This document shows, one piece after another, positions 1 through 60,154 of a stretch of DNA of 60,154 bases. Numbering within the stretch: the stretch's first letter is position 1; each line of letters opens with the position of its first letter. Position numbers and translations under genes: made by a program. The notes under the pieces are model-generated. The model was not told the origin of the DNA. It searched no databases and worked only from the letters and a program-made list of their open reading frames with translations. The DNA is from Pseudomonadales bacterium (GTDB lineage: Bacteria > Pseudomonadota > Gammaproteobacteria > Pseudomonadales > Azotimanducaceae), in the NCBI GenBank assembly GCA_007131295.1, contig SLQW01000094.1:1-60154 (forward strand), written 5' to 3'.

Positions 1-513
<513 letters not shown>

Positions 514-518
514 ACGTC

Positions 519-551
519 CCGGACGGAGCCGATCGCAACGGCTCCGTCCGG
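519..551 (+). terminator. Stem-loop after icd
   Basis: A perfect 12-bp stem (CCGGACGGAGCC / GGCTCCGTCCGG) with a 9-nt loop starts six bases after the icd stop codon. It has only a weak T content afterwards, so it may terminate transcription or protect the 3' end of the mRNA. Confidence 0.6.
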
Positions 552-600
552 ATTGCCTGCAGTGCGATCGATCGATTGACCTTCGACAGGAGTCTTGACC

Positions 601-978
601 ATGTTCAGCCATGTAATGATCGGCGCCAACGACATGAACGCGTCAAAGAAGTTCTACGACGCAGTTCTCGCCACCCTTGGACATCCCGCAGGCACCCTGG
701 ACCCCAACGGTCGCTGCTTCTACCTGACCCCGGCGGGTATTTTCGCGTTGACCACGCCTATCAACGGTGAACCTGCCAGTCACGGCAACGGCAGCACGAT
801 CGGATTCGCCGCCAAGAGCCCGGAGGAAGTCGATGCCTGGCACGCTGCCGGTGTCGCGAACGGGGGTACCACCTGTGAGGATCCACCAGGGGTACGCGAG
901 GGTGGCGGCCCGAAGCTCTACCTCGCCTATCTTCGCGATCCCTCCGGAAACAAGATCTGCGCGCTGCATCGCCTCTGA
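601..978 (+). CDS. VOC family (glyoxalase-like) protein
   Basis: A 125-residue protein of one vicinal-oxygen-chelate unit. It begins FSHVMIGANDMNASKKFYDA and ends in YLAYLRDPSGNKICALHRL, the usual start and closing strand of small glyoxalase/bleomycin-resistance-type proteins. The family covers metal-dependent isomerases, dioxygenases and drug-binding proteins; the substrate cannot be told here. The ATG at 601 is preferred because AGGAG lies eight bases upstream; a TTG two codons earlier is too close to that site. Cytosolic. It is followed by a hairpin and a SnoaL-like gene. Confidence 0.85.
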   Translation: MFSHVMIGANDMNASKKFYDAVLATLGHPAGTLDPNGRCFYLTPAGIFALTTPINGEPASHGNGSTIGFAAKSPEEVDAWHAAGVANGGTTCEDPPGVREGGGPKLYLAYLRDPSGNKICALHRL

Positions 979-1000
979 TTCGCATCACCCTTCCTGCAAC

Positions 1001-1033
1001 CTGCCTTCCCCGCCTGCGAGGCTGGGAAGGCAG
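1001..1033 (+). terminator. Stem-loop between the VOC and SnoaL-like genes
   Basis: A 10-bp perfect stem (CTGCCTTCCC / GGGAAGGCAG) with a 13-nt loop lies 22 bases after the VOC stop. There is no T-run, so termination is possible but unproven. Confidence 0.4.
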
Positions 1034-1081
1034 CGCCGATCGCGGTACCCTGCTCACCTTCACGCATGCAGGAGAACAGCG

Positions 1082-1492
1082 ATGATCAGCAGTGGCCCTC
1101 TCGAAGACCGACTCGCCATCCGTGAGCTGGTCGAGTCCTACAACGACGCAGTCATGCGGCACGACGGCGAAGCCTGGTCGGCAAACTGGGCCGAGGACGG
1201 TAGCTGGACCCTGCCGGGCGGCGGCGCGGTAGACGGACGGGCGCAGATTCTCGCCACCTGGGAAGGGGCCATGAGCAACTTCTCGTTCGTCGGCTTTTTT
1301 GCGTCTGCAGGACCCATCATCGTGAATGGAGACGAGGCACGCGGTACCTGGTATCAGCAGGAGTTCCTGCATCAGAAGGATGGCGTGAAGCGGAACATCA
1401 CCGGGCTCTATGAGGATGACTACGTCAAGCAGGGTGGACGCTGGTACTTCAAGCGCCGCGTGTATTCGATCCTCAACGCCGAGGAATACTGA
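1082..1492 (+). CDS. SnoaL-like / NTF2-fold protein
   Basis: A 136-residue protein with the cone-shaped NTF2-like pattern: an N-terminal helix (LEDRLAIRELVESYNDAVMRHD) followed by W..NWAEDGSWTLPGG, then strands ending in GGRWYFKRRVYSIL. These match SnoaL_4-type proteins, which include dehydratases, isomerases and many proteins of unknown activity. The start is the ATG with AGGAG upstream at about 1070. Cytosolic, 136 residues being usual for the fold. The substrate cannot be inferred. Its stop lies four bases from the convergent asparaginase stop. Confidence 0.8.
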   Translation: MISSGPLEDRLAIRELVESYNDAVMRHDGEAWSANWAEDGSWTLPGGGAVDGRAQILATWEGAMSNFSFVGFFASAGPIIVNGDEARGTWYQQEFLHQKDGVKRNITGLYEDDYVKQGGRWYFKRRVYSILNAEEY

Positions 1493-1495
1493 AGC

Positions 1496-2530
1496 TCAAC
1501 GGGTGAAATAGGCGCGGGGCGCTTCAGCGCCCTGGCCGTGCTGGAGGGCGAGCATGAGCAGGATGCGCGCCTTCTGCGGCGTCAGGTCGCCGGCGAAGAT
1601 CACGCCCGCATCCGCGAGCGCAGCACCACCACCCACGTAGCCGTAGACCGGCGCGACAGCCCCTGCTTCCACCCGGCTCGCAATGACCACGGCGACGTCG
1701 GCCGCCAGCGCCTCCTCGATCGCGGAGGCTACGGACGGATTGACGTTGCCTAGCCCAAGGGCCTGAACGACGATACCGTCTGCGCCTGCAGCCACGGCCC
1801 CGACAACGGCCTCGCCCGTAGCACCTGGATACATGGCGACGATGTCTACCCGCGGCAGTGCCTCGTTGTCGAGAGGGATCCGCTGCCGCCATTCCGGACG
1901 CCGCCAGAAACGCACCTCATCGCCCGTGACGACTCCGAGCGCGCCCGCCGCTCCAGAGTGGAATCCACCTGCGGAGGTGTGCCCTTTTCTGACTTCCCGC
2001 GCAGCGTGAATCGTGTCCTGCATCACGAGCATCGCGCCCCGGTCGCGCGCTCGCGACGCCACGCAGACTCGAGCTGCAGCAAGCAGGTTGCGCGGACCGT
2101 CGAAGTCACGGGCGGTCGCATCGCGCATAGCACCGGTGAGCACCACAGGCTTCTCGCCGCCGACCGTGAGATCGAGAAACCACGCGGTTTCCTCGAGCAC
2201 GTCGGTGCCGTGGGTGACGATGACGCCGGCCACCTCCGGGCGCGCCAACGCTTCCGATACGGCGCCATACAACGTCACCCAACGGTCCGGATCCATGTGG
2301 GGCGACGGCAGCGAAAACAGCGTCGTCACTTCCATCGTGGCGATGTCAGCCAACTCGGGGACCGCAGCCAACAGCGCTTCACCCGTGTCGGCTGGTACGG
2401 GCGCACCGCCTGGCTCGGCGGGACGCATGGCAATGGTGCCGCCGGTGGCGATCAGCTTGCACACCGGAAGCTCCTCAGCGCCTACGCTCAGGGCCAAGGC
2501 ACACAGGACGATCAGGCTCCAACCTTTCAT
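1496..2530 (-). CDS. Secreted type II asparaginase (asparaginase/glutaminase family)
   Basis: A 344-residue protein with a signal peptide (MKGWSLIVLCALALSVGAEE) followed by both active-site signatures of L-asparaginases: LIATGGTIAM near the mature N-terminus and VIVTHGTDVLEETA further on. These carry the two catalytic threonines and the Asp/Lys relay. The enzyme should hydrolyse asparagine, and possibly glutamine, to the acid and ammonia in the periplasm. The start at 2530 is chosen over an upstream ATG because the signal peptide begins there. Convergent with the SnoaL-like gene. Confidence 0.9.
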   Translation of the reverse strand: MKGWSLIVLCALALSVGAEELPVCKLIATGGTIAMRPAEPGGAPVPADTGEALLAAVPELADIATMEVTTLFSLPSPHMDPDRWVTLYGAVSEALARPEVAGVIVTHGTDVLEETAWFLDLTVGGEKPVVLTGAMRDATARDFDGPRNLLAAARVCVASRARDRGAMLVMQDTIHAAREVRKGHTSAGGFHSGAAGALGVVTGDEVRFWRRPEWRQRIPLDNEALPRVDIVAMYPGATGEAVVGAVAAGADGIVVQALGLGNVNPSVASAIEEALAADVAVVIASRVEAGAVAPVYGYVGGGAALADAGVIFAGDLTPQKARILLMLALQHGQGAEAPRAYFTR

Positions 2531-2570
2531 GACGTCGGTTCTCCCATTACCCTCGAGGCTTGGAGGTCCC

Positions 2571-2783
2571 ATGCTCCAGGCGTTGCGCTACGACGTGCTC
2601 GACGGTGTTCGCAATCCGCCCTCGAGCCGGCACTCCGTTTCGGAAGGCCATCCGCGCACTGTGGCGCAGATCGAGCTCGCGGACCAGATCGAACTCGACC
2701 ACGCCTGGCTATCGGAACACCACTTGGTCGGGCGGTTCGCGCATATGGCCATGCGCCTGGTCGGCCAGCAGGTGAACGAATGA
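2571..2783 (+). pseudogene. Remnant N-terminus of a luciferase-like (LLM) flavin oxidoreductase
   Basis: A 70-codon frame with a plausible start (GGAGG about five bases upstream of the ATG). The middle part, QIELADQIELDHAWLSEHHL, resembles the first 50 residues of bacterial luciferase-like monooxygenases, which are normally about 300-350 residues. Similarity then stops and the frame ends, overlapping the macro-domain gene by ATGA. No continuation is visible in other frames, so it looks like a decayed gene, though translation may still drive expression of the next gene by coupling. It could also be a real small protein. Confidence 0.5.
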
Positions 2784-3334
2784 ATCGATACGTAACCAAC
2801 GGACGCACCCTCGAGTGCATCCAGGGCAACATTGCCGATCAACCAGACATTGATGCGGTCGTGAATGCGGCCAACGCGATGCTGCAGACTGGCGGCGGCG
2901 TGGCGGGAGCATTGCATCGCGCCGCTGGACCGGGCCTCGCGGAAGAATGCGCGCCCATGGCGCCCATCAAGCCCGGTCAGGCCGTGATCTCGAGCGCTCA
3001 TCAGCTACCTAACCGACACGTGATTCATTGCCTCGGTCCAGTCTACGGTCGTGACGAACCTGCTGACCGCCTGCTTGCAGATTGTTACCGCAATGCCGTG
3101 CAGCTCGCGGAAAAGCATAGCCTGCGCTCACTGGCCTTCCCTGCCCTCTCCACGGGAGTGTTCGGCTATCCCATGGAGACCGCAGCCAGAGTCGCTTTCA
3201 CGACGCTGATCGACCTCATGCGCGGACTCGAGAGCGTCGAATTACTGCGCTTCGTGCTCTTCTCCGCGGACGACCTCGCGCTGCATGCGAGGGTACTCAA
3301 AGAACTCACTTCCGGAGCCGCAAACCATGAATGA
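2780..3334 (+). CDS. Macro domain protein (ADP-ribose / O-acetyl-ADP-ribose binding)
   Basis: A 184-residue stand-alone macro domain. It shows the expected order: QGNIADQPDIDAVVNAANAML, GGGVAGALHRAAG (adenine/ribose loop), then FPALSTGVFGYP (diphosphate loop). Bacterial members of this class remove acetyl from O-acetyl-ADP-ribose or ADP-ribose from proteins. Cytosolic. The start overlaps the previous small frame by four bases, and its last eight bases overlap the DUF427 gene, so the three are probably translated as a coupled unit. Confidence 0.92.
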   Translation: MNRYVTNGRTLECIQGNIADQPDIDAVVNAANAMLQTGGGVAGALHRAAGPGLAEECAPMAPIKPGQAVISSAHQLPNRHVIHCLGPVYGRDEPADRLLADCYRNAVQLAEKHSLRSLAFPALSTGVFGYPMETAARVAFTTLIDLMRGLESVELLRFVLFSADDLALHARVLKELTSGAANHE

Positions 3335-3872
3335 CGAACTCGACCGTGCCCGGTCGGCCTGGAGCAACCGCGGTCAGGCGCGTCCTCCGTTCGCGCACAA
3401 GCCCGGCAAGGGCCAGGAGTCAGTCTGGGACTACCCGCGTCCGCCTGCCTTGATCGACGATACTCGCGAGGTGGTTGTCATGAGCGGAGAAACGGAAGTC
3501 GCCCGCACCTGCCGCGCGGTGAGGGTACTGGAAACCGCGAGCCCGCCGACCTTCTACCTGCCGCCTGAGGACGTGAACCAGGATCTCCTGATAGCAACCT
3601 CCGGGCGGTCGTTCTGCGAATGGAAAGGCGGCGCCAACTACTTCGACGTACGCACACCGGAGGAGACCGTCGCCGCAGCAGCGTGGACTTACCCGGACCC
3701 CTTCCCGGAGTTCGCTGCACTCGCGGGCTGGTATGCCTTCTATCCGAGCAAGGTAGCCTGCTTCGTTTCCGGGGAACGCGTGCGCGCGCAAGCGGGCGGC
3801 TTCTACGGAGGCTGGATCACGCGGGAAATCGTCGGTCCGTTCAAGGGTGAGCCGGGTACGGGCGGTTGGTGA
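3327..3872 (+). CDS. DUF427 domain protein
   Basis: A 181-residue protein with the DUF427 signature: YPRPPAL, VRVLETASPPTFYLPPEDV, CEWKGGANYFDV and AWTYPDPFPEFAALAGWYAFYPSKV. DUF427 is a compact beta-rich domain of unknown biochemical role, often found singly or in pairs in actinobacteria and proteobacteria. The gene begins inside the last eight bases of the macro-domain gene. Function unknown; the coupling to an ADP-ribose-binding protein is the only contextual clue. Confidence 0.88.
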   Translation: MNDELDRARSAWSNRGQARPPFAHKPGKGQESVWDYPRPPALIDDTREVVVMSGETEVARTCRAVRVLETASPPTFYLPPEDVNQDLLIATSGRSFCEWKGGANYFDVRTPEETVAAAAWTYPDPFPEFAALAGWYAFYPSKVACFVSGERVRAQAGGFYGGWITREIVGPFKGEPGTGGW

Positions 3873-3999
3873 CCAAGTCCAGAACGAAGCGACTCCGGAG
3901 AAGCAGCAGCCGCCCATGTGACGGGCTGCAGCGGGTTTTCGCCGGAGCGGCCCTGCCGGGGCGGGCCGACCGTGATGACCGCCGCGCGTCAACTGCAGG

Positions 4000-4084
4000 T
4001 GGTGCCCGGGGCGGGACTCGAACCCGCACGCCTTACGGCTGGGGATTTTAAGTCCCCTGCGTCTACCAGTTTCGCCACCCGGGC
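4000..4084 (-). tRNA. tRNA-Leu (anticodon UAA)
   Basis: On the minus strand the sequence runs from GCCCGGGTGGCGAAACTGG to CCCGGGCACCA, folding as a class II tRNA: acceptor GCCCGGG/CCCGGGC, D-arm GGCGAAACTGGTAGACGC, anticodon stem GGGGA with loop CTTAAAA (anticodon TAA), a variable arm, and T-arm GCGGGTTCGAGTCCCGC. The terminal CCA is encoded. It is on the same strand as pgsA and tRNA-Cys 26 kb away. Confidence 0.96.
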
Positions 4085-4169
4085 CATGCCGCGGGCAGGA
4101 TAGCCCCCCGCTTTCCCCTCTGCACCCAAAACGGGCAGAATCCGATGCCTGATGTCGGAGGAGGTACCC

Positions 4170-5873
4170 ATGTATCAAGAGCTGAAGCAGGTCCGGGCCG
4201 AGTTGACCGGCCCCGGGGGCGAGTTCGAAGTCGTTACAGTCGATGTACGTGGCATCCCCACGCGGACCTATAAGAACGGGCCCCAGAACCTGCGTGAGCT
4301 CTGGCTCGCCTCGGCCGCCTTTGCCGAGCGGGAGTATCTCGTCTACCAGGGCGAGCGCTGGACGTACGCCGAGGCGCATGCGGAAGTGGCAGCTATTGCG
4401 AGCTGGCTCGCCGCACAGGGCGTGAAGCCTGGCGACCGGGTCGGCATCGCCATGCGCAATTACCCGGAACACCTGCTTTGCTACTGGGCCATCGTGTCTA
4501 TGGGTGCCGTGGTGGTCGGCATGAATGCCTGGTGGGTGGGCCCGGAGATGGTCTACGGCATCCAGGATTCGACGCCGAAGGTGATCTTCTGCGACCAGGA
4601 GCGTCTCGAACGGATTCTCGCCCATCGCAGTGAGGTACCGGAGCCGCTGCTGGTAGGTGTACGTCTCGAGAGTGAGGTACCGGCGGAGGTGGTGCGTTAC
4701 GAAGACAGGGTGAAACCGCACCAGGGCAGCCTGCCGGACGTCGAGATCGATCCAGACGCGGACGCCTGCATCTTCTATACATCCGGGACCACTGGACGCC
4801 CCAAGGGCGCGGAACAGACCCACCGCGGCTGCGTCAACAATGTGCTCAACATCCTCTGTGCCGGTGCCATCAACGCCCGCGTGCAGGTGATAACCGGCAA
4901 GCTCGATCCCAAGGAGCTGGAGAATCCGCCGCAGGGCGTCGCGCTCGTGACCACACCGCTGTTCCACGTCACAGCCATGAACTGCGTCGCCCAAGGTGGT
5001 ACAGCCACAGGTGGCAAATTGGTCCTGATGTACAAGTGGGATGCGGGCGAAGCGCTGCGCATCATCGAGGAAGAAAAGGTTTCGAGCATGAGCGGCGTTC
5101 CCGTCATGTCGCGAGAGCTGATTGCCCATCCCGATTTCCCGAAACGTGACACCTCCAGCTTGTTGGTTCTCGGTGGTGGGGGCGCCCAACTGCAGCCGGA
5201 TCTGGTCGGGCGTATCGAGAACGACGTCGCCACGGCGCGTCCGAACACCGGCTACGGCATGACCGAAACTTGCGGAATCATCACCTCCATTGCCGGTGAC
5301 TTTTTCGTCGATCGACCCGAGAGCTGCGGCCCGGCGTGCCCCAACTTCGAAGTGGAGATTCGCGATCCGGAAGGGAATGCCCTGCCGATCGGCGAAGTTG
5401 GGGAGCTCTGCGTGCGCGGCGCACCGGTCATTCGCGGCTATCTGAACCGGCCCGAAGCCACGGCCGAAACCATCGAGGACGGATGGCTGCATACTGGTGA
5501 CCTTGCGCGCATGGACGAAGACGGTTTCATTTACATCGTCGACCGACTCAAGGACATGGTGCTGAGGGGCGGTGAGAACGTGTATTGTGCCGAAGTGGAG
5601 AGCGCTCTGTTCAGTCATGACGATGTTGCCGAGTGTGTGGCGTTCGGTGTTCCTGATGATCGCCTCGGCGAGGAAGTCGGTGCCTGTGTGGTACTGAAAC
5701 CCAACGCCAATCTTACGGCCGATGAACTACGCGCGCACTGCGGCCGGCAGATCGCGAAGCACAAGGTTCCGCGCTTCATCTGGTTCCGTAGCGAACCCCT
5801 GCCACGCAACGCCAATGGCAAGTTCCTGAAGCGCGAGTTGCGCGAACAACTGACCGTGGAAGACGCAGCATGA
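4170..5873 (+). CDS. Acyl-CoA synthetase (class I adenylate-forming, FadD-like)
   Basis: A 567-residue enzyme that activates a carboxylic acid with ATP to an acyl-adenylate and transfers it to CoA. Seen: P-loop-like YTSGTTGRPKGAEQTH, TGYGMTETCG, the hinge region DGWLHTGDLARMDEDGFIYIVDRLKDMVLRGGENVY, and a C-terminal NANGKFLKRELR with the catalytic lysine. The ATG at 4170 is chosen because GGAGGAGG lies just upstream; an ATG six codons earlier precedes that site. Chain length of the substrate is unknown. It overlaps the patatin gene by ATGA, suggesting that released fatty acids are activated here. Confidence 0.92.
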   Translation: MYQELKQVRAELTGPGGEFEVVTVDVRGIPTRTYKNGPQNLRELWLASAAFAEREYLVYQGERWTYAEAHAEVAAIASWLAAQGVKPGDRVGIAMRNYPEHLLCYWAIVSMGAVVVGMNAWWVGPEMVYGIQDSTPKVIFCDQERLERILAHRSEVPEPLLVGVRLESEVPAEVVRYEDRVKPHQGSLPDVEIDPDADACIFYTSGTTGRPKGAEQTHRGCVNNVLNILCAGAINARVQVITGKLDPKELENPPQGVALVTTPLFHVTAMNCVAQGGTATGGKLVLMYKWDAGEALRIIEEEKVSSMSGVPVMSRELIAHPDFPKRDTSSLLVLGGGGAQLQPDLVGRIENDVATARPNTGYGMTETCGIITSIAGDFFVDRPESCGPACPNFEVEIRDPEGNALPIGEVGELCVRGAPVIRGYLNRPEATAETIEDGWLHTGDLARMDEDGFIYIVDRLKDMVLRGGENVYCAEVESALFSHDDVAECVAFGVPDDRLGEEVGACVVLKPNANLTADELRAHCGRQIAKHKVPRFIWFRSEPLPRNANGKFLKRELREQLTVEDAA

Positions 5874-7369
5874 ATGCACCCGTGCGTGGAGCGACGAGCA
5901 TCGCTGCGCCCAGTTTGCGCGCTCTCGAAAAAGCCATGGACCAGGCTGTCAGCTACGAGGAATGGAAGCAGGCGGCACTCGCTCACGACGAGCGTAGCGG
6001 CGCAGCGCGCTGGAAGAAGGAAGAGCGCAGCTCCCGATACGGCTACGCCCGGGTGCGCCGCCGACTCGATCGCTTGCGCCAGCTGCGTGCCGAGGATGAT
6101 CCGCACGAATTGCTGTTCTATTTGAACGAGGGCATCCACGGGAACATGGACGGGATTGGCAAATCCGCCCTGTACACCGAGGCAAAGTTCGGCACCAAGA
6201 CCCTGATCGAGGATTACCTTCACGAACTCGACGACGCCATCACCCAGATTGCCGCGGTGCCGGACGACGTCATCCCATTCGCAGACAAGCTCGACTTCTT
6301 CCGCCGGGCAAGCCACTGCTACGGTCGTTCTGCGCTCATGCTCAGTGGCGGCGGCTCACTCGGACCGTTTCATCTGGGTGTCACCAAAGCTTTGTTCGAG
6401 CAGAACCTCGTGCCCACCGTGCTGTCAGGGTCCAGCGCAGGCTCTTTCGTTGCTGCCGTACTCGGCACCCATGACGACAGCGAGCTGATGGCCCTGCTCA
6501 ACGACGAGCGGGCGATTCATTTCTCACCCGGCCCGGTCGGTCGTCGCATGACCATCGAGGACGTTCAGGACACCGTCGAGCGCCTGATTCCCGACCTGAC
6601 CTTTCAGGAAGCGTTCGAGCGCACCGGGCGCAAGATAAACATTTCCATCGCCCCGAGCCGGCTGCATCAGAGCTCACGGCTGCTCAACGCCATCACTTCG
6701 CCCAATCTCTTCATCCGCGAGGCCGTCCTCGCATCGTGTGCAATTCCTGGCATCTTTCCGCCGGTCCTGCTGATGGCGCAGGACGCCCACGGTGGTCGCA
6801 AGCCGTACCTGCCCGCAAGTCGGTGGGTAGACGGTTCCGTGACTGATGATCTGCCTGCGAAGCGCCTGGCGCGTCTCTATGGCGTAAACCATTTCATGAC
6901 GAGCATGATCAATCCGCTGGTGCTCTGGTCGGTACGCGACAGTGATTGGAACGGTGGACTGGTTTCGCGGGTGTGGGACATCTACCAGCGTGCCGGCAAG
7001 GAACTGCTCCGTGCCACCTACCCCATGACCATGAATGCCGTACGCAATGTCTATCCGCTGAACATGGCCTTGCGGATGTGGTACGGCGTCGTGACCCAGG
7101 ATTACACGGCAGACATCAACATCATTCCCCGCCAGCGCCTCTGGAACCCAGGCATGCTGCTGTCGATTCTGTCGGAGGATCAGACTCGCATGCTTGTCGC
7201 CGAGGGCGAGCGCGCCACCTGGCCGCGGATCGAGATGATCCGCAACTGTACCCGTATCAGCCGAACCCTCGATCGCGTGCTTGACGACTTCGAACTCGAA
7301 CACACCAACCGCTATGGTCACGTTCATGCGGGCACGCGCATGACTCCATCCGGCCATGCCAACGCGTAA
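5870..7369 (+). CDS. Patatin-like phospholipase with DUF3336 N-terminus
   Basis: A 499-residue lipid acyl hydrolase. The first ~150 residues match the DUF3336 region found ahead of patatin domains in yeast triacylglycerol lipases and bacterial homologues. The patatin core shows the oxyanion loop SGGGSLGPFHLG, nucleophile elbow GSSAG with Ser189, and the partner Asp321 in WVDGSVTDDLP. No signal peptide is visible, so it probably acts on intracellular lipid. It overlaps the upstream acyl-CoA ligase by four bases, giving a two-gene unit for lipid hydrolysis and fatty-acid activation. Confidence 0.92.
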   Translation: MNAPVRGATSIAAPSLRALEKAMDQAVSYEEWKQAALAHDERSGAARWKKEERSSRYGYARVRRRLDRLRQLRAEDDPHELLFYLNEGIHGNMDGIGKSALYTEAKFGTKTLIEDYLHELDDAITQIAAVPDDVIPFADKLDFFRRASHCYGRSALMLSGGGSLGPFHLGVTKALFEQNLVPTVLSGSSAGSFVAAVLGTHDDSELMALLNDERAIHFSPGPVGRRMTIEDVQDTVERLIPDLTFQEAFERTGRKINISIAPSRLHQSSRLLNAITSPNLFIREAVLASCAIPGIFPPVLLMAQDAHGGRKPYLPASRWVDGSVTDDLPAKRLARLYGVNHFMTSMINPLVLWSVRDSDWNGGLVSRVWDIYQRAGKELLRATYPMTMNAVRNVYPLNMALRMWYGVVTQDYTADINIIPRQRLWNPGMLLSILSEDQTRMLVAEGERATWPRIEMIRNCTRISRTLDRVLDDFELEHTNRYGHVHAGTRMTPSGHANA

Positions 7370-7387
7370 CGGGGCTCAGCTGCTGAC

Positions 7388-7600
7388 TTAGAGCCGGCTG
7401 ATCTCTTCCTTGAGCTGAAAGGATCGTTCGGTAACGATCGACTCGAGTGCGCTGATCCGGGCCTTCAGCGAACGGATCTCCGCCTCCATCGAATCGATCG
7501 CCGCACGGCTAGCAGCACCGCCACCCTTCTTGTACACCTTGTAGGCACTCAGCAGGCAGCCAGCAACGATGGCTACTGCAGCCAGTTCGAACGGTCCCAT
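7388..7600 (-). CDS. Small membrane protein with coiled coil, PspB-like
   Basis: A 70-residue protein: one hydrophobic helix (ELAAVAIVAGCLLSAYKVY) followed by a basic linker and an amphipathic coiled coil (MEAEIRSLKARISALESIVTE). This layout and the ALESI motif resemble phage-shock protein B and its relatives. No other psp genes are nearby, so a role in envelope stress is only a guess. It follows the acylase gene by 21 bases on the same strand and may be the last member of that operon. Confidence 0.65.
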   Translation of the reverse strand: MGPFELAAVAIVAGCLLSAYKVYKKGGGAASRAAIDSMEAEIRSLKARISALESIVTERSFQLKEEISRL

Positions 7601-7621
7601 GGGATGGGTCTCCTCCGCGCT

Positions 7622-9931
7622 TCAGTGACTTGACGCTTCCAGAGTGATTCTGCGCAGCGTACGCGCCTGCTCGATCTGAGCGTCTGTGAACGGCAGACGC
7701 AACCACCTACCCTCGCTGTAGAGCCGGGTCTGATCCGAGTAATGAGGCGAGTCCGGCTCCTGCGACTGCGAATAGGTGAGAATCGCTCGCGCATCGGGTG
7801 CGCCTGCATCATCCCAGGTGACGACCTGGATGTAGCTGTTGCCATGAGTCACGGGGGTGTAGCCCTCGTCGGGGCGCAACTCCGTCACGATCATGCTGAA
7901 AGCACCTGCCCAGCCCTCACCGCCTGGAATGCCGATCTTTTCGCCGTTGCGCATCACGTACTGGATCTCCCCGAGAGGCGCGTCCAGGGCGATGTTGGCT
8001 TCATCCAGAGTTTCCACGGCGCGCTTCAACGCTGCCGTCAGGCTCTCGCGGACCGCTGCATCCTGCAGTCGCAGACCTGCAGGGGTCGCGACCGGATCTT
8101 CCGGATCGAACGCTACGGTCCAAGGGTTCTCGATGCGTTCCGCATGTCGCCAGAATTCGGTCCAAACATGCGCCCCGCGGCTATCGATGCCATGCCTGCG
8201 GTCCCAGGTTCGCAACACGTCGCAGGCACGAACAGGTGCTCCATCGAGATCCCGACAGAGTTCAAGCACGTCGTCGAGAAGCAGCGATGCACCGTAGTTA
8301 CGATGCTCATAAAGAATGTCCTGAACGATTGTCGGCGTGAACCGACGCTGCTCGTAGAGCACCTCCTCGACAAAGACGAGACCAGCCCGCGTGCGCAGAC
8401 TGCGCGCCGTACGCTCATCGCCGATGATCGGAGAGAAGCCTTCGAGAGGCTGCTCCGGACTCGACAGCCAATGACTGTCGTTGGAGTTAGAGACGTAATG
8501 CCGCGTGATCAGGTAGGGGAGTTCTGCGGGCGGCAGAATGCCAGATTCGGCAGCGGCCGGATCTTCGCGCCAGGCACACTCAGGACGGCTGCCATCCAGG
8601 GTCACAGCTCGTGACCAGACACCGGCGTTATCCAGCATCACACTGCACGCGTCGATGAGCTCACGATCCACATTCGGGACGACCGTAATGTCGGCGTAGA
8701 GCGCACCGCCACCTCGATCGGCCGCCACCGTGTTGGTCCAGGATACGCCCTGCACTGCCTGCAGCGCATCGCGGATATCCTCGACGCTGCGGGCACGCCA
8801 GAAGCGCAAGTACTGCTCGCCCGAGCGATTGTTCGTCAGGTTCGCATCGCGCAATGCGAAGGCATGGCTCATCGTCCAAGGCAGATCGGAGCCAGCCAGG
8901 ATCGGACCGTGCTTGCTCAACCAGATCGTTTGGCGCTCCGATTCCAGCTCGCCCTCGGGTGTCAGCACGGGGACTTCGACTTGCCGCGTCGTCATACTGA
9001 GGGTCTCGTCGCCATAGCGGTATCGGGTCGGATCCTCAGGATCAAGCTCAAGGCGATAGAGCGTGAAGCGCAGCGCGGTCGAAACGGTATGCGTCCAGGC
9101 AATTTCCGGAGTGAAACCAATAGCAACGGCATTCGTCGTGTACAGGCCTACCCCCATGACGTCGAGTTCGTCCGGGATGCGCAAGTGCTTCATGTGGAAG
9201 CGCGACGGACCCGTCCAGGGATAGTGCGGATTGCCGAACAGGAGTCCGCGGCCGTTCTCGGTCAGCTCGCCGCCAAAAGCATAGGCGTTGCTGCCGAGCG
9301 CCGCGTGGGGAGCAACATACTCTGCGAACGCCGCGCCCGCGGCCTCGGACGACTGCCGATTGCCAGGCGCCGGCGGGGATGCGGCAACGATAGGCGCAGC
9401 AGCCCGGCCGAGTCCGTAGCGAATACCTACCCAGATCGCCATGCGCGTCACGTCGTCGTCGTTGATCGGGCCGACCCAGGGAGCATCCGCGCAGCGCTCA
9501 GGAAGCCGTTCGCCATGGTCAGTTAGCCAGCGGTTGTAGCCGTCCCGATAGCCCCGGTTCATGGCTGCAACCTCAGGCGGTGCGCCGGCTCGGTGATGCT
9601 CGATCAGTTCAGGATCGATCAGCACACGCTGGAAGACGTCGTTGGCGACGTTGTCGACGCCGTCGCTGCTCGGTCCGAAGTAGCGCGCCCGCTCGCCACG
9701 TACCGTCACGACTTCCTCGGCCAGCACGCATATCGCATCCTCGGCAGTGGCATAGGCGAGACCGTAGCCCAGGCTCGCCCAGTCGTCGGCCTCGATGTGG
9801 GGAATGCCGTAGTCGGTCCAGCGGATGTCGACCCGGTAGCCGTCGGTCTCGGCTCGAGACGGGTCATCTTCATCCCGCGCGCAACCCCACAATACGGCCA
9901 AGACCAGACATGCCCGCAGCAGGATTCTCAT
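7622..9931 (-). CDS. Penicillin acylase family lipoprotein (PvdQ/QuiP-like N-acyl amide hydrolase)
   Basis: A 769-residue precursor of an Ntn-hydrolase. A lipobox ending at Cys17 (VLAVLWGCA) indicates a lipid-anchored, periplasm-facing protein. The autocleavage site and nucleophile are seen at Ser214 in HAALGSNAYAFGG, splitting alpha and beta chains; HGIPHI-like YGIPHIEADDW marks the alpha chain start. Family members cleave penicillins, N-acyl-homoserine lactones or other N-acyl amides; the substrate here is unknown. The gene overlaps the TRAP permease by four bases, which links hydrolysis to uptake of a product. Confidence 0.9.
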   Translation of the reverse strand: MRILLRACLVLAVLWGCARDEDDPSRAETDGYRVDIRWTDYGIPHIEADDWASLGYGLAYATAEDAICVLAEEVVTVRGERARYFGPSSDGVDNVANDVFQRVLIDPELIEHHRAGAPPEVAAMNRGYRDGYNRWLTDHGERLPERCADAPWVGPINDDDVTRMAIWVGIRYGLGRAAAPIVAASPPAPGNRQSSEAAGAAFAEYVAPHAALGSNAYAFGGELTENGRGLLFGNPHYPWTGPSRFHMKHLRIPDELDVMGVGLYTTNAVAIGFTPEIAWTHTVSTALRFTLYRLELDPEDPTRYRYGDETLSMTTRQVEVPVLTPEGELESERQTIWLSKHGPILAGSDLPWTMSHAFALRDANLTNNRSGEQYLRFWRARSVEDIRDALQAVQGVSWTNTVAADRGGGALYADITVVPNVDRELIDACSVMLDNAGVWSRAVTLDGSRPECAWREDPAAAESGILPPAELPYLITRHYVSNSNDSHWLSSPEQPLEGFSPIIGDERTARSLRTRAGLVFVEEVLYEQRRFTPTIVQDILYEHRNYGASLLLDDVLELCRDLDGAPVRACDVLRTWDRRHGIDSRGAHVWTEFWRHAERIENPWTVAFDPEDPVATPAGLRLQDAAVRESLTAALKRAVETLDEANIALDAPLGEIQYVMRNGEKIGIPGGEGWAGAFSMIVTELRPDEGYTPVTHGNSYIQVVTWDDAGAPDARAILTYSQSQEPDSPHYSDQTRLYSEGRWLRLPFTDAQIEQARTLRRITLEASSH

Positions 9932-11907
9932 GTCGCCTCCCCAAGCGCATTTTCCGAAACCCGACGCCGGATCGTGGCGATGACCAGCGCCGTGAGCAGC
10001 AGCAGCCCACCCGCCGCGAGCAGTGCCGTGTGCGGTAGCCCCAGCATCCCGCCACCCGGTGCAGCGAGCAAGAGGCCGGCGGAAAAAACGGCGACCCGCA
10101 CCAGCAACGAGATGCCGCCACGACCAAGATCGCCGAATCCGAGCAGATAGCCCTGCAGCGCTGCGGACACCAGGGCGACCCCGACCATCGCCGTTGCGAG
10201 CACGATGAATACTTCACCTACCCCTCCCTGCATCAGCAGAGCCGGGTTGAACACGAAGAAGAACGGAATGAAGTAGATGATCGTGCCGAGGCGCATGGCC
10301 TGCAGACCGGCCTGCATGGCCGGCACCTGCGCCACGGATGCGGCCGCGAAAGCAGCCAGCGCGACGGGCGGCGTGATGAAGCTCAACATGCCCCAGTACA
10401 TGATGAACATGTGCGAGGCGAGCGGATCGAGACCTGCATTGACGAGAGCCGGCGCCAGGACGATGGCGAGAAAGATGTAGGCCGCGGTCACCGTCATGCC
10501 TATCCCGAGAACGAAGCTGGTGAGTGCGCCCATGACGAGCAGGATCAGGACGTTCTCGCCGGCGATATACACCAGATCATTGGCCAGAGTTCCGGCCATG
10601 CCGGTGACTGCCAGAGACCCGACGATGAGACCTATGGCAGCGAGGATCCCCGCCAGCTCCGCCATGAGCTGACCACAGGCGGCCACGAAGCGCTTAAAGC
10701 CTGCCAGGTCGAGGCGGTGGCTCGTGAACTGGTTGATGACGAGCAGCAGGCCGGTCGCGAGGAACGGCGCAGTCGCTTCCCGCTGCATATACACAAGCAG
10801 CACGATCAGCAGCACGAAGACGAAAATGAAGTACCAGCCTTCGCGAAAAACCTGACCGACGCTCGGCAACTCATCCCGAGGTAGACCATGGAGCTGATGC
10901 CGTGCTGCGTAGGCATCGATCTGCATGAACAGTCCGAAGAAATAGAGAAGCGAAGGAATCACGGCTGCCAGCGCAACTGTGACGTAGCTGATACCGAGGA
11001 AATTCGCCATCACGAATGCGGTGGCGCCCATGATCGGAGGCATCAGCACGCCGCCGGTCGAAGCGCAGGCCTCGACGCCGGCGGCGTACTGCTTCGAGAA
11101 GCCTATCCTGCGCATGGCGGGAATCGAAAGGGGGCCGGTGGTGAGGGCGTTGGTTACCGGACCGCCACTCATGGAACCCATCAGACCACTGGAAAAAATG
11201 GCCACTTTTGCGGGACCGCCGCGCATATGTCCCAGCAATGCGAACGCGAAATTGATGAAGAACGGCCCGCCTCCGGTAAAACGCAGCGCGACCCCGAACA
11301 GCAGAAACCCGAACACCAGAAGCGCGAAGGCCTGCATGGGAATCCCGAACAGGCTTTCCTCGGAAAGCACATGAAAGATCGCGGTTTCCGGCAGCTGCAT
11401 GCCGACACCAGCGACCACGTCCGGCATCCGGTCCGCATAAAGGGGATACAGGGAGAGCGCGGACACGATCACGAAGATCGGCCAGCCGCCCGCGCGCCGG
11501 CCCGCCTCCAGCACGATCAGCCAGGTGAGCGCAGACAGGGCGACGCCGCCTGGCGGCGCGATGTATTCCCAGGCTTCAAGTACGATCCGCTCGGCATTCC
11601 AGGCGAAATAGCCGAACATCGCGACGATGACGACGATGATCACGAGGTCGTACCAGGGCACCCGATCCTGAGCGGCACGTGCTCCTGCCGGAAAGGCGAT
11701 GAACACCATCGACAGCATGAGCCCGGTAATCAGATACAGGTAGCGGCTGTCGAGCAGCACCTCGCCGAGGAAGAACCCAAGATTGAAGATCTGATTCACG
11801 GCCAGAAGGGTCGCGATACCGGTGGCGGCCGCCATGACGCCCTGCCAGAACGGTGTCAGCACCCGGTAGCGCGTAGCGCCTTCGTCATGCAACGACCGCT
11901 CAGTCAT
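9928..11907 (-). CDS. TRAP transporter fused permease (4TM/12TM, TAXI type)
   Basis: A 659-residue polytopic membrane protein in which the small DctQ-like and large DctM-like subunits are fused, as is usual for TRAP systems paired with TAXI receptors. Seen: many hydrophobic helices and the DctM signature region GSMSGGPVTNALTTGPLSIPAMRRIGFSKQYAAGVEACASTGGVLMPPIMGATAF. It moves an organic acid or similar solute across the inner membrane with an ion gradient. It overlaps the receptor gene by eight bases and the acylase gene by four. Confidence 0.93.
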   Translation of the reverse strand: MTERSLHDEGATRYRVLTPFWQGVMAAATGIATLLAVNQIFNLGFFLGEVLLDSRYLYLITGLMLSMVFIAFPAGARAAQDRVPWYDLVIIVVIVAMFGYFAWNAERIVLEAWEYIAPPGGVALSALTWLIVLEAGRRAGGWPIFVIVSALSLYPLYADRMPDVVAGVGMQLPETAIFHVLSEESLFGIPMQAFALLVFGFLLFGVALRFTGGGPFFINFAFALLGHMRGGPAKVAIFSSGLMGSMSGGPVTNALTTGPLSIPAMRRIGFSKQYAAGVEACASTGGVLMPPIMGATAFVMANFLGISYVTVALAAVIPSLLYFFGLFMQIDAYAARHQLHGLPRDELPSVGQVFREGWYFIFVFVLLIVLLVYMQREATAPFLATGLLLVINQFTSHRLDLAGFKRFVAACGQLMAELAGILAAIGLIVGSLAVTGMAGTLANDLVYIAGENVLILLVMGALTSFVLGIGMTVTAAYIFLAIVLAPALVNAGLDPLASHMFIMYWGMLSFITPPVALAAFAAASVAQVPAMQAGLQAMRLGTIIYFIPFFFVFNPALLMQGGVGEVFIVLATAMVGVALVSAALQGYLLGFGDLGRGGISLLVRVAVFSAGLLLAAPGGGMLGLPHTALLAAGGLLLLTALVIATIRRRVSENALGEAT

Positions 11908-13201
11908 CGATGATCGTCACCATGCCGCGCTCTTCGAGGGCCACCCGCCGCGCTTCGAGCCAACCCTGCTCGAATGCCGGCACGTCAACGGCACTGTGTC
12001 CGAACCACCCTGCAATTCGCGAACGTGCCTGGGCAAAGAGGCCAGCGCTGTTGTCTTCGTTCGGACGCTGGCTTTCCGCTACCCAGGCTTCCCAGGTTGC
12101 GCGCAGGACCCTCTGGCGCTGTAGATTCACCTCATGCCGGGCCTGTGCCTCATCGGTCCAGGCGCCAATCTCACGCCAGTATCGAATCGCTCCCTCGTGA
12201 TACGGAACAAATGCACGCTCGAACTGCTGACGCTCGAGCGCCCACCCGTGCGCCCCAGGTGCATTGCCTCGGAAGCGCTCGAAGTGCGTGTGTAGCGCAC
12301 GGACGACGCGATAGACGAGATCGGCATCGGCATCGTCCATGGACACGAGCATCGGATAGGGGGACGTGAACACTTCCAGTCCGGAGCCGGGAATCGTAGG
12401 GCCCTCCGTGCTCACATGCGGGATGTACCAGGGCAGCCGATCGAGCACGCGCTGCACCGCAGCTTCGTCGTCGTGCGGGAAAGGCAGAAATCGCAGACCC
12501 CGCGGCGAGGCTTCGAGCCGCAGGAACGGCGGCGAGTTGCAGGCGCCTCCGACCACGTCGGCGCGGTTGTTGATGACCGCCTCGATCGATGCGGGATATC
12601 CCCCCACCTCAACCCGCACCACGTCGTCCCAGTCGAGGCCTGCGTAGGCCAACAGGGTACGCACACCGTTGTTCAGCGACGGCGAACCCTGCACCCAGGT
12701 CACTCTTCGGCCGCGCACGTCGGACACGGTCTCGATACCCGAATCGGCAGCCGTCGCCAGGGTGAAGGAGCAGCTGTCAGCGATCGACCACATAGCGAGC
12801 CGCAGCGGCTGAGGCCCCCACAGCGGTGAAGCAAAGTTCAGCAGCGCCTCCTGCGCGTACATCGCCTCCGAACCGCCAGCTGAGAACTGCACCCGGCCCG
12901 CACGCAGCGTGGCGAGCCGTGAAACGTCGTTGCGGCCCGGAACGACCCGCAGGTTCGTACGGTACTCCCGCTGCAGCACGCTGCCGATAGCCACGGCCTG
13001 GCTATAGCCCTGCGTGCCCGTAGGATAGGCCGACCAGGCCAGCGTCCGCGGCAGACCGATTTCTTCCGCAGAACCCAGCAGAGGCGCCAACAGCGCCAGT
13101 CCAAGCAGCAGGAGCGTGGCATCGCGCGCCGCGCTCCGCTGCCGCAAAGGCAGAGGTTCAGTCCAGACCAGGACGCAGCACCGTACGAACCACGAATACA
13201 T
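11900..13201 (-). CDS. TAXI family TRAP transporter substrate-binding protein
   Basis: A 433-residue periplasmic receptor. A hydrophobic export segment (DATLLLLGLALLAPLLGSAEE) lies around residues 28-48, so the true N-terminus may be later than the ATG used here, although GGAGGGGAAGGG lies upstream of it. The TAXI pattern follows: WSAYPTGTQGYSQAVAIGSVL, then RLATLRAGRVQFSAGGSEAMY, and VTWVQGSPSLNNGVRTLLAYAG. It delivers solute to the fused permease. Its start codon overlaps, on the other strand, an alternative start of the LEA14-like gene. Confidence 0.9.
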   Translation of the reverse strand: MYSWFVRCCVLVWTEPLPLRQRSAARDATLLLLGLALLAPLLGSAEEIGLPRTLAWSAYPTGTQGYSQAVAIGSVLQREYRTNLRVVPGRNDVSRLATLRAGRVQFSAGGSEAMYAQEALLNFASPLWGPQPLRLAMWSIADSCSFTLATAADSGIETVSDVRGRRVTWVQGSPSLNNGVRTLLAYAGLDWDDVVRVEVGGYPASIEAVINNRADVVGGACNSPPFLRLEASPRGLRFLPFPHDDEAAVQRVLDRLPWYIPHVSTEGPTIPGSGLEVFTSPYPMLVSMDDADADLVYRVVRALHTHFERFRGNAPGAHGWALERQQFERAFVPYHEGAIRYWREIGAWTDEAQARHEVNLQRQRVLRATWEAWVAESQRPNEDNSAGLFAQARSRIAGWFGHSAVDVPAFEQGWLEARRVALEERGMVTIIDD

Positions 13202-13268
13202 GCTTTTCCCTTCCCCTCCGCCCGCGTATCGTGCGAACCAGCCTTATCGGGTCGCGCCGGAGATACCC

Positions 13269-13745
13269 TTGCACCCTCGAGTCACTCTCGTTGTATTGTT
13301 CGTTCTGACCCTGCTCTCCGGTTGCGCCAGCGTACCGCAGCTGCAGCCACCCGCCATCGCCCTTAAGAACGTCGAACTTCTCGAACTCGGCTTCAGCCAG
13401 CAGCGCTTCGGCCTGCAGGTAACCGTGGAGAACCCGAATGCCGTGGCACTCCCGGTGACCGGCTTTCGTTATGGCCTCACCCTCTCCGGCATCCGTCTCG
13501 GAGAGGGGCAGAGTACCGAGCGGGTCAGGATTCCTGCCCGCGGCACGTCGGAGGTGAGTCTCGAGCTGAACCTCGACACCATCCGCCTGCTGGGTCAGCT
13601 CAGCGACTGGACGCGGCAACCTCCCTCGGAACTCAGCTACTTGTTCGACGGCGAGATCGACATCGACGTCTGGCCACGACCGCTGCAGTTCAGCCGGGAT
13701 GGGCGCGTGCCGCTCGACATAGCTCCCGGCGCGTTCACGTTCTGA
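13269..13745 (+). CDS. LEA14-like (LEA type 2) lipoprotein
   Basis: About 158 residues with a short lipoprotein signal (HPRVTLVVLFVLTLLSGCAS) and a single LEA2/WHy-type beta-sandwich: VTVENPNAVALPVTGFRYGLTLSGIRLGEG. Such proteins in bacteria are envelope proteins linked loosely to desiccation stress; the molecular role is not known. I choose the TTG at 13269 because GGAG sits seven bases upstream and it gives a normal signal peptide. An ATG at 13200 would add 23 residues and overlap the divergent TAXI start, which seems less likely. Confidence 0.78.
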   Translation: MHPRVTLVVLFVLTLLSGCASVPQLQPPAIALKNVELLELGFSQQRFGLQVTVENPNAVALPVTGFRYGLTLSGIRLGEGQSTERVRIPARGTSEVSLELNLDTIRLLGQLSDWTRQPPSELSYLFDGEIDIDVWPRPLQFSRDGRVPLDIAPGAFTF

Positions 13746-13754
13746 TGCCCGCAA

Positions 13755-14855
13755 TCAGGGCGGCGGCAACAGGCCCTCCTGCTGATACTGCCTGATCCAC
13801 TTCTCGAACATCACCTCGGTGTCCATACACTCGGCGAAGCCCGCCTGCCGCAGATGGATCGTCGACACCAGGGCGGCGGCGGTACGCTCCGGGGCTTCTG
13901 GCGTGAAGGTGAAGTCCATGTAGTGGTGCGATTCACCCACGAATGCCTCCAGGCCCGGGGCACGCAGACCGTAGCGGGCGCGAATTTCATCCCAGGCACC
14001 GGCCTCGGACGGCAGCAACCGGGCCATGGACTCGGGTCGTTCCTCACCCACGGCCATGCCGAACGCGGCGGCGATCGCCGGCCAGACCTCCCGCCAGACG
14101 AAGACGTCCCCATTGGTCACGTTGAAGATCTCGTTAGTGGCCGCCTCGCGCCCGGCATCATCGCCCGCCCAGGCCATCGCCCTGGCCAGCAGGTCGGCAT
14201 CCACCGCCTCGATGACGAAGGTCGACGGACCACCGGGATAGTGCAGCGGCTCACCCCGCGCGCGCAGAAGTGCGGCGTACACGCCGATGGGCGGAATCAG
14301 GTTCATGGCCGCACCGAGCGCCATGCCGAAGATGAGCTGCGGCCGAAAGATCGTCCAGTGCCAGGAACGGCCGGCCTGCCGGTCGCGGAGGTAGCGCTCC
14401 TGCTCCCAGTAGAAGTTGGGCTGGCTGTGTAATTCATCCCGATGCTCCCTGGCCGGCAGGGGAATCTGTCGAACGTGAGCACCGTAGGCTTTAGTCCCCT
14501 GCAGCAGCGCCACGTGCCGAAGCCCGTTCGCGGCCGCGCTCAAAGGCTCGAACAGGTTCTCGAGCATGCGGCGGTTGGTTTCGATGTGGTCGGACTCCAC
14601 CCAGCCGGGCATGAGTCCGGGCTTTTCGTAGAGAGCCGCATAGACCAGGCGGGTGACGTCTCCCATGCGCCCGAATACTTCTCGACAGGCCTCGGCATCG
14701 GTGAGATCCACCGCCAGGTGATCGCAACCAAAATCGTGCAAGGGTGGTCGCCGCGAGACCGCGGTCACCCGGTTACCCCGCTCTGCAAAAAGCTTCATAG
14801 CGGCATAACCGACTACGCCGGACGCCCCGGCCACGACTATGTGTTCCCGCGCCAT
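13755..14855 (-). CDS. SDR family NAD(P)-dependent reductase, PRISE type
   Basis: A 366-residue extended short-chain reductase related to plant progesterone 5-beta-reductase/iridoid synthase. Seen: the nucleotide-binding VAGASGVVGYAAMKLF, SRRPP, LQGTKAYGAH and the family hallmark NFYWEQERYL that holds the active-site tyrosine, then FRPQLIFG. Bacterial members reduce enones, epimerise sugars or act on unknown carbonyls. The start at 14855 has GAGGGGG upstream and gives a Rossmann fold at the N-terminus. It is transcribed away from the sulfur operon. Confidence 0.87.
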   Translation of the reverse strand: MAREHIVVAGASGVVGYAAMKLFAERGNRVTAVSRRPPLHDFGCDHLAVDLTDAEACREVFGRMGDVTRLVYAALYEKPGLMPGWVESDHIETNRRMLENLFEPLSAAANGLRHVALLQGTKAYGAHVRQIPLPAREHRDELHSQPNFYWEQERYLRDRQAGRSWHWTIFRPQLIFGMALGAAMNLIPPIGVYAALLRARGEPLHYPGGPSTFVIEAVDADLLARAMAWAGDDAGREAATNEIFNVTNGDVFVWREVWPAIAAAFGMAVGEERPESMARLLPSEAGAWDEIRARYGLRAPGLEAFVGESHHYMDFTFTPEAPERTAAALVSTIHLRQAGFAECMDTEVMFEKWIRQYQQEGLLPPP

Positions 14856-14941
14856 CACACCCCCTCTGCTCCACCCGAACCGGCAAGCTAACACAGCGCT
14901 TGGAGATGGGTACCTCTTGAGCCTGCTGCCCGATCAGAGCA

Positions 14942-14986
14942 GAAATTAATATGTATTTTTATATTTAAACTTTATGTATAATAATT
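14942..14986 (+). promoter_or_regulatory. AT-rich promoter/operator of the sulfur operon
   Basis: This is the most AT-rich stretch in its neighbourhood. It contains a consensus -10 TATAAT at 14977-14982 and an imperfect inverted repeat (AAATTAATATGTAT and ATGTATAATAATTT, 11 of 14 positions matching). AT-rich imperfect palindromes of this kind are known operators of BigR-type ArsR repressors. Binding of the adjacent regulator to this site is inferred. Confidence 0.6.
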
Positions 14987-15009
14987 TGACCCCCGTGACG
15001 ATCAGCGCC

Positions 15010-15324
15010 ATGCCAGATACGACCAACCTCGACATCGAGACCATGCGCAGCTCTGCGCTTGAAGCCACGGTGGCCCTGCGCGCTTTAGCTCACGAGGACC
15101 GTCTGCTGCTGCTTTGCCAGCTGAGTCAGGAAGAACTCTGCGTGAGTGAACTACGCGACCGGCTGGATCTGCAGCAGCCCATGCTGTCGCAGCAGCTCGG
15201 GGTCCTGCGCCGAGACGGCCTCGTAGCCACCCGTCGCGACGGCCGCCAGATCTTCTACTCCATCGCGGACGTGCGGATTCTGGCGCTGCTGCAAACTCTC
15301 TACGAACACTATTGCTCACCATGA
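15010..15324 (+). CDS. ArsR family regulator, BigR/SqrR-type persulfide sensor
   Basis: A 104-residue winged-helix repressor: HEDRLLLLCQLSQEELCVSELRDRLDL, the recognition segment QQPMLSQQLGVLRRDGLVATRRDGRQIFYSI. Cys36 and Cys102 are 66 residues apart, the same spacing as Cys42/Cys108 of BigR, whose dithiol becomes a tetrasulfide bridge in the presence of sulfane sulfur. An extra Cys44 is also present. The ATG at 15010 is chosen because an earlier ATG at 14974 lies within the probable promoter. It heads an operon of sulfur-transport genes that it likely represses until persulfide appears. Confidence 0.87.
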   Translation: MPDTTNLDIETMRSSALEATVALRALAHEDRLLLLCQLSQEELCVSELRDRLDLQQPMLSQQLGVLRRDGLVATRRDGRQIFYSIADVRILALLQTLYEHYCSP

Positions 15325-15334
15325 GGTGCCGCCC

Positions 15335-15769
15335 ATGACCATCGACTGGAACAGCTTCACGCCCTACTCGGCACTGATCGGCGGCGCGCTGATCGGCCTC
15401 GCAGCAGCAGCGCTGGCGTTGCTCAACGGCCGCATTGCCGGCATTGCCGGGATCGTCGGCGGCGCCATCGTGCCGAAGCGAGGCGAACTCGGCTGGCGCA
15501 TTGCGTTCGTGGCCGGTCTGCTGATCGCGCCATGGGTCTGGCTACTCGCCGATGGACTGCCAGAGATCCGGTTCGAGGTCGGCACCCCGGGCCTCATTAT
15601 CGCCGGCCTGATCGTCGGCATCAGCACCCGCTATGGCGCTGGCTGTACCTCCGGGCACGGCGTTTGCGGAATAGCCAGACTGTCACCGCGGTCGCTGGTG
15701 GCCACCGCCGCGTTCATGACGGCGGGCTTCCTCACGGTGTTCGTCATCCGCCATCTGATCGGGAGCTGA
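15335..15769 (+). CDS. YeeE/YedE family sulfur-compound transporter half (PmpA-like)
   Basis: A 144-residue membrane protein with about four helices and the conserved cysteine motif GAGCTSGHGVCGIARLSPRS, which in YeeE/TsuA-type proteins passes thiosulfate or a related sulfur atom across the membrane. It is the first of two half-size proteins typical of BigR-controlled operons (pmpA/pmpB). GAGG precedes the ATG by eight bases. The next gene begins two bases after its stop. Confidence 0.87.
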   Translation: MTIDWNSFTPYSALIGGALIGLAAAALALLNGRIAGIAGIVGGAIVPKRGELGWRIAFVAGLLIAPWVWLLADGLPEIRFEVGTPGLIIAGLIVGISTRYGAGCTSGHGVCGIARLSPRSLVATAAFMTAGFLTVFVIRHLIGS

Positions 15770-15771
15770 CC

Positions 15772-16197
15772 ATGGCCCGCCCATTGCTCACAGCCTTCCT
15801 GGCCGGCCTGGTATTCGGCTTCGGACTTATCCTCTCGGGCATGGTCAATCCCGCCAAGGTGCTCGCCTTTCTCGATCTCGCCGGCGCCTGGGACCCTTCC
15901 CTCGCGCTCGTAATGGTCGGCGCCATAGGTGTGGCGTTCCCGGCGTTCCGCTGGCTGGCCGGCCGCAGCCGCAGCGTCTTTGCCGAGCCGCTGCACCTGC
16001 CGACCCGCCGCGACATCGATAAGCCGTTGGTGTTGGGCAGCCTCGGTTTCGGCGTAGGCTGGGGTCTGGCCGGGTTGTGTCCAGGGCCGGCACTGGTCGC
16101 GCTCGGAGCGCTTAGGTTCGAGGCCGTGCTCTTCGTTGCCGCCATGCTCGCCGGCATGGGGCTCTATGAAGTGATCGAGCGTCGCCGCCGCGCATGA
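15772..16197 (+). CDS. YeeE/YedE family second half (DUF6691, PmpB-like)
   Basis: A 141-residue membrane protein: GLVFGFGLILSGMVNPAKVLAFLDLAGAWDPSLALVM and GFGVGWGLAGLCPGPALVALG, with one cysteine in the GLCPGP turn. It pairs with the preceding gene to form the complete sulfur-compound permease. It overlaps the SulP gene by four bases (ATGA), so the three transporter genes should be translated together. Confidence 0.87.
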   Translation: MARPLLTAFLAGLVFGFGLILSGMVNPAKVLAFLDLAGAWDPSLALVMVGAIGVAFPAFRWLAGRSRSVFAEPLHLPTRRDIDKPLVLGSLGFGVGWGLAGLCPGPALVALGALRFEAVLFVAAMLAGMGLYEVIERRRRA

Positions 16198-17891
16198 TGC
16201 TCCCAGGGTGGGTCAGGGATTATCGACGCGAATGGTTGGTAGGTGACCTGACGGCAGCGGCCGTGGTCACCATGCTGCTGGTGCCGCAGGGCCTCGCCTA
16301 CGCGACCCTTGCCGGACTGCCCGCTTATCTAGGCCTGTACGCCAGCATCCTGCCGGTCATCGCCTATGCAATGTTCGGTTCATCCATGGTCCTGGCGGTG
16401 GGGCCGGTAGCGGTTACTGCGCTGATGACCGCTTCGGCCTTGTCGCCGCTGGCTACGCCCGGAAGCCCCGAGTACGTGGCAGGCGCAGTAGTCCTGGCGC
16501 TGCTCTCGGGTGCCATGCTGTTCGCCTTCGGCCTCCTGCGTCTCGGCCAGCTCGCGCGGCTGCTGAGTCATCCCGTGATCAGCGGTTTCATCTCCGGCGC
16601 GGCGTTGCTCATTCTCATCGGCCAGCTGCGCCCCCTCCTCGGCATCGCTATCGACGGCGATACCGCAATCGCGTTGTTGTGGAACCTCGGGCGCAACCTT
16701 GGGCAGCTGCAGCCCTTGACGGCCGCAATCGGTGGCTCCGCACTTCTGGTACTGCTCCTGGCAAGGCGGCGCTTGCCCAAATTGCTGAACCGACTGGGCA
16801 TGGCTGAAGCAGGCGCCGTCCTCGTGAGTCGTCTCGTGCCCATGCTGGTCGTGCTCCTGGCAGCAGGCGGCATAGCCCTGGCTGGCATGGCGGAGCGCCT
16901 GTCGGTCGTCGGTGAGTTGCCAACTGGTTTGCCGCGACTCGTACTGCCTGAACTCTCGTGGCAACTCGTCGGCGCACTGTGGTTGCCTGCACTCGTCATC
17001 AGTCTCGTGACCTTCATCGAAAGCGTCGCCGTTGCCCAGGCGTTCGCCCGCCAGCAAGGCAGTCGCATCGATCCGGATGCTGAGTTGCGTGGCCTCGGCG
17101 CTGCCAACGTAGCCAGCGCGGTCTCAGGCGCGTTTCCGGTGACTGGAGGTTTCTCGCGGACGGTGGTGAATGCAGAAGCCGGTGCCCGCTCACCGCTTGC
17201 GGGTGTGCTCGCCGCACTGCTGATGGTGGTGGTCCTGCTGTTCGCGACCGGCCTGTTCCGCGCCTTGCCCAATACGGTGCTGGCCGCCGTAATCATGGCT
17301 GCGGTACTCAATCTCGTGGACATCAAGGGTCTGCTGCATGCCTGGCGCTTCGACCCGCTCGAGGGCATTGCCTTCGCAGGGACCGCACTCGGCGTGTTGC
17401 TGGCGGGTGTCGAAATGGGTGTCATTTTCGGTGTCGCGTTCTCACTCGCCCTGCTGGTGTGGCGGGCAAGCCATCCGCACCTGGCGGTCGTAGGCCGTGT
17501 CCCCGGCAGTGAGCACTTTCGCAACGTCCTGCGCCACCCGGAAGTCGAACGCGACCCGCAGCAGGTGATCGTCCGTGTCGACGAAAACCTGTTCTTCGGC
17601 AATGCCGAGGAAATCGAAGCCCGTCTAACGGCCATCGCCGACGAGCATGTCGAGGCACGCCATCTGGTTCTCGTGATGTCCTCGGTGAGCCATGTGGATG
17701 CCACAGCGGCGGACATGCTCGAGTATCTCAATGCCACGCTCGCGAAACGCGGCATACGGCTGCATCTGGCCGAAGTGAAGGGCCCGGTGATGGACCGTCT
17801 CGAGGCAGGCACCCTGCTCGGTCATCTGAGCGGCGAGGTATTTCTCTCCACGCACGAAGCGGTAGTAAGCCTCAGCTCGGCAGGCCGGTGA
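16194..17891 (+). CDS. SulP family anion permease with STAS domain
   Basis: A 565-residue transporter. The membrane part starts with the SLC26/SulP signature GDLTAAAVVTMLLVPQGLAYATLAGLPAYLGLYAS and includes FPVTGGFSRTVVNAEAGARSPLAG; the last ~120 residues form a STAS domain (VIVRVDENLFFGNAEEIEARL, LVMSSVSHVDATAADMLEYL). Such proteins carry sulfate, bicarbonate or other anions. Placement in a BigR-type operon favours export or import of sulfate or sulfite. Its last 20 bases overlap the convergent SDR gene. Confidence 0.92.
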   Translation: MMLPGWVRDYRREWLVGDLTAAAVVTMLLVPQGLAYATLAGLPAYLGLYASILPVIAYAMFGSSMVLAVGPVAVTALMTASALSPLATPGSPEYVAGAVVLALLSGAMLFAFGLLRLGQLARLLSHPVISGFISGAALLILIGQLRPLLGIAIDGDTAIALLWNLGRNLGQLQPLTAAIGGSALLVLLLARRRLPKLLNRLGMAEAGAVLVSRLVPMLVVLLAAGGIALAGMAERLSVVGELPTGLPRLVLPELSWQLVGALWLPALVISLVTFIESVAVAQAFARQQGSRIDPDAELRGLGAANVASAVSGAFPVTGGFSRTVVNAEAGARSPLAGVLAALLMVVVLLFATGLFRALPNTVLAAVIMAAVLNLVDIKGLLHAWRFDPLEGIAFAGTALGVLLAGVEMGVIFGVAFSLALLVWRASHPHLAVVGRVPGSEHFRNVLRHPEVERDPQQVIVRVDENLFFGNAEEIEARLTAIADEHVEARHLVLVMSSVSHVDATAADMLEYLNATLAKRGIRLHLAEVKGPVMDRLEAGTLLGHLSGEVFLSTHEAVVSLSSAGR

Positions 17892-18618
17892 TCATCCCGC
17901 CATCCACCACCATCTCGGTCCCGGTGACGTAGCGACTGTCGTCCGAAGCGAGAAACAGCGCCATGCCGCCGATGTCCGTCACTGGATCACCGATCGCGCC
18001 CATGGGGAGATAGCCCCGTATGTGCCGCTCCATGTCCGCCTCGCTGCCGCCCGCCCGCATCGCGGCCCGCAGCATCGGCGACTCGATGATCCCCGGATGG
18101 ATCGAGTTGCAACGAATGCCGTGCGGTGCGCCTTCCAACGCGACGGCCTTGGACAGCATTTTCACGCCGCCCTTGCTCGCGCAGTAGGCCGCGCCCCCGA
18201 GCTGTCCACGCAGGCCGGTGACCGAGGACAGGTTGATGATCGAACCCCCGCCGCTGCCTTTCATGCTGCGCACGCCATGCTTGCAGCCGAGAAATACGCC
18301 GACGAGATTGACGTCGAGAACCCGGCGGAAATCCTCGACCGACGCCTGGTCCACGGGCGCCGACGAAAAGACGCCGGCGTTGTTCACCAGAACGTGAAGG
18401 CTGCCGGACTCGGATACGATCCTCGCAATGCTCGCCTGCCAGGCGCCCTCGTCCCGCACGTCCATGTGCAGGAAGCGGACGCGCGTATCGGTCGGTTCAT
18501 CGAGATCCGCGACCCACACGCTCGCGCCCTCTTCGAGATAGCGCTCGACGATTCCCGCCCCGAGCCCGGATGCGCCGCCGGTGACCAGCGCCACCTTCCC
18601 TTCGAGGCGCGAACTCAT
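17872..18618 (-). CDS. SDR family oxidoreductase (3-hydroxysteroid/hydroxyacyl dehydrogenase-like)
   Basis: A 248-residue classical short-chain dehydrogenase: cofactor loop TGGASGLGAG, the D of VADLDEP pointing to NAD, NNAGVF, and the active site SSVTGLRGQLGGAAYCASKGG (Ser, Tyr, Lys). It oxidises or reduces a hydroxyl/carbonyl; the substrate is unknown. It is the third gene of an overlapping operon with MetY and an acyl-CoA ligase (four-base overlap with metY), so a CoA-linked or acyl substrate is plausible. Confidence 0.9.
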   Translation of the reverse strand: MSSRLEGKVALVTGGASGLGAGIVERYLEEGASVWVADLDEPTDTRVRFLHMDVRDEGAWQASIARIVSESGSLHVLVNNAGVFSSAPVDQASVEDFRRVLDVNLVGVFLGCKHGVRSMKGSGGGSIINLSSVTGLRGQLGGAAYCASKGGVKMLSKAVALEGAPHGIRCNSIHPGIIESPMLRAAMRAGGSEADMERHIRGYLPMGAIGDPVTDIGGMALFLASDDSRYVTGTEMVVDGGMITGLPS

Positions 18619-19889
18619 GCCGCCTTGTCCAGCGCCTGGTCGATATCCGCGATGATGTCGTCCACATGCTCGATGCCGACACAGATCCGGATCATTTCCG
18701 GACGCACGCCTACGGCCTGCTGTTCCGTTTCCGTAAGCTGCCGGTGCGTGGTGGAAGCCGGATGACAGGCCAGCGTCTTCGCATCGCCGATGTTGACCAG
18801 CCGCTTGATCAGTTCGAGCGCGTCATAGAACTTCACGCCAGCGTCGAACCCACCCTTGAGCCCGAACGTCAGCAGCGAAGACGGCCGGCCGTTTGTGTAG
18901 CGCTGCGCCAGCTCATGGTAGCGGTCTCCCGGGAGGCCGCCGTAGCTGACCCATGCCACCTTGGGATGCTGCTCGAGGTGGCGGGCGACCGCGAGCGCGT
19001 TGTCGCAGTGCCTCTCCATGCGCAGCGGCAGCGTCTCGATACCCTGCATCAGCAAAAATGCATTCATGGGCGAGAGCGCCGCACCGGTGTTGCGCAGCGC
19101 CACTGTCCGGACCCTGGCGACGTATGCGGCAGGCCCGAATGCTTCGGCGTAGACCACGCCGTGATACGCCGGCTCGGGGGTGGTGAACATGGGATAACGG
19201 GCCTTGTTCGCGACCCAGTCGAATTTACCGCTGTCGACGATGATGCCGCCGAGCGTGGTGCCGTGCCCGCCCATGTACTTGGTCAAGGAGTGCACCACGA
19301 CGTCCGCACCGTAGCTGATCGGCTTCAACAGGGCCGGCGTGGCCACCGTGTTGTCCACGATGACGATGACGCCGTGGCGATGTGCCATCGTCGCGATGGC
19401 TTCGAGATCGACGATGTTGCCTGCAGGATTGCCGATGCTTTCGCAGAACACCGCCTTCGTGCGCTCGTCGATCAGGGCCTCGAGACTTTCCGGACTATCG
19501 TCCGCCGCAAAGCGTACGTCGATACCGAGATCAGGCAGCATGTGAGCAAAAAGGGTATAGGTGCCGCCGTAGAGCTGCGGAACGGTAACGATGTTGTCGC
19601 CCTGCCGGGCGATATTGACGATCGCATAGTGAATAGCCGCACTGCCCGCAGATAGCGCCAAAGCAGCCACGCCACCTTCGAGCTGCGCGACGCGCTCCTC
19701 GAGCATGCCGTTCGTGGGGTTCATGATCCGGGAGTAAATGTTGCCGGGCACCGCAAGGTTGAACAGATCGGCGCCGTGCTGGGCGCTGTCGAACTCATAC
19801 GCCACGGTCTGATATATCGGGGTCGCCACCGACTTGGTGGTGGGATCCGTGGTGTATCCGGCGTGAACCGCCAGCGTCTCGTCACGCAT
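18615..19889 (-). CDS. metY: O-acetylhomoserine sulfhydrylase / aminocarboxypropyltransferase
   Basis: A 424-residue PLP enzyme of the Cys/Met-metabolism family. Seen: ETLAVHAGYTTDPTTKSVATPIYQT at the N-terminus, IYSRIMNPTNGMLEERVAQLEGG, and the PLP lysine in VVHSLTKYMGGHGTTLGG. The enzyme makes homocysteine from O-acetylhomoserine and sulfide in the cytosol. It sits unusually between an acyl-CoA ligase (eight-base overlap) and an SDR (four-base overlap). The sulfur-transport operon lies just beyond on the other strand, so a link with sulfide assimilation is possible. Confidence 0.92.
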   Translation of the reverse strand: MRDETLAVHAGYTTDPTTKSVATPIYQTVAYEFDSAQHGADLFNLAVPGNIYSRIMNPTNGMLEERVAQLEGGVAALALSAGSAAIHYAIVNIARQGDNIVTVPQLYGGTYTLFAHMLPDLGIDVRFAADDSPESLEALIDERTKAVFCESIGNPAGNIVDLEAIATMAHRHGVIVIVDNTVATPALLKPISYGADVVVHSLTKYMGGHGTTLGGIIVDSGKFDWVANKARYPMFTTPEPAYHGVVYAEAFGPAAYVARVRTVALRNTGAALSPMNAFLLMQGIETLPLRMERHCDNALAVARHLEQHPKVAWVSYGGLPGDRYHELAQRYTNGRPSSLLTFGLKGGFDAGVKFYDALELIKRLVNIGDAKTLACHPASTTHRQLTETEQQAVGVRPEMIRICVGIEHVDDIIADIDQALDKAA

Positions 19890-21408
19890 GCAAATGCTCC
19901 TTGCTGCTATCGAGTCTGATTACGCTCTCGGGCAGCGACGCATAGGCGTCGCGCAGCTGCCACTTGAGCACCTTGCCGCTCATGCTGCGCGGAAGCGGAT
20001 CCTGGCGCAGGAGCAGATAGCGCGGCATCTTGTAGTCCGCAAGGCGTCCACGGCAAGCGGCGAGTACAGAATCGCCGGTCAGCCTTGTCTTGCCGTCCGT
20101 GACAGCCACGACCATCGGTGTCTCGCCCCAGCGCTCATGGCTCACCCCGATCACGGCCAGTTCGGTGACACCATCGAGTCCCGTCAACAGACGCTCGATC
20201 TCGGCCGGGTAGACGTTCAGCCCACCCGAAATCAGCATGTCCTTGGCACGATCGACCACCTTGAGATAACCGTCCTCGTCGAGCACACCAAGATCGCCTG
20301 TGAATAGCCAGCCGTCCCGCAGCGCCTTCGCTGTCGCATCAGGATTGTTCCAGTAGCCTGCCATGAGCTGCGGTCCGCTGATGACGATCTCGCCGACCTC
20401 GCCCGGGTCGCAAGCCGTGCCATCTTCGCGCAACACACCACTGCCGCCATGCACCACGGGCAGGCCGGCGGAGCCAACTTTCGCCAGCGCATCGTGCCCC
20501 GGCAGAATGGTCGCAGCTGCGGACGCTTCCGTGAGGCTGTAGCCCTGCAGCATCGGCACGCCACGGTCCTGGATCGCCCGGATCAGCGACTCCGGCACTG
20601 CGGCACCCCCTGAGCAGGCAATACGCCAGGAACTCAGATCCGCATCCCGGAAGCGCGGATGCTGGATCAGGGTCTGATGAATCTGCGGTACGGCGAGCAG
20701 CGCTGTGACCCGCTCCCCTTCGAACAGATCAAACGTACGGTCCGCATCGAACGCAGGCTCCAGCACCAGCCGCGCGCCCGCCCAGGCGGTGAACAGAAAC
20801 ACCGCGAAGCCGCCCGTGAACGCCAGCGGAAACGGCAGGAGTACACGATCTTCCGCCGTGAGCGCGATGGCCTGGGCCCAGCCTTGGGAAGCGGCGTTCC
20901 AGGACCCATGGGTCAGCACAGCCCCCTTCGGATCACCCGTGGTGCCGGAGGTGTAGCAGATCGTCGCGGGGTGATCCGATTCGAGCGCCAGCGGCACCAC
21001 CGACCCCGTACCGGAGGCCATGGCATCCACTTCTCCGACATCGAGGATGGGCAGCCCTGCCTTCACTTCCGCAAGCGTTGGCCGCAGTCCTTCATCGGTG
21101 AGCAGCATCGCGCAACCCGCGTCCGCGACCACGAAAGCCGCCTCCGGTGGCGCATAGCGAACGTTCAGGGGGACGAGGATCGCACCGAGCTTCCAGCAGG
21201 CGACCGCAGCCTCAATGTATTCCGGACAGTTCCCGAGCAGCACACCGAAACGATCGCCCTCGCCCAGACCCTTCTCGGCGAGGGCAACGGCCAGGGCATC
21301 GGTTCTCCGGTCGAGCTGCCGCCAGTCGAGCGTACCCTCGCCGAACCGGACGGCAGCAGCTTCCGGCTGCCAGCGCGCCCAATGACGAAAAATGTCTGCA
21401 AGGTTCAC
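19882..21408 (-). CDS. AMP-dependent acyl-CoA synthetase
   Basis: A 508-residue class I adenylate-forming enzyme: CYTSGTTGDPKGAVLTHGSW, LQGYSLTEASAAAT, GWLFTGDLGVLDEDGYLKVVDRAKDMLISGGLNVYPAEIE, and MSGKVLKWQLR with the catalytic lysine. It ligates CoA to a carboxylic acid, likely a short- or medium-chain or aromatic acid; the substrate is not determined. First gene of an overlapping operon with metY and an SDR, and divergent from a TonB-dependent receptor across 201 bases. Confidence 0.91.
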   Translation of the reverse strand: MNLADIFRHWARWQPEAAAVRFGEGTLDWRQLDRRTDALAVALAEKGLGEGDRFGVLLGNCPEYIEAAVACWKLGAILVPLNVRYAPPEAAFVVADAGCAMLLTDEGLRPTLAEVKAGLPILDVGEVDAMASGTGSVVPLALESDHPATICYTSGTTGDPKGAVLTHGSWNAASQGWAQAIALTAEDRVLLPFPLAFTGGFAVFLFTAWAGARLVLEPAFDADRTFDLFEGERVTALLAVPQIHQTLIQHPRFRDADLSSWRIACSGGAAVPESLIRAIQDRGVPMLQGYSLTEASAAATILPGHDALAKVGSAGLPVVHGGSGVLREDGTACDPGEVGEIVISGPQLMAGYWNNPDATAKALRDGWLFTGDLGVLDEDGYLKVVDRAKDMLISGGLNVYPAEIERLLTGLDGVTELAVIGVSHERWGETPMVVAVTDGKTRLTGDSVLAACRGRLADYKMPRYLLLRQDPLPRSMSGKVLKWQLRDAYASLPESVIRLDSSKEHLHA

Positions 21409-21499
21409 GAATCAGCCCCCTCAATTCGCTCTTTTGATGCGCCAGTTTCCCAGCCTGCAGCTTTCACTTCCAGCGAGCGCAAAAGCATTCATGCGTGCA

Positions 21500-21528
21500 T
21501 TGACTTCGTCGCACGAAGCAACTACTTT
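21500..21528 (+). promoter_or_regulatory. Probable sigma-70 promoter of the first TonB-dependent receptor
   Basis: TTGACT at 21500-21505 and TACTTT at 21523-21528 are separated by 17 bases, about 80 bases before the receptor start. The spacer carries a small palindrome (CTTCGTCGCACGAAG) that could be an operator. Confidence 0.45.
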
Positions 21529-21609
21529 TTTCCGAGGCCTTCTAGATAAAGAAGCGAAAGCTCACGAAGAGCGGCAGGCCTCTCGCTCATATTTTGGGGA
21601 GTTACAAGC

Positions 21610-24075
21610 ATGACCGATCACACCATCGGCCGGGTGGGACGTGCCACTTTGGCTACCGCCCTGCTCGCCTCCGGATCCTGGGTTTACGCACAACCCGTAC
21701 GCACGATCGAGGAAATCGTCGTCACTGCCCGCCAGCAGGCCGAAACCCTGCAGGATGTTCCCGTGACGGTCGCCGCTCTCAGCGAGGAGGACCTCAGGCG
21801 CTACAGCATCACCCGCCTCGAAGACGCGTCCACTCTGGTGCCCAACTTCCAGATCTTCCAGACTGGCTCGGGCAATGGCTCCATCCTGCGTCTGCGCGGC
21901 ATCGGCTCCAGCGACATCAGCGCCGCGTTCGACCAGTCGGTCGCCATCAACGTCGATGGCGTTGTCGTCAACATTGGCCGCTTCATCCACAACTCCTATA
22001 TGGACATGGGCCAGATCGAGGTGCTGAAGGGTCCGCAGAGCCTCTACTTCGGTAAGTCGGCCACAGCAGGCGTGGTGTCGATTTCCACCAATGACCCAGG
22101 CCCCGAGTTCGAAGCCGAAGTCATGGTCGGCTACGAGCACGAATTCGATCAGCTGATGCTCGAAGGCATCCTCTCCGGGCCGATCACGGATACGCTCGGT
22201 GCTCGTCTCGCGGTGGGTTACAGCAAGGCGGACGAGCGCTGGGAAAACGTCCACCCCAATGCAACGAACCGCTTCCGCGGCGAGAAATCGCAGAACTACC
22301 GGCTGACGCTGCTGTGGGAGCCCGACCCGGACTTGAGCTTCCGCGCCAGCTACTCGTACTCCAAGTATGAGAACGACGGGCCCTGGGCAACGATGGAAGA
22401 CACCTGTCCGGAAGGAGCGGTGCAGCCCACCGCTTTCCCATCAGCGGCCGCGGCGCTGGTGGTCGTACCCAGCTTCAGCGATTGCCGCCTAAACGGCAGG
22501 ACCTCAATCGCTGATGTGAATCCCACACTCGCCACCGGCCTGCCCTACGGCGCCGACGACGGCATTCAGTTCCTGGATCAGGACACCCACTTTTTCTCGC
22601 TGCGGGGCGACTGGACCATCAACGAGAACTTTTCGCTGCGCTCGGTGACCGGGTACGTCGATCTCGACCATATCGATCTGGAGGCCTACGACGGCAGCGC
22701 CGGAGTCTTCGCCGGTCTGCACCGAAACACCTACGAGAGCATTTCGCAGGAGTTCAATCTGCGCAGCACCTTCGACGGTCCGTTCAACTTCATGATCGGC
22801 GGCTTCTATCAGGATGTGGAACAGCGCTTCGAGGCGTACCAGTACGCTTTCAATCTGGCGCTGACTCCGAACGTTCTGAACTTCGATCCGGAAACCCAGC
22901 CGGTATCCGAGGCGCTCGGCTTCGACCCGACTCCCGGCGCCACCTTCGGTCTCGATCCTGCGACCGGGCGCGGTTCCGACTACTGGCGCTTCCACTTCAC
23001 CGACACCAAGGTCTATTCGGGCTTCTTTGCCGGCTACTGGAGCATCACCGACGACCTCGAACTGACCGCGGGTGCACGCTATACGCGGGAGAAGAAGGAC
23101 GGCCGCATCGACCTGCCCTACTTCCATGCCGCAGCGTCGATCTTCGGCTTCGGCGGCTTCACAGAAGTCGAGGGACTCGAGTTCAAGGACAGCAACTGGT
23201 CGCCCGAAGTGGCATTGAACTACTACGTCACCCCGGAAGTCAGCGTTTTCCTCGCCTACAAGGAAGGCTTCAAATCCGGTGGCATCGACAACAGTGCGCT
23301 GCCCACCAACGTCCTGAACCCGAACGCTCCCGACTTCGAAGGCTTCGACTTTCTGATTTACGACTCGGAAGAGGCTGCGGGCTGGGAAGCGGGAACGAAG
23401 GCGCGGCTGCTCGACAACACCCTGCGGGTCAACGCCTCCGTCTTCACCTACGACTACAAGGATCTGCAGGTCCAGCTATTCGATTCCAATACGATTCAGT
23501 TCGAGACTTTCAACGCATCCAAACTGAACACTCGCGGCGCCGAGGCGGACTGGCTCTGGCTCACCAACATCGACGGCTTGGCCATCCGCGGCAACCTCGC
23601 CTACACGGACACGAAGTACAAGGACGACTTCATCAATGCCAGCGGACAGAATCTGCGTGGCCTGCGCCCCTCGGGCAGCGCCAAGTGGGCCGGCTCCCTG
23701 GGCTTCACGTTCGATCAGGGCCTGGGCAACACGGACTGGCGCTGGGAGCTGTCGTCGGATGTGCGTTACAACGACGGCTACGCTTGGACCGCCACTCTCG
23801 ACCCCTTCACCCAGAGCAGCTACTGGCTCATGGATGCGGCCGTCCGCTTGTACAGCGCCGATGATCGCTACCAGCTGTCTCTGGTGGGCCGCAACCTGAC
23901 TGACAAGATCTACGCCATGGGCGGTGGTGCCCGTCCAGGCGCCTGCCCGCAAGCGGATCCAACCAATCCCGATCCGGGCGCGCGCTGCACGTCCACCGGT
24001 CCGAACTCCCAGGACCAGGTGACCTACACGAACTTCGGGCGCTCGATCATGGCTCAGTTCCGGGTTCGCTTCTGA
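21610..24075 (+). CDS. TonB-dependent receptor
   Basis: An 821-residue outer-membrane receptor: signal peptide (RATLATALLASGSWVYAQP), a TonB box-like IEEIVVTARQQAETLQDVPVTV, a plug domain (LRLRGIGSSDISAAFDQSVA, IEVLKGPQSLYFGKSATAGV) and a 22-strand barrel ending in the aromatic terminal strand SIMAQFRVRF. It should import a substrate using the proton gradient via TonB. The barrel belongs to the type common in marine and steroid-degrading proteobacteria, but the ligand is unknown. It is paralogous to the receptor at 27556. Confidence 0.93.
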   Translation: MTDHTIGRVGRATLATALLASGSWVYAQPVRTIEEIVVTARQQAETLQDVPVTVAALSEEDLRRYSITRLEDASTLVPNFQIFQTGSGNGSILRLRGIGSSDISAAFDQSVAINVDGVVVNIGRFIHNSYMDMGQIEVLKGPQSLYFGKSATAGVVSISTNDPGPEFEAEVMVGYEHEFDQLMLEGILSGPITDTLGARLAVGYSKADERWENVHPNATNRFRGEKSQNYRLTLLWEPDPDLSFRASYSYSKYENDGPWATMEDTCPEGAVQPTAFPSAAAALVVVPSFSDCRLNGRTSIADVNPTLATGLPYGADDGIQFLDQDTHFFSLRGDWTINENFSLRSVTGYVDLDHIDLEAYDGSAGVFAGLHRNTYESISQEFNLRSTFDGPFNFMIGGFYQDVEQRFEAYQYAFNLALTPNVLNFDPETQPVSEALGFDPTPGATFGLDPATGRGSDYWRFHFTDTKVYSGFFAGYWSITDDLELTAGARYTREKKDGRIDLPYFHAAASIFGFGGFTEVEGLEFKDSNWSPEVALNYYVTPEVSVFLAYKEGFKSGGIDNSALPTNVLNPNAPDFEGFDFLIYDSEEAAGWEAGTKARLLDNTLRVNASVFTYDYKDLQVQLFDSNTIQFETFNASKLNTRGAEADWLWLTNIDGLAIRGNLAYTDTKYKDDFINASGQNLRGLRPSGSAKWAGSLGFTFDQGLGNTDWRWELSSDVRYNDGYAWTATLDPFTQSSYWLMDAAVRLYSADDRYQLSLVGRNLTDKIYAMGGGARPGACPQADPTNPDPGARCTSTGPNSQDQVTYTNFGRSIMAQFRVRF

Positions 24076-24085
24076 CCCTGCCTCA

Positions 24086-24105
24086 CGGCTGACGGCCGTC
24101 AGCCG
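24086..24105 (+). repeat. 20-bp perfect palindrome after the receptor gene
   Basis: CGGCTGACGGCCGTCAGCCG reads the same on both strands. It is the first of two stem-loops between the convergent receptor and LuxR genes and may help termination from either side. Confidence 0.5.
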
Positions 24106-24113
24106 GCTTCACG

Positions 24114-24139
24114 CTCCGCCGCCTCTCGAGGCGGCGGAG
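24114..24139 (+). terminator. Strong stem-loop between convergent receptor and LuxR genes
   Basis: A 12-bp perfect stem, CTCCGCCGCCTC / GAGGCGGCGGAG, with a two-base centre, followed by TGCTTT. It is well placed to end transcription of the receptor gene; the symmetry would also work for the opposite strand. Confidence 0.65.
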
Positions 24140-24255
24140 TGCTTTGCAGATCGCGAAAACAGTTTTTCTTTATCGATCTGGGTGCCGGAGCAGAGTCACG
24201 CAGCGCTGACTCCATGAGGCCTCATGGCGGTGAAACCGCAGACAGCGCAGGGCTA

Positions 24256-25032
24256 TCATTCCTCGTGAGGATGAATGAGGCCTTTGTGGACAGCGACTGC
24301 CACCGCCTGCGTCCGATTGCGGGCGCCGAGCTTGCCGATGGCGTTGTCGAGATGAAAGCGGGCCGTGGTGTGAGAGCGATTGATCCGCTCACCGATTTCC
24401 TTGTCCGTAAGCCCCAGCGCGGCCCAGGACAGACACTCGACTTCCCGCTCTGTCAGCAGCGGTGCAGGCACTGCTGAGTCAGCCTTGTCCATGCGCAACG
24501 CATAGATCAAATCCATCGCACAATAGCCGATGTTTCGCAGGGCATGCTGATGCTCACGCAGGATGGCTTCCGGACGGACGTCCGGGTTGCGGGCATACCA
24601 GGATACCGATCCGGTGCGGGCTCCGGGCAGATGTACGGGCACCGTGAGTCCGCCGTAGATTCCACGTTCCGGAGTTGCCGGCCAATCGACCTGGTGTGGA
24701 TGTGCCGCCGCGCGCACCGCCTCCGCAACGGTTGCAGCATCCCAGACGAAGGGCCTGGTGGTGACGCGACAGACTGCAGCGATCGGCGAAAACCGGTAGA
24801 GCTTCTGCTCACTCCATGCCTCTGGAGCTGCCGCCGGCCAGCCCAGGAGACTAGCGAACGCCATGCCGTCCTCGACGGTCAGCACGCGGTACTTGGAGTA
24901 GTCATCGATGACTGCAGGAGACTCCAGCCCGATGGCCTGCCCCACACACAACAGGCATTCAGCCAGAGTCTGAAGGTCCGGCGCCGAAGCCACCCCTGTC
25001 ACGAGAACGTCGAGTTCCTGCACAGCACTCAT
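24256..25032 (-). CDS. LuxR family regulator with autoinducer-binding-like domain (LuxR solo)
   Basis: A 258-residue regulator. The C-terminus is a clear LuxR helix-turn-helix (LTEREVECLSWAALGLTDKEIGERINRSHTTARFHLDNAIGKLGARNRTQAVAVA). The N-terminal ~170 residues fit an autoinducer-binding domain (YGGLTVPVHLPGARTGSVSWYA), although the acyl-homoserine-lactone residues cannot be assigned with certainty. No luxI gene is in the window. GGGAG precedes the ATG. It may respond to a plant, fatty-acid or AHL signal and control the neighbouring receptor or dehydratase genes. Confidence 0.87.
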   Translation of the reverse strand: MSAVQELDVLVTGVASAPDLQTLAECLLCVGQAIGLESPAVIDDYSKYRVLTVEDGMAFASLLGWPAAAPEAWSEQKLYRFSPIAAVCRVTTRPFVWDAATVAEAVRAAAHPHQVDWPATPERGIYGGLTVPVHLPGARTGSVSWYARNPDVRPEAILREHQHALRNIGYCAMDLIYALRMDKADSAVPAPLLTEREVECLSWAALGLTDKEIGERINRSHTTARFHLDNAIGKLGARNRTQAVAVAVHKGLIHPHEE

Positions 25033-25098
25033 CTCGTTTCTCCCGCTACCGCACCCTGCGCGCGTTGCAGTGCATCCGGCATGCGCGGAGGCGCCCCG

Positions 25099-25551
25099 TC
25101 AGCCGGCACGCCAGACTCGGCGATTCCTGCTGCCGAACATCTCGGAAAGTTCCACGCGTGTGGGGTGAATTCTTACCGGCATGAAGTTGGGATCATCCGG
25201 GCCGGTAGAGCCGAACTGAGTCAGGTCGTAGTCGATCACGTCCCAGGCCCGATGTTTGTCTTCGTCACCGCGGCAGAGTTCTGCACGTCCGCGAACCATG
25301 ATGTGTACGAAATCCGGCGGCGCCACCTGATACTGAATATCGACCATAGGATTGCTTGCGATCTGCGCGACCTTCGGACTCATCGGGGACGTTGCGAACC
25401 AGAGCGCCCTCCCATCCCAGGTGGGGTGGACCATACGCACTCGGGGACCATCATCCGCCACCGTGGCCAGCGCGCACCAGATGGCTTTCTGGCTGGCAGC
25501 ATGCACATCTTCGAAGAATCTATCTGTTGCCTCCGTGCTAACCGTGCTCAT
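25099..25551 (-). CDS. Pyridoxamine 5'-phosphate oxidase-like FMN split-barrel protein
   Basis: A 150-residue split-barrel protein: WCALATVADDGPRVRMVHPTWDGRALWFATSPMSPKVAQIASNPMVDIQYQV. The family binds FMN, F420 or heme and includes small reductases and detoxifying proteins. The start at 25551 has GGAGGGG upstream; an ATG 18 codons earlier lies before this site. Function not determined. It is divergent from the dehydratase pair. Confidence 0.82.
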   Translation of the reverse strand: MSTVSTEATDRFFEDVHAASQKAIWCALATVADDGPRVRMVHPTWDGRALWFATSPMSPKVAQIASNPMVDIQYQVAPPDFVHIMVRGRAELCRGDEDKHRAWDVIDYDLTQFGSTGPDDPNFMPVRIHPTRVELSEMFGSRNRRVWRAG

Positions 25552-25596
25552 CGCGCCCCTCCGTAAGAAAATTGTTGCTTGCCTATAAATTTTCCT

Positions 25597-25613
25597 TGCA
25601 AGCATTGCTTGCA
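25597..25613 (+). promoter_or_regulatory. Palindromic operator-like site
   Basis: TGCAAGC-ATT-GCTTGCA is a 7-bp perfect inverted repeat with a 3-base centre, located in the 265-base divergent gap between the PPOX-like and dehydratase genes. GCTTGC recurs at 25574-25579 and near 25699. The site could bind a dimeric regulator of either gene; the rest of the gap shows no gene. Confidence 0.4.
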
Positions 25614-25816
25614 GGCATCTGCCGACAGAGACGGCGCGCCACCGTCACAGCAGGTTGATGCATGCGACCTGCCTCTCCCTTTGCGGATCAAAACACGCTT
25701 GCTTCCATGCAGGCAATGCGGACGGCCACGGATGCCGGCAATCTCGCTTCCGCCACCAGCGATGCGTAACAGCGGTGCGCAGCAGCGCCGAACTATTGCT
25801 TTGAGGAGGTGCGTCC

Positions 25817-26311
25817 ATGTGGCCGCAGGGGCTAGCCTGCGTCGGGTACCAGGTTTGGGGGGCCGGTATGAAACCATCAGACGAAGAGCTGGCAGCGCTT
25901 GTCGGCCATCAGTTTCCCGGCGGGACCTATACAGTCGCCCACTGGGAGAATTTCCTGTTGACCGAATGCACCGGTACTGGAGCGCTCCCTGAAGGGCGCG
26001 TCCATCCGGTTGCCCTGTTCCACATGCCCATAATCGGGGCCGGTACATCCATCGCGGAAATGTTCGCGCTCGGTCAGGCCGAGTCGGATTTCTCCATCGG
26101 TATCGAGAGCTACGACTGGGAATTCTTCTCCACGCTCAAGGAGGAAGAACCCTATCGGGTCGACGCTCGTATTACGCTCGCGGAGCGGATCACTTCAGAA
26201 AACGGCGCCTGCCATGATCGCATTCAGTTCCGTTTCGACTTGAGCGATGCGGCAGCAACACCCGCAGCGCGCGCTACGATCACGTGGATCTACAGGAGGT
26301 CGCAGGCGTGA
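25817..26311 (+). CDS. MaoC-like N-terminal dehydratase domain protein (hot-dog fold)
   Basis: A 164-residue protein resembling the N-terminal (non-catalytic) hot-dog half of MaoC/FAS1-type (R)-specific enoyl-CoA hydratases: PALFHMPI-like HPVALFHMPIIGAGTSIAEMFALGQAESDFSIGIESYDWEFF. The start at 25817 has an excellent GAGGAGGTG seven bases upstream; an internal ATG at 25868 lacks one. It overlaps the next gene, which carries the catalytic half, by GTGA. The two probably form a heterodimeric dehydratase acting on a CoA thioester. Confidence 0.75.
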   Translation: MWPQGLACVGYQVWGAGMKPSDEELAALVGHQFPGGTYTVAHWENFLLTECTGTGALPEGRVHPVALFHMPIIGAGTSIAEMFALGQAESDFSIGIESYDWEFFSTLKEEEPYRVDARITLAERITSENGACHDRIQFRFDLSDAAATPAARATITWIYRRSQA

Positions 26312-26760
26312 ACGTCGAAACAGGCGACAGCATTCCCGAGTGGCTCATGCCTTCGGTACGGCCGGAACGGATGCGCACAATGGCTGCGATCCTGCGCGAC
26401 CCCAATCCCGTCCACTGGGACCCCGATGTATGCGCAAGCCTGGGCTTCGGCGACCACGTCATCAACCAGGGGCCGCTCGGACTCAGCTACATCATCAACA
26501 TGCTGCATGCGTGGGCCGGAGTCGACTGTCTGCGCCGCATCATCATGCGCTTCCCCCAGGTGGTACTCGATGAGGACAGAGTAGCGGCCCGCGGCCGTGT
26601 CACGGGAATCAGCAAGCGCAACGGTGAGACGCTCGCCGAATGTGAAGTCTGGCTCGAACTTCTGGCGGCGAGAGACGACGACGGGCGCAACAATCAGGGG
26701 CGCGGAGGCCGGCTGCTGGAAGGAACGGCGATCGTGGCCGTTCCCGAGCCTGCGAACTGA
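26308..26760 (+). CDS. MaoC family dehydratase, catalytic hot-dog half
   Basis: A 150-residue protein with the hydratase-2 signature: LRDPNPVHWDPDVCASLGFGDHVINQGPLGLSYI, in which the Asp and His spaced by NPV form the catalytic pair. It should hydrate an enoyl-CoA or dehydrate a 3-hydroxyacyl-CoA, or act on another thioester. The GTG start at 26308 is supported by AGGAGG nine bases upstream and by overlap with the preceding half-domain gene. Cytosolic. Confidence 0.82.
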   Translation: MNVETGDSIPEWLMPSVRPERMRTMAAILRDPNPVHWDPDVCASLGFGDHVINQGPLGLSYIINMLHAWAGVDCLRRIIMRFPQVVLDEDRVAARGRVTGISKRNGETLAECEVWLELLAARDDDGRNNQGRGGRLLEGTAIVAVPEPAN

Positions 26761-26854
26761 GCGCACGGCAAACGCAAGCTACGGCCTGCTGTCGCATAAA
26801 TTGAATCGCAGACGCTCTGCGACGAATTCGAAAAAGCGGGAGGGAAGCTCCGAC

Positions 26855-27448
26855 ATGGCGAAAGTAAGGACCACTGACCACGAAACGGTCTCGATCTACC
26901 CATTTTCGGACGAAGAAGTCGATCAGCTCATGACGCACTCCGGCGAGTGTGTGCTGATGTGGGCCACCAAGGACGGCTGGCCGGTGGGCGTCACCCATGC
27001 GTTCGTCTGGCGTGACGGGAAGGTCTGGCTGACCTTTGCAAGTCACCGACATCGGGCCAGCGCTATTCGGCGCGACCCGCGCGTCTCTGTGAACGTCAGT
27101 AGTGCGGCGTATCGCCCGGATGCGCCGGAGACCTGGCCGCGCGGCGCCATAACCATCAAAGGCACCGCGGAGTTCTTCGACGACGACGACACCAAGGCAT
27201 GGTTCTACCGTGCCCTCGCCCGCAAGGTGCGCCCGGACAGTAAAGAAGGTGAGGAAGCCTTCTTCCAACTCCTCGACTCCCCACTGCGCACGATCCTGGC
27301 GATCACCCCGGTGAAGAAGATCATGTACAACGCCGGCCTTGCCGGCCGCCACATGGCGGGCACTGTGGACGAGTCGGAGCTTGGTGAGCCGCTTCCGGTA
27401 GATCGTGAGCGCATCGAAGCCGAGCGGCAGCGACGCGGGTTGAAGTAA
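26855..27448 (+). CDS. Pyridoxamine 5'-phosphate oxidase-like protein
   Basis: A 197-residue FMN/F420 split-barrel protein: CVLMWATKDGWPVGVTHAFVWRDGKVWLTFASHRHRASAIRRDPRVSVNVSS, followed by ITIKGTAEFFDDDD and IKK-containing C-terminal part. Family members are small flavin-dependent reductases. It lies between the dehydratase pair and the second TonB-dependent receptor on the same strand, so a role in breakdown of the imported compound is plausible but not shown. GGAGGGAAG precedes the ATG. Confidence 0.82.
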   Translation: MAKVRTTDHETVSIYPFSDEEVDQLMTHSGECVLMWATKDGWPVGVTHAFVWRDGKVWLTFASHRHRASAIRRDPRVSVNVSSAAYRPDAPETWPRGAITIKGTAEFFDDDDTKAWFYRALARKVRPDSKEGEEAFFQLLDSPLRTILAITPVKKIMYNAGLAGRHMAGTVDESELGEPLPVDRERIEAERQRRGLK

Positions 27449-27555
27449 CAACAGCAACAGAGAGAGCGGCACTGAACCGCCGTACGTTCCAGAAGAACGG
27501 AAAAGGGACGAAGCAACACATCGGGATGGCCGCACGTCGGTCAAGGGAGAGTTGA

Positions 27556-30063
27556 ATGAACAAAAAATATCTTGATCGTGCACTCGCGCTTCCAGCAAGG
27601 AAGCCCTATGGCACGTTCGTTTGCTCTGGCCTGATCGCCCTCGCGATGCCAGGCATGTCCGCAGCTCAGATTTCCGATACCAGCAGCGAGCCGAGGCGGG
27701 CCACCGTCGATGAGATCGTGGTCACTGCGAGGATTGTCGAGGAGACTCTGCAGGAAGTCCCTGTGGCCGTAACCGTTCTCGATCGGGACACCCTCGACCT
27801 CTTTCGTATCGACGAGGCAACCGACCTGATCAGCCGGGTACCCGCGCTGAGAGTGAGCATAGGCGGATCGGGCGCGGGCGCGCAGATCAACCTGCGCGGC
27901 ATCGGATCCTCGTTCATCTCCAACGCCTTCGACTCGGCTGTCGCCCTCAACTACGACGGCATATCGGTCAGCACGCAGAGGCTGCTGCAAACGGCTTTCT
28001 TCGATGTCGATCAGGTGAGCGTTCTGAAAGGACCACAATCTCTGTTCTTCGGAAAGGCCGCGTCCGCTGGGGTACTCGCGCTGCGCTCTGCCGAGCCTAC
28101 AGCGGATTGGCAATTTGGGGGCAAGTCCTCCTACGAGTTCGAGGAAGACGGCTGGACCTTGGGCGGGTTCGTATCGGGTCCCCTCACTGAAACGCTGGGC
28201 TTCCGGCTTGCGGCCGAGTATCAGGATATCGACAAGTTCGTGCGGGTCGCCGATACCGTGCCTACACGCAATCCGAACCGGGGTCTGACGAATCTGATAT
28301 CCCGGCTCACCCTGAACTGGACGCCTACGGACGACTTCAACGCCAATTTGAAGCTCAACTACAATCGCCAGCGCTCAGACACACTGAACGGACGCGCGGA
28401 CATTTTCTGTGGTCCCACTGGACCCGACCCGTCCGTCATCCTCGGCGGCGCAATCGGACCCGGCGTCGACGTGTTTCTGCCCACACACGATTGCAACCTC
28501 GGCAACCGTCGTTTCATCGGTGTGGACGGTCACCCGCTCATCGACACAGTCCCGACTGGCTCACCCGGTGAGGGGCGCGATATCAGCCAGGCTTACAACA
28601 ACACGGACCTGTTCTTCGGCCGCTTACAGTTGGATTTCCGCGTCAGCGAAAACTTCGATGCCACCGTGCTTCTCGGTTACGTCGATATGGACAACGAATA
28701 CAACGACACCTTCAATGCTACGGGCCAACTTCCGGATGGAAGCCCGGCTGGGCTGGTCGCACCGTTCGAAAACACGCTCGAGCAGATCACCGCCGAGGTG
28801 AGGCTGGCGAGCAGGTTCAGCGGGCCATTCAATTTCCAGGTGGGCGGTTTCTGGGAGGAACGCGACATCGGACACCGGACGTCGCAGAACGCCTTCAACC
28901 CCTCGCTACTTGAGGTACTCGGCCCACCGTTCGGGCCCGATCCAGCTACCGGATTCACATTCGACTGGCTCGCCGACCGGCCGATCGATGCCGAGGCCCT
29001 TTCGTTCTTCGTCAGTGGCGAACTCATGTTGTCCGAGCGCTGGGAGCTTTCCGGCGGCGTGCGCTGGACGGATGAAAAGAAGAGCACCCGGATCTCGTTC
29101 CCGTATGTGCACTCTGCCCTGCCGGCTGTTTTCGGGGCCGTTTCCAGTGGTTTCACGACCGATGACATCAAGTTTTCGGACGACAACATTTCACCGGAAG
29201 TGGTGCTGCGCTACATCCACAACGAAGACCTGTCCGTGTACGGCGCCTTCAAGTCGGGCTTCAAGTCCGGCGGCGTCGACAACAACACGCTGCCGATCGG
29301 CGGTGCGGCGCTAGCGGATCTCAACAGCCCAGACCCGGAAGTCAGAGCGGCTGCGGTGGATCTGTTGACTTTCGAGTCCGAGACCTCGGAAGGCTTCGAA
29401 CTGGGCCTGCGCTCACTGCTGTTCGAACGTAGCCTGATGCTCAACGTGACGGCATTCTCCTACGACTACGAAGATCAGCAGGTACAGCTGTTCAATCCCG
29501 AAGTGTTCGCCTTCGACACGTTCAATGCAGGCGAGGTCAGGACCAGGGGCATAGACATCGACTGGGCGTGGTCCACGCCCATAGATGGCCTCAGCCTGTT
29601 CGGGGCCTGGGGGTTCCTCGACGCGAAGATCACCGGCGACTTGTTGACCCAGTCGGGGGAGAATCTGAGGGGCCGTCGTGCAACGGGAGCGCCGAGATTC
29701 TCGGGTAATGTCGCACTACTCTGGCAGACGCCGATCGCCAACGACTTCATGGTGCGCGTCAGTCCGAACCTGTTCTATTCGGCCAGCTACATCGTGGGAG
29801 GCTCGTCGCGGAGCACTTTCGATCCGGTCACCAATCCATTCGGCGATCTGAAGCAGGGGAGCTACGCCAGCGTCGATCTCAACGTTTCGCTGCTGTCACT
29901 TCGGAACGACTGGCGAGTCTCCCTCATTGGCAGGAACCTGACGAACAAGCAGACCCTCGCCAGTGCCGGACCCGCACCGTTCAGGCCAGCGGGAGGGACC
30001 GACCAGCAGGTCAACTTCAATCGCGGCCGACAGATCTTCCTGGAGGCGGCCTACAACTTCTGA
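27556..30063 (+). CDS. TonB-dependent receptor
   Basis: An 835-residue outer-membrane receptor: signal peptide ending near GMSAAQ, TonB-box-like VDEIVVTARIVEETLQEVPVAV, plug motifs (INLRGIGSSFISNAFDSAVA, VSVLKGPQSLFFGKAASAGV) and a barrel ending RQIFLEAAYNF. It closely parallels the receptor at 21610 in both plug and barrel, indicating duplication and divergence. The ligand is unknown; the flanking hydratases and reductases suggest a lipid-like or terpenoid compound. Confidence 0.93.
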   Translation: MNKKYLDRALALPARKPYGTFVCSGLIALAMPGMSAAQISDTSSEPRRATVDEIVVTARIVEETLQEVPVAVTVLDRDTLDLFRIDEATDLISRVPALRVSIGGSGAGAQINLRGIGSSFISNAFDSAVALNYDGISVSTQRLLQTAFFDVDQVSVLKGPQSLFFGKAASAGVLALRSAEPTADWQFGGKSSYEFEEDGWTLGGFVSGPLTETLGFRLAAEYQDIDKFVRVADTVPTRNPNRGLTNLISRLTLNWTPTDDFNANLKLNYNRQRSDTLNGRADIFCGPTGPDPSVILGGAIGPGVDVFLPTHDCNLGNRRFIGVDGHPLIDTVPTGSPGEGRDISQAYNNTDLFFGRLQLDFRVSENFDATVLLGYVDMDNEYNDTFNATGQLPDGSPAGLVAPFENTLEQITAEVRLASRFSGPFNFQVGGFWEERDIGHRTSQNAFNPSLLEVLGPPFGPDPATGFTFDWLADRPIDAEALSFFVSGELMLSERWELSGGVRWTDEKKSTRISFPYVHSALPAVFGAVSSGFTTDDIKFSDDNISPEVVLRYIHNEDLSVYGAFKSGFKSGGVDNNTLPIGGAALADLNSPDPEVRAAAVDLLTFESETSEGFELGLRSLLFERSLMLNVTAFSYDYEDQQVQLFNPEVFAFDTFNAGEVRTRGIDIDWAWSTPIDGLSLFGAWGFLDAKITGDLLTQSGENLRGRRATGAPRFSGNVALLWQTPIANDFMVRVSPNLFYSASYIVGGSSRSTFDPVTNPFGDLKQGSYASVDLNVSLLSLRNDWRVSLIGRNLTNKQTLASAGPAPFRPAGGTDQQVNFNRGRQIFLEAAYNF

Positions 30064-30084
30064 CGCAAATGCTCCACGAGCGGA

Positions 30085-30110
30085 CTTCGGCGGCAAATGT
30101 GCCGCCGAGG
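30085..30110 (+). terminator. Stem-loop after the second receptor gene
   Basis: CTTCGGCGGCA / TGCCGCCGAGG form an 11-bp stem (one G-T pair) with a 4-base loop, 22 bases after the receptor stop. No T-run follows. Confidence 0.5.
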
Positions 30111-30157
30111 TCACGTGACCCACAGGCGCGCTGGCACAAGCGTGATATTGAACTGCT

Positions 30158-30199
30158 CCGCATACGGTGGCCCGCATGCGGTGCTCCGCATGCGGCGGC
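30158..30199 (+). repeat. Three tandem 14-bp repeats containing CCGCATGCGG
   Basis: Three consecutive 14-base units begin CCGCATACGG, CCGCATGCGG and CCGCATGCGG. The core is self-complementary, so each unit is a small palindrome. They lie between the receptor gene and tRNA-Cys, 63 bases from the tRNA 3' end. Confidence 0.7.
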
Positions 30200-30261
30200 G
30201 TAACACCGTTTACGCTGCCGGCTGCGTGCTGACCGAAAAATCGAGGAAGATTACGAGAATT

Positions 30262-30335
30262 TGGAGGCTGGGGTCGGAATCGAACCGGCGTAAACGGAGT
30301 TGCAGTCCGCTGCATGACCACTCTGCCACCCAGCC
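30262..30335 (-). tRNA. tRNA-Cys (anticodon GCA)
   Basis: On the minus strand the gene runs GGCTGGGTGGCAGAGTGG to CCCCAGCCTCCA. Acceptor GGCTGGG/CCCAGCC, anticodon stem GCGGA with loop CTGCAAC (anticodon GCA) and T-arm CCGGTTCGATTCCGG are seen; CCA is encoded. It lies 83 bases downstream of pgsA on the same strand, as in E. coli. Confidence 0.96.
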
Positions 30336-30383
30336 TGGGTGAGGCGGGAATGATACTGATTTGCGCGCCGGTTGCCAGCCTCT

Positions 30384-30413
30384 CGCGGTCCGCATGGACG
30401 CGGTCCGCATGGA
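30384..30413 (+). repeat. Two tandem 15-bp repeats between tRNA-Cys and pgsA
   Basis: The 15-base unit CGCGGTCCGCATGGA occurs twice in direct succession. It shares the CCGCAT core with the three-unit tract on the other side of tRNA-Cys. Confidence 0.7.
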
Positions 30414-30418
30414 CGCAC

Positions 30419-30988
30419 TCAGGGCACTGCGTCGAGGTAGGCCTCCCGGAGCGTGGGCCACGCCGCGCGCAGGTAGGCAATCATCGACCAGAGCGTGAGC
30501 ACCGCGGCCGCGTAAAGCAGGACGTAGCCGATCCACACCAGCGTCAGGGAGAAGTCCGCTGGATGGGCGAGCAGTATAAGAATGGCCACCATCTGCACCG
30601 CAGTCTTGGCCTTGCCCACCCAACTCACCGCCACCAGACCCCGGCGCTGCATCTCCGCCATCCATTCGCGCAGGGCAGAGATCGCCAACTCGCGACCGAC
30701 AATGACCACCGCCGCCAGGGACAACCAGATGTTGGCGTGGGCGCCCGCCAGCATGACAAGCGCGCTGACCACGATCAGCTTGTCCGCAACGGGGTCCAGG
30801 AAAGCCCCGAAACGTGACAGCTGCTGCCAGCGGCGGGCCAGGTAGCCGTCAAGCCAGTCGGTGATACCCGCCAGGAGGAACACGGCGGCGCCGAGCAGAT
30901 AGCTCCACGTCCAAGGCAGCAGGAACGTCAGTATCAGCACTGGAACCAGACCGATCCGGACCAGGGTGAGCAGATTGGGAAGATTCAT
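30419..30988 (-). CDS. pgsA: CDP-diacylglycerol--glycerol-3-phosphate 3-phosphatidyltransferase
   Basis: A 189-residue inner-membrane enzyme that makes phosphatidylglycerol-phosphate, the first committed step to phosphatidylglycerol and cardiolipin. The CDP-alcohol phosphotransferase motif D-x2-DG-x2-AR-x8-G-x3-D-x3-D is complete: ITDWLDGYLARRWQQLSRFG followed by AFLDPVADK. The N-terminus MNLPNLLTLVRIGLVPVL is characteristic. Length is normal. tRNA-Cys follows; uvrC, its usual upstream partner, is replaced by an LLM oxidoreductase. Confidence 0.95.
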   Translation of the reverse strand: MNLPNLLTLVRIGLVPVLILTFLLPWTWSYLLGAAVFLLAGITDWLDGYLARRWQQLSRFGAFLDPVADKLIVVSALVMLAGAHANIWLSLAAVVIVGRELAISALREWMAEMQRRGLVAVSWVGKAKTAVQMVAILILLAHPADFSLTLVWIGYVLLYAAAVLTLWSMIAYLRAAWPTLREAYLDAVP

Positions 30989-31058
30989 GGTCCGGACCCG
31001 AGGCGCGAGGACAGTGCATTGTAGCGACCGCCGTCAGCGCCACAACCGCGGGCTGTCA

Positions 31059-31868
31059 TCAGCCCTGCTCCCGCAGGGCGACGAGCGCATCCAGCCAGCG
31101 CATACAGGCATCGGCGTCGGCGTAGCGCGTCGCTGCAATGACCCGCTGAGCCCCCAACGCGCGATAGCCTTCCAGGACACGGCCATCGCCGGCAGAGTCG
31201 GTCCCCAGGCGGCCTAGCAGCGTCAGTCCAGGCGGCGCCCGGCCGGCCTCGCTTGCCAGCTCCGCCAACCTGGCGCAGTCGGCCTGCAGTTCTTCGAGCG
31301 GTGCGGGCATCGGCAGCCAGGCGTCGCCGAAACGAATCACCCGAGCAAGCGCGTGCGGACCTTTGCCGCCGATGAGGATGGGGGGCCGTGCCGGACGGGG
31401 CCGGAACAGAAAGCGCTGACCGTGGGCCTCGACCTCGTCAGCGGCAAAGCAGCGATGGAGAAAGTCGAGGGTTTCGTCTGTCCTACGCCCCCGCTCGCCC
31501 CGCGGGACACCGAGTGCCTTGAACTCCGCCGTCATCCAGCCGACGCCGACACCGAGCAGCAGGCGGTTGCCGGAGAGTTCCTGCAGCGTGGCCACGACCT
31601 TGGCGGTCGGCAGCGGTGGCCGATAGGGCAGGATCAGCACGCTGCATCCGAGCTTGATCCGCGATGTGGCGCCTGCCAGCCACGCCAGGGTCGTCAGCGG
31701 GTCGAGATAGCGGCCGTTCGAGCCTTCCGCATCGTCGGGCGGAATCGCGATGTGATCCACGACCCAGGCCGACTCGAACCCGCGCTCCTCTGCCGCCTGG
31801 ACGCAGCGCAGGATCGTGTCGGGATCCGACTGCGGACCCATGTTGCGTATGGCGACGCCGAACTCCAT
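31059..31868 (-). CDS. LLM class flavin/F420-dependent oxidoreductase
   Basis: A 269-residue luciferase-like TIM barrel: MEFGVAIRNMGPQSDP, AAEERGFESAWVVDHIAIP, SRIKLGCSVLILPYRPPL, and NRLLLGVGVGWMTAEFKALG, then PILIGGKGPHAL. The pattern matches F420-dependent or FMN-dependent members of unknown substrate. Slightly shorter than most members (about 280-300). The start at 31868 gives the expected N-terminal strand and has GGAGGG upstream. Confidence 0.85.
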   Translation of the reverse strand: MEFGVAIRNMGPQSDPDTILRCVQAAEERGFESAWVVDHIAIPPDDAEGSNGRYLDPLTTLAWLAGATSRIKLGCSVLILPYRPPLPTAKVVATLQELSGNRLLLGVGVGWMTAEFKALGVPRGERGRRTDETLDFLHRCFAADEVEAHGQRFLFRPRPARPPILIGGKGPHALARVIRFGDAWLPMPAPLEELQADCARLAELASEAGRAPPGLTLLGRLGTDSAGDGRVLEGYRALGAQRVIAATRYADADACMRWLDALVALREQG

Positions 31869-31946
31869 GGTCAGCCCTGCCCTCCCGCTTCGGTAAGCTG
31901 CGCAGGCTAAACTCTCGCCTGCCGCGCCGCCAGCCACAGGAGCCCC

Positions 31947-32549
31947 ATGCACAAAGCCATCATATTCCTGCTCGCCTTTACCGGTGGCTTCACCATCATG
32001 TCCGTCGAACTGCTTGGAGGTCGGATCCTGGCGCCCTGGTTCGGTTCCAGCGTGCACGTCTGGGGTTCGATCATCACCGTGTTCATGCTGGCATTGTCGA
32101 TTGGCTACCTTCTTGGAGGCCGCCTGTCGGTCATCGGCCCGAGCCTGTCCCGCTTCGGCCTGCTGTTCTTCGGGGGTGCGGTAATGGTGCTGCCCTTACT
32201 CTTGTTCGGCGACGCGATGATGATCTGGGTGTTCACCCATGTGGAGGACCCGCGCTACGGCTCTCTACTCGCCTCGGTGCTGCTGTTCGGTCTGCCCACC
32301 GTCCTCTTGGGCATGATCTCCCCCTACTCGGTGCGGCTGCTCATTCGCGACACCCATCACAGCGGTCAAGTAGCCGGCCAGCTCTATTTCATCTCTACGC
32401 TCGGCAGCGCCCTCGGCACGCTCGGCACATCTTTTTACTTCGTTCTGTGGTTTGCCGTGGACAGGATCCTCATCACCCTCATCGTGGTCCTCATCGCCTG
32501 CGGCCTGCTTGCGTTACTTGCCGACCGACTCGAGATCAGCGCGAAGTGA
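31947..32549 (+). CDS. Membrane (MFS-like) half of a fused MFS/spermidine synthase type protein
   Basis: A 200-residue membrane protein with about six helices: FTGGFTIMSVELLGGRILAPWFGSSVHVWGSIITVFMLALSIGYLLGGRL, then SPYSVRLLIRD and AGQLYFISTLGSALGTLGTSFYFV. This is the N-terminal membrane module that, in many bacteria, is joined to a spermidine-synthase-like domain. Here it ends after the module, and a separate spermidine-synthase-like gene lies 2.4 kb further on, past gspE. The function of the family is not known. Confidence 0.85.
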   Translation: MHKAIIFLLAFTGGFTIMSVELLGGRILAPWFGSSVHVWGSIITVFMLALSIGYLLGGRLSVIGPSLSRFGLLFFGGAVMVLPLLLFGDAMMIWVFTHVEDPRYGSLLASVLLFGLPTVLLGMISPYSVRLLIRDTHHSGQVAGQLYFISTLGSALGTLGTSFYFVLWFAVDRILITLIVVLIACGLLALLADRLEISAK

Positions 32550-32570
32550 CTAAGGGCAGCAAACCGCAGA

Positions 32571-32789
32571 TCAACGCCCCCGACCAGGGTGAGAGCCGTG
32601 CAGAGAACGCTCGACGCACCATGCAAGGAGGTACTGCGCCATCCGCTCCGGGTCCTCTTCACGCACGGGACCCTGGGCCATCCAGGCTTGGTACACCGCC
32701 TGAACCATGCGCCCGTGGTGGTCATCGTTCCAGGTATCCCAGCTGCCGCGATAGCCGCGACCTTCCACGTGAACGGTCAATTCGCGCAT
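32571..32789 (-). CDS. Small protein of unknown function downstream of gspE-like gene
   Basis: A 72-residue hydrophilic protein rich in Trp (VEGRGYRGSWDTWNDDHHGRMVQAVYQAWMAQ) with two close Cys-free segments and one Cys near the C-terminus. AGGAGAAG precedes the ATG and the gene starts 28 bases after the gspE-like stop on the same strand, so it is probably cotranscribed. I do not recognise the family. Confidence 0.6.
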   Translation of the reverse strand: MRELTVHVEGRGYRGSWDTWNDDHHGRMVQAVYQAWMAQGPVREEDPERMAQYLLAWCVERSLHGSHPGRGR

Positions 32790-32817
32790 AGTCCGCTTCT
32801 CCTGTGCTGATCCAACG

Positions 32818-34599
32818 TCATCCGATTCTCACCCGAACGACCTCAGCCAGCGAAGTCACGCCCTGGCGCGCCAGATCGAGCGCGTTGGCAGTAAGTGGAA
32901 CCATGCCGTCGGACTCTGCGAGGGCGGCAAGCTCCACTGCACTTACCCCATCCGCGATGCGCGCACGCAAGTCCGACGTCGTGACCATCAACTCGTAGAC
33001 CGCATGTCGACCCAGATATCCGGTGTCATGACAGTGGTGGCATCCCGCTCCTCGCATGAACCCTCCCTCGCCGGCAGCCCCAACGAGCGCTGCCAGCTCG
33101 GGGTCGATCACCTCCTCGGTGACGCAATGAGGACAATTGCGCCTGACCAATCGCTGCGCCAGCACTCCAAGCAGGCTCGAGCTGACGAGATAGGGCTCGA
33201 TCCCGATTTCGACGAGACGCGTCACCGCTGTCGCGGCGTCGTTGGTATGCAGCGTCGAGAGCACCAGATGTCCCGTAAGCGAGGCCTCGACGGCGATCTT
33301 GGCGGTCTCCTGATCCCGGATTTCTCCGACCATGACTACGTCCGGATCGTGCCGGAGGATGTGCCGAAGCGCCTTCGGGAAGGTCAGCCCCGCGGTATCG
33401 TTGACCTGAATCTGATTCACTTCGGGCAGCCGGTACTCCACAGGGTTCTCGACCGTGATGATGTTGAGGTGACGCGGGCGTAGCGCCTGCAGCGCAGCAT
33501 ACAAAGTCGTCGACTTGCCGCAGCCGGTGGGCCCGGTGACCAGCAACAACCCTGTGGTATGAGTCAGCAGGTCTGAGAACCGTGCCGCGTCGGCAGCCGT
33601 GAAACCAAGCTCACCAAGGTCTCGAAGCCCTTCGCTGGCATCGAGGATCCGCACGACCACGCTCTCTCCCTGAACCATGGGGATAGAGGAGATACGCAGA
33701 TCGACATCGTGGTCATTACAGAGCAACCTCGCGCGACCGTCCTGCGGCAAGCGGTGTTCGGCCACGTTCATGCCACCGATGGTCTTCAGCCGCGATACCA
33801 CCGCAGGCAACAAGGTCTTGTCCAACTGCCGCAGCGTGATCAATTGTCCGTCGATCCGGAACAGGACTTCGATCCCATCTTCGAGCGGGCGGACATGAAT
33901 ATCCGAGGCCCGCTGGCGTATAGCGTCCGTAATCAGATTCTGCACCAGGCGTACAACCGGGCCACGGTGCGCCAGCGCAGCAAGATCCGTTTCGTTGCCG
34001 GGGCGCTGCAGAGCTCTGATGCTCTGCTGGATTTCGGCGAGCGCCGTTGCATCCTCACCCGGGCCATATGCGGCGGTGATGGCTCGCTGAAGACCCTCAG
34101 AACGCGCCATGACGAGCTCCACGACCCGATCCGTCGTGAAGCTCAACATGCGCTCCAATTCGACGTCACTGGGGTCGACGGCGGCAACCACCAAGGCGTG
34201 CCCATCGAAGCAGAGAGGCAGAACATCGTGCGCCCTGGCCCAGGACGCATTCAGGACTGCAACGGCCGCGGGATCGCATTCGAAGTGCTCGACGTCCACA
34301 AGCGGAACGGCCATGGCCGCAGCACGCGCTGCATCCACCGCGTCCTGGTCGACCTTTCCCAAGCGCAGCAACACACCCTCGAGCGACTCACCAGCGCGCT
34401 GCAGGGCTTCACTCCGCGCTATGTCACCGTGGTCGAGCACCCCGCGCTCGACCAGCCAGCTGACGGGGGATCGCGGAACCTCGAGGCGACACCGGCGCAG
34501 CGATTCCCTCAGCCTTTCGGCATCACGGATGGGCAAAAATGCTCCATCACGCTGCATATTGCCCGGGATGGCGCTTTCGAAGACTGCTTGTCCCGCCAT
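32818..34599 (-). CDS. GspE/PilB-type secretion or pilus assembly ATPase
   Basis: A 593-residue hexameric ATPase of type II secretion/type IV pilus systems. Seen: an N-terminal MshEN-like domain (LRLGKVDQDAVDAARAAAM), RASDIHVRPLEDGIEVLFRIDG, Walker A GPTGCGKSTT, the Asp box ITVENPVEYR, Walker B DPDVVMVGEIRDQETA, His box TGHLVLSTLHTNDA, and a zinc site CPHC...CHHC. The start at 34599 has GGAG upstream. No other secretion or pilus gene lies in the window, so its partners are elsewhere. Confidence 0.92.
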   Translation of the reverse strand: MAGQAVFESAIPGNMQRDGAFLPIRDAERLRESLRRCRLEVPRSPVSWLVERGVLDHGDIARSEALQRAGESLEGVLLRLGKVDQDAVDAARAAAMAVPLVDVEHFECDPAAVAVLNASWARAHDVLPLCFDGHALVVAAVDPSDVELERMLSFTTDRVVELVMARSEGLQRAITAAYGPGEDATALAEIQQSIRALQRPGNETDLAALAHRGPVVRLVQNLITDAIRQRASDIHVRPLEDGIEVLFRIDGQLITLRQLDKTLLPAVVSRLKTIGGMNVAEHRLPQDGRARLLCNDHDVDLRISSIPMVQGESVVVRILDASEGLRDLGELGFTAADAARFSDLLTHTTGLLLVTGPTGCGKSTTLYAALQALRPRHLNIITVENPVEYRLPEVNQIQVNDTAGLTFPKALRHILRHDPDVVMVGEIRDQETAKIAVEASLTGHLVLSTLHTNDAATAVTRLVEIGIEPYLVSSSLLGVLAQRLVRRNCPHCVTEEVIDPELAALVGAAGEGGFMRGAGCHHCHDTGYLGRHAVYELMVTTSDLRARIADGVSAVELAALAESDGMVPLTANALDLARQGVTSLAEVVRVRIG

Positions 34600-34943
34600 A
34601 CTTCGACGACTCCAGATTGCACTCGATACACACCATGTGTGCAGGTTCCAAGCCAAGGAATCACTGTTCGGCGGCCAACCCGCACAGGATCACGGCCCCG
34701 CGCTGCCCATGCCGCAAAAGGCACGGCAGCGGCGGGTTCCGCGTGGTTCGCCCTGCGAGTGCGCAGTTGCATCGCCCTCACGATCGGACTGCGCATCACC
34801 CACACAGTAGCCGGCACGAGGCTGTCTTCAGGGTCCAAAAGTGACGCGCTGCGTCCGTTCCTGACGCTCAAGGGCCGGGCGTCTGCGATATCATGCGAGA
34901 CTGTTCGAGGCACGACAGAGAGCGCTCGAAGCGAGCTCGCGAC
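34600..34943. other. Divergent intergenic region, no gene supported
   Basis: A 344-base gap between the gspE-like gene and the spermidine-synthase-like gene. Frames on both strands are shadows without a plausible start or family. A hairpin (CGCTGCC...GGCAGCG with inner TGCC/GGCA, 34701-34731) is the only clear structure; promoters for both genes should lie here but no strong consensus is seen. Confidence 0.6.
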
Positions 34944-35939
34944 ATGAATTCCCAAGGCCATTTGCGCAGGCGCGTGCAGTGCATCCGACCAAGTCCGCGG
35001 CGCGGATACCGTTTGGCCTGTGCTGTGCTGCTCGGCTCCCTGCTTGCTCTGACCGCAAGCGGACCACTGACGGCTACCGCACAGGTCGTGCATGAGGAAC
35101 GCTCGCTCTACCGGAACATTCTCGTTCGCGATCAAGGGAGTGTGCGCTGTCTGCTGTTCAGTGAGCGGCGCGCGAGCTCACGCCAGACCTGTATGGATCT
35201 CTCGGATCCGGATCAACTTGTCTTCAGCTACGTGCGCATGATGTTCGCGGGACTGCTGCTAACGCCTGAGCCGGAGCGCATCCTGCTGATCGGCCTCGGC
35301 GGCGGAACCATGCCGCGCGTGTTCGCCACGCTGTTTCCCGACGCCCATCAGGACCTGGTCGAAATCGATCCGGCAGTGGTTCGAGTCGCTGAGCAATTCT
35401 TCGACTTTCAGCCGAGTGCAAACATGCACGTGCACGTGCGCGACGCCAGGGTCTTCGTCAAGCGCGCGCTTTTGGCCGACGAAAAGTGGGACCTGATCCT
35501 GCTTGATGCCTTCGAGGCCGACTACATCCCCGAGCACCTGATGACCCGAGAGTTCTTCGAGGAACTGCAAGGCATCCTCGCCGAGGGTGGCGTTGTGGTA
35601 GCGAATACGTTCGCGACCAGTCGCCTCTACCATCACGAATCAGCGACCTATCGGGCAGTGTTTCCCACAGTGGCCACACTTCGACTCGAAGGCAGCTACA
35701 ACCGCATTCTTCTTGCAGCCAGTCAGTCATGGCCGGATCATGCGACCCTGGCACAGCGCGCCGCCGAGCTGGCGCCGAGGCTTCTGCGCTACGGCGTCCT
35801 GATCGAAAGCTACCCCGATGCGCTGCGCACTCAATGGAGCTACGAGGAGGACGCCAGGGTGCTCACAGATCGCTATGCGCCCGCAAATCTGCTTCAAGGA
35901 CGCTCTCGCTCTCGCCTCGGCCGGCCTCAGAGCGAATAA
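34944..35939 (+). CDS. Spermidine-synthase-like (SAM-dependent) protein with export signal
   Basis: A 331-residue protein. Residues ~20-48 look like a signal peptide or anchor (RRGYRLACAVLLGSLLALTASGPLTATAQ). The rest is a spermidine-synthase-like Rossmann domain: ERILLIGLGGGTMPRVFATLFPDAHQDLVEIDPAVVRVAEQFF, WDLILLDAFEADYIPEHLMTREFF. The GGG and ExD positions for a SAM-type cofactor are kept. An exported enzyme with a cytosolic cofactor fold is odd; it may be tethered with the catalytic domain inside, or act as a partner of the membrane half at 31947. Confidence 0.82.
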   Translation: MNSQGHLRRRVQCIRPSPRRGYRLACAVLLGSLLALTASGPLTATAQVVHEERSLYRNILVRDQGSVRCLLFSERRASSRQTCMDLSDPDQLVFSYVRMMFAGLLLTPEPERILLIGLGGGTMPRVFATLFPDAHQDLVEIDPAVVRVAEQFFDFQPSANMHVHVRDARVFVKRALLADEKWDLILLDAFEADYIPEHLMTREFFEELQGILAEGGVVVANTFATSRLYHHESATYRAVFPTVATLRLEGSYNRILLAASQSWPDHATLAQRAAELAPRLLRYGVLIESYPDALRTQWSYEEDARVLTDRYAPANLLQGRSRSRLGRPQSE

Positions 35940-36132
35940 CGCAGACGCGCCCTATGAGCTGACGCGTCCCCAAACCGCAGACTGTCCCCCTTGCTCTCAC
36001 CCGTCGACGGTCGCGCCCCTGGCACCGTAAGCTGCACGCTCGCTGCGACCACCGGGTTTGGTCGAGCTCCGGTGCCGCGCTGCGTCAGGGCGACGCTCTT
36101 TGCAAACCACACTTCACCCGGGGGGAATCAGC

Positions 36133-36921
36133 ATGAATCGGGTAGACGGTAAAGTCGCGCTGGTGACTGGAGCGGGGGGCGGTATCGGTCTGGCCACGAC
36201 CCGACTGCTCCTCGAGGCCGGTGGCCGTGTCCTTGCCAGCGATAAGGATGCCGTTGCCGGTGGCGCCCTGCGCGCGGCCATCGGGGCAGAAGATGCGCTC
36301 GATTTCATCGAGCACGACGTGACCTCGGAAGCGGCGTGGAAGAACACGATCGCTCGCTGCCTCGAGCGTTTCGGTCGCATCGACATCCTCGTCAACAATG
36401 CCGGCATCGCGCTGCGCGAGCGCCTCGATGAAATGGACTTCGCCACCTGGCGCAAAGTCATGGACGTCAATCTTGACGGGGTATTCCTCGGCGTCCGAGC
36501 AGCCGTGGCGGCAATGCGCGCCAATGGCGATACCGGCGGCACTATCGTCAATGTGTCGTCGATCATGGGTCTCGTGGGCGGCGCAGGACCTGCCTACAAC
36601 GCTTCCAAGGGCGGGGTCCGGCTGCTCACCAAGTCAGTTGCCGCCTGGTGCGCCCGGGACGGACTGCCGATACGGGTCAATTCCGTGCACCCCGGCTACA
36701 TCCGCACCAGTCTCATCGAGAACGCCTTCGCGCAGGTCGATCCAGCCCGCGACGGCTACACGCCCGAGGAAATCCGCGAAAGCATTCGCGCCCTGCACCC
36801 CATGGGGCGCTTCGGCGAGCCGGAGGAAGTGGCACGCGCGATTCTTTTCCTGGCCTCTGAGGATTCGAGCTTCATGACCGGATCCGAACTCGTCATCGAC
36901 GGCGGCTACACCGCGATATGA
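36133..36921 (+). CDS. SDR family oxidoreductase
   Basis: A 262-residue classical short-chain dehydrogenase: VTGAGGGIGLATTRLL, VLASDKDA (Asp favouring NAD), NNAGIA, and SSIMGLVGGAGPAYNASKGGV with the Ser-Tyr-Lys active site. The C-terminus FMTGSELVIDGGYTA is typical. Substrate unknown. GGGGGAA precedes the ATG, and its stop overlaps the gamma-glutamyltransferase start by four bases (ATGA), suggesting a joint pathway. Confidence 0.9.
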   Translation: MNRVDGKVALVTGAGGGIGLATTRLLLEAGGRVLASDKDAVAGGALRAAIGAEDALDFIEHDVTSEAAWKNTIARCLERFGRIDILVNNAGIALRERLDEMDFATWRKVMDVNLDGVFLGVRAAVAAMRANGDTGGTIVNVSSIMGLVGGAGPAYNASKGGVRLLTKSVAAWCARDGLPIRVNSVHPGYIRTSLIENAFAQVDPARDGYTPEEIRESIRALHPMGRFGEPEEVARAILFLASEDSSFMTGSELVIDGGYTAI

Positions 36922-38504
36922 GCATCGATCCGCGCCAGCCCTATGCGTCTGCGCGAAGCCCCGTCATCGGCCGCAACGCGGTCGCCACATCACAGCCGCT
37001 CGCCGTGCAGTCCGGAATCCGGGCTTTGCGCGCCGGCGGTAATGCCGTTGATGCTGCTCTTGCCACAGCGATCACGCTCGCCGTGGTCGAGCCGAATAAC
37101 AACGGACTCGGCAGCGACGCATTTGCACAGGTCTGGGATGGCCATACCCTTCATGGCATCAACGGCTCCGGCCGGTCGCCGGCCGCCTGGACGCCGGAGC
37201 GCTTCGCGGGCCGCAGCGCCATGCCAGGCAAGGGTGGCGACGCGGTCACCGTCCCCGGTGCCGTATCGGTGTGGCGGGCGCTCTCCGAGCGCTTTGGCCG
37301 CCTACCTTTCGCGGTCCTGTTCGAAGACGCTATCCGCTATGCACGCGAAGGTTTTCACGTCGGTCCGAAAACGGCCTACTACTGGGCGTTGGTACCGCGG
37401 ACCTACCGCGAGTTCCCGGACTTCGTCAGCCACTTCTGCCCGCATGGGCGCGCACCCGCTGCCGGGGAGCGCTTCGTGCCGACCGGCTTGGCCACGACCC
37501 TGGAGGCCATCGCCTCCGATCGCGGTGAATCGTATTACCGAGGTGAGCTCGCAGAACGCATCGCGGCTGCAGTCCATGCCCACGGCGGCGCGCTGACCGC
37601 GGACGATCTGGCTGCTCACGAACCACTCTGGGTCGACCCGCTGGGTGTCGACTTCGCTGGTGCCCGCCTCTGGGAGCTGCCGCCGAACGGTCAGGGGCTT
37701 GGTGCGCTCATTGCAGCAGGGATTCTCGAACGTTTGGACAGCTCGAGCTGCGTCCTCGACAGCGCCGACGCCGTGCACCTGCAGGTGGAAGCGAGCCGGA
37801 TCGGCATCCGCGAAGCCTTCGCGCACGTGGCTGATCCCGATTACCTGAAAAGCGACCCGGGGGAACTGTTGGCACCGGAGCGCCTCGACCGCCTCGCTGC
37901 CGGGATCCGTCGCGACGCCGCTGACCCGCGACCGCTGCAGATGCCTACGTCACCCGACACGGTCTACCTTTGCTGCGCCGACAGCGATGGCATGGCGGTG
38001 TCCTACATCCAGTCCAACTACCGGGGCTTCGGATCCGGCGTTCTGGTTCCCGGCACGGGGATCGCCCTGCAGAACCGGGGTGAGGGGTTCTCCCTCGAGC
38101 CGCGCCACCCCAATCGCGTCGGGCCGCGCAAGCGTCCCTTCCACACCATCATTCCGGGCTTCGCCACCCGGGGCGAACAGGCCCTGTTGGCCTTCGGGGT
38201 GATGGGCGGCCACATGCAGCATCAGGGTCACCTGCAGATGCTCGAACGCATCGTGCTGCGCGGTCAGAATCCGCAGGCCGCCTCCGATGCGCCCCGCTGG
38301 CACGTGCGCGAGAATGGCATCCTGGCGCTGGAATCAGGCTTCGACCCGGCAGTGGCAACAGAGCTGGCGCAGCGTGGCCACGTAGTCGAGTGGGAGCCGA
38401 TGGAACACGTCTTCGGTGGTGCGCAGATCATCCAGCGCCTCGACGACGTTGCCTGGTGCGCCGGCTCCGACCATCGCAAGGAAGGTCACGCCGCCACCTT
38501 CTGA
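36918..38504 (+). CDS. Gamma-glutamyltransferase family protein
   Basis: A 528-residue Ntn-hydrolase precursor. Seen: SGIRALRAGGNAVDAALATAITLAVVEPNNNGLGSDAFAQVW, the propeptide cleavage point SPDTVYLCCADSDGMAVSYIQSNY with catalytic Thr348, and PRKRPFHTIIPGF. Unlike GGT of E. coli it has no signal peptide, so it is probably cytosolic like the YwrD-type branch. It should cleave a gamma-glutamyl or related amide bond; the true substrate is unknown. Coupled to the SDR gene upstream. Confidence 0.9.
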   Translation: MSIDPRQPYASARSPVIGRNAVATSQPLAVQSGIRALRAGGNAVDAALATAITLAVVEPNNNGLGSDAFAQVWDGHTLHGINGSGRSPAAWTPERFAGRSAMPGKGGDAVTVPGAVSVWRALSERFGRLPFAVLFEDAIRYAREGFHVGPKTAYYWALVPRTYREFPDFVSHFCPHGRAPAAGERFVPTGLATTLEAIASDRGESYYRGELAERIAAAVHAHGGALTADDLAAHEPLWVDPLGVDFAGARLWELPPNGQGLGALIAAGILERLDSSSCVLDSADAVHLQVEASRIGIREAFAHVADPDYLKSDPGELLAPERLDRLAAGIRRDAADPRPLQMPTSPDTVYLCCADSDGMAVSYIQSNYRGFGSGVLVPGTGIALQNRGEGFSLEPRHPNRVGPRKRPFHTIIPGFATRGEQALLAFGVMGGHMQHQGHLQMLERIVLRGQNPQAASDAPRWHVRENGILALESGFDPAVATELAQRGHVVEWEPMEHVFGGAQIIQRLDDVAWCAGSDHRKEGHAATF

Positions 38505-38535
38505 AACGGTCAGCGGGACGCGGCGCGTAGCCCTT

Positions 38536-38946
38536 TCAAGCGGAGCGCTCCTCGCTGCGCTCTTCGAGGCGCAGGGCCGCGGAGTTCATGCAGTAGCGCA
38601 AGCCGGTCGGTTCCGGACCGTCCGGAAACACGTGACCGAGGTGGGCGTCGCAGCGGGCGCAGATGACCTCGGTCCGACGCATGAACAGCGAACGGTCTTC
38701 CTTCTCGGCGACAGCATCGGCACTCACCGGTGCCCAAAAGCTCGGCCAGCCCGTTCCCGAATCGTACTTCGTGGCGGAATCGAACAGCGGAGTGTCACAG
38801 CAGACGCAGTGATACGTCCCAGGCGTCTTCGTGTCCCAGTAGCGCCCGGTGAATGCACGTTCGGTGCCGCCACAGCGGGCGACCTCGTAGGCTTCCGGCG
38901 TCAGCTCGGATTGCCACTCGCTATCACTCTTTTCGACCTTACTCAT
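38536..38946 (-). CDS. msrB: Peptide-methionine (R)-S-oxide reductase
   Basis: A 136-residue MsrB that reduces methionine-R-sulfoxide in proteins. The zinc ligands are Cys47/Cys50 and Cys96/Cys99, the substrate region is [21 protein letters not shown] is intact and the catalytic Cys119 lies in [11 protein letters not shown]. No export signal, so cytosolic. Length is normal for a stand-alone MsrB. Convergent with the gamma-glutamyltransferase gene. Confidence 0.95.
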
Positions 38947-39052
38947 GTTCGGGTCTCCTGCTATGCTTTCTGATCACGCTGATTCCGGGGAGCCGAAATT
39001 CTAGCACCGTCGCGCGACGGTCTCGACGCGGTGCCCCTTTCGGGACCACCCC

Positions 39053-40267
39053 ATGCGCGAAATCCTCAAATCCCACAAGCTGGATTCTGTCTGTTACGAA
39101 ATCCGCGGCCCCATCCTGCGTGAAGCACGCCGGCTCGAGGAAGAAGGTCATCGGATCCTCAAGTTCAACATCGGTAATCCGGCACCCTTCGGTTTCGAGG
39201 CGCCCGACGAGCTGATCCAGGACGTCATCCGCAACCTGCCGCAGTCCCAGGGCTATTGTGAGTCCAAGGGCCTGTTTTCCGCACGCAAGGCGGTCATGCA
39301 GTACACCCAGCAGATCGGTATCCGCGGCGTGGAGATCGAGGACATCTTCATTGGCAACGGCGTCAGCGAACTGATCGGCCTCGCCACCCAGGGGCTGCTG
39401 AACAACGGTGACGAGGTGCTCATCCCCGCACCCGACTACCCGCTCTGGACCGCTGCAGTCACCCTCGCCGGTGGCCGCCCGGTTCATTACCGTTGCGATG
39501 AGCAGGCTGACTGGTTTCCGGATCTGGCGCATATTCGAACGCTGATCACGCCACGCACGCGCGCCCTGGTGGTAATCAATCCCAACAATCCCACCGGTGC
39601 GGTGTATTCCCGCCAGGTACTCGAAGGCATCATCGAAATCGCCCGTGAGCACGACCTGGTTCTGTTCGCCGACGAGATCTACGACAAGATCCTTTATGAC
39701 GGCGCGACCCACATCCCGCTGGCATCCCTGTCCGAAGACCTGCTCACGCTGACCTTCGGCGGCTTGTCCAAGAACTATCGGGCCGCGGGCTTCCGCACCG
39801 GCTGGATGATCGTCTCCGGCGCCCGCCTGCGCGCCCGCGACTATGTTGAGGGTCTGGAAATCCTGGCCTCGATGCGTCTATGCGCGAACGTGCCGACCCA
39901 GTACGCCGTGCAGACCGCCCTCGGCGGCTACCAGAGCATTCAGGATCTCGTCTGCCCGGGTGGATCCCTGCACGATCAGCGCGATCTTGCCTGGTCGCTG
40001 CTGAACCAGATTCCTGGTGTGAGCTGCGTCAAGCCGCGGGGAGCGCTGTATCTGTTTCCGCGGCTCGATCCGGCCGTGTATGCGATCCGTGACGACGAGC
40101 AGTTCGTGCTCGACCTGCTTCTCCAGGAGAAAATCCTCATGGTGCAGGGCACCGGCTTCAACTGGCCGGAACCCGATCATTTCCGCATGGTGTTCCTGCC
40201 CCGTTCTGATGACCTCCGGCACGCGATCACGCGTCTCGGCCATTTCCTGGAACACTATCAACAGTAG
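39053..40267 (+). CDS. alaA: Alanine-synthesising aminotransferase (AlaA-like, PLP class I)
   Basis: A 404-residue aminotransferase of fold type I. Seen: KFNIGNPAPFGFEAPDE, YCESKGLFSARKAVMQY, VVINPNNPTGAVYS, LFADEIYDKILYDG, and the PLP lysine Lys240 in GGLSKNYRAAGFRTGWM. The sequence follows E. coli AlaA closely in the N-terminus, which makes alanine from pyruvate and glutamate. Cytosolic. No partner operon is evident. Confidence 0.92.
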   Translation: MREILKSHKLDSVCYEIRGPILREARRLEEEGHRILKFNIGNPAPFGFEAPDELIQDVIRNLPQSQGYCESKGLFSARKAVMQYTQQIGIRGVEIEDIFIGNGVSELIGLATQGLLNNGDEVLIPAPDYPLWTAAVTLAGGRPVHYRCDEQADWFPDLAHIRTLITPRTRALVVINPNNPTGAVYSRQVLEGIIEIAREHDLVLFADEIYDKILYDGATHIPLASLSEDLLTLTFGGLSKNYRAAGFRTGWMIVSGARLRARDYVEGLEILASMRLCANVPTQYAVQTALGGYQSIQDLVCPGGSLHDQRDLAWSLLNQIPGVSCVKPRGALYLFPRLDPAVYAIRDDEQFVLDLLLQEKILMVQGTGFNWPEPDHFRMVFLPRSDDLRHAITRLGHFLEHYQQ

Positions 40268-40302
40268 CGACCGGCGGCCGGGGCAACGTAGCGGAGCCAT
40301 TC

Positions 40303-40803
40303 GTGTCCGACATCCATATCGACGACTTCTGCAAGGACATCGCGCTGATTCTCAATCAGCTCTATCTGACGTTCCCGCGCAAATCCTCGCTGTTCGTCGA
40401 GGACATCTCCGGACCTGACGAGCCGGACGAGTACGGTCTTCATTCACTTCGCCACATGGCCTGCCTTGGCGCGATGCTCTGGCTCGCGGAGGAAGGCTAC
40501 ATCCGCTATGAAGACACGATCCGGCAGGAAGCTGTCGATCAGGCAGTACTCGGTGGGCGCATGTTCAGTCTGCTCTCTGCGGTCGCAGATCGCGTCACGG
40601 CATCCGAGACCGACGACTTCGGCAGCGGTGTTCCTACCCGGATGCGCCAGCGCGTGCGCGAGGGCTTCGGCAACGAGGTTCCGCATGCGGTGTTGCTCGA
40701 ACAACGGACCCACATCAACCGCCTGCGGCTTGCGCTGAAGAGTCATTCCAGCGACCGGATCCGCGCCGTAATGCTCGATATACTCGAGCAGGCAAGAGGC
40801 TGA
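40303..40803 (+). CDS. Conserved hypothetical protein
   Basis: A 166-residue, mainly helical, soluble protein without a family I recognise (FCKDIALILNQLYLTFPRKSSLFVEDISG; LHSLRHMACLGAMLWLAEEGYIRYEDTIRQEAVDQAVLG). The GTG start has GGAG upstream. The middle resembles a winged-helix element, but this is only an impression. Its stop overlaps the next gene's ATG by one base (TGATG), so the two are coupled. Confidence 0.75.
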   Translation: MSDIHIDDFCKDIALILNQLYLTFPRKSSLFVEDISGPDEPDEYGLHSLRHMACLGAMLWLAEEGYIRYEDTIRQEAVDQAVLGGRMFSLLSAVADRVTASETDDFGSGVPTRMRQRVREGFGNEVPHAVLLEQRTHINRLRLALKSHSSDRIRAVMLDILEQARG

Positions 40804-41924
40804 TGTTCCGTCTCGGCTTGGTGATCAACCCCTTGGCGGGCCTGGGCGGGCCCGCGGCGCTCAAAGGCAGCGACGGCGCGGACGTGGTCCGGGAGGCGCA
40901 GCGGCGCGGCGCGCAAGCCCGCGCCGGCGACCGCACCCGCCGCTGTCTCGCGGCGCTGGCCGAGCGGCAGCAGCAATTGCGCATCCTCACCTGGGGCGGC
41001 GCCATGGGTGCGGATGCCGCCCGAGCCGAGGGATTCGAACCGGAAATCCTCGGCAGTGCAGCGTCCACAGCCACCACCGCAGAAGACACCCGAGCGGCGG
41101 TACGCGCGCTGGCGGCGGCCGATGTCGATTTGCTGCTGTTCGCGGGCGGCGACGGTACGGCTCGTGACGTCTGCAGCGCCCTGGAAGGGCCACGGCCCGT
41201 GCTCGGCATTCCAGCAGGAGTGAAAATGCATTCCGGCGTCTACGCCGTCACCCCCGAGGCCGCGGCCAAAGTGATCTGCCAACTCCTCGACGGCGCGCTG
41301 GTGGCGCTCGATACCGGCGAAGTCAGGGACATCGACGAAAGCGAACTGCGCGCCGGACGCGTCAACAGCCGCTACTTTGGTGAACTGCAGATTCCCGCGG
41401 AGCCACGCTGGGTCCAGCACACGAAAATCGGCGGGCGCGAGTCCGAGCCCCTGGTACTCGAGGAGATCGCGGCAGAGATCGCCGAGCGCATCGCCGCGAC
41501 ATCCTCCGGCTCATATTGGGTCGTGGGTCCCGGCAGCACCACTGCTGCGGTCATGGAGCACCTCGGCCAGCCGAACACGCTGCTGGGCGTGGATCTGCTT
41601 CAGGGTGGAAGCTGCGTCGCCAGCGATCTCGATGCGCGCGAACTGATCGCGCGTACCGAGGGTGCAGAAGTCTGGATCCTCATCACGTTCATCGGCGGCC
41701 AGGGCCACCTTCTCGGCCGCGGCAATCAGCAGCTCAGTCCCGAGCTGCTGCGCCGGGCCGGACGCGACCGGCTGGTAGTCGTCGCTACCCGCAGCAAACT
41801 GGCCGAGCTCGAGGGGCGTCCTCTGCAGGTGGACAGTGGCGACGCCGAGCTCGACAGGGACCTGGCCGGTTACCTCCCGGTCATCACCGGCTACTCTGAC
41901 AGGGTGCTCTACCCGGTCGCTTGA
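40803..41924 (+). CDS. ATP-NAD kinase family protein
   Basis: A 373-residue protein with the NAD kinase/diacylglycerol kinase fold: GLVINPLAGLGGPAALKGSDG at the N-terminus, the nucleotide motif FAGGDGTARDV, and GIPAGVKMHSGVYAVTP. It belongs to the longer 'ATP-NAD kinase' group (AcoX-related), distinct from housekeeping NadK. It may phosphorylate NAD or another molecule. It follows the hypothetical gene with a one-base overlap and ends 16 bases inside the convergent FAD oxidoreductase. Confidence 0.87.
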   Translation: MFRLGLVINPLAGLGGPAALKGSDGADVVREAQRRGAQARAGDRTRRCLAALAERQQQLRILTWGGAMGADAARAEGFEPEILGSAASTATTAEDTRAAVRALAAADVDLLLFAGGDGTARDVCSALEGPRPVLGIPAGVKMHSGVYAVTPEAAAKVICQLLDGALVALDTGEVRDIDESELRAGRVNSRYFGELQIPAEPRWVQHTKIGGRESEPLVLEEIAAEIAERIAATSSGSYWVVGPGSTTAAVMEHLGQPNTLLGVDLLQGGSCVASDLDARELIARTEGAEVWILITFIGGQGHLLGRGNQQLSPELLRRAGRDRLVVVATRSKLAELEGRPLQVDSGDAELDRDLAGYLPVITGYSDRVLYPVA

Positions 41925-43021
41925 AGTCGCGCGAGCACCTCGCCGGCGATAGCCAGGCACGCCGTCAGACCCGGAGACTCGATGCCGAGGAGATTGACGA
42001 GGCCCGGAATACCGTGGGTTTCGCAGCCATCAATACGGAAGTCGGCGAAAGCCACCTCGGGCCCGCCCAAACGCGCACGTATGCCGCATTGGTCCGGATG
42101 CAGCCGCGCCGGCTCGACCTTCGGAAAGTAACGCACGATGGCGTCGATGAATGCCTGACGAGCGCTATCGTCGAAGCCGTAGTCCTCGCTATCGACCCAG
42201 GCGACATCGGGACCAAAACGTGCGCGCCCCGCGAGATCCAGAGTGACGTGAACACCAAGTCCGCCCGGCTCAGGTAGCGGGTAGACGAGATGCCTGAACG
42301 GCACCACCCCCGAATAGGCGTAGTAGCGCCCGCGGGCGTAGTGGTGCCGCGGGCAGGCATGCGGTGGCAGCCCCGGAATGGCGGCGGCCAGACGATCGGC
42401 ACGCAGCCCGGCGGCATTGATGAGCGCCCTCGCCACCACACGGCAGGGCTCCTGCCCACCGACGCAGACATCGAAACCCTGTGCCACAGGTTCGATGCGC
42501 TCCACCGGCGCATTCAGGGCCACCAGGCCGCCTGCCGCTTCGAGGTCGGCACGCAATCCGAGCAGTAGCCCGTGGGAATCGACAATGCCCGTACCCGGCG
42601 AATACAGGGCCGCCTCGCCGTGAACTTCGGGTTCCCGCTCCGCCAGAGCCCGGCGTGAAACGAACTGCAGCGGCACGCCGTTCGCTTCGGCGCGCGCAGC
42701 GAGCGCTTCGAGTTCCGCAAGCTGCGAGGCATCAGTGGCTACGATCAGCTTCCCGCAGAGCCGATGGGCGACGCCATGGGAGGCGCAGAACTCCAGCAGC
42801 ATGCGCCGCCCGGCGACGCACAGCCGCGCCTTGCGGCTACCGGTCGGATAATAGATCCCAGCGTGAATCACCTCGGAGTTGCGGCTGCTGGCACCGCTGC
42901 CGATCCAGGGCTCAGCCTCCAGCAGCAGGGTTTCGCAGCCGCTACGGGCGAGTGCGCGCGCGCAGGCAAGGCCGACGACGCCGGCGCCGACAACCACAGC
43001 ATCGACTTCGAAGGTATCCAT
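41909..43021 (-). CDS. FAD-dependent oxidoreductase (L-2-hydroxyglutarate dehydrogenase-like)
   Basis: A 370-residue DAO-type flavoprotein: AVVVGAGVVGLACARALARSG (FAD-binding), SGASSRNSEVIHAGIYYP, the region typical of L-2-hydroxyglutarate oxidases, and GIESPGLTACLAIAG at the C-terminus. It likely oxidises a 2-hydroxy acid and passes electrons to the quinone pool or oxygen; the exact substrate needs proof. Start at 43021 overlaps the epmC stop by one base. Confidence 0.88.
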   Translation of the reverse strand: MDTFEVDAVVVGAGVVGLACARALARSGCETLLLEAEPWIGSGASSRNSEVIHAGIYYPTGSRKARLCVAGRRMLLEFCASHGVAHRLCGKLIVATDASQLAELEALAARAEANGVPLQFVSRRALAEREPEVHGEAALYSPGTGIVDSHGLLLGLRADLEAAGGLVALNAPVERIEPVAQGFDVCVGGQEPCRVVARALINAAGLRADRLAAAIPGLPPHACPRHHYARGRYYAYSGVVPFRHLVYPLPEPGGLGVHVTLDLAGRARFGPDVAWVDSEDYGFDDSARQAFIDAIVRYFPKVEPARLHPDQCGIRARLGGPEVAFADFRIDGCETHGIPGLVNLLGIESPGLTACLAIAGEVLARLQATG

Positions 43022-43530
43022 CAGCCGCGCGGAGACCGGTAGCATTCGTACACGGCATTTCGAAACGCGAGCGCCCGGGGCGGCAAGCCAAGGCGCAACC
43101 TGCGCTCCCGCTCCGCTTCCAGTGCCGTTCGAAAGCGCTGGTGCGTGGCGCTGCCTGCCTCGAGGTTGTCCAGGCTCGGACGGAATGGGTATCCGGCTGC
43201 CTCAGCGAACAGCCACTCCAGGGCTTGCGGGCCCACCTCGACGGCCTCGAAGCGGTTCTGGGCCTCGTGATCACGCCCGTCGGGCGCATACCAGTACCCA
43301 TAATCGAGCAACCGCCTGCGCGCCGCTCCCGCCAGGGTCCAGTGCGCGACTTCGTGCAGCGCACTCGCAAAATAGTCGGCGCGAAAGCGCACTTCCGCCG
43401 GCTTGCCAGCAGCCGCCGGAACGTAGAGTGGCTCATCGAAGCCACCGCGCAGACGGACGCGATAGCGTTCGCCGAAAAGCGCATCGAACAGCTGCTCCAG
43501 ATCCCTGCAATCGTGTTCAGGTGCCGCCAT
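43021..43530 (-). CDS. epmC: Elongation factor P hydroxylase
   Basis: A 169-residue EpmC (YfcM): CRDLEQLFDALFGERYRVRLRGGFDEPLYVPA, then the metal-site region FASALHEVAHWTLAGAARRRLLDYGYWYAPDGR and FEAVEVGPQALEWLFAEAAGYPF. EpmC hydroxylates the beta-lysylated lysine of EF-P, the last step of its modification. The start is the ATG inside the last 14 bases of the cyclotransferase gene. No epmA, epmB or efp is in the window. Confidence 0.94.
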   Translation of the reverse strand: MAAPEHDCRDLEQLFDALFGERYRVRLRGGFDEPLYVPAAAGKPAEVRFRADYFASALHEVAHWTLAGAARRRLLDYGYWYAPDGRDHEAQNRFEAVEVGPQALEWLFAEAAGYPFRPSLDNLEAGSATHQRFRTALEAERERRLRLGLPPRALAFRNAVYECYRSPRG

Positions 43531-43987
43531 CGGCATCCGCCAGGGGCCACATGGCAAGGCGGTCGAAATAGCGCGGACTCAGCCAGGGCCTGCCGGCCAG
43601 GAGGTGACTCAGGTACGCGCGTTCCGGGCGCGCATGGGGTCGCAGGCGTGCCGGATTGGCAATGTAGGTCCACGCCACCTCGTCGCAGCCGTCGACTACC
43701 ACGCGGACCACCTCGCGGCTGTAGTTCACGGGGGTGCGCTCGAATGGATCCATGCGCAGAATCTGCTCCGGGTCCGCAAGTCGATAGAGTACGCCTTCGA
43801 CCACATCCTCGGGATCCCAGGCGATGTTGGCGTGGCCACTGCGAGGATGCTCCGGCGCTGCCTTGTCGAAGGTCAGTCGGTAGCCGTCCAGCCGGGCTCC
43901 CGAGATAGCATCGAACAGCAATCCGCGCGTTCGCACGCGCTCCGGGTTCATGTTGCTTCCAAACGCGAAGTAGTGGACGACGGGCAT
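43517..43987 (-). CDS. Gamma-glutamylcyclotransferase family protein
   Basis: A 156-residue GGCT-fold protein: HYFAFGSNMNPERVRTRGL at the N-terminus (glycine-rich YFAFGSN loop), GYRLTFDK, DVVEGVLYRL, and MDPFERTPVNYSREVV. The acidic catalytic residue of this fold is usually a Glu after the second strand; here the best candidate is uncertain. Family members release 5-oxoproline from gamma-glutamyl compounds. It overlaps epmC by 14 bases and follows the TusA-like gene by seven. Confidence 0.87.
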   Translation of the reverse strand: MPVVHYFAFGSNMNPERVRTRGLLFDAISGARLDGYRLTFDKAAPEHPRSGHANIAWDPEDVVEGVLYRLADPEQILRMDPFERTPVNYSREVVRVVVDGCDEVAWTYIANPARLRPHARPERAYLSHLLAGRPWLSPRYFDRLAMWPLADADGGT

Positions 43988-43994
43988 GCGCATC

Positions 43995-44258
43995 TCAGCG
44001 GTCGCCCTTGCAGAACAGGAAGCGGAATTCGCCGCCCGCTTCCTCCCGCCGCTCGATCGGATGCCGCAGGAAGCGACTGTACTGGTCGAAATCCCGCACT
44101 GAAGCGGGATCCGTGGCGACCACATAGAGCCGTTGACCTGGTGTCAACGTACGCATGCGATTACGCAGCAGCATCAAGGGCTCAGGACAACGCAGGCCAC
44201 GGGTATCGAGGGTATCGTCTGCTGTCTGCCGCCAGGTCGGTTCCATCACTTCCGCCAT
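43995..44258 (-). CDS. TusA-like sulfurtransferase
   Basis: An 87-residue protein of the TusA/YeeD fold: DTLDTRGLRCPEPLMLLRNRMRTLTPGQRLYVVATDPASVRDF, with the sulfur-carrying Cys24 in the CPEP motif. It passes persulfide sulfur between enzymes. The start at 44258 has ACGGAG nine bases upstream and leaves an N-terminus of normal length. First gene of a tight cluster with gamma-glutamylcyclotransferase, epmC and an FAD oxidoreductase. Confidence 0.9.
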   Translation of the reverse strand: MAEVMEPTWRQTADDTLDTRGLRCPEPLMLLRNRMRTLTPGQRLYVVATDPASVRDFDQYSRFLRHPIERREEAGGEFRFLFCKGDR

Positions 44259-44477
44259 CGTCACTCCGTTTCCGACGCAACCATTTTCAATCCGGGCTGT
44301 CGAAGAATCCAGTGGTCTTCCATTCGGGGTGACGACCCAGCTCTTGACAACGATCCGACTCCAGTCGTCAATGGGATGGCACGGGTTAGCGCCCGGATGC
44401 ATCCGGGCTGCTCACGTCCACTCTGCGCCTGGAATCGCCCACGGGTTGGAGTCCAGCAGGTTCTCCCGGAGTGCCCG

Positions 44478-45905
44478 ATGAAACGACATCTGATCCGCCC
44501 TGCCCTGATCCTCATCCTCGGCAACGGTATGTTCGCGCTGGCCGCCGCTGACGGCCTCGGCGAACCGCCCGCCGAGCCACCTGCAGCTGGGCCCTACACT
44601 CCGGTGACGGGACCCGACGGTGTTGCCGATGACGTCACCCTGGATCGCTCCGCTCTGGATCTGTTCTCCCTCGGAGACCGCGAGGGCGACAGCACTTCAG
44701 CGCTGTTCGCGCTGGCGCGGATCAAACAGGAGACCGGCGAGTACCTGGAGGCGCTGCAGACCTGGGAGGAAGCGCTCGATTTAGTCCGGGACCGCTACGG
44801 CCGCTGGGACCAGCGCAACGTGACTGCGCTCGCCGGAATGGGCGCCTCGTATCGCGGCCTCGACAGGTATCAGGAAGCGCTCGAGTTTTACGGCCAGGCT
44901 GTCTATATCAACCGCATGAACCAGGGACTGCATGATGCCAGCCAGCTGACCTACCTGGACCGGATCTCGGAGCTGCATGCCCTCAGAAACGAGTGGCAGG
45001 AAGCGACCCAGCTGCAGGAATACGCCTACTACGTTCATCAGCGCGACCATGGCGATGACACGCCTGAAATTCTGCCGGCAATCAACCGCCTGGCGGAGTG
45101 GTATCAGCGCACCGGCGCCCTCCTTAGCGCCCGCGGCCTCTACGAACGTGCGGTCAGCATCATCGAGGAACACTATGGCCCGGACGACATTCGCCTGGTC
45201 GAGCCTCTGCAGCGGCTGGCCATGACTTACCGCATGGAACGTTATCCGCCTGCGGCTGCGGCGCGTCGTGAGGAACCTAGCTTCAGGGTTTCCGCCGGTG
45301 GTCCCGGTCCGGAACGGGACCCGTTCGTGATGCACCAGCGTCAACCGCTCAATCCGTACGGCGTCGGCGAGCGCGCGCTCGTCCGCAGCGTGGAACTGCA
45401 GCTCGAGCATCCGGACATCGACCACTGGGAGCGCGCCGAGGCGTTGTTGGAACTGGGCGACTGGTACCTGCTGTTCGACAAGTGGAATCAGGCCATGAGG
45501 ACCTATGCCCGCGCGCGCGAAGTGCTGCGAGAAGCTGATGTGCCGGAAGAAGAGGTGACGGCAGTATTCGACGAGCCAGTGGCACTGGTCTTCCCGGTCC
45601 CGCCTGCGCCCTCACCGGCACCGTGGACAGAAGGTGTGCGCAGCCATGAAGGCTTCGTTTCCATGGTTTATGACGTCACCGACCGGGGCCGCCTGCGCAA
45701 CCTCGACATCACCGATGCAGAACCCGAGGGGTTGCTGGATTTCCGCTTGCGACGATCCGTACGCGCTGCCCGCTTCCGGCCACGCTTCGTCGACGACGCG
45801 CCCGTGGCTGCCGAAGGTGTGGCCTACCGACATCAATTCGTCTACTACACGCAGCCGCGGCAGGAGACGGCGAGACAGGAGCAGACCCTTCAGGAGGGCG
45901 GCTGA
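44478..45905 (+). CDS. Secreted TPR protein with C-terminal TonB-C-like domain
   Basis: A 475-residue protein: signal peptide (RPALILILGNGMFALAAADG), TPR repeats at roughly residues 60-260 (ALFALARIKQETGEYLEALQTWEEAL; YLDRISELHALRNEWQEATQLQEYA), another helix pair near 320-350, and a C-terminal ~85 residues (VYDVTDRGRLRNLDITDAEP, RAARFRPRFVDDAPV) resembling the TonB C-terminal fold. It probably works in the periplasm as a scaffold. It heads the 14-kb envelope cluster; a TTGACA at 44344 could be its promoter but the -10 is poor. Divergent from the TusA-like gene over 219 bases. Confidence 0.82.
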   Translation: MKRHLIRPALILILGNGMFALAAADGLGEPPAEPPAAGPYTPVTGPDGVADDVTLDRSALDLFSLGDREGDSTSALFALARIKQETGEYLEALQTWEEALDLVRDRYGRWDQRNVTALAGMGASYRGLDRYQEALEFYGQAVYINRMNQGLHDASQLTYLDRISELHALRNEWQEATQLQEYAYYVHQRDHGDDTPEILPAINRLAEWYQRTGALLSARGLYERAVSIIEEHYGPDDIRLVEPLQRLAMTYRMERYPPAAAARREEPSFRVSAGGPGPERDPFVMHQRQPLNPYGVGERALVRSVELQLEHPDIDHWERAEALLELGDWYLLFDKWNQAMRTYARAREVLREADVPEEEVTAVFDEPVALVFPVPPAPSPAPWTEGVRSHEGFVSMVYDVTDRGRLRNLDITDAEPEGLLDFRLRRSVRAARFRPRFVDDAPVAAEGVAYRHQFVYYTQPRQETARQEQTLQEGG

Positions 45906-46030
45906 GCACAGAGGCGGACTACATTCGCCAGGAACCTTGCAACGCGTAGCAGGGTCGAAGGCAGCAGCTTCGGCGTTCAGGGGTCATTCATGGCGTTCTG
46001 GCACCCTCCGAGGCAACTGAGGAGGTGATC

Positions 46031-47299
46031 ATGGGTATCCGCAGACCCACCATTCCTGCGTTGCTTCTGCTCCTGGGAGCGTTCGCGCTGGTCGGCTGCC
46101 AGAGTCAGTCCAGTCCATCTACGCCCTCACCGCCCATGCCCCCTAGCGCGCCCTCGCCCTCGAGCCCGTCGCCATCGCCACCGACCCCGCCTTCGGGCTC
46201 GCCCTCGCAGCCTTCGAGCCAGTCGCCCGCAGGGCCGCAGGCACCTCAGTCCGGGCAGCAGACACCCCAGCCGGGACAGCAACAGCCGGCCGGGGCGCCC
46301 TCGCCCGGCGGAGATACGTCCCCAAGCACAGGCTCGACCGATGCCGGCGCCGCCCCGGGCGACTCCGGCGCGGGAACGGCTGATTCCGACGCCGACGGTA
46401 GCGCCAGTGGAGACCAGGGTACGGCCGCAGGAGCCGGAGTCGACGATGACGGCGTCCTGGCCCAGGCGGTAGAAGTCTTTCGCCGCTCCGCGGCTCGCAG
46501 CCGCAGCGCAGAGGCACCCGCAGACGGAGACGAGGGCGTAGCAGGCGATACGGCCGACGCTCGCGCTCCCGGAAGCGCAGCAGGAGGTGCGGACGATGAT
46601 CTCGACGACCTTATAAGTGGCGAACTCGACGACTTGATCGCGGGAGGTGGCCAGACCGGTCGGGGTCGCGAGCCCGCGGAGGGTACGGAGGGCATGTCGG
46701 GTGACATGGACGGTGACGGCGCAGAAGCGGGTCCCTGGCATCAACCCGGTGCAGCAGGCCGCGGCCAGGATCCATCCCCTGAGGAGGTCTATGGTGACGC
46801 TTCCGGGTCTGGCGCCCAAAGCGGCGACGAGGGCGAGGCCGGCGGTACCCAGACCGCAGCCGAACGGCATGCGGAACTCGAGCGGGTGTTGGCGGAAGCC
46901 ATGGGCGATTTCGACGGTCGCATCCTCGATGAGCGTGCGGTGATCGTCGCCCGTCGCGGCAACGAACCAGGCACGATCGAGGGGGCTGGGCGTCAAGATG
47001 ACGGTGGCGCGGGCGCAGCAGACCAGCGCGGCGGGCGTGATACGGCCGGACGCCGTCCGGTTCCGCCACCGCCTGCACCCTCTGGTGAGGAGCGTCCCGA
47101 TGGCCAGACAGGTACCGCCGGCACTAGCGGTTCCGTGGGTGGCGGAGAGGTCCTGCCGGTCCCCGACGATGTCGGCGATGGTGCGGACGATGACGTCGTG
47201 GCACGCCAATTGCGTGAAGCCGCGATGGCGGAAACCGACCCCGAACTGCGCGAGAAGCTCTGGGACGAGTATCGGCGCTATGTGGCGGGACGCCGCTAA
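46031..47299 (+). CDS. Low-complexity lipoprotein of the envelope cluster
   Basis: A 422-residue lipoprotein (LLLLLGAFALVGCQSQ). After the anchor come about 70 residues made almost only of Pro, Ser, Gly and Gln, then long acidic Gly/Asp/Ala-rich stretches, and a conserved-looking tail (VVARQLREAAMAETDPELREKLWDEYRRYV). The layout suggests a flexible tether reaching from a membrane with a helical tail that binds a partner. GGAGGTGATC before the ATG is an unusually strong ribosome site. Family not recognised. Second gene of the cluster. Confidence 0.78.
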   Translation: MGIRRPTIPALLLLLGAFALVGCQSQSSPSTPSPPMPPSAPSPSSPSPSPPTPPSGSPSQPSSQSPAGPQAPQSGQQTPQPGQQQPAGAPSPGGDTSPSTGSTDAGAAPGDSGAGTADSDADGSASGDQGTAAGAGVDDDGVLAQAVEVFRRSAARSRSAEAPADGDEGVAGDTADARAPGSAAGGADDDLDDLISGELDDLIAGGGQTGRGREPAEGTEGMSGDMDGDGAEAGPWHQPGAAGRGQDPSPEEVYGDASGSGAQSGDEGEAGGTQTAAERHAELERVLAEAMGDFDGRILDERAVIVARRGNEPGTIEGAGRQDDGGAGAADQRGGRDTAGRRPVPPPPAPSGEERPDGQTGTAGTSGSVGGGEVLPVPDDVGDGADDDVVARQLREAAMAETDPELREKLWDEYRRYVAGRR

Positions 47300-47320
47300 C
47301 CCCAGTCAGGAGTGGTAACG

Positions 47321-48544
47321 ATGACCGGACGGCAGTTCGACTTCTGCAGTGGCTCCACCATCGGGCGTATCTGTGGCCTGCTGCTGGTCGCTGCAATCAT
47401 CAGTGGCTGCGTGTCCCAGACCGTCAAACGCGTGGACACGACACCGCCGCGCCAAGCCAGCGAACCGATTCCAGAGGAACTATTGCTGGATGTGGGCATT
47501 CAGCTGTTCGACCCCAATATTCCCGATGAGTGGCGTGAACGGGAGCGCGACGGGATCCTGCCCGAGGTTCGCAGGGCTGAAGCACGCTTCATGCCCTTTA
47601 TCTTGAAGGAAACGCTGGAGTCGACCGGCAATTGGGGCGCGGTGCGGGTGGTGCCACGTGAAACCCGGGCCGTGGACGTCACCGTCGACGCCAAGCTGCT
47701 CGAGTCCAACGGCGAGACGCTGCGCCTGCAGGTAGCGGTCGCAGACGCCAGCGGGCGACGCTGGTTCGATCGGGAGTATCGCTATCAGGCCAGCCGCTAC
47801 GCCTACGACGAAGCTGCACCAGCAGGCCTCGATCCTTTCCAGCAGCTTTACAACGAGATCGCCAACGACATGCTGGCCTATCGCGAGCGCCTGAGTGCAG
47901 CCGAGATTCGCCAGACCCGGGAAATCAGCCGGATGCGGTTCGCGCAGGAGTTTGCGCCGGAGGCGTTTGCTGACTATCTGCGGGAACGTAATGGCCGCTT
48001 CCAGCTCGTCCGGCTGCCCGCAGAGGGTGATCCCATGATGGCGCGCATCGGTCGGGTCCGCGATCGGGAGCACCTGTTCATCGACACGCTCGATGCCCAT
48101 TACGCACAATTTGCCGAGGAAATGGGTACGCCCTACACCGAGTATCGGCGCCATACATACAGCGAAGCCGTGGCACTGCGCGAAATGCGGGAGTCCGCTC
48201 GCAACCGTACCATCATGGGCGCGCTGGCCGTTGCCGGCGGCATTTACGCGGCGAGCCAGAGCGACAGCCCCTACGGTCGCGCTGCCGGTCAACTCGGTAT
48301 CATTGGCGGTGCCTACATGGTCCGCGACGGCCTTGCGCGCCGGCAGGAGGCGGAGCTGCACGCGTTGACGCTCAACGAGCTCGCCAATTCCCTTGAACAG
48401 GAGATCACGCCCAGCGTGATCGAACTCGATGATCGCACGATCACGCTCACCGGCACGGTGGACAACCAATACGATCAGTGGAAGGAGATCCTCGAGGAAC
48501 TCTACCGCTCGGATGTCGGCCTTCCCGCATCCAGCGACGGCTGA
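47321..48544 (+). CDS. Lipoprotein of unknown function in the envelope cluster
   Basis: A 407-residue lipoprotein (GLLLVAAIISGCVSQ). The first half is globular alpha/beta (WGAVRVVPRETRAVDVTVDAKLLESNGETLRLQVAVADASGRRWFDREYRYQAS). A glycine-rich hydrophobic stretch (NRTIMGALAVAGGIYAAS, GQLGIIGGAYMV) follows near residues 300-335, then a C-terminal unit IELDDRTITLTGTVDNQYDQWKEIL that recalls SH3 or BON-like strands. GGAG lies eight bases before the ATG. It starts 21 bases after the previous gene. I do not recognise the family. Confidence 0.78.
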   Translation: MTGRQFDFCSGSTIGRICGLLLVAAIISGCVSQTVKRVDTTPPRQASEPIPEELLLDVGIQLFDPNIPDEWRERERDGILPEVRRAEARFMPFILKETLESTGNWGAVRVVPRETRAVDVTVDAKLLESNGETLRLQVAVADASGRRWFDREYRYQASRYAYDEAAPAGLDPFQQLYNEIANDMLAYRERLSAAEIRQTREISRMRFAQEFAPEAFADYLRERNGRFQLVRLPAEGDPMMARIGRVRDREHLFIDTLDAHYAQFAEEMGTPYTEYRRHTYSEAVALREMRESARNRTIMGALAVAGGIYAASQSDSPYGRAAGQLGIIGGAYMVRDGLARRQEAELHALTLNELANSLEQEITPSVIELDDRTITLTGTVDNQYDQWKEILEELYRSDVGLPASSDG

Positions 48545-48644
48545 ACGCATGCTAATCAGGCCGCCCGGTTTGTGGCCGCGCGGACGTAAGGGGTGCATGC
48601 GGTGTAAGCTGCCGCTCCCTTTGGCCCGACTACGACGTCGCCCG

Positions 48645-48805
48645 GGAGCCTGTCGGACTCGGGCGATCGTAGCGCGCCGAGTAGTACGGCGAGGACAGAT
48701 TCCTTCGGTTTCGAGGCGCATAGTGGTGCCATGCAGGAGAAACCGGGCGAATATGAACCGCCGTCCCGCCGGCGCAGTAGATCAGCCCCAAGTCCGACAG
48801 GCTCC
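48645..48805 (+). repeat. 15-bp perfect inverted repeat bracketing the gap before the TPR membrane gene
   Basis: GGAGCCTGTCGGACT at 48645-48659 and AGTCCGACAGGCTCC at 48791-48805 are exact reverse complements, 131 bases apart, within the 270-base gap 48545-48814. The right arm ends nine bases before the next ATG, so pairing in mRNA could cover its ribosome site. No target-site duplication and no open frame are seen inside. It may be an RNA switch or a worn miniature element. Confidence 0.65.
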
Positions 48806-48814
48806 TGAAGCATC

Positions 48815-50380
48815 ATGACCGATCGCAAGACCGAAAAACCCGATGACGGCTTCGAGACCATTGCCCCGGCTGAGGTCGTGCTCACGCGCGAAGATCCTCA
48901 GGAAGCGCCCTCCCCGCTCGTCCGGCGGCGGCTACTGACCTGGGCGGGGGTGGTGGTGCTCGGTCTGCTGGTCGGTGGCCTCATTGCCGTGCTTCCCAGC
49001 GCCCTCAGGCCGGATCTCGAGAGCATCGCTGCAGGCAGCGAAGAACCTCCGGCCAGTGCACGCGAGCGCGACCGCAGCAGCGGCCCGGCGCAACGCGCCC
49101 GCGAAGAAGAAGATGAAGGCGAACCCGTGGCGCCCTACCAGCAGAGCCGTCTGGAGCGGGAACGCCGGGCAGTCGAAGATCTGATCACGCGCCTGCTCGA
49201 CCTGCAGGACGAACTCGAAGCCAAAGCGGTCGAACAGTGGGGCGTCGAAGAACTGGCTTCGGCCCAGATGCTCGCCGACGCAGGTGACGAGGCCTTCCTG
49301 GAGGAACAGTTCGACACGGCCCGAGACCGCTACGAGAGCGCCGTCGAGTCTCTCGAGACGCTCAGGGGCCAGGCCCAGGGGGCATACGAAGATGCGCTCG
49401 CCCGCGGCGGCCAAGCCATCGAGGATGGCGAGGCTACCCGAGCACGCGAGGCCTACACACTGGCGGCCGCCATCCGGCCCGACTCCGGCTCTGCCCAGTC
49501 CGGACTGGCGCGTGCGCAAGTGCTCGACGAAGTCCTCGCGAAGCTGCGTGAAGCCGAGCGTCGGATGGGCTCAGGCGAGCTCGAAGCCGCCAAGGCGGAT
49601 ATCGAGGCCGCTCTGGCGCTCGATCCGGACACCACCAGGGCACAGCAGGCACTGACCGAGGTTCGCGCCGCGATTCGGGCACGGGATTTCAATACGGCGC
49701 TGTCTCGCGGCTACGCCGCCCTCGCCGACAACCGCCTGGATGCCGCCCGTTCGGCCTTCCGGGACGCATTGAATCTGCGCTCGGATGCAAGTGAGGCCCG
49801 CGAGGGCCTGCAGCTCGTGGAGCAGGCCAGTACCGATCGTCGCATTGATGACCTGCGCCGGGAAGCAGAGCGGCTGCTCGCGGCAGAGAAGTGGTCGCAG
49901 GCCGCCGAGCGTTACGCCGAGGCGCTCGAACTCGATTCCACCCTGAGCTTCGCCCGCAGAGGCCGGAGCGAGGCCCTGCGTCTCGCCGACCTTGATGAGC
50001 GCCTACAGGAAACGCTAGAGCACCCCGACCGGCTCAGCGAGGACGTCGTACTCGCCCGCGCCAGGGAGCTGCTCGATCAAGGGCGCGCGGTCCCCGATCC
50101 GGCTCCAGGATTCGCGGCCCGCGTCAACGAACTCGACGAACTGCTGCAGATCGCGGCGGAGCCCGTCACCGTCCGCCTGCGCTCCGATGGCGCCACCGAG
50201 GTAACCATCCTGCGTGTGGCGCGTCTGGGCAGCTTCGAGGAGCGCAGCATCGAATTGCGGCCGGGGCTGTACACCGCCACCGGCAGCCGGCCCGGCTTCC
50301 GCGATGTTCGACTCGAATTCCGCGTCGCTGCGGACGGATCCGGCAATCCGGTCGTGATCCGTACCGAAGAGCGCATCTGA
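48815..50380 (+). CDS. Inner-membrane TPR protein with PEGA-like C-terminus
   Basis: A 521-residue protein. A cytosolic N-tail of ~40 residues is followed by one membrane helix (LLTWAGVVVLGLLVGGLIAVL, residues 40-60), an acidic coiled-coil linker, TPR-like helices up to ~430 (AYTLAAAIRPDSGSAQSGLARAQ; AAKADIEAALALDPDTTRAQQAL; ERYAEALELDSTLSFARRGRSEAL), and a C-terminal beta domain (ERSIELRPGLYTATGSRPGFRDVRLEFRV) like a PEGA repeat. The bulk should face the periplasm. It ends two bases before the next gene. Start lacks a clear ribosome site and may be controlled by the inverted repeat upstream. Confidence 0.82.
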   Translation: MTDRKTEKPDDGFETIAPAEVVLTREDPQEAPSPLVRRRLLTWAGVVVLGLLVGGLIAVLPSALRPDLESIAAGSEEPPASARERDRSSGPAQRAREEEDEGEPVAPYQQSRLERERRAVEDLITRLLDLQDELEAKAVEQWGVEELASAQMLADAGDEAFLEEQFDTARDRYESAVESLETLRGQAQGAYEDALARGGQAIEDGEATRAREAYTLAAAIRPDSGSAQSGLARAQVLDEVLAKLREAERRMGSGELEAAKADIEAALALDPDTTRAQQALTEVRAAIRARDFNTALSRGYAALADNRLDAARSAFRDALNLRSDASEAREGLQLVEQASTDRRIDDLRREAERLLAAEKWSQAAERYAEALELDSTLSFARRGRSEALRLADLDERLQETLEHPDRLSEDVVLARARELLDQGRAVPDPAPGFAARVNELDELLQIAAEPVTVRLRSDGATEVTILRVARLGSFEERSIELRPGLYTATGSRPGFRDVRLEFRVAADGSGNPVVIRTEERI

Positions 50381-50381
50381 A

Positions 50382-52457
50382 GTGAACGATGGCCGCACCG
50401 GGACGCAACCGGACGAGGAATTCATCGAACCGGTCGAGTTCCGACCCTCGGATCCCGGCGAATGGCGCCCCCCTACCCGCCTGCGCCCCACTACCATCGT
50501 CACGATCGCGGTGCTTGCCGCCCTCGCATTCGTGGCCCTTTTTCTGATCACGGCTCGCCCGGTCCTGCTCGAGTTCACGCCGGATGCGGAGAACGTCAGC
50601 GTCGGCGGCGGCATCTCTTTGCCAGTGGGCGAACGCCGTCTGATGCGTCCTGGCACGTTCCGCGTGCAGGCGGAACGCGAGGGCTACCACCCGATCGACG
50701 ATACGTTCAGCGTCGCGCGCGGCGAGGACACCGAGTTCGTTTTCGAGTTCCGACCACTGCCAGGTATCGTCGAAGTCGTGACCGAACCCGTTGCTGACGC
50801 CCGGGTGCTGGTGGACGGAGCCGATGTCGGCATGACGCCCCTGCGCGAGTTGGAGCTCGAACCCGGCAGCTACCTGATCGAACTGCATGCCGAACGCTAT
50901 CTGCCAAAGCAGATCGAATTCGAGGTAGAAGGCCGCGGCGTCGCGCAACGGATCGAGGCCGAGCTCGCACCTGCCTGGGCGGAACTGCATCTCGAGACGG
51001 AGCCTGCCGGAGCCGAAATCAGCCTCGAGGACGGCACCGTGATCGGCACGACCCCGGCCACCTTCGAGCTGCTCCAGGGCGCACACACGCTCACTGCCAA
51101 ACTCGAAGGCTACAAGGCATGGCAACAGCAAACTGAGGTCGTTGCAGGCGAGGATCAGGAGCTCGATCCGGTCCGACTCGAACGCGCCGATGGTCTGCTC
51201 ATGGTGAGTTCAAGGCCCTCAGGCGCCACCGTCACCATCGATGGGACTTTCCACGGACGCACACCGGTGGAAGTGCAGCTGCGCCCCGGAAGAGAGTACC
51301 AGGTCGACCTGTTCCGCCCAGGCTACAGTCGGGTCCGGCGTCAAGTCGGCATCGTCTCCGGGGAGGAACAGCGTTTGAGCATCGACCTCCCTGCCGAGCT
51401 CGGCGAAGTGCGCATCGCCGTCGCGCCTGACGATGCTCGCGTGCTGGTGGACGGCCGCGACGCAGGCAGAGCGGATCAGACCCTGTCGCTTCCAGCCGTC
51501 GCCCACCAGATCGAGATCCGCAAGGACGGCTATGTGCCCTATCGGACGAGCGTCACACCTCGCCCGGGATTTCCACAGGAGATCAGCCTTAACCTGCAGA
51601 CTGTCGAGGAGGCCCGCCGCGCCGCGATCCGCCCCGTGATCACCAATCCGGTGGATCAGGAAATGCGTCTGCTCCGTCCCGGCGCATTCACCATGGGTGC
51701 CTCGCGGCGCGAGCCCGGACGGCGCGCCAACGAGGTGCTGCGCGAGGTGACCTTGACGCGGCCGTTTTACCTCTCCGTAACCGAGGTGACCAACGCTCAA
51801 TACCGCCAATTCAGGGAACGCCATAACTCGGGCGAGTGGGAGGGCCACAGTCTCAATGGCGATCGCCAGCCGGTTGTGAACGTCACCTGGGAGGAGGCGG
51901 CACTGTTCTGCAACTGGCTGTCGGAGCAGGAGGGCCTGCCGAAAGCTTATCTGGTACGTGGCAACCGGGTGGTCGGCTTCGACCCGGAGGCCACGGGCTA
52001 CCGCCTGGCTACGGAAGCTGAGTGGGAATGGGCGGCGCGGGTTAAGGATGACGGCAGCCAGCTCCGTTTCCCCTGGGGCAATGACATGCCGCCACCCGAT
52101 CGCGTCGGCAACTACGCCGACCGTTCCATTGCCAACCTTCTTGGCCGGACCCTGATCGGCTACACGGATGGCGCCATCGTCTCAGCCCCCGTCGCCAACT
52201 ATGAACCCAATCACCGGGGCATCTACGATCTCGGCAGCAACGTGGCAGAATGGGTGAACGACTTTTACGCGGGTACCAGCGAAGATCTGCCGTCGGATGT
52301 CGTAGATCCCCTGGGCCCCGACGGTGGCGATTACCATGTCATTCGGGGCGCCAGCTGGATGCATGGCACCATCACCGAGCTGCGGCTGACCTTCCGGGAC
52401 TTCGGTCGCGACGGTCGCAACGACGTCGGTTTCCGTATCGCCCGCTTCCTGGAGTAA
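50382..52457 (+). CDS. Membrane protein with PEGA repeats and SUMF1/FGE-like domain
   Basis: A 691-residue protein: cytosolic tail, one membrane helix at 37-58, then four to five PEGA repeats starting near residues 128, 200, 270 and 340 (each about 60 residues, e.g. PAGAEISLEDGTVIGTTPATFEL), and a SUMF1 domain from ~420 to the end (MGASRREPGRRANEV, FYLSVTEVTNAQYRQF, YRLATEAEWEWAAR, GSNVAEWVNDFY, RGASWMHG). The active-site cysteines of formylglycine-generating enzyme are not seen, and only one Cys occurs in the domain, so it may be a binding module. GTG start. It lies two bases after and two bases before its neighbours. Confidence 0.88.
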   Translation: MNDGRTGTQPDEEFIEPVEFRPSDPGEWRPPTRLRPTTIVTIAVLAALAFVALFLITARPVLLEFTPDAENVSVGGGISLPVGERRLMRPGTFRVQAEREGYHPIDDTFSVARGEDTEFVFEFRPLPGIVEVVTEPVADARVLVDGADVGMTPLRELELEPGSYLIELHAERYLPKQIEFEVEGRGVAQRIEAELAPAWAELHLETEPAGAEISLEDGTVIGTTPATFELLQGAHTLTAKLEGYKAWQQQTEVVAGEDQELDPVRLERADGLLMVSSRPSGATVTIDGTFHGRTPVEVQLRPGREYQVDLFRPGYSRVRRQVGIVSGEEQRLSIDLPAELGEVRIAVAPDDARVLVDGRDAGRADQTLSLPAVAHQIEIRKDGYVPYRTSVTPRPGFPQEISLNLQTVEEARRAAIRPVITNPVDQEMRLLRPGAFTMGASRREPGRRANEVLREVTLTRPFYLSVTEVTNAQYRQFRERHNSGEWEGHSLNGDRQPVVNVTWEEAALFCNWLSEQEGLPKAYLVRGNRVVGFDPEATGYRLATEAEWEWAARVKDDGSQLRFPWGNDMPPPDRVGNYADRSIANLLGRTLIGYTDGAIVSAPVANYEPNHRGIYDLGSNVAEWVNDFYAGTSEDLPSDVVDPLGPDGGDYHVIRGASWMHGTITELRLTFRDFGRDGRNDVGFRIARFLE

Positions 52458-52459
52458 TC

Positions 52460-53854
52460 GTGGCCCTGTATGTGATCGAGCTCTGCGACGCCGGCGTCCG
52501 GCTCGGGGGACAAGACGGGCACATTGCCGAGAGCCCCGGCTATGCCCTCGTCCAGGGTGATCGGGTCCTTCTCGGCGTGCAGGCCCGCAACGAGTCGCGT
52601 CTGCATCCACGACATGCCCATACCCACTTCTGGAGCCGCCTTTCCACGGAGGCCCTGCCGCAGCCGGGCCCCCGTGCGCGCACGGTGGCCGACCTTGCCT
52701 ACGCGCATCTACTCGATCTCTGGAGCCAGGCGATCGCAGCCGGTGACGAGGGGGACAGTGAGGTCGTGTTCGCGGTTCCCGGCCAATACGACCGGAACCA
52801 GCTCGCTTTGCTGCTCGGCATCGCGCGCGAGTGCCCCTTCCGGGCCGTGGGGCTCGTGGATCTTGGTGTCGCCGCGGTTGCAGCGGATGGCAGCCCGGCA
52901 GGCAACGTGGTGTACGCGTCAGGCCATCTGCACCGGACCGTGATCACACGCATGACAGCAGCTGGGGAACTCATTCGGGAGCGTGTCGACGACACCGCAG
53001 CCACTGCCCTGCTGGGCCTGCAGGACACGATGGTCGGCCTGATCGCAGACGCCTTCATCCGCGAAACGCGCTTCGACCCCCTGCATGAAGCCGGCACGGA
53101 GCAGCGGCTCTACGACAGCCTGCCGGGCTGGCTGGAGAAACTCGAACGCGCCGGTGAGGCCATCCTGGAACTTGATACCGGTCGCAGCAGTTATCGGGTC
53201 AGCCTGCATCAGGACCGGCTCGTCGAACGCCTGCACCCACGCTACGAGCAACTGGCGGAACGGCTACGCGCCCTCGCCGGGATGGGCTCCGAGGTCCGGC
53301 TGGACGCTCGTCTGGCCGCCCTGCCCGGCCTCGTGCCTACCCTGCAGCAGCTGCTCGACGGGCAGACCGTGCGGGTCGTTGCGAACGATGCGGTGCGGCT
53401 TGCCGTCTTTGCTCATCTGCATCACGTGAGGCGCGACGGTGAGCGTCTTGCATTCGTGACGCGGCTGCCGAACCGCACCCCGACGCCTACCGAAGCGGTC
53501 ACGCCAGAACCCGCAGCAGCAAGCCAGGCGCGGGAACCAGCGGCCGAGCCCAAGGTGACGCCGAACCGTCCGACGCACCTGTTGCTCGGCCACGAGGCAT
53601 GGCCTCTCGCTGCGACCCCGATGCGCATCGGTGGCCCACCTGGTACGGATGTCCTGCCGCTCACCGATGCGGCGGAACCGGTCTGCACAATCCGGGTCCA
53701 ACAGGATGGAGTGCGACTCGACCCAGAGCTTGATGCTGTGGTGGTCCGCGATGGTGTTCCGGTGCAGCAGGCTGTACATCTGGCCCCCGGCGAAGAAGTC
53801 CTGATCGGCGAGGGCATCCGCCTGATGGCGATCGTGGTCCGCGACAGTGCCTGA
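52460..53854 (+). CDS. Actin/Hsp70-like protein with FHA-like C-terminus
   Basis: A 464-residue soluble protein. The N-terminal ~370 residues resemble an actin/Hsp70-fold ATPase (ALYVIELCDAGVRLGGQDG; VVFAVPGQYDRNQLALLLGIA; AVGLVDLGVAAVAADG), although the phosphate loops are not canonical, so ATP binding is uncertain. After an Ala/Pro-rich linker, residues ~375-460 (MRIGGPPGTDVLPLTDAAEPVCTIRVQQDGVRL, APGEEVLIGEGIRL) look like an FHA-type beta sandwich. No signal or membrane helix, so it is the cytosolic member of the cluster. GTG start with GGAG seven bases upstream, two bases after the PEGA-SUMF1 stop. Confidence 0.68.
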   Translation: MALYVIELCDAGVRLGGQDGHIAESPGYALVQGDRVLLGVQARNESRLHPRHAHTHFWSRLSTEALPQPGPRARTVADLAYAHLLDLWSQAIAAGDEGDSEVVFAVPGQYDRNQLALLLGIARECPFRAVGLVDLGVAAVAADGSPAGNVVYASGHLHRTVITRMTAAGELIRERVDDTAATALLGLQDTMVGLIADAFIRETRFDPLHEAGTEQRLYDSLPGWLEKLERAGEAILELDTGRSSYRVSLHQDRLVERLHPRYEQLAERLRALAGMGSEVRLDARLAALPGLVPTLQQLLDGQTVRVVANDAVRLAVFAHLHHVRRDGERLAFVTRLPNRTPTPTEAVTPEPAAASQAREPAAEPKVTPNRPTHLLLGHEAWPLAATPMRIGGPPGTDVLPLTDAAEPVCTIRVQQDGVRLDPELDAVVVRDGVPVQQAVHLAPGEEVLIGEGIRLMAIVVRDSA

Positions 53855-53963
53855 GGATTTCGGCACACGCCGGTGCCCATTGGGCGCAAGCGGGTGAAGT
53901 GGTAGATTCGGCGAGAACGCCGGTCGCCGACATGCAGGGGACGACGCTCCCAGAGGAATCAGC

Positions 53964-54650
53964 ATGCAGTATCGGGTTGCTGCCACTGCGGCACAGACCG
54001 CACGCGAGGGGGTTCCCGGACCCGTCGCCGTCGTCGGTCTCGCCGTGGCACTCCTGCTCGGAGGCTGCGGAACCACCGCCGTCGACGTCACCAGCGATCG
54101 CTTCCCCGCCCCGGTAGTCGAAACCATGCCGCTGCACCTCGGTGTTCACTATACCGAGGCGTTCAGTGGCTTCCGGCTCGAGGAGTCCGTCCCGCAGCGC
54201 GGCGACTGGGCCATCGATATCGGCCGGGCGCAAGTCAACATGCTCAACGCCGTGCTGCCGGGCATGTTCGAACGGGTGGTCGTACTCGACAGTCTCGAAC
54301 CGGAAGCGATTCCGAGCAGCCTGCACGCCGTCCTCGTGCCCGAAGTCAAGGAAATGCAGTTCGCCATCCCGTTCCAGACCCGGAGCAACTTCTTCGAAGT
54401 CTGGATCCGTTACGAAATGCAGCTGCTCGACCCACTCGGCGAGGAAATCGCCAGCTGGCCCGTTACGGCCTACGGCAAGACCCGCAGTCTGATGCTCGAA
54501 ACCGCCGAAGCTGCCGTGCGGGATGCAGCCGTCAATGCGCTGCGCGATGCCGGTGCCTTCCTCGCCATCGGGTTTCCGCGTCAGGAAGAACTTCGGCCCT
54601 GGCTCGAGCGGCAGCTTGCCGCGCTCAATCCGCGCCTTGAAGGAGAATGA
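53964..54650 (+). CDS. Lipoprotein of unknown function in the envelope cluster
   Basis: A 228-residue lipoprotein with a long N-region and a lipobox VALLLGGCGTT. The body is alpha/beta (PLHLGVHYTEAFSGF; WAIDIGRAQVNMLNAVLPGMFERVVVL; NFFEVWIRYEMQLLDPLGEEIASWPVTAYG), resembling the fold of small secreted proteins that assemble next to the outer membrane, but no family is certain. GAGGAATC precedes the ATG. It directly precedes another lipoprotein with a three-base spacing. Confidence 0.78.
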   Translation: MQYRVAATAAQTAREGVPGPVAVVGLAVALLLGGCGTTAVDVTSDRFPAPVVETMPLHLGVHYTEAFSGFRLEESVPQRGDWAIDIGRAQVNMLNAVLPGMFERVVVLDSLEPEAIPSSLHAVLVPEVKEMQFAIPFQTRSNFFEVWIRYEMQLLDPLGEEIASWPVTAYGKTRSLMLETAEAAVRDAAVNALRDAGAFLAIGFPRQEELRPWLERQLAALNPRLEGE

Positions 54651-54652
54651 TG

Positions 54653-55306
54653 ATGTTCAAGGCCTTCTGCGTACCCATTACCCTCATCCTGCTCGCAGGC
54701 TGCGTCAGCTCCACGGTAGAGGAAGTGCGTTCCGGCGCGACCGGCGTGCGCGATCATGATCAGATCGTCGTGCTCGGCCGTCGTCACAACAACGGCTACG
54801 AGACCGAACCCGACTTCGTCGCCTGCGTCGGCAACAATCTTGCGCGCGGTCGCGACGGCATCTCCGTACTGCCGGAACGGGAGTTCGTCGACACGCTCTT
54901 CCCCTGGTTCGAGCCGCGCACTGCGCCGATCGAGATCCGTGATCTACCCAACCTCATGTCCAACCGTCTGGTGGCCGAGCGGCTGCAGGAAGCTGGGGTG
55001 CGCTATCTGGTCTGGCTTGACGGCTCCACCAGCACGAACGACACGTCCGGGTCCATGACCTGCGCGGTGTCTCCCACCGGCGGCGGCTGTTTCGGGTTCG
55101 TGACCTGGGACCGGGATTCCGCCTACGAGGCCTCCATCTGGGACCTCGAGACCATGAGCAACGTCGGCAAGATTTCCACCGACGCATCGGGTACATCCTA
55201 CATGCCTGCTGTGATCGTTCCCGTGCCGTTGATTGCCCGGGTGCAGTCATCTGCATGCAGCGGCATGGCGAATCAGCTCAAGGCATTCCTGCACGCCAGC
55301 AACTGA
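54653..55306 (+). CDS. Second lipoprotein of unknown function in the envelope cluster
   Basis: A 217-residue lipoprotein (MFKAFCVPITLILLAGCVSS). The body (DHDQIVVLGRRHNNGYETEPDFVACVGNNL; LQEAGVRYLVWLDGSTSTNDTSGSMTCAVSPTGGGCFGFVTWD) contains several cysteines that could form disulfides in the periplasm. Three consecutive ATG codons occur at the start; the last, at 54653, is best spaced from AGGAG. Family not recognised. Confidence 0.78.
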   Translation: MFKAFCVPITLILLAGCVSSTVEEVRSGATGVRDHDQIVVLGRRHNNGYETEPDFVACVGNNLARGRDGISVLPEREFVDTLFPWFEPRTAPIEIRDLPNLMSNRLVAERLQEAGVRYLVWLDGSTSTNDTSGSMTCAVSPTGGGCFGFVTWDRDSAYEASIWDLETMSNVGKISTDASGTSYMPAVIVPVPLIARVQSSACSGMANQLKAFLHASN

Positions 55307-55376
55307 GCGGTTTCAGCTCCGGTTAAGCGTGCCCTCTGCATGGTCTTCGAGACGACCAGACGTCGGAGATGCGTCC

Positions 55377-55607
55377 ATGCGTAGCCTTACCACGGTGGCG
55401 CTGACCGCCCTGCTGCTGCAGCTTCCCGTATCTTTTGCGGAAGAGACCGAATCCCAACAGGACGACTCCGACCCGGCCCCGGTCGCAGTCTTGCCCGATG
55501 AAGACATGGAGTCGGCAGCTGACGCTTCTGCAAGCGGTGACGATCGCTTCCTGCCCACGGATCGGATTCGCTATGACCAGGAAGTGGATTTTCCAACCGA
55601 CATTTGA
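55377..55607 (+). CDS. Small acidic secreted protein
   Basis: A 76-residue protein with a signal peptide (LTTVALTALLLQLPVSFAEE) and an acidic, disordered mature part of about 55 residues (ESQQDDSDPAPVAVLPDEDMESAADASASG) ending in RFLPTDRIRYDQEVDFPTDI. GGAG lies nine bases upstream. It sits 30 bases before the ExbB-like gene and may be a regulator or plug of that channel. Confidence 0.72.
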   Translation: MRSLTTVALTALLLQLPVSFAEETESQQDDSDPAPVAVLPDEDMESAADASASGDDRFLPTDRIRYDQEVDFPTDI

Positions 55608-55637
55608 GCTCCAGCGCGTGCAAAAGCAAGGATCCGC

Positions 55638-56435
55638 ATGAAGCAGAATTTCCCCACTGAATTCGTCTTTCAGGTCGCGTCACTGATCCTCATCGTGATC
55701 GTCGTCCAGATCCTCTACGCCGGCCACATTCGACCCACAGCGTTCGAAATCCTCGAGGCGCAGGAAATCCGCCTGGGCGCGGACCCCTATTACGTACCGG
55801 AACGCTCCGTGTACGTTCTGGTGCGCGACTTCGAACAGCAGGTGTGTTTCATCCTGATGCTGTGGGCGTTCGCGATCATGGGGTACAAGGCATTCAGGTC
55901 GATGCGCGAGCGCAGCCTGCTCGAGCGCGATCTGGTCAACGTTCCCGAGGGCTTACGGATACTCCCCGAGGACACCCGTGACTACGCCCGCAACGTTCAG
56001 GCTCTGCCTGCGAAGGAACGTCGCATGCTCCTCCCCCGAGCACTGCTTGCGGCCCTGGAGCGCTTCGGCTCCACCCGTAACGTCCAGGATGTGTCGGCGG
56101 CCTCGCGGGATCTGTGCCACGGGGAAGCGGATCTGCTGGAATCCGAGCTTTCCATGATCCGCTACATCGCCTGGGCGATCCCGTCGGTGGGCTTCATCGG
56201 TACGGTGCGCGGCATCGGGGAGGCGCTCGGCCAGGCACACCGCGCGGTGGAAGGAGACATCACCGGTGTGACCACGTCCCTTGGCGTCGCGTTCAACTCC
56301 ACCTTCATCGCTCTGCTGATCAGTATCGTCGTCATGTTCCTGGTGCATCAGCTGCAGCAACTGCAGGAACGCCTTGTCTTCGACACCGAGACCTACGTCG
56401 ACCACAACCTGATCCGCCACATGAAGTCCGACTGA
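55638..56435 (+). CDS. MotA/TolQ/ExbB-type proton channel protein
   Basis: A 265-residue membrane protein. Helices are seen near residues 11-29, 72-90, 178-198 and 215-235. The core signature is WAIPSVGFIGTVRGIGEALGQA and GVTTSLGVAFNSTFIALLISIVVMFL, matching the ExbB/TolQ motif with the conserved GTV and TT. It should form an ion-conducting pentamer that drives the neighbouring ExbD-like proteins. It has an extended periplasmic loop near residues 30-70, unlike short ExbB. Starts 30 bases after the small acidic gene. Confidence 0.9.
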   Translation: MKQNFPTEFVFQVASLILIVIVVQILYAGHIRPTAFEILEAQEIRLGADPYYVPERSVYVLVRDFEQQVCFILMLWAFAIMGYKAFRSMRERSLLERDLVNVPEGLRILPEDTRDYARNVQALPAKERRMLLPRALLAALERFGSTRNVQDVSAASRDLCHGEADLLESELSMIRYIAWAIPSVGFIGTVRGIGEALGQAHRAVEGDITGVTTSLGVAFNSTFIALLISIVVMFLVHQLQQLQERLVFDTETYVDHNLIRHMKSD

Positions 56436-56457
56436 GCGCGCCAGATCGGATACGCCC

Positions 56458-57558
56458 ATGGCCCGTCGTCAGCGTCAGTTCAACGTCTTCAGCCTGTCGT
56501 TCCTCGACATCATGAGCTGTGGCTTCGGCGCGGTAATTCTTTTCTTCATGATCATCAGCGCCCAGATCGCCGTCGAGACCCAGGACACGGTGCGCGAAGA
56601 TAGCGCTGAGATCGAACGTCTCGAAGCTCGCGTGGCCTCTAGCGATCGCCATCTGCAACGCCTCCGAGACGCGCTCGCTGGTGCCATCGAGCAGCGTGCC
56701 GGAAGCCGAGCCGAGGCTGAAGAGCTGAGCGCTGCGGTGGAAGATGCCCGCGCCCGCATGAGCGAGCAGGAAAGAACCGAAATCGAACGCCGTGAAGAAC
56801 TGCAGCGGCTGCAGGCGGAACTGCGCGAGCTGCAGGAGGAAGCCCAGCGACTCGCCGAGGAGGCCATGACCCGCGAAGAGGCCGGCCGGCAGATTCGTGC
56901 TCTGCAAGGTGATGGCGATCGTGCCTACCTCACCGGCATGCGCATGGGTGGCGACCGGGTGCTGATCCTCGTCGACGTCTCCACCAGCATGCTCGATGAA
57001 ACACTGGTGAACGTGATCCGCCGCCGCAACATGCCTTTCGAGCGCAAGGTCGCATCGCGCAAGTGGCAGCGGGTGCTCGCCACCATAGACTGGATCACGG
57101 CCCAGATTCCGCCCACCAGTCAGTTTCAGGTTTACCTGTTCAACGACGAGGTCCGACCCCTCATCGAGGGCACGGAAGGCACCTGGCTCTCCGCGTCAGA
57201 TGCAGCGGGCCGCCTCGACGAAGCCATGACGAAGGCCCGTGAGCTCGATCCCGGAGGCGGCAGCAGCCTGCATGCGGCATTCGGCGTGATTCGCGACCTG
57301 TCGCCACGCGCCGACAACGTCTACCTCATCACCGACAGTCTGCCGACGGTGGGCGACAGTCCACCCACGCGCAGCCTCATCTCCGGTCGGGAGCGCGTGC
57401 GTCTGTTCGAGCTCGCCGTGCGCACGCTGCCCACCAACGTGCCACTCAACATCATCCTCTTTCCACTCGAGGGCGATCCACGTGCAGCACCGGCTTATTG
57501 GGATCTCACGCTGCGCACGGGCGGTACGTTCCTGAGCCCGACCGAGGACTGGCCATGA
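56458..57558 (+). CDS. ExbD-like membrane protein with coiled coil and von Willebrand A domain (first)
   Basis: A 366-residue protein. One N-terminal helix, SLSFLDIMSCGFGAVILFFMII, keeps an Asp17 in a FxD(I/V)M context like the proton-carrying helix of ExbD. A ~110-residue coiled coil (residues ~45-150) leads to a VWA domain starting ILVDVSTSM (Asp173, Ser175, Ser177 of the MIDAS metal site), with GGGSSLHAAF and VYLITDSLP. The VWA domain should lie in the periplasm. It overlaps the next, paralogous gene by four bases and follows the channel gene by 22. Confidence 0.9.
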   Translation: MARRQRQFNVFSLSFLDIMSCGFGAVILFFMIISAQIAVETQDTVREDSAEIERLEARVASSDRHLQRLRDALAGAIEQRAGSRAEAEELSAAVEDARARMSEQERTEIERREELQRLQAELRELQEEAQRLAEEAMTREEAGRQIRALQGDGDRAYLTGMRMGGDRVLILVDVSTSMLDETLVNVIRRRNMPFERKVASRKWQRVLATIDWITAQIPPTSQFQVYLFNDEVRPLIEGTEGTWLSASDAAGRLDEAMTKARELDPGGGSSLHAAFGVIRDLSPRADNVYLITDSLPTVGDSPPTRSLISGRERVRLFELAVRTLPTNVPLNIILFPLEGDPRAAPAYWDLTLRTGGTFLSPTEDWP

Positions 57559-58562
57559 GACGTCGCCGCCGCGATTCCGACACCCTGAGCCTGTCTTTCC
57601 TCGACGCAATCTCCTGCGGCTTCGGGGCAATCATCCTGCTGCTGGTCATCGTCAAGATCTACGAGCCGCAGCTCCGAGCCGACGCCATCGATGACACCGA
57701 AGCTCGGCTCGCCTATCTCGAGCAGCGCCTCGCGGACATCCAGGACGATACGCGCATGACGTCTGATCGGATCTCCACCACGGAAGCGGATCTCGCCCGC
57801 GAACGGGAGCGGCTCGATCGTCTGCGCCGGGAGCTCGCGCGCCTGGAGAGTGCAGCCGACGGTTCGCGCACCGATACGCAGGTCATGGCACAACTGGAAG
57901 AACGCCTGCAGCGCGCCAAGCAACAGCTGTCCGAGGAGATGCAACGACTGCTTGCGGACTTCCGCCCGGTACACATGGACCAGGCCGTCGGCGGCATTCC
58001 GATCGATGCGGAATGGGTCGTGTTCGTGATCGACACTTCACCCAGCATGACCAATTACACCTGGCCGCGGATGATCCAGATTATGGAGGAGATTCTCGAC
58101 GTCTATCCTGAGGTCAAGGGCATGCAGGTCCTCAACGACATGGGTACGCACCTCTTCCGCGGCCGTCAGGGCGAATGGATCGAGGACACGCCTGCCTTCC
58201 GTCGCTCGGTCATTCAGCGGCTGCAGACCTGGCGCCCGTTCTCCAATTCGAGCCCGGTCGAAGGGCTGATGGAAGCAGTCCGACTCTACGGCCGGAACAA
58301 CGACAACGTCAGCATCTATTTCCTCGGTGACGAGATGCATGGCCATGACCTGCACGGTGCGGCCGAGCGGGTGAGGATCGCAAATCAGCGTCCCGACGGC
58401 GGCGTTTGGGCGCGGATCCACTCGGTGGGCTTCCCCGTCATCTTCGACTACACCGGCGCGGTACAGGAAACCGGTCTGCGCTTCGCCGTGCTCATGCGCA
58501 TCATCTGCGAACAGAACCAGGGAACCTTCGTCGCCTTGCACAGCGGCAGAAATCGGCGCTGA
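57555..58562 (+). CDS. ExbD-like membrane protein with coiled coil and von Willebrand A domain (second)
   Basis: A 335-residue paralogue of the preceding protein: helix TLSLSFLDAISCGFGAIILLLVIV with Asp17 again, coiled coil (residues ~45-130, ARLAYLEQRLADIQDDTR; ERERLDRLRRELARLESA), and a VWA domain VVFVIDTSPSM (Asp160), SIYFLGDEMHG. The conserved Asp and S/S positions suggest a bound metal ion. The two VWA proteins probably form a heterodimer plugged into the channel pentamer. ATGA overlap with the first. Confidence 0.9.
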   Translation: MRRRRRDSDTLSLSFLDAISCGFGAIILLLVIVKIYEPQLRADAIDDTEARLAYLEQRLADIQDDTRMTSDRISTTEADLARERERLDRLRRELARLESAADGSRTDTQVMAQLEERLQRAKQQLSEEMQRLLADFRPVHMDQAVGGIPIDAEWVVFVIDTSPSMTNYTWPRMIQIMEEILDVYPEVKGMQVLNDMGTHLFRGRQGEWIEDTPAFRRSVIQRLQTWRPFSNSSPVEGLMEAVRLYGRNNDNVSIYFLGDEMHGHDLHGAAERVRIANQRPDGGVWARIHSVGFPVIFDYTGAVQETGLRFAVLMRIICEQNQGTFVALHSGRNRR

Positions 58563-58643
58563 ACTCACGCCGGCGGATCGCGAAACTTCGGCGGACCGCC
58601 CACCTCGCCGGATGACAATTCTATGAGAGCTACCGCCAGTGGG

Positions 58644-58671
58644 TTGACACCTTGCGAGCCTCAACTACACT
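58644..58671 (+). promoter_or_regulatory. Sigma-70 promoter
   Basis: TTGACA at 58644-58649 and TACACT at 58666-58671 with a 16-base spacer. It would start transcription near 58678 and leave a leader of about 245 bases ahead of the outer-membrane protein gene. Confidence 0.55.
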
Positions 58672-58768
58672 CCCGACGCGTTTCCAGCAACCGAAAGAGG
58701 CAGGTTTTGAGTCGTCAACCCGAAAGCGACAGTTCGCCTAGCCAGCACTCTCGGTAGCCTTCCCCCTG

Positions 58769-58798
58769 GTCGTCTGCCGCGAGTGCTCGCCAGACGAC
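58769..58798 (+). repeat. Hairpin in the leader
   Basis: GTCGTCTG / CAGACGAC (8 bp) with an inner GCGAG / CTCGC (5 bp) around TG; only a two-base CC bulge interrupts the stem. No T-run follows, so it is more likely an mRNA structure or a protein site than a terminator. Confidence 0.55.
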
Positions 58799-58922
58799 AG
58801 TCCCAGCACAATTCGCAAGGTACGCTCGCGTCCCGCTCCGGGGACGAGTCGCGTTGCTCTGCCCGTGCGTCATCACAGCAGGTTGATGACCGGCCCGCCG
58901 TCATGTTCCGACGGAGGTCGTC

Positions 58923-59609
58923 ATGCAGAAGTACGCTTTCACCACCCTGTTCACCCTCGATGTCGCGGCCGCGGCCGTCCCGGCGTGGTCCTCAGGCGGG
59001 CATTATCCCGTCGACGACGCCGAGCTCGCCGAGCCCGGTGTGCTGCAGATCGAGACGTGGTACACCCGCGTCGACGGCAGCGCATGGGAATTGGTCATCC
59101 TTCCCGCCATCACGCTTCAAAGCCTCCCTCTGGAGCTGACCGCAGGCTATGCGCGCATCAAGGACGACGATGAGCGCTTCCACCGCTTCGAACCGAGTGC
59201 CAAGTGGCAGTTCAGCGCTGTCGACGCCGGCCAGCTCGGCGCCGCGATCTCGCTGACGGCGGGCCACGAGGACGGCCGTTTCAGCGACTGGCTCTTGAAC
59301 GTTCCGCTCACCTACCAGCTCGAAGGCGCGCCAGTGACGCTGCTCGCCAATGCCGGCTGGCTGCGGGAGCGGGACGAAGGCTGGAACGACCGGCTGTTCA
59401 TCGGCGGCGGCTTCGAGTGGGAAACCGGCCCCCACGCCACCGTGATCGGGCAGGTCTACCGCGAAGGCTCCGCCGTGAAGCCGGAAGCCCAGCTCGGCCT
59501 GCGCTTCGCCGGCCGGGCCGCCGTGGAATTCATCGACGTCGCCGTGGGCCGCGAACTCGGCGGCGACATCGACTGGTTCTTCACCTTCGGCCTCACGCTG
59601 GAACTCTGA
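58923..59609 (+). CDS. Predicted outer-membrane beta-barrel protein
   Basis: A 228-residue protein with a signal-like N-terminus (YAFTTLFTLDVAAAAVPAWSSGG) and about ten alternating hydrophobic/polar strands (LQIETWYTRVDGSAWELVILPAITL; LELTAGYARI; AAISLTAGHEDGRF; ATVIGQVYREG; PEAQLGLRFAGRAAVEFIDVAVG), closing with IDWFFTFGLTLEL, a typical terminal strand. The family is not recognised. GGAGGTCGTC precedes the ATG. It is followed by the magnesium transporter 31 bases later. Confidence 0.75.
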   Translation: MQKYAFTTLFTLDVAAAAVPAWSSGGHYPVDDAELAEPGVLQIETWYTRVDGSAWELVILPAITLQSLPLELTAGYARIKDDDERFHRFEPSAKWQFSAVDAGQLGAAISLTAGHEDGRFSDWLLNVPLTYQLEGAPVTLLANAGWLRERDEGWNDRLFIGGGFEWETGPHATVIGQVYREGSAVKPEAQLGLRFAGRAAVEFIDVAVGRELGGDIDWFFTFGLTLEL

Positions 59610-59640
59610 TCCGGACACGCTTACTGGAGGAGACACGACA

Positions 59641-60154
59641 TGGTTCTCAATGACGTCAGCTACAACGACATCGGCGCCGAGCGCGCCGCGCAGCGCGTGC
59701 TACAGCCTGTAGCCCAGTGCATGAGCCAAGCTTTTCTGAACATGCCTGAGTCGACCCTTGTGACTGAGGCACTCGAGCGCGTACGCAAATCGCAACTACC
59801 CAACGGAGTCGCCGGTTACATTTTCGTACAGGGAACCCATGGCCGGCACATCGGCTTCGTCCGACTCTCCGCACTCCTGCGCGCAGAAGATGGGGCGACA
59901 CTGAGCGGTTTGGTGGAGGGACGGACCAAACACGTCAGCTACGACACGGACCGTGAGCAGGCATCCCGCGAACTGCAGCGGCTCGACCTGCCCATGCTGC
60001 CGATCCTGGACGAGCATGGTCGCTTGGCCGGTGTGCTGCCTTTCGACACGGCCATGGACATTCTGGAAGAGGAATCTTCGGAAGATTTCTACAAGAAGGC
60101 CGGTATCGGCGATTTGATCCATCAGCGGGAGCTGGTGCGCAGCGAGAAGCTGAC
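59641..60154 (+). CDS. MgtE-like magnesium transporter, N-terminal CBS part (cut by the window edge)
   Basis: The frame is open to the right edge; 171 codons are present. They encode a CBS pair: STLVTEALERVRKSQLPNGVAGYIFVQG and LDLPMLPILDEHGRLAGVLPFDTAMDILEEESSEDFYKKAGIGDL, where the EEESSED...AGI ending is typical of the linker from CBS to the membrane domain of MgtE. The usual N-terminal superhelical domain of MgtE is absent, so this is a shorter type, and the membrane part lies outside. GGAGGAG precedes the ATG. Confidence 0.8.

Follow-up and report, generated by a model that had tools for sequence, protein, structure and literature searches.

Do twelve consecutive genes of a Pseudomonadales bacterium build one machine across the cell envelope, or do they only lie side by side? 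Few ion-driven trans-envelope motors are known, and a first-pass annotation of this DNA had proposed one more. The window, i.e. the whole stretch analysed, comprises 60,154 nt (positions 1 to 60,154 of contig SLQW01000094.1, assembly GCA_007131295.1). All twelve neighbouring plus-strand reading frames that had been claimed were confirmed at 44478-58562 (Table 1; start codons are our choice), and they are separated, from g01 to g12, by 125, 21, 270, 1, 2, 109, -4, 70, 30, 22 and -4 bases. A promoter scan yielded matches at chance level, and a terminator scan stayed below that level. As to the claim that no named system has this gene set, we found neither a naming paper nor any description of the cassette in the searchable literature.

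Table 1. Reading frames of the cluster, with positions in the window and predicted features.
Gene	Position	Strand	Predicted product	Status
g01	44478..45905	+	Secreted TPR protein, weak TonB-C-like end	Accessory
g02	46031..47299	+	Low-complexity lipoprotein (lipobox LVGC), conserved C-terminal segment	Core
g03	47321..48544	+	Lipoprotein (lipobox ISGC), TolB-N/PelC/FlgT/CsgG-fold domain at ~50-196	Core
g04	48815..50380	+	Inner-membrane protein, periplasmic TPRs; relatives often with N-terminal Ser/Thr kinase, absent here	Core
g05	50382..52457	+	Inner-membrane anchor, PEGA repeats, SUMF1/FGE domain without conserved Cys pair	Core
g06	52460..53854	+	Cytosolic Hsp70/actin-fold protein; C-terminal FHA recognised only in relatives	Frequent, not universal
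g07	53964..54650	+	Lipoprotein (lipobox LGGC)	Accessory
g08	54647..55306	+	Lipoprotein (lipobox LAGC), conserved cysteines	Accessory
g09	55377..55607	+	Small acidic secreted protein, C-terminal FPTDI; relatives end in a similar motif	
g10	55638..56435	+	ExbB/TolQ/MotA-type ion-channel subunit	Core
g11	56458..57558	+	Membrane helix with FLD motif, coiled coil, periplasmic VWA domain	Core
g12	57555..58562	+	Paralogue of g11 with identical plan	Core

The reading that unrelated envelope genes are adjacent by chance can point to the presence of common domains and to nothing else. It was ruled out by synteny and co-occurrence far beyond chance, and we give it practically no weight, because the seven core genes (g02, g03, g04, g05, g10, g11 and g12) lie on one strand in 40 of the 44 named loci with enough flanking sequence, and because the genes are jointly present or absent across 274 genomes: g03 occurs in 18 of the 20 with a strong g10 match, vs one of the remaining 254. 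The annotation had staked its proposal on neighbours being conserved together and in the same order in distant lineages; the whole core was found in those 40 loci, and a similar order recurs, including five of five fetched loci of a family from another class, which keep the core and have no recognisable g06. The cassette is widespread in Gammaproteobacteria and occurs in at least one other class; among its carriers is a cultured bacterium, Exilibacterium tricleocarpae R142 (locus L102). Beyond the core, g06 and g09 are frequent, and g01, g07 and g08 were each found in 26 of 101 sources. One genome retains pieces of g02, g03 and g04 with no match to g10 or g12; the cassette genes recur together and, in this case, decay together. 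Four loci (L064, L070, L071 and L072) have g11 without a separate g12, together with a 4-8 kb insert preceding g10, and in one genome (G213) g10 lies on a different contig from the other cassette genes and g03 was not found. Thus, neither the g11/g12 pair nor linkage is universal.

The channel that had been assigned to the ExbB/TolQ type was recovered by profile: g10 matches MotA_ExbB (PF01618) with E 3.7e-13 and 49.8 bits, vs a gathering score of 22.9. In an alignment of 100 sequences, P182, G185, T189 and T222 each reach at least 97% conservation, and a visual alignment with the paralogues from the same genome places the Pro-Gly and polar residues in the last two membrane helices. Judged from its sequence, g10 is a MotA_ExbB-family channel subunit, and ion conduction is predicted. 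The description of g11 and g12 as ExbD-like VWA proteins held in part. Each has one N-terminal membrane segment, as do g04 and g05, and D17, present in at least 97% of 85 g11 and 79 g12 sequences, occupies the position of the ExbD/TolR Asp in the membrane helix (aligned by eye), making it a putative ion-binding residue. The VWA domain of g11 is barely above the Pfam cut-off (VWA_2, E 2.3e-6) and that of g12 under it (VWA models, E ~0.003); both carry the predicted metal-binding residues DxSxS. The ExbD model itself (PF02472) matched neither protein, nor their positions in a genome search, and membership of that family was rejected on this model; the likeness to ExbD lies in the single membrane-helix motif. 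We regard g11 and g12, from their predicted layout, as paralogous axle-type proteins in which a membrane helix is followed by a coiled coil and then the VWA domain. Sequence-based searches of solved structures gave nothing useful with the g10 alignment and mostly coiled coils with that of g11. A MotA-class channel with an axle is also found in Zorya ZorAB; the NCBIfam ZorA model was not reached here (12.6 bits vs 500, E 0.047).

Likewise, the four lipoproteins that had been claimed correspond to lipobox-like motifs in g02, g03, g07 and g08; the same pattern matched within the g12 helix, a match that we discounted. Pfam gave no credible match in the window copies of g02, g03, g06, g07, g08 and g09, and a Pfam scan of relatives returned only noise for g03 and g07 and nothing for g08. 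Searches of solved structures with the g03, g07 and g08 alignments yielded nothing useful. By structure comparison, the g03 domain resembles FlgT (Z 13.1), TolB (12.0), PelC (11.8) and CsgG (10.3), against a background in which unrelated prolyl-tRNA synthetases reach 8.9; the best Foldseek E value was 1.4e-3, for a match limited to this one domain. The modelled domain has a fold common to ring-forming outer-membrane lipoproteins.

These features bear on the possibility that the cassette is a variant of Tol-Pal which draws the outer membrane inwards during division or transports lipids. The roles would then be TolQ for g10, TolR for g11/g12, a TolB-like lipoprotein for g03, the TPR/TonB-C protein for g01 and Pal for an OmpA protein encoded nearby. 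A PF01618 channel and axles with a single membrane helix and a conserved Asp are shared with both Tol-Pal and ExbBD-TonB, and the g03 domain is similar to TolB-N. An OmpA-family gene is present in 30 of the 101 sources, mostly directly after g12. In addition, g01 has TPRs (TPR_12, E 3e-23) and a weak TonB_C end, although the latter (E 0.0018) is below its Pfam cut-off. We nevertheless consider such a variant unlikely. Unlike those of Tol-Pal and ExbBD-TonB, the cassette's axles carry VWA domains in place of a PF02472 match, and their partners are SUMF1/PEGA, TPR (often kinase) and Hsp70-fold proteins. No OmpA gene was detected by profile in the window cluster, and Pfam found no TolA, TolB propeller or Pal among the twelve window proteins, bar the sub-threshold TonB_C of g01. 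Furthermore, the same genome has eight other MotA_ExbB and six ExbD matches over cut-off, and ordinary systems of this kind are therefore probably present.

A second comparison starts from g05. Its description as a PEGA-SUMF1 membrane protein agrees with the Pfam matches to PEGA (E 4e-53) and FGE-sulfatase (SUMF1; E 1e-39) and with a membrane segment at 38-56. Across an alignment of 79 sequences, more than 20% Cys is found in column 510 alone, and no such column falls within the last 62 residues, where we take the Cys pair of FGE to lie. Since no Cys pair is conserved, an enzymatic role of g05 appears unlikely. The motors of type IX secretion (T9SS) and Bacteroidota gliding (PorKLMN, GldKLMN) also combine a PMF motor with lipoproteins and an SUMF1/FGE-fold protein without the Cys pair; PorK is described in PMC12421860 as lacking its two cysteines. 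The cassette could be read as a surface-motility or secretion motor like T9SS or Agl-Glt, in which the lipoproteins form the track or ring. Besides the SUMF1 fold common to PorK/GldK, this reading draws on Myxococcus Agl-Glt, for which the domain lists of PMC3169522 likewise give a single TolQ-type gene with two axle genes, along with TPR proteins and a cytosolic FHA module. The differences make it quite unlikely in our view. Unlike PorK/GldK, g05 is membrane-anchored, carries PEGA repeats and, by pattern scan, lacks a lipobox; its best NCBIfam match, GldK (TIGR03525; E 5e-34), reaches 118 bits vs a 350-bit cut-off, the GldJ cut-off was not attained either, and the ten cassette proteins scanned with NCBIfam matched no PorN, PorM or Sov model. 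The two axles of Agl-Glt belong to PF02472, unlike those of the cassette, and the terms VWA and SUMF1 are absent from the text of PMC3169522. In the 14 largest flank families listed, we saw by eye no barrel, translocon or adhesin.

What, then, controls the channel? An actin/Hsp70-FHA-like protein had been named as the inner controller. The fold of g06 is indeed predicted to be Hsp70/actin (model pLDDT 89.6), and the best 50 Foldseek rows (E 8e-17 to 2e-14) are nearly all Hsp70s or Hsp70 complexes; Pfam HSP70 matched in one of 28 relatives, at 6e-4. Visual inspection of g06 alignment A2 found no GGGT-like loop, presumably the ATP-binding phosphate loop of the Hsp70/actin superfamily. The FHA part was recognised only in relatives (18 of 30 at E 0.1), and PF00498 had no match in the window g06. 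Likewise, the window g04 has weak TPRs, below the Pfam cut-off, and no kinase domain, vs a cytosolic N-terminal Ser/Thr kinase in 38 of 76 relatives' frames. At E 0.001, FHA was found in 33 of 33 g06 copies whose locus has a kinase motif and in 2 of 28 whose locus lacks one, a comparison that leaves aside 15 loci with g06 and a cut or missing g04 and counts L049, L050 and L054 as kinase-bearing by their catalytic-loop motif, the DFG pattern not being found there. On a tree, five independent pairs differ in the kinase; FHA differs in the same direction in 4.0 of them on average and in the opposite direction in none. One locus, L031 (HLDLTPGN, DFG), was missed by the active-kinase pattern and recoded by eye in one of two codings; the sign-test p is 0.06-0.5 with this recoding and 0.125-1 without. 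Few independent events underlie the link between kinase and FHA, the branches of the tree are long, and in L093 FHA is found in the absence of an active kinase.

PP2C, the phosphatase type of PppA, is encoded near some cassettes, and cousin loci join ExbB-type and VWA genes with FHA and PP2C and, in one case, a kinase gene. In many relatives the controller looks like a Ser/Thr phosphorylation relay of g04 kinase, g06 FHA and PP2C. The co-occurring kinase of g04 and FHA of g06 in relatives, both absent from the window copy, are, as predicted domains, what is new here. The same logic of kinase, phosphatase and FHA is reported for the T6SS threonine-phosphorylation pathway (PpkA-PppA-Fha); what sets the relatives apart is that their kinase shares a protein with periplasmic TPRs and their FHA domain is joined to an Hsp70 fold. 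Both kinase and FHA were probably lost in the window lineage, and phospho-control is not essential to the cassette, because the family from another class has no recognisable g06. Collectively, the first-pass interpretation stands as regards a conserved multi-gene system with an ExbB/TolQ-type channel, two VWA axle-like proteins and lipoproteins; as to the actin-like inner controller it changes, a relay looking more likely in many relatives than this protein alone. The cassette could also be a sensor rather than a motor, in which a vestigial or regulatory channel accompanies periplasmic TPR, VWA and SUMF1 proteins that report the envelope state to kinase and FHA. The receptor-kinase architecture of the relatives' g04, their g06 FHA and the make-up of the cousin loci fit such a sensor. 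We hold it to be very unlikely, because the motor genes are kept in lineages without kinase and FHA and the channel residues are conserved over the set of 100 aligned sequences.

We consider it fairly probable that the cluster encodes one ion-driven trans-envelope machine with an ExbB/MotA-class motor, phospho-controlled in many relatives; its action and contacts are those that we infer as follows. A g10 pentamer would enclose a g11/g12 dimer, and ion flow past T189, T222 and D17 would turn or tilt this dimer. The VWA heads, via metal-dependent binding, would act on a g05/g04 scaffold and, by way of it, on an outer-membrane lipoprotein ring, much as has been proposed for PorLM and PorKN. The kinase that many relatives have fused to g04 may report the periplasmic state and phosphorylate a target; the C-terminal FHA of the Hsp70-fold g06 would recognise this target and the PP2C phosphatase would reset it, such that activity is gated. 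Our best guess for its role is outer-membrane transport or maintenance, ranked ahead of motility.

It is possible, though doubtful as a whole, that this machine forms a trans-envelope motor class of its own, distinct from Tol, Ton, flagellar stators, Agl-Glt, T9SS and Zorya. In such a class, an ExbB-type ring would drive a VWA axle pair against the SUMF1/PEGA scaffold and the outer-membrane lipoprotein ring; the gate would consist of a receptor kinase whose TPRs are periplasmic, an Hsp70-like clutch with an FHA tail, and PP2C; g09 would dock via its C-terminal FPx[DN]I-type peptide; and the phospho-clutch would be dispensable, with at least two losses of the whole unit, one of them in this genome. 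The cassette largely consists of protein families without a Pfam name, and its motor genes are combined with a eukaryote-like kinase/FHA/phosphatase set and an Hsp70-fold protein. Should it function in the proposed way, phospho-gating of an envelope motor could be tested on it, and the lineages without kinase and FHA would be a natural experiment on the role of the gate. In a tree of channel paralogues, to which we attach little weight since its branches are long and several rows are fragments (four f192 or cousin rows among them), the cassette and cousin sequences are separate from the genome's other paralogues.

Twelve genes had been proposed at this cluster (g01-g12), and this was borne out: all lie on the plus strand, and consecutive genes are separated by -4 to 270 bases. 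Upstream, the genes for TusA, a gamma-glutamylcyclotransferase-like protein and EpmC are on the opposite strand, and the cluster was therefore taken to start at g01; downstream, 360 bases separate g12 from the next listed frame. Family searches with all twelve proteins, ten of which were also compared with NCBIfam, supported the domains assigned to g01 (TPR), g05 (PEGA and SUMF1), g10 (MotA_ExbB) and g11 (VWA); the assignments of VWA to g12 and of TPR to g04 also held, but by weaker family matches. The same searches returned no credible family for g02, g03 and g06-g09. Single N-terminal membrane segments are present in g04, g05, g11 and g12, and a pattern scan revealed lipobox-like motifs in g02, g03, g07 and g08 of the window. 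With the identical pattern and start codons chosen by us, such motifs were seen in 38/60, 47/66, 18/25 and 24/25 of the respective relatives.

We refer to this gene set and its relatives as the cassette. With g10 as the query, 25 of the 274 class genomes gave a match at E 1e-10, comprising 20 strong matches (E 4e-48 or better, a cut picked post hoc) and five weaker cousins. A scan of named genomes yielded at least 579 stretches encoding a relative; titles among the best 80 loci, which were retained, name Woeseiaceae, Pseudomonadales, Cellvibrionales, Arenicellales, Lysobacterales, Porticoccus and Exilibacterium, together with a few other taxon labels that are possibly due to misbinning. Per-gene profiles, run on 100 loci and the window, gave 2-3-4-5-9-10-6-11-12 as the usual order, genes 1, 7 and 8 being located before or after the remaining set in some lineages. 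The window is rearranged, with g06, g07 and g08 between g05 and g09.

Forty-four named loci extend at least 7.9 kb before and at least 3.6 kb after g10. In 40 of these, all seven core genes (g02-g05, g10-g12) are on one strand with their centres no more than 9.5 kb from g10. In the exceptions, L064, L070, L071 and L072, an insert of 4-8 kb separates g05/g09 from g10, and the profiles (in L064 and L071 also reading of the locus) gave no separate g12 match. The full core was likewise found in nine of the 12 class-sample loci, the others being L034, with g02, g04-g06, g11 and g12 on a contig other than that of g10 and no g03 found in its genome, G213; L037, with no g02 match by profile; and L042, a cousin locus. 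Across the 274 genomes, strong g10 and g03 matches occurred jointly in 18, g10 only in two, g03 only in one and neither in 253 (Fisher p 5e-25, kinship uncorrected). The g03-only genome, G185, retains an eroded cassette, and neither g10 nor g12 has a match in it at E 1e-10. Given the full core in 40 of 44 loci and this joint presence, the alternative that the genes are merely chance neighbours is not upheld; the neighbourhood is a real system. A sample of the phylum gave matches in 15 of 299 genomes, and 13 of these genomes belong to one family of another class. All five loci fetched from this family carry 2-3-4-5-10-11-12 in that order, and no match for 1, 6, 7, 8 or 9 passed the threshold; a similar order thus recurs in distant lineages, as the first-pass annotation had suggested checking. 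Cassettes were also seen on contigs titled Thermoanaerobaculia (L083) and Acidobacteria (L120), their g10 being 65% and 62% identical to that of the window; this placement may reflect either binning error or transfer.

Coordinates of the cluster, of related loci and of further features
Locus	Position	Genome and contig	Content
Window	44478-58562	G000 (window's own genome)	g01-g12
Window	58923-59609	G000	Frame downstream of the cluster; no Pfam match; relative in one other locus, L048
L174	4545-5744	G000:C94	Second g03-like lipoprotein gene; the 12 kb stretch inspected showed no other recognisable cassette gene
L150	7279-11326	G000:C144	Consecutive genes for a CHASE2 Ser/Thr kinase, a PP2C and an FHA protein
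L175	6373-9305	G185:C1	Eroded cassette: fragment of g02, two frames for each of g03 and g04; one g04 piece starts like a nearby putative transposase frame
L042	8395-17949		ExbB-type channel, FHA, PP2C, two trypsin-FHA genes, VWA genes, kinase-PEGA gene
L043	5659-11567		ExbB-type channel with PP2C, trypsin-FHA and VWA genes

In the channel protein g10, residues P182, G185, G188, T189, T212 and T222 are kept in ≥ 97% of 100 sequences, and a by-eye alignment matched them to positions in the genome's own ExbB/TolQ-like paralogues. Hydropathy delimits segments at 9-27, 68-86 and 217-235; because the motif IPSVGFIGTVRGIG marks an additional segment near 177-195, under the hydropathy threshold, g10 may have four segments, like MotA, rather than the three of ExbB. 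The membrane helices of g11 (FSLSFLDIMSCGFGAVILFFMII) and g12 (LSLSFLDAISCGFGAIILLLVIV) align by eye with ExbD/TolR-type helices of the genome, e.g. INLTPMLDVVFIMLIFFIV; D17 is near invariant in both alignments, and both VWA domains retain the DxSxS residues and a later Asp. Neither protein matched PF02472 in Pfam searches of the proteins and of the genome, which holds nine MotA_ExbB matches (g10 counted) and six ExbD matches over the cut-off. A putative ion-driven motor is the best reading of the cluster, and the original observation as a whole is confirmed. The cassette would count as a variant among the envelope motors known to be ion-driven, with a fair chance that it deserves a class of its own. 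Searches of open PMC texts listed no description of it; one may exist in bioRxiv or in subscription journals. The term VWA is absent from the searched text of PMC9389320 and PMC12505986, both on this motor class.

The predicted model of the lipoprotein g03 (pLDDT 84) has a domain at residues ∼50-196, after which come long helices and a small terminal domain. For the 50-196 domain, Foldseek gave a weak grouping with TolB and LptE, at E 1.4e-3 for the best match. VIA-align, run on candidates supplied by Foldseek, matched the same domain to FlgT (Z 13.1, 132 residues, 3.5 Å), DUF330 (Z 12.4), TolB (12.0), PelC (11.8, 112 residues, 2.3 Å), PqiC (11.0), CsgG (10.3) and TraT (8.5); unrelated-looking prolyl-tRNA synthetases reach Z 8.9. 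Entry titles among the matches name a PelC dodecamer, an LPHT ring and a decameric TraT, and several of the matched proteins form rings at the outer membrane. The C-terminal segment of g02 is conserved and begins DDDIVARQLREAA. The small acidic secreted protein g09, present in 93 of 101 sources, ends in an FPx[DN]I-type motif in all 93 frames; seven have W, Y, M or L in place of the first F, and two have F in place of the last I. The motif resembles a docking tail. The NCBIfam GldK model matched g05 with 5e-34, under its cut-off, and the alignment showed no retained C-terminal Cys pair; according to PMC12421860, the FGE fold of PorK likewise lacks these two cysteines and serves as a docking hub in a ring.

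The strongest new point is a link between kinase and FHA domains. Ser/Thr kinases adjoin the cassette in relatives: 38 of 76 g04 frames have one fused to their front (kinase domain, membrane segment and TPRs, the catalytic loop being degenerate in some), and 21 further kinase-family matches are separate genes, accompanied by a PP2C gene when located before g02 or after g12, and without one between g03 and g04. The predicted model of g06 (pLDDT 89.6) has an Hsp70-like fold (Foldseek E to 8e-17). An FHA domain was found at the C-terminus in 18 of 30 relatives scanned, and the C-terminal part of g06 relatives matches solved FHA chains (E to 4e-6). Full-length g06 proteins were divided by presence or absence in the locus of a kinase with the catalytic-loop motif, excluding fifteen loci with incomplete g04. 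Pfam FHA was detected in 33/33 with kinase versus 2/28 without, the window among the latter 28 (Fisher p 3e-15, kinship ignored). A home-made FHA profile gave 32/33 versus 3/28, the three being L031, where a plausible kinase was overlooked by the pattern, L093, which has no plausible kinase, and L101. With L031 recoded and a tree built from g10 and g11, the kinase changed state at least six times and FHA eight times; of five independent pairs differing in kinase, a mean of 4.0 agreed in FHA and none was opposite (sign test, p 0.06 to 0.5). Without recoding, 3.1 of four pairs agreed (p 0.125 to 1). Such pairs are too few for the link to reach significance. Since the window copy groups on the tree with L046 and L048, each with a kinase, its lineage has probably lost the kinase, and probably FHA with it.

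The window's genome has one PF13672 (PP2C) match, on another contig, and its row of CHASE2 kinase, PP2C and FHA genes might conceivably be a partner of the cassette. More distant g10 relatives adjoin different gene sets, as in L042 and L043, and FHA genes lie beside the g10 relative of L045; thus, the association of ExbB-type channels with phospho-signalling extends beyond the cassette.
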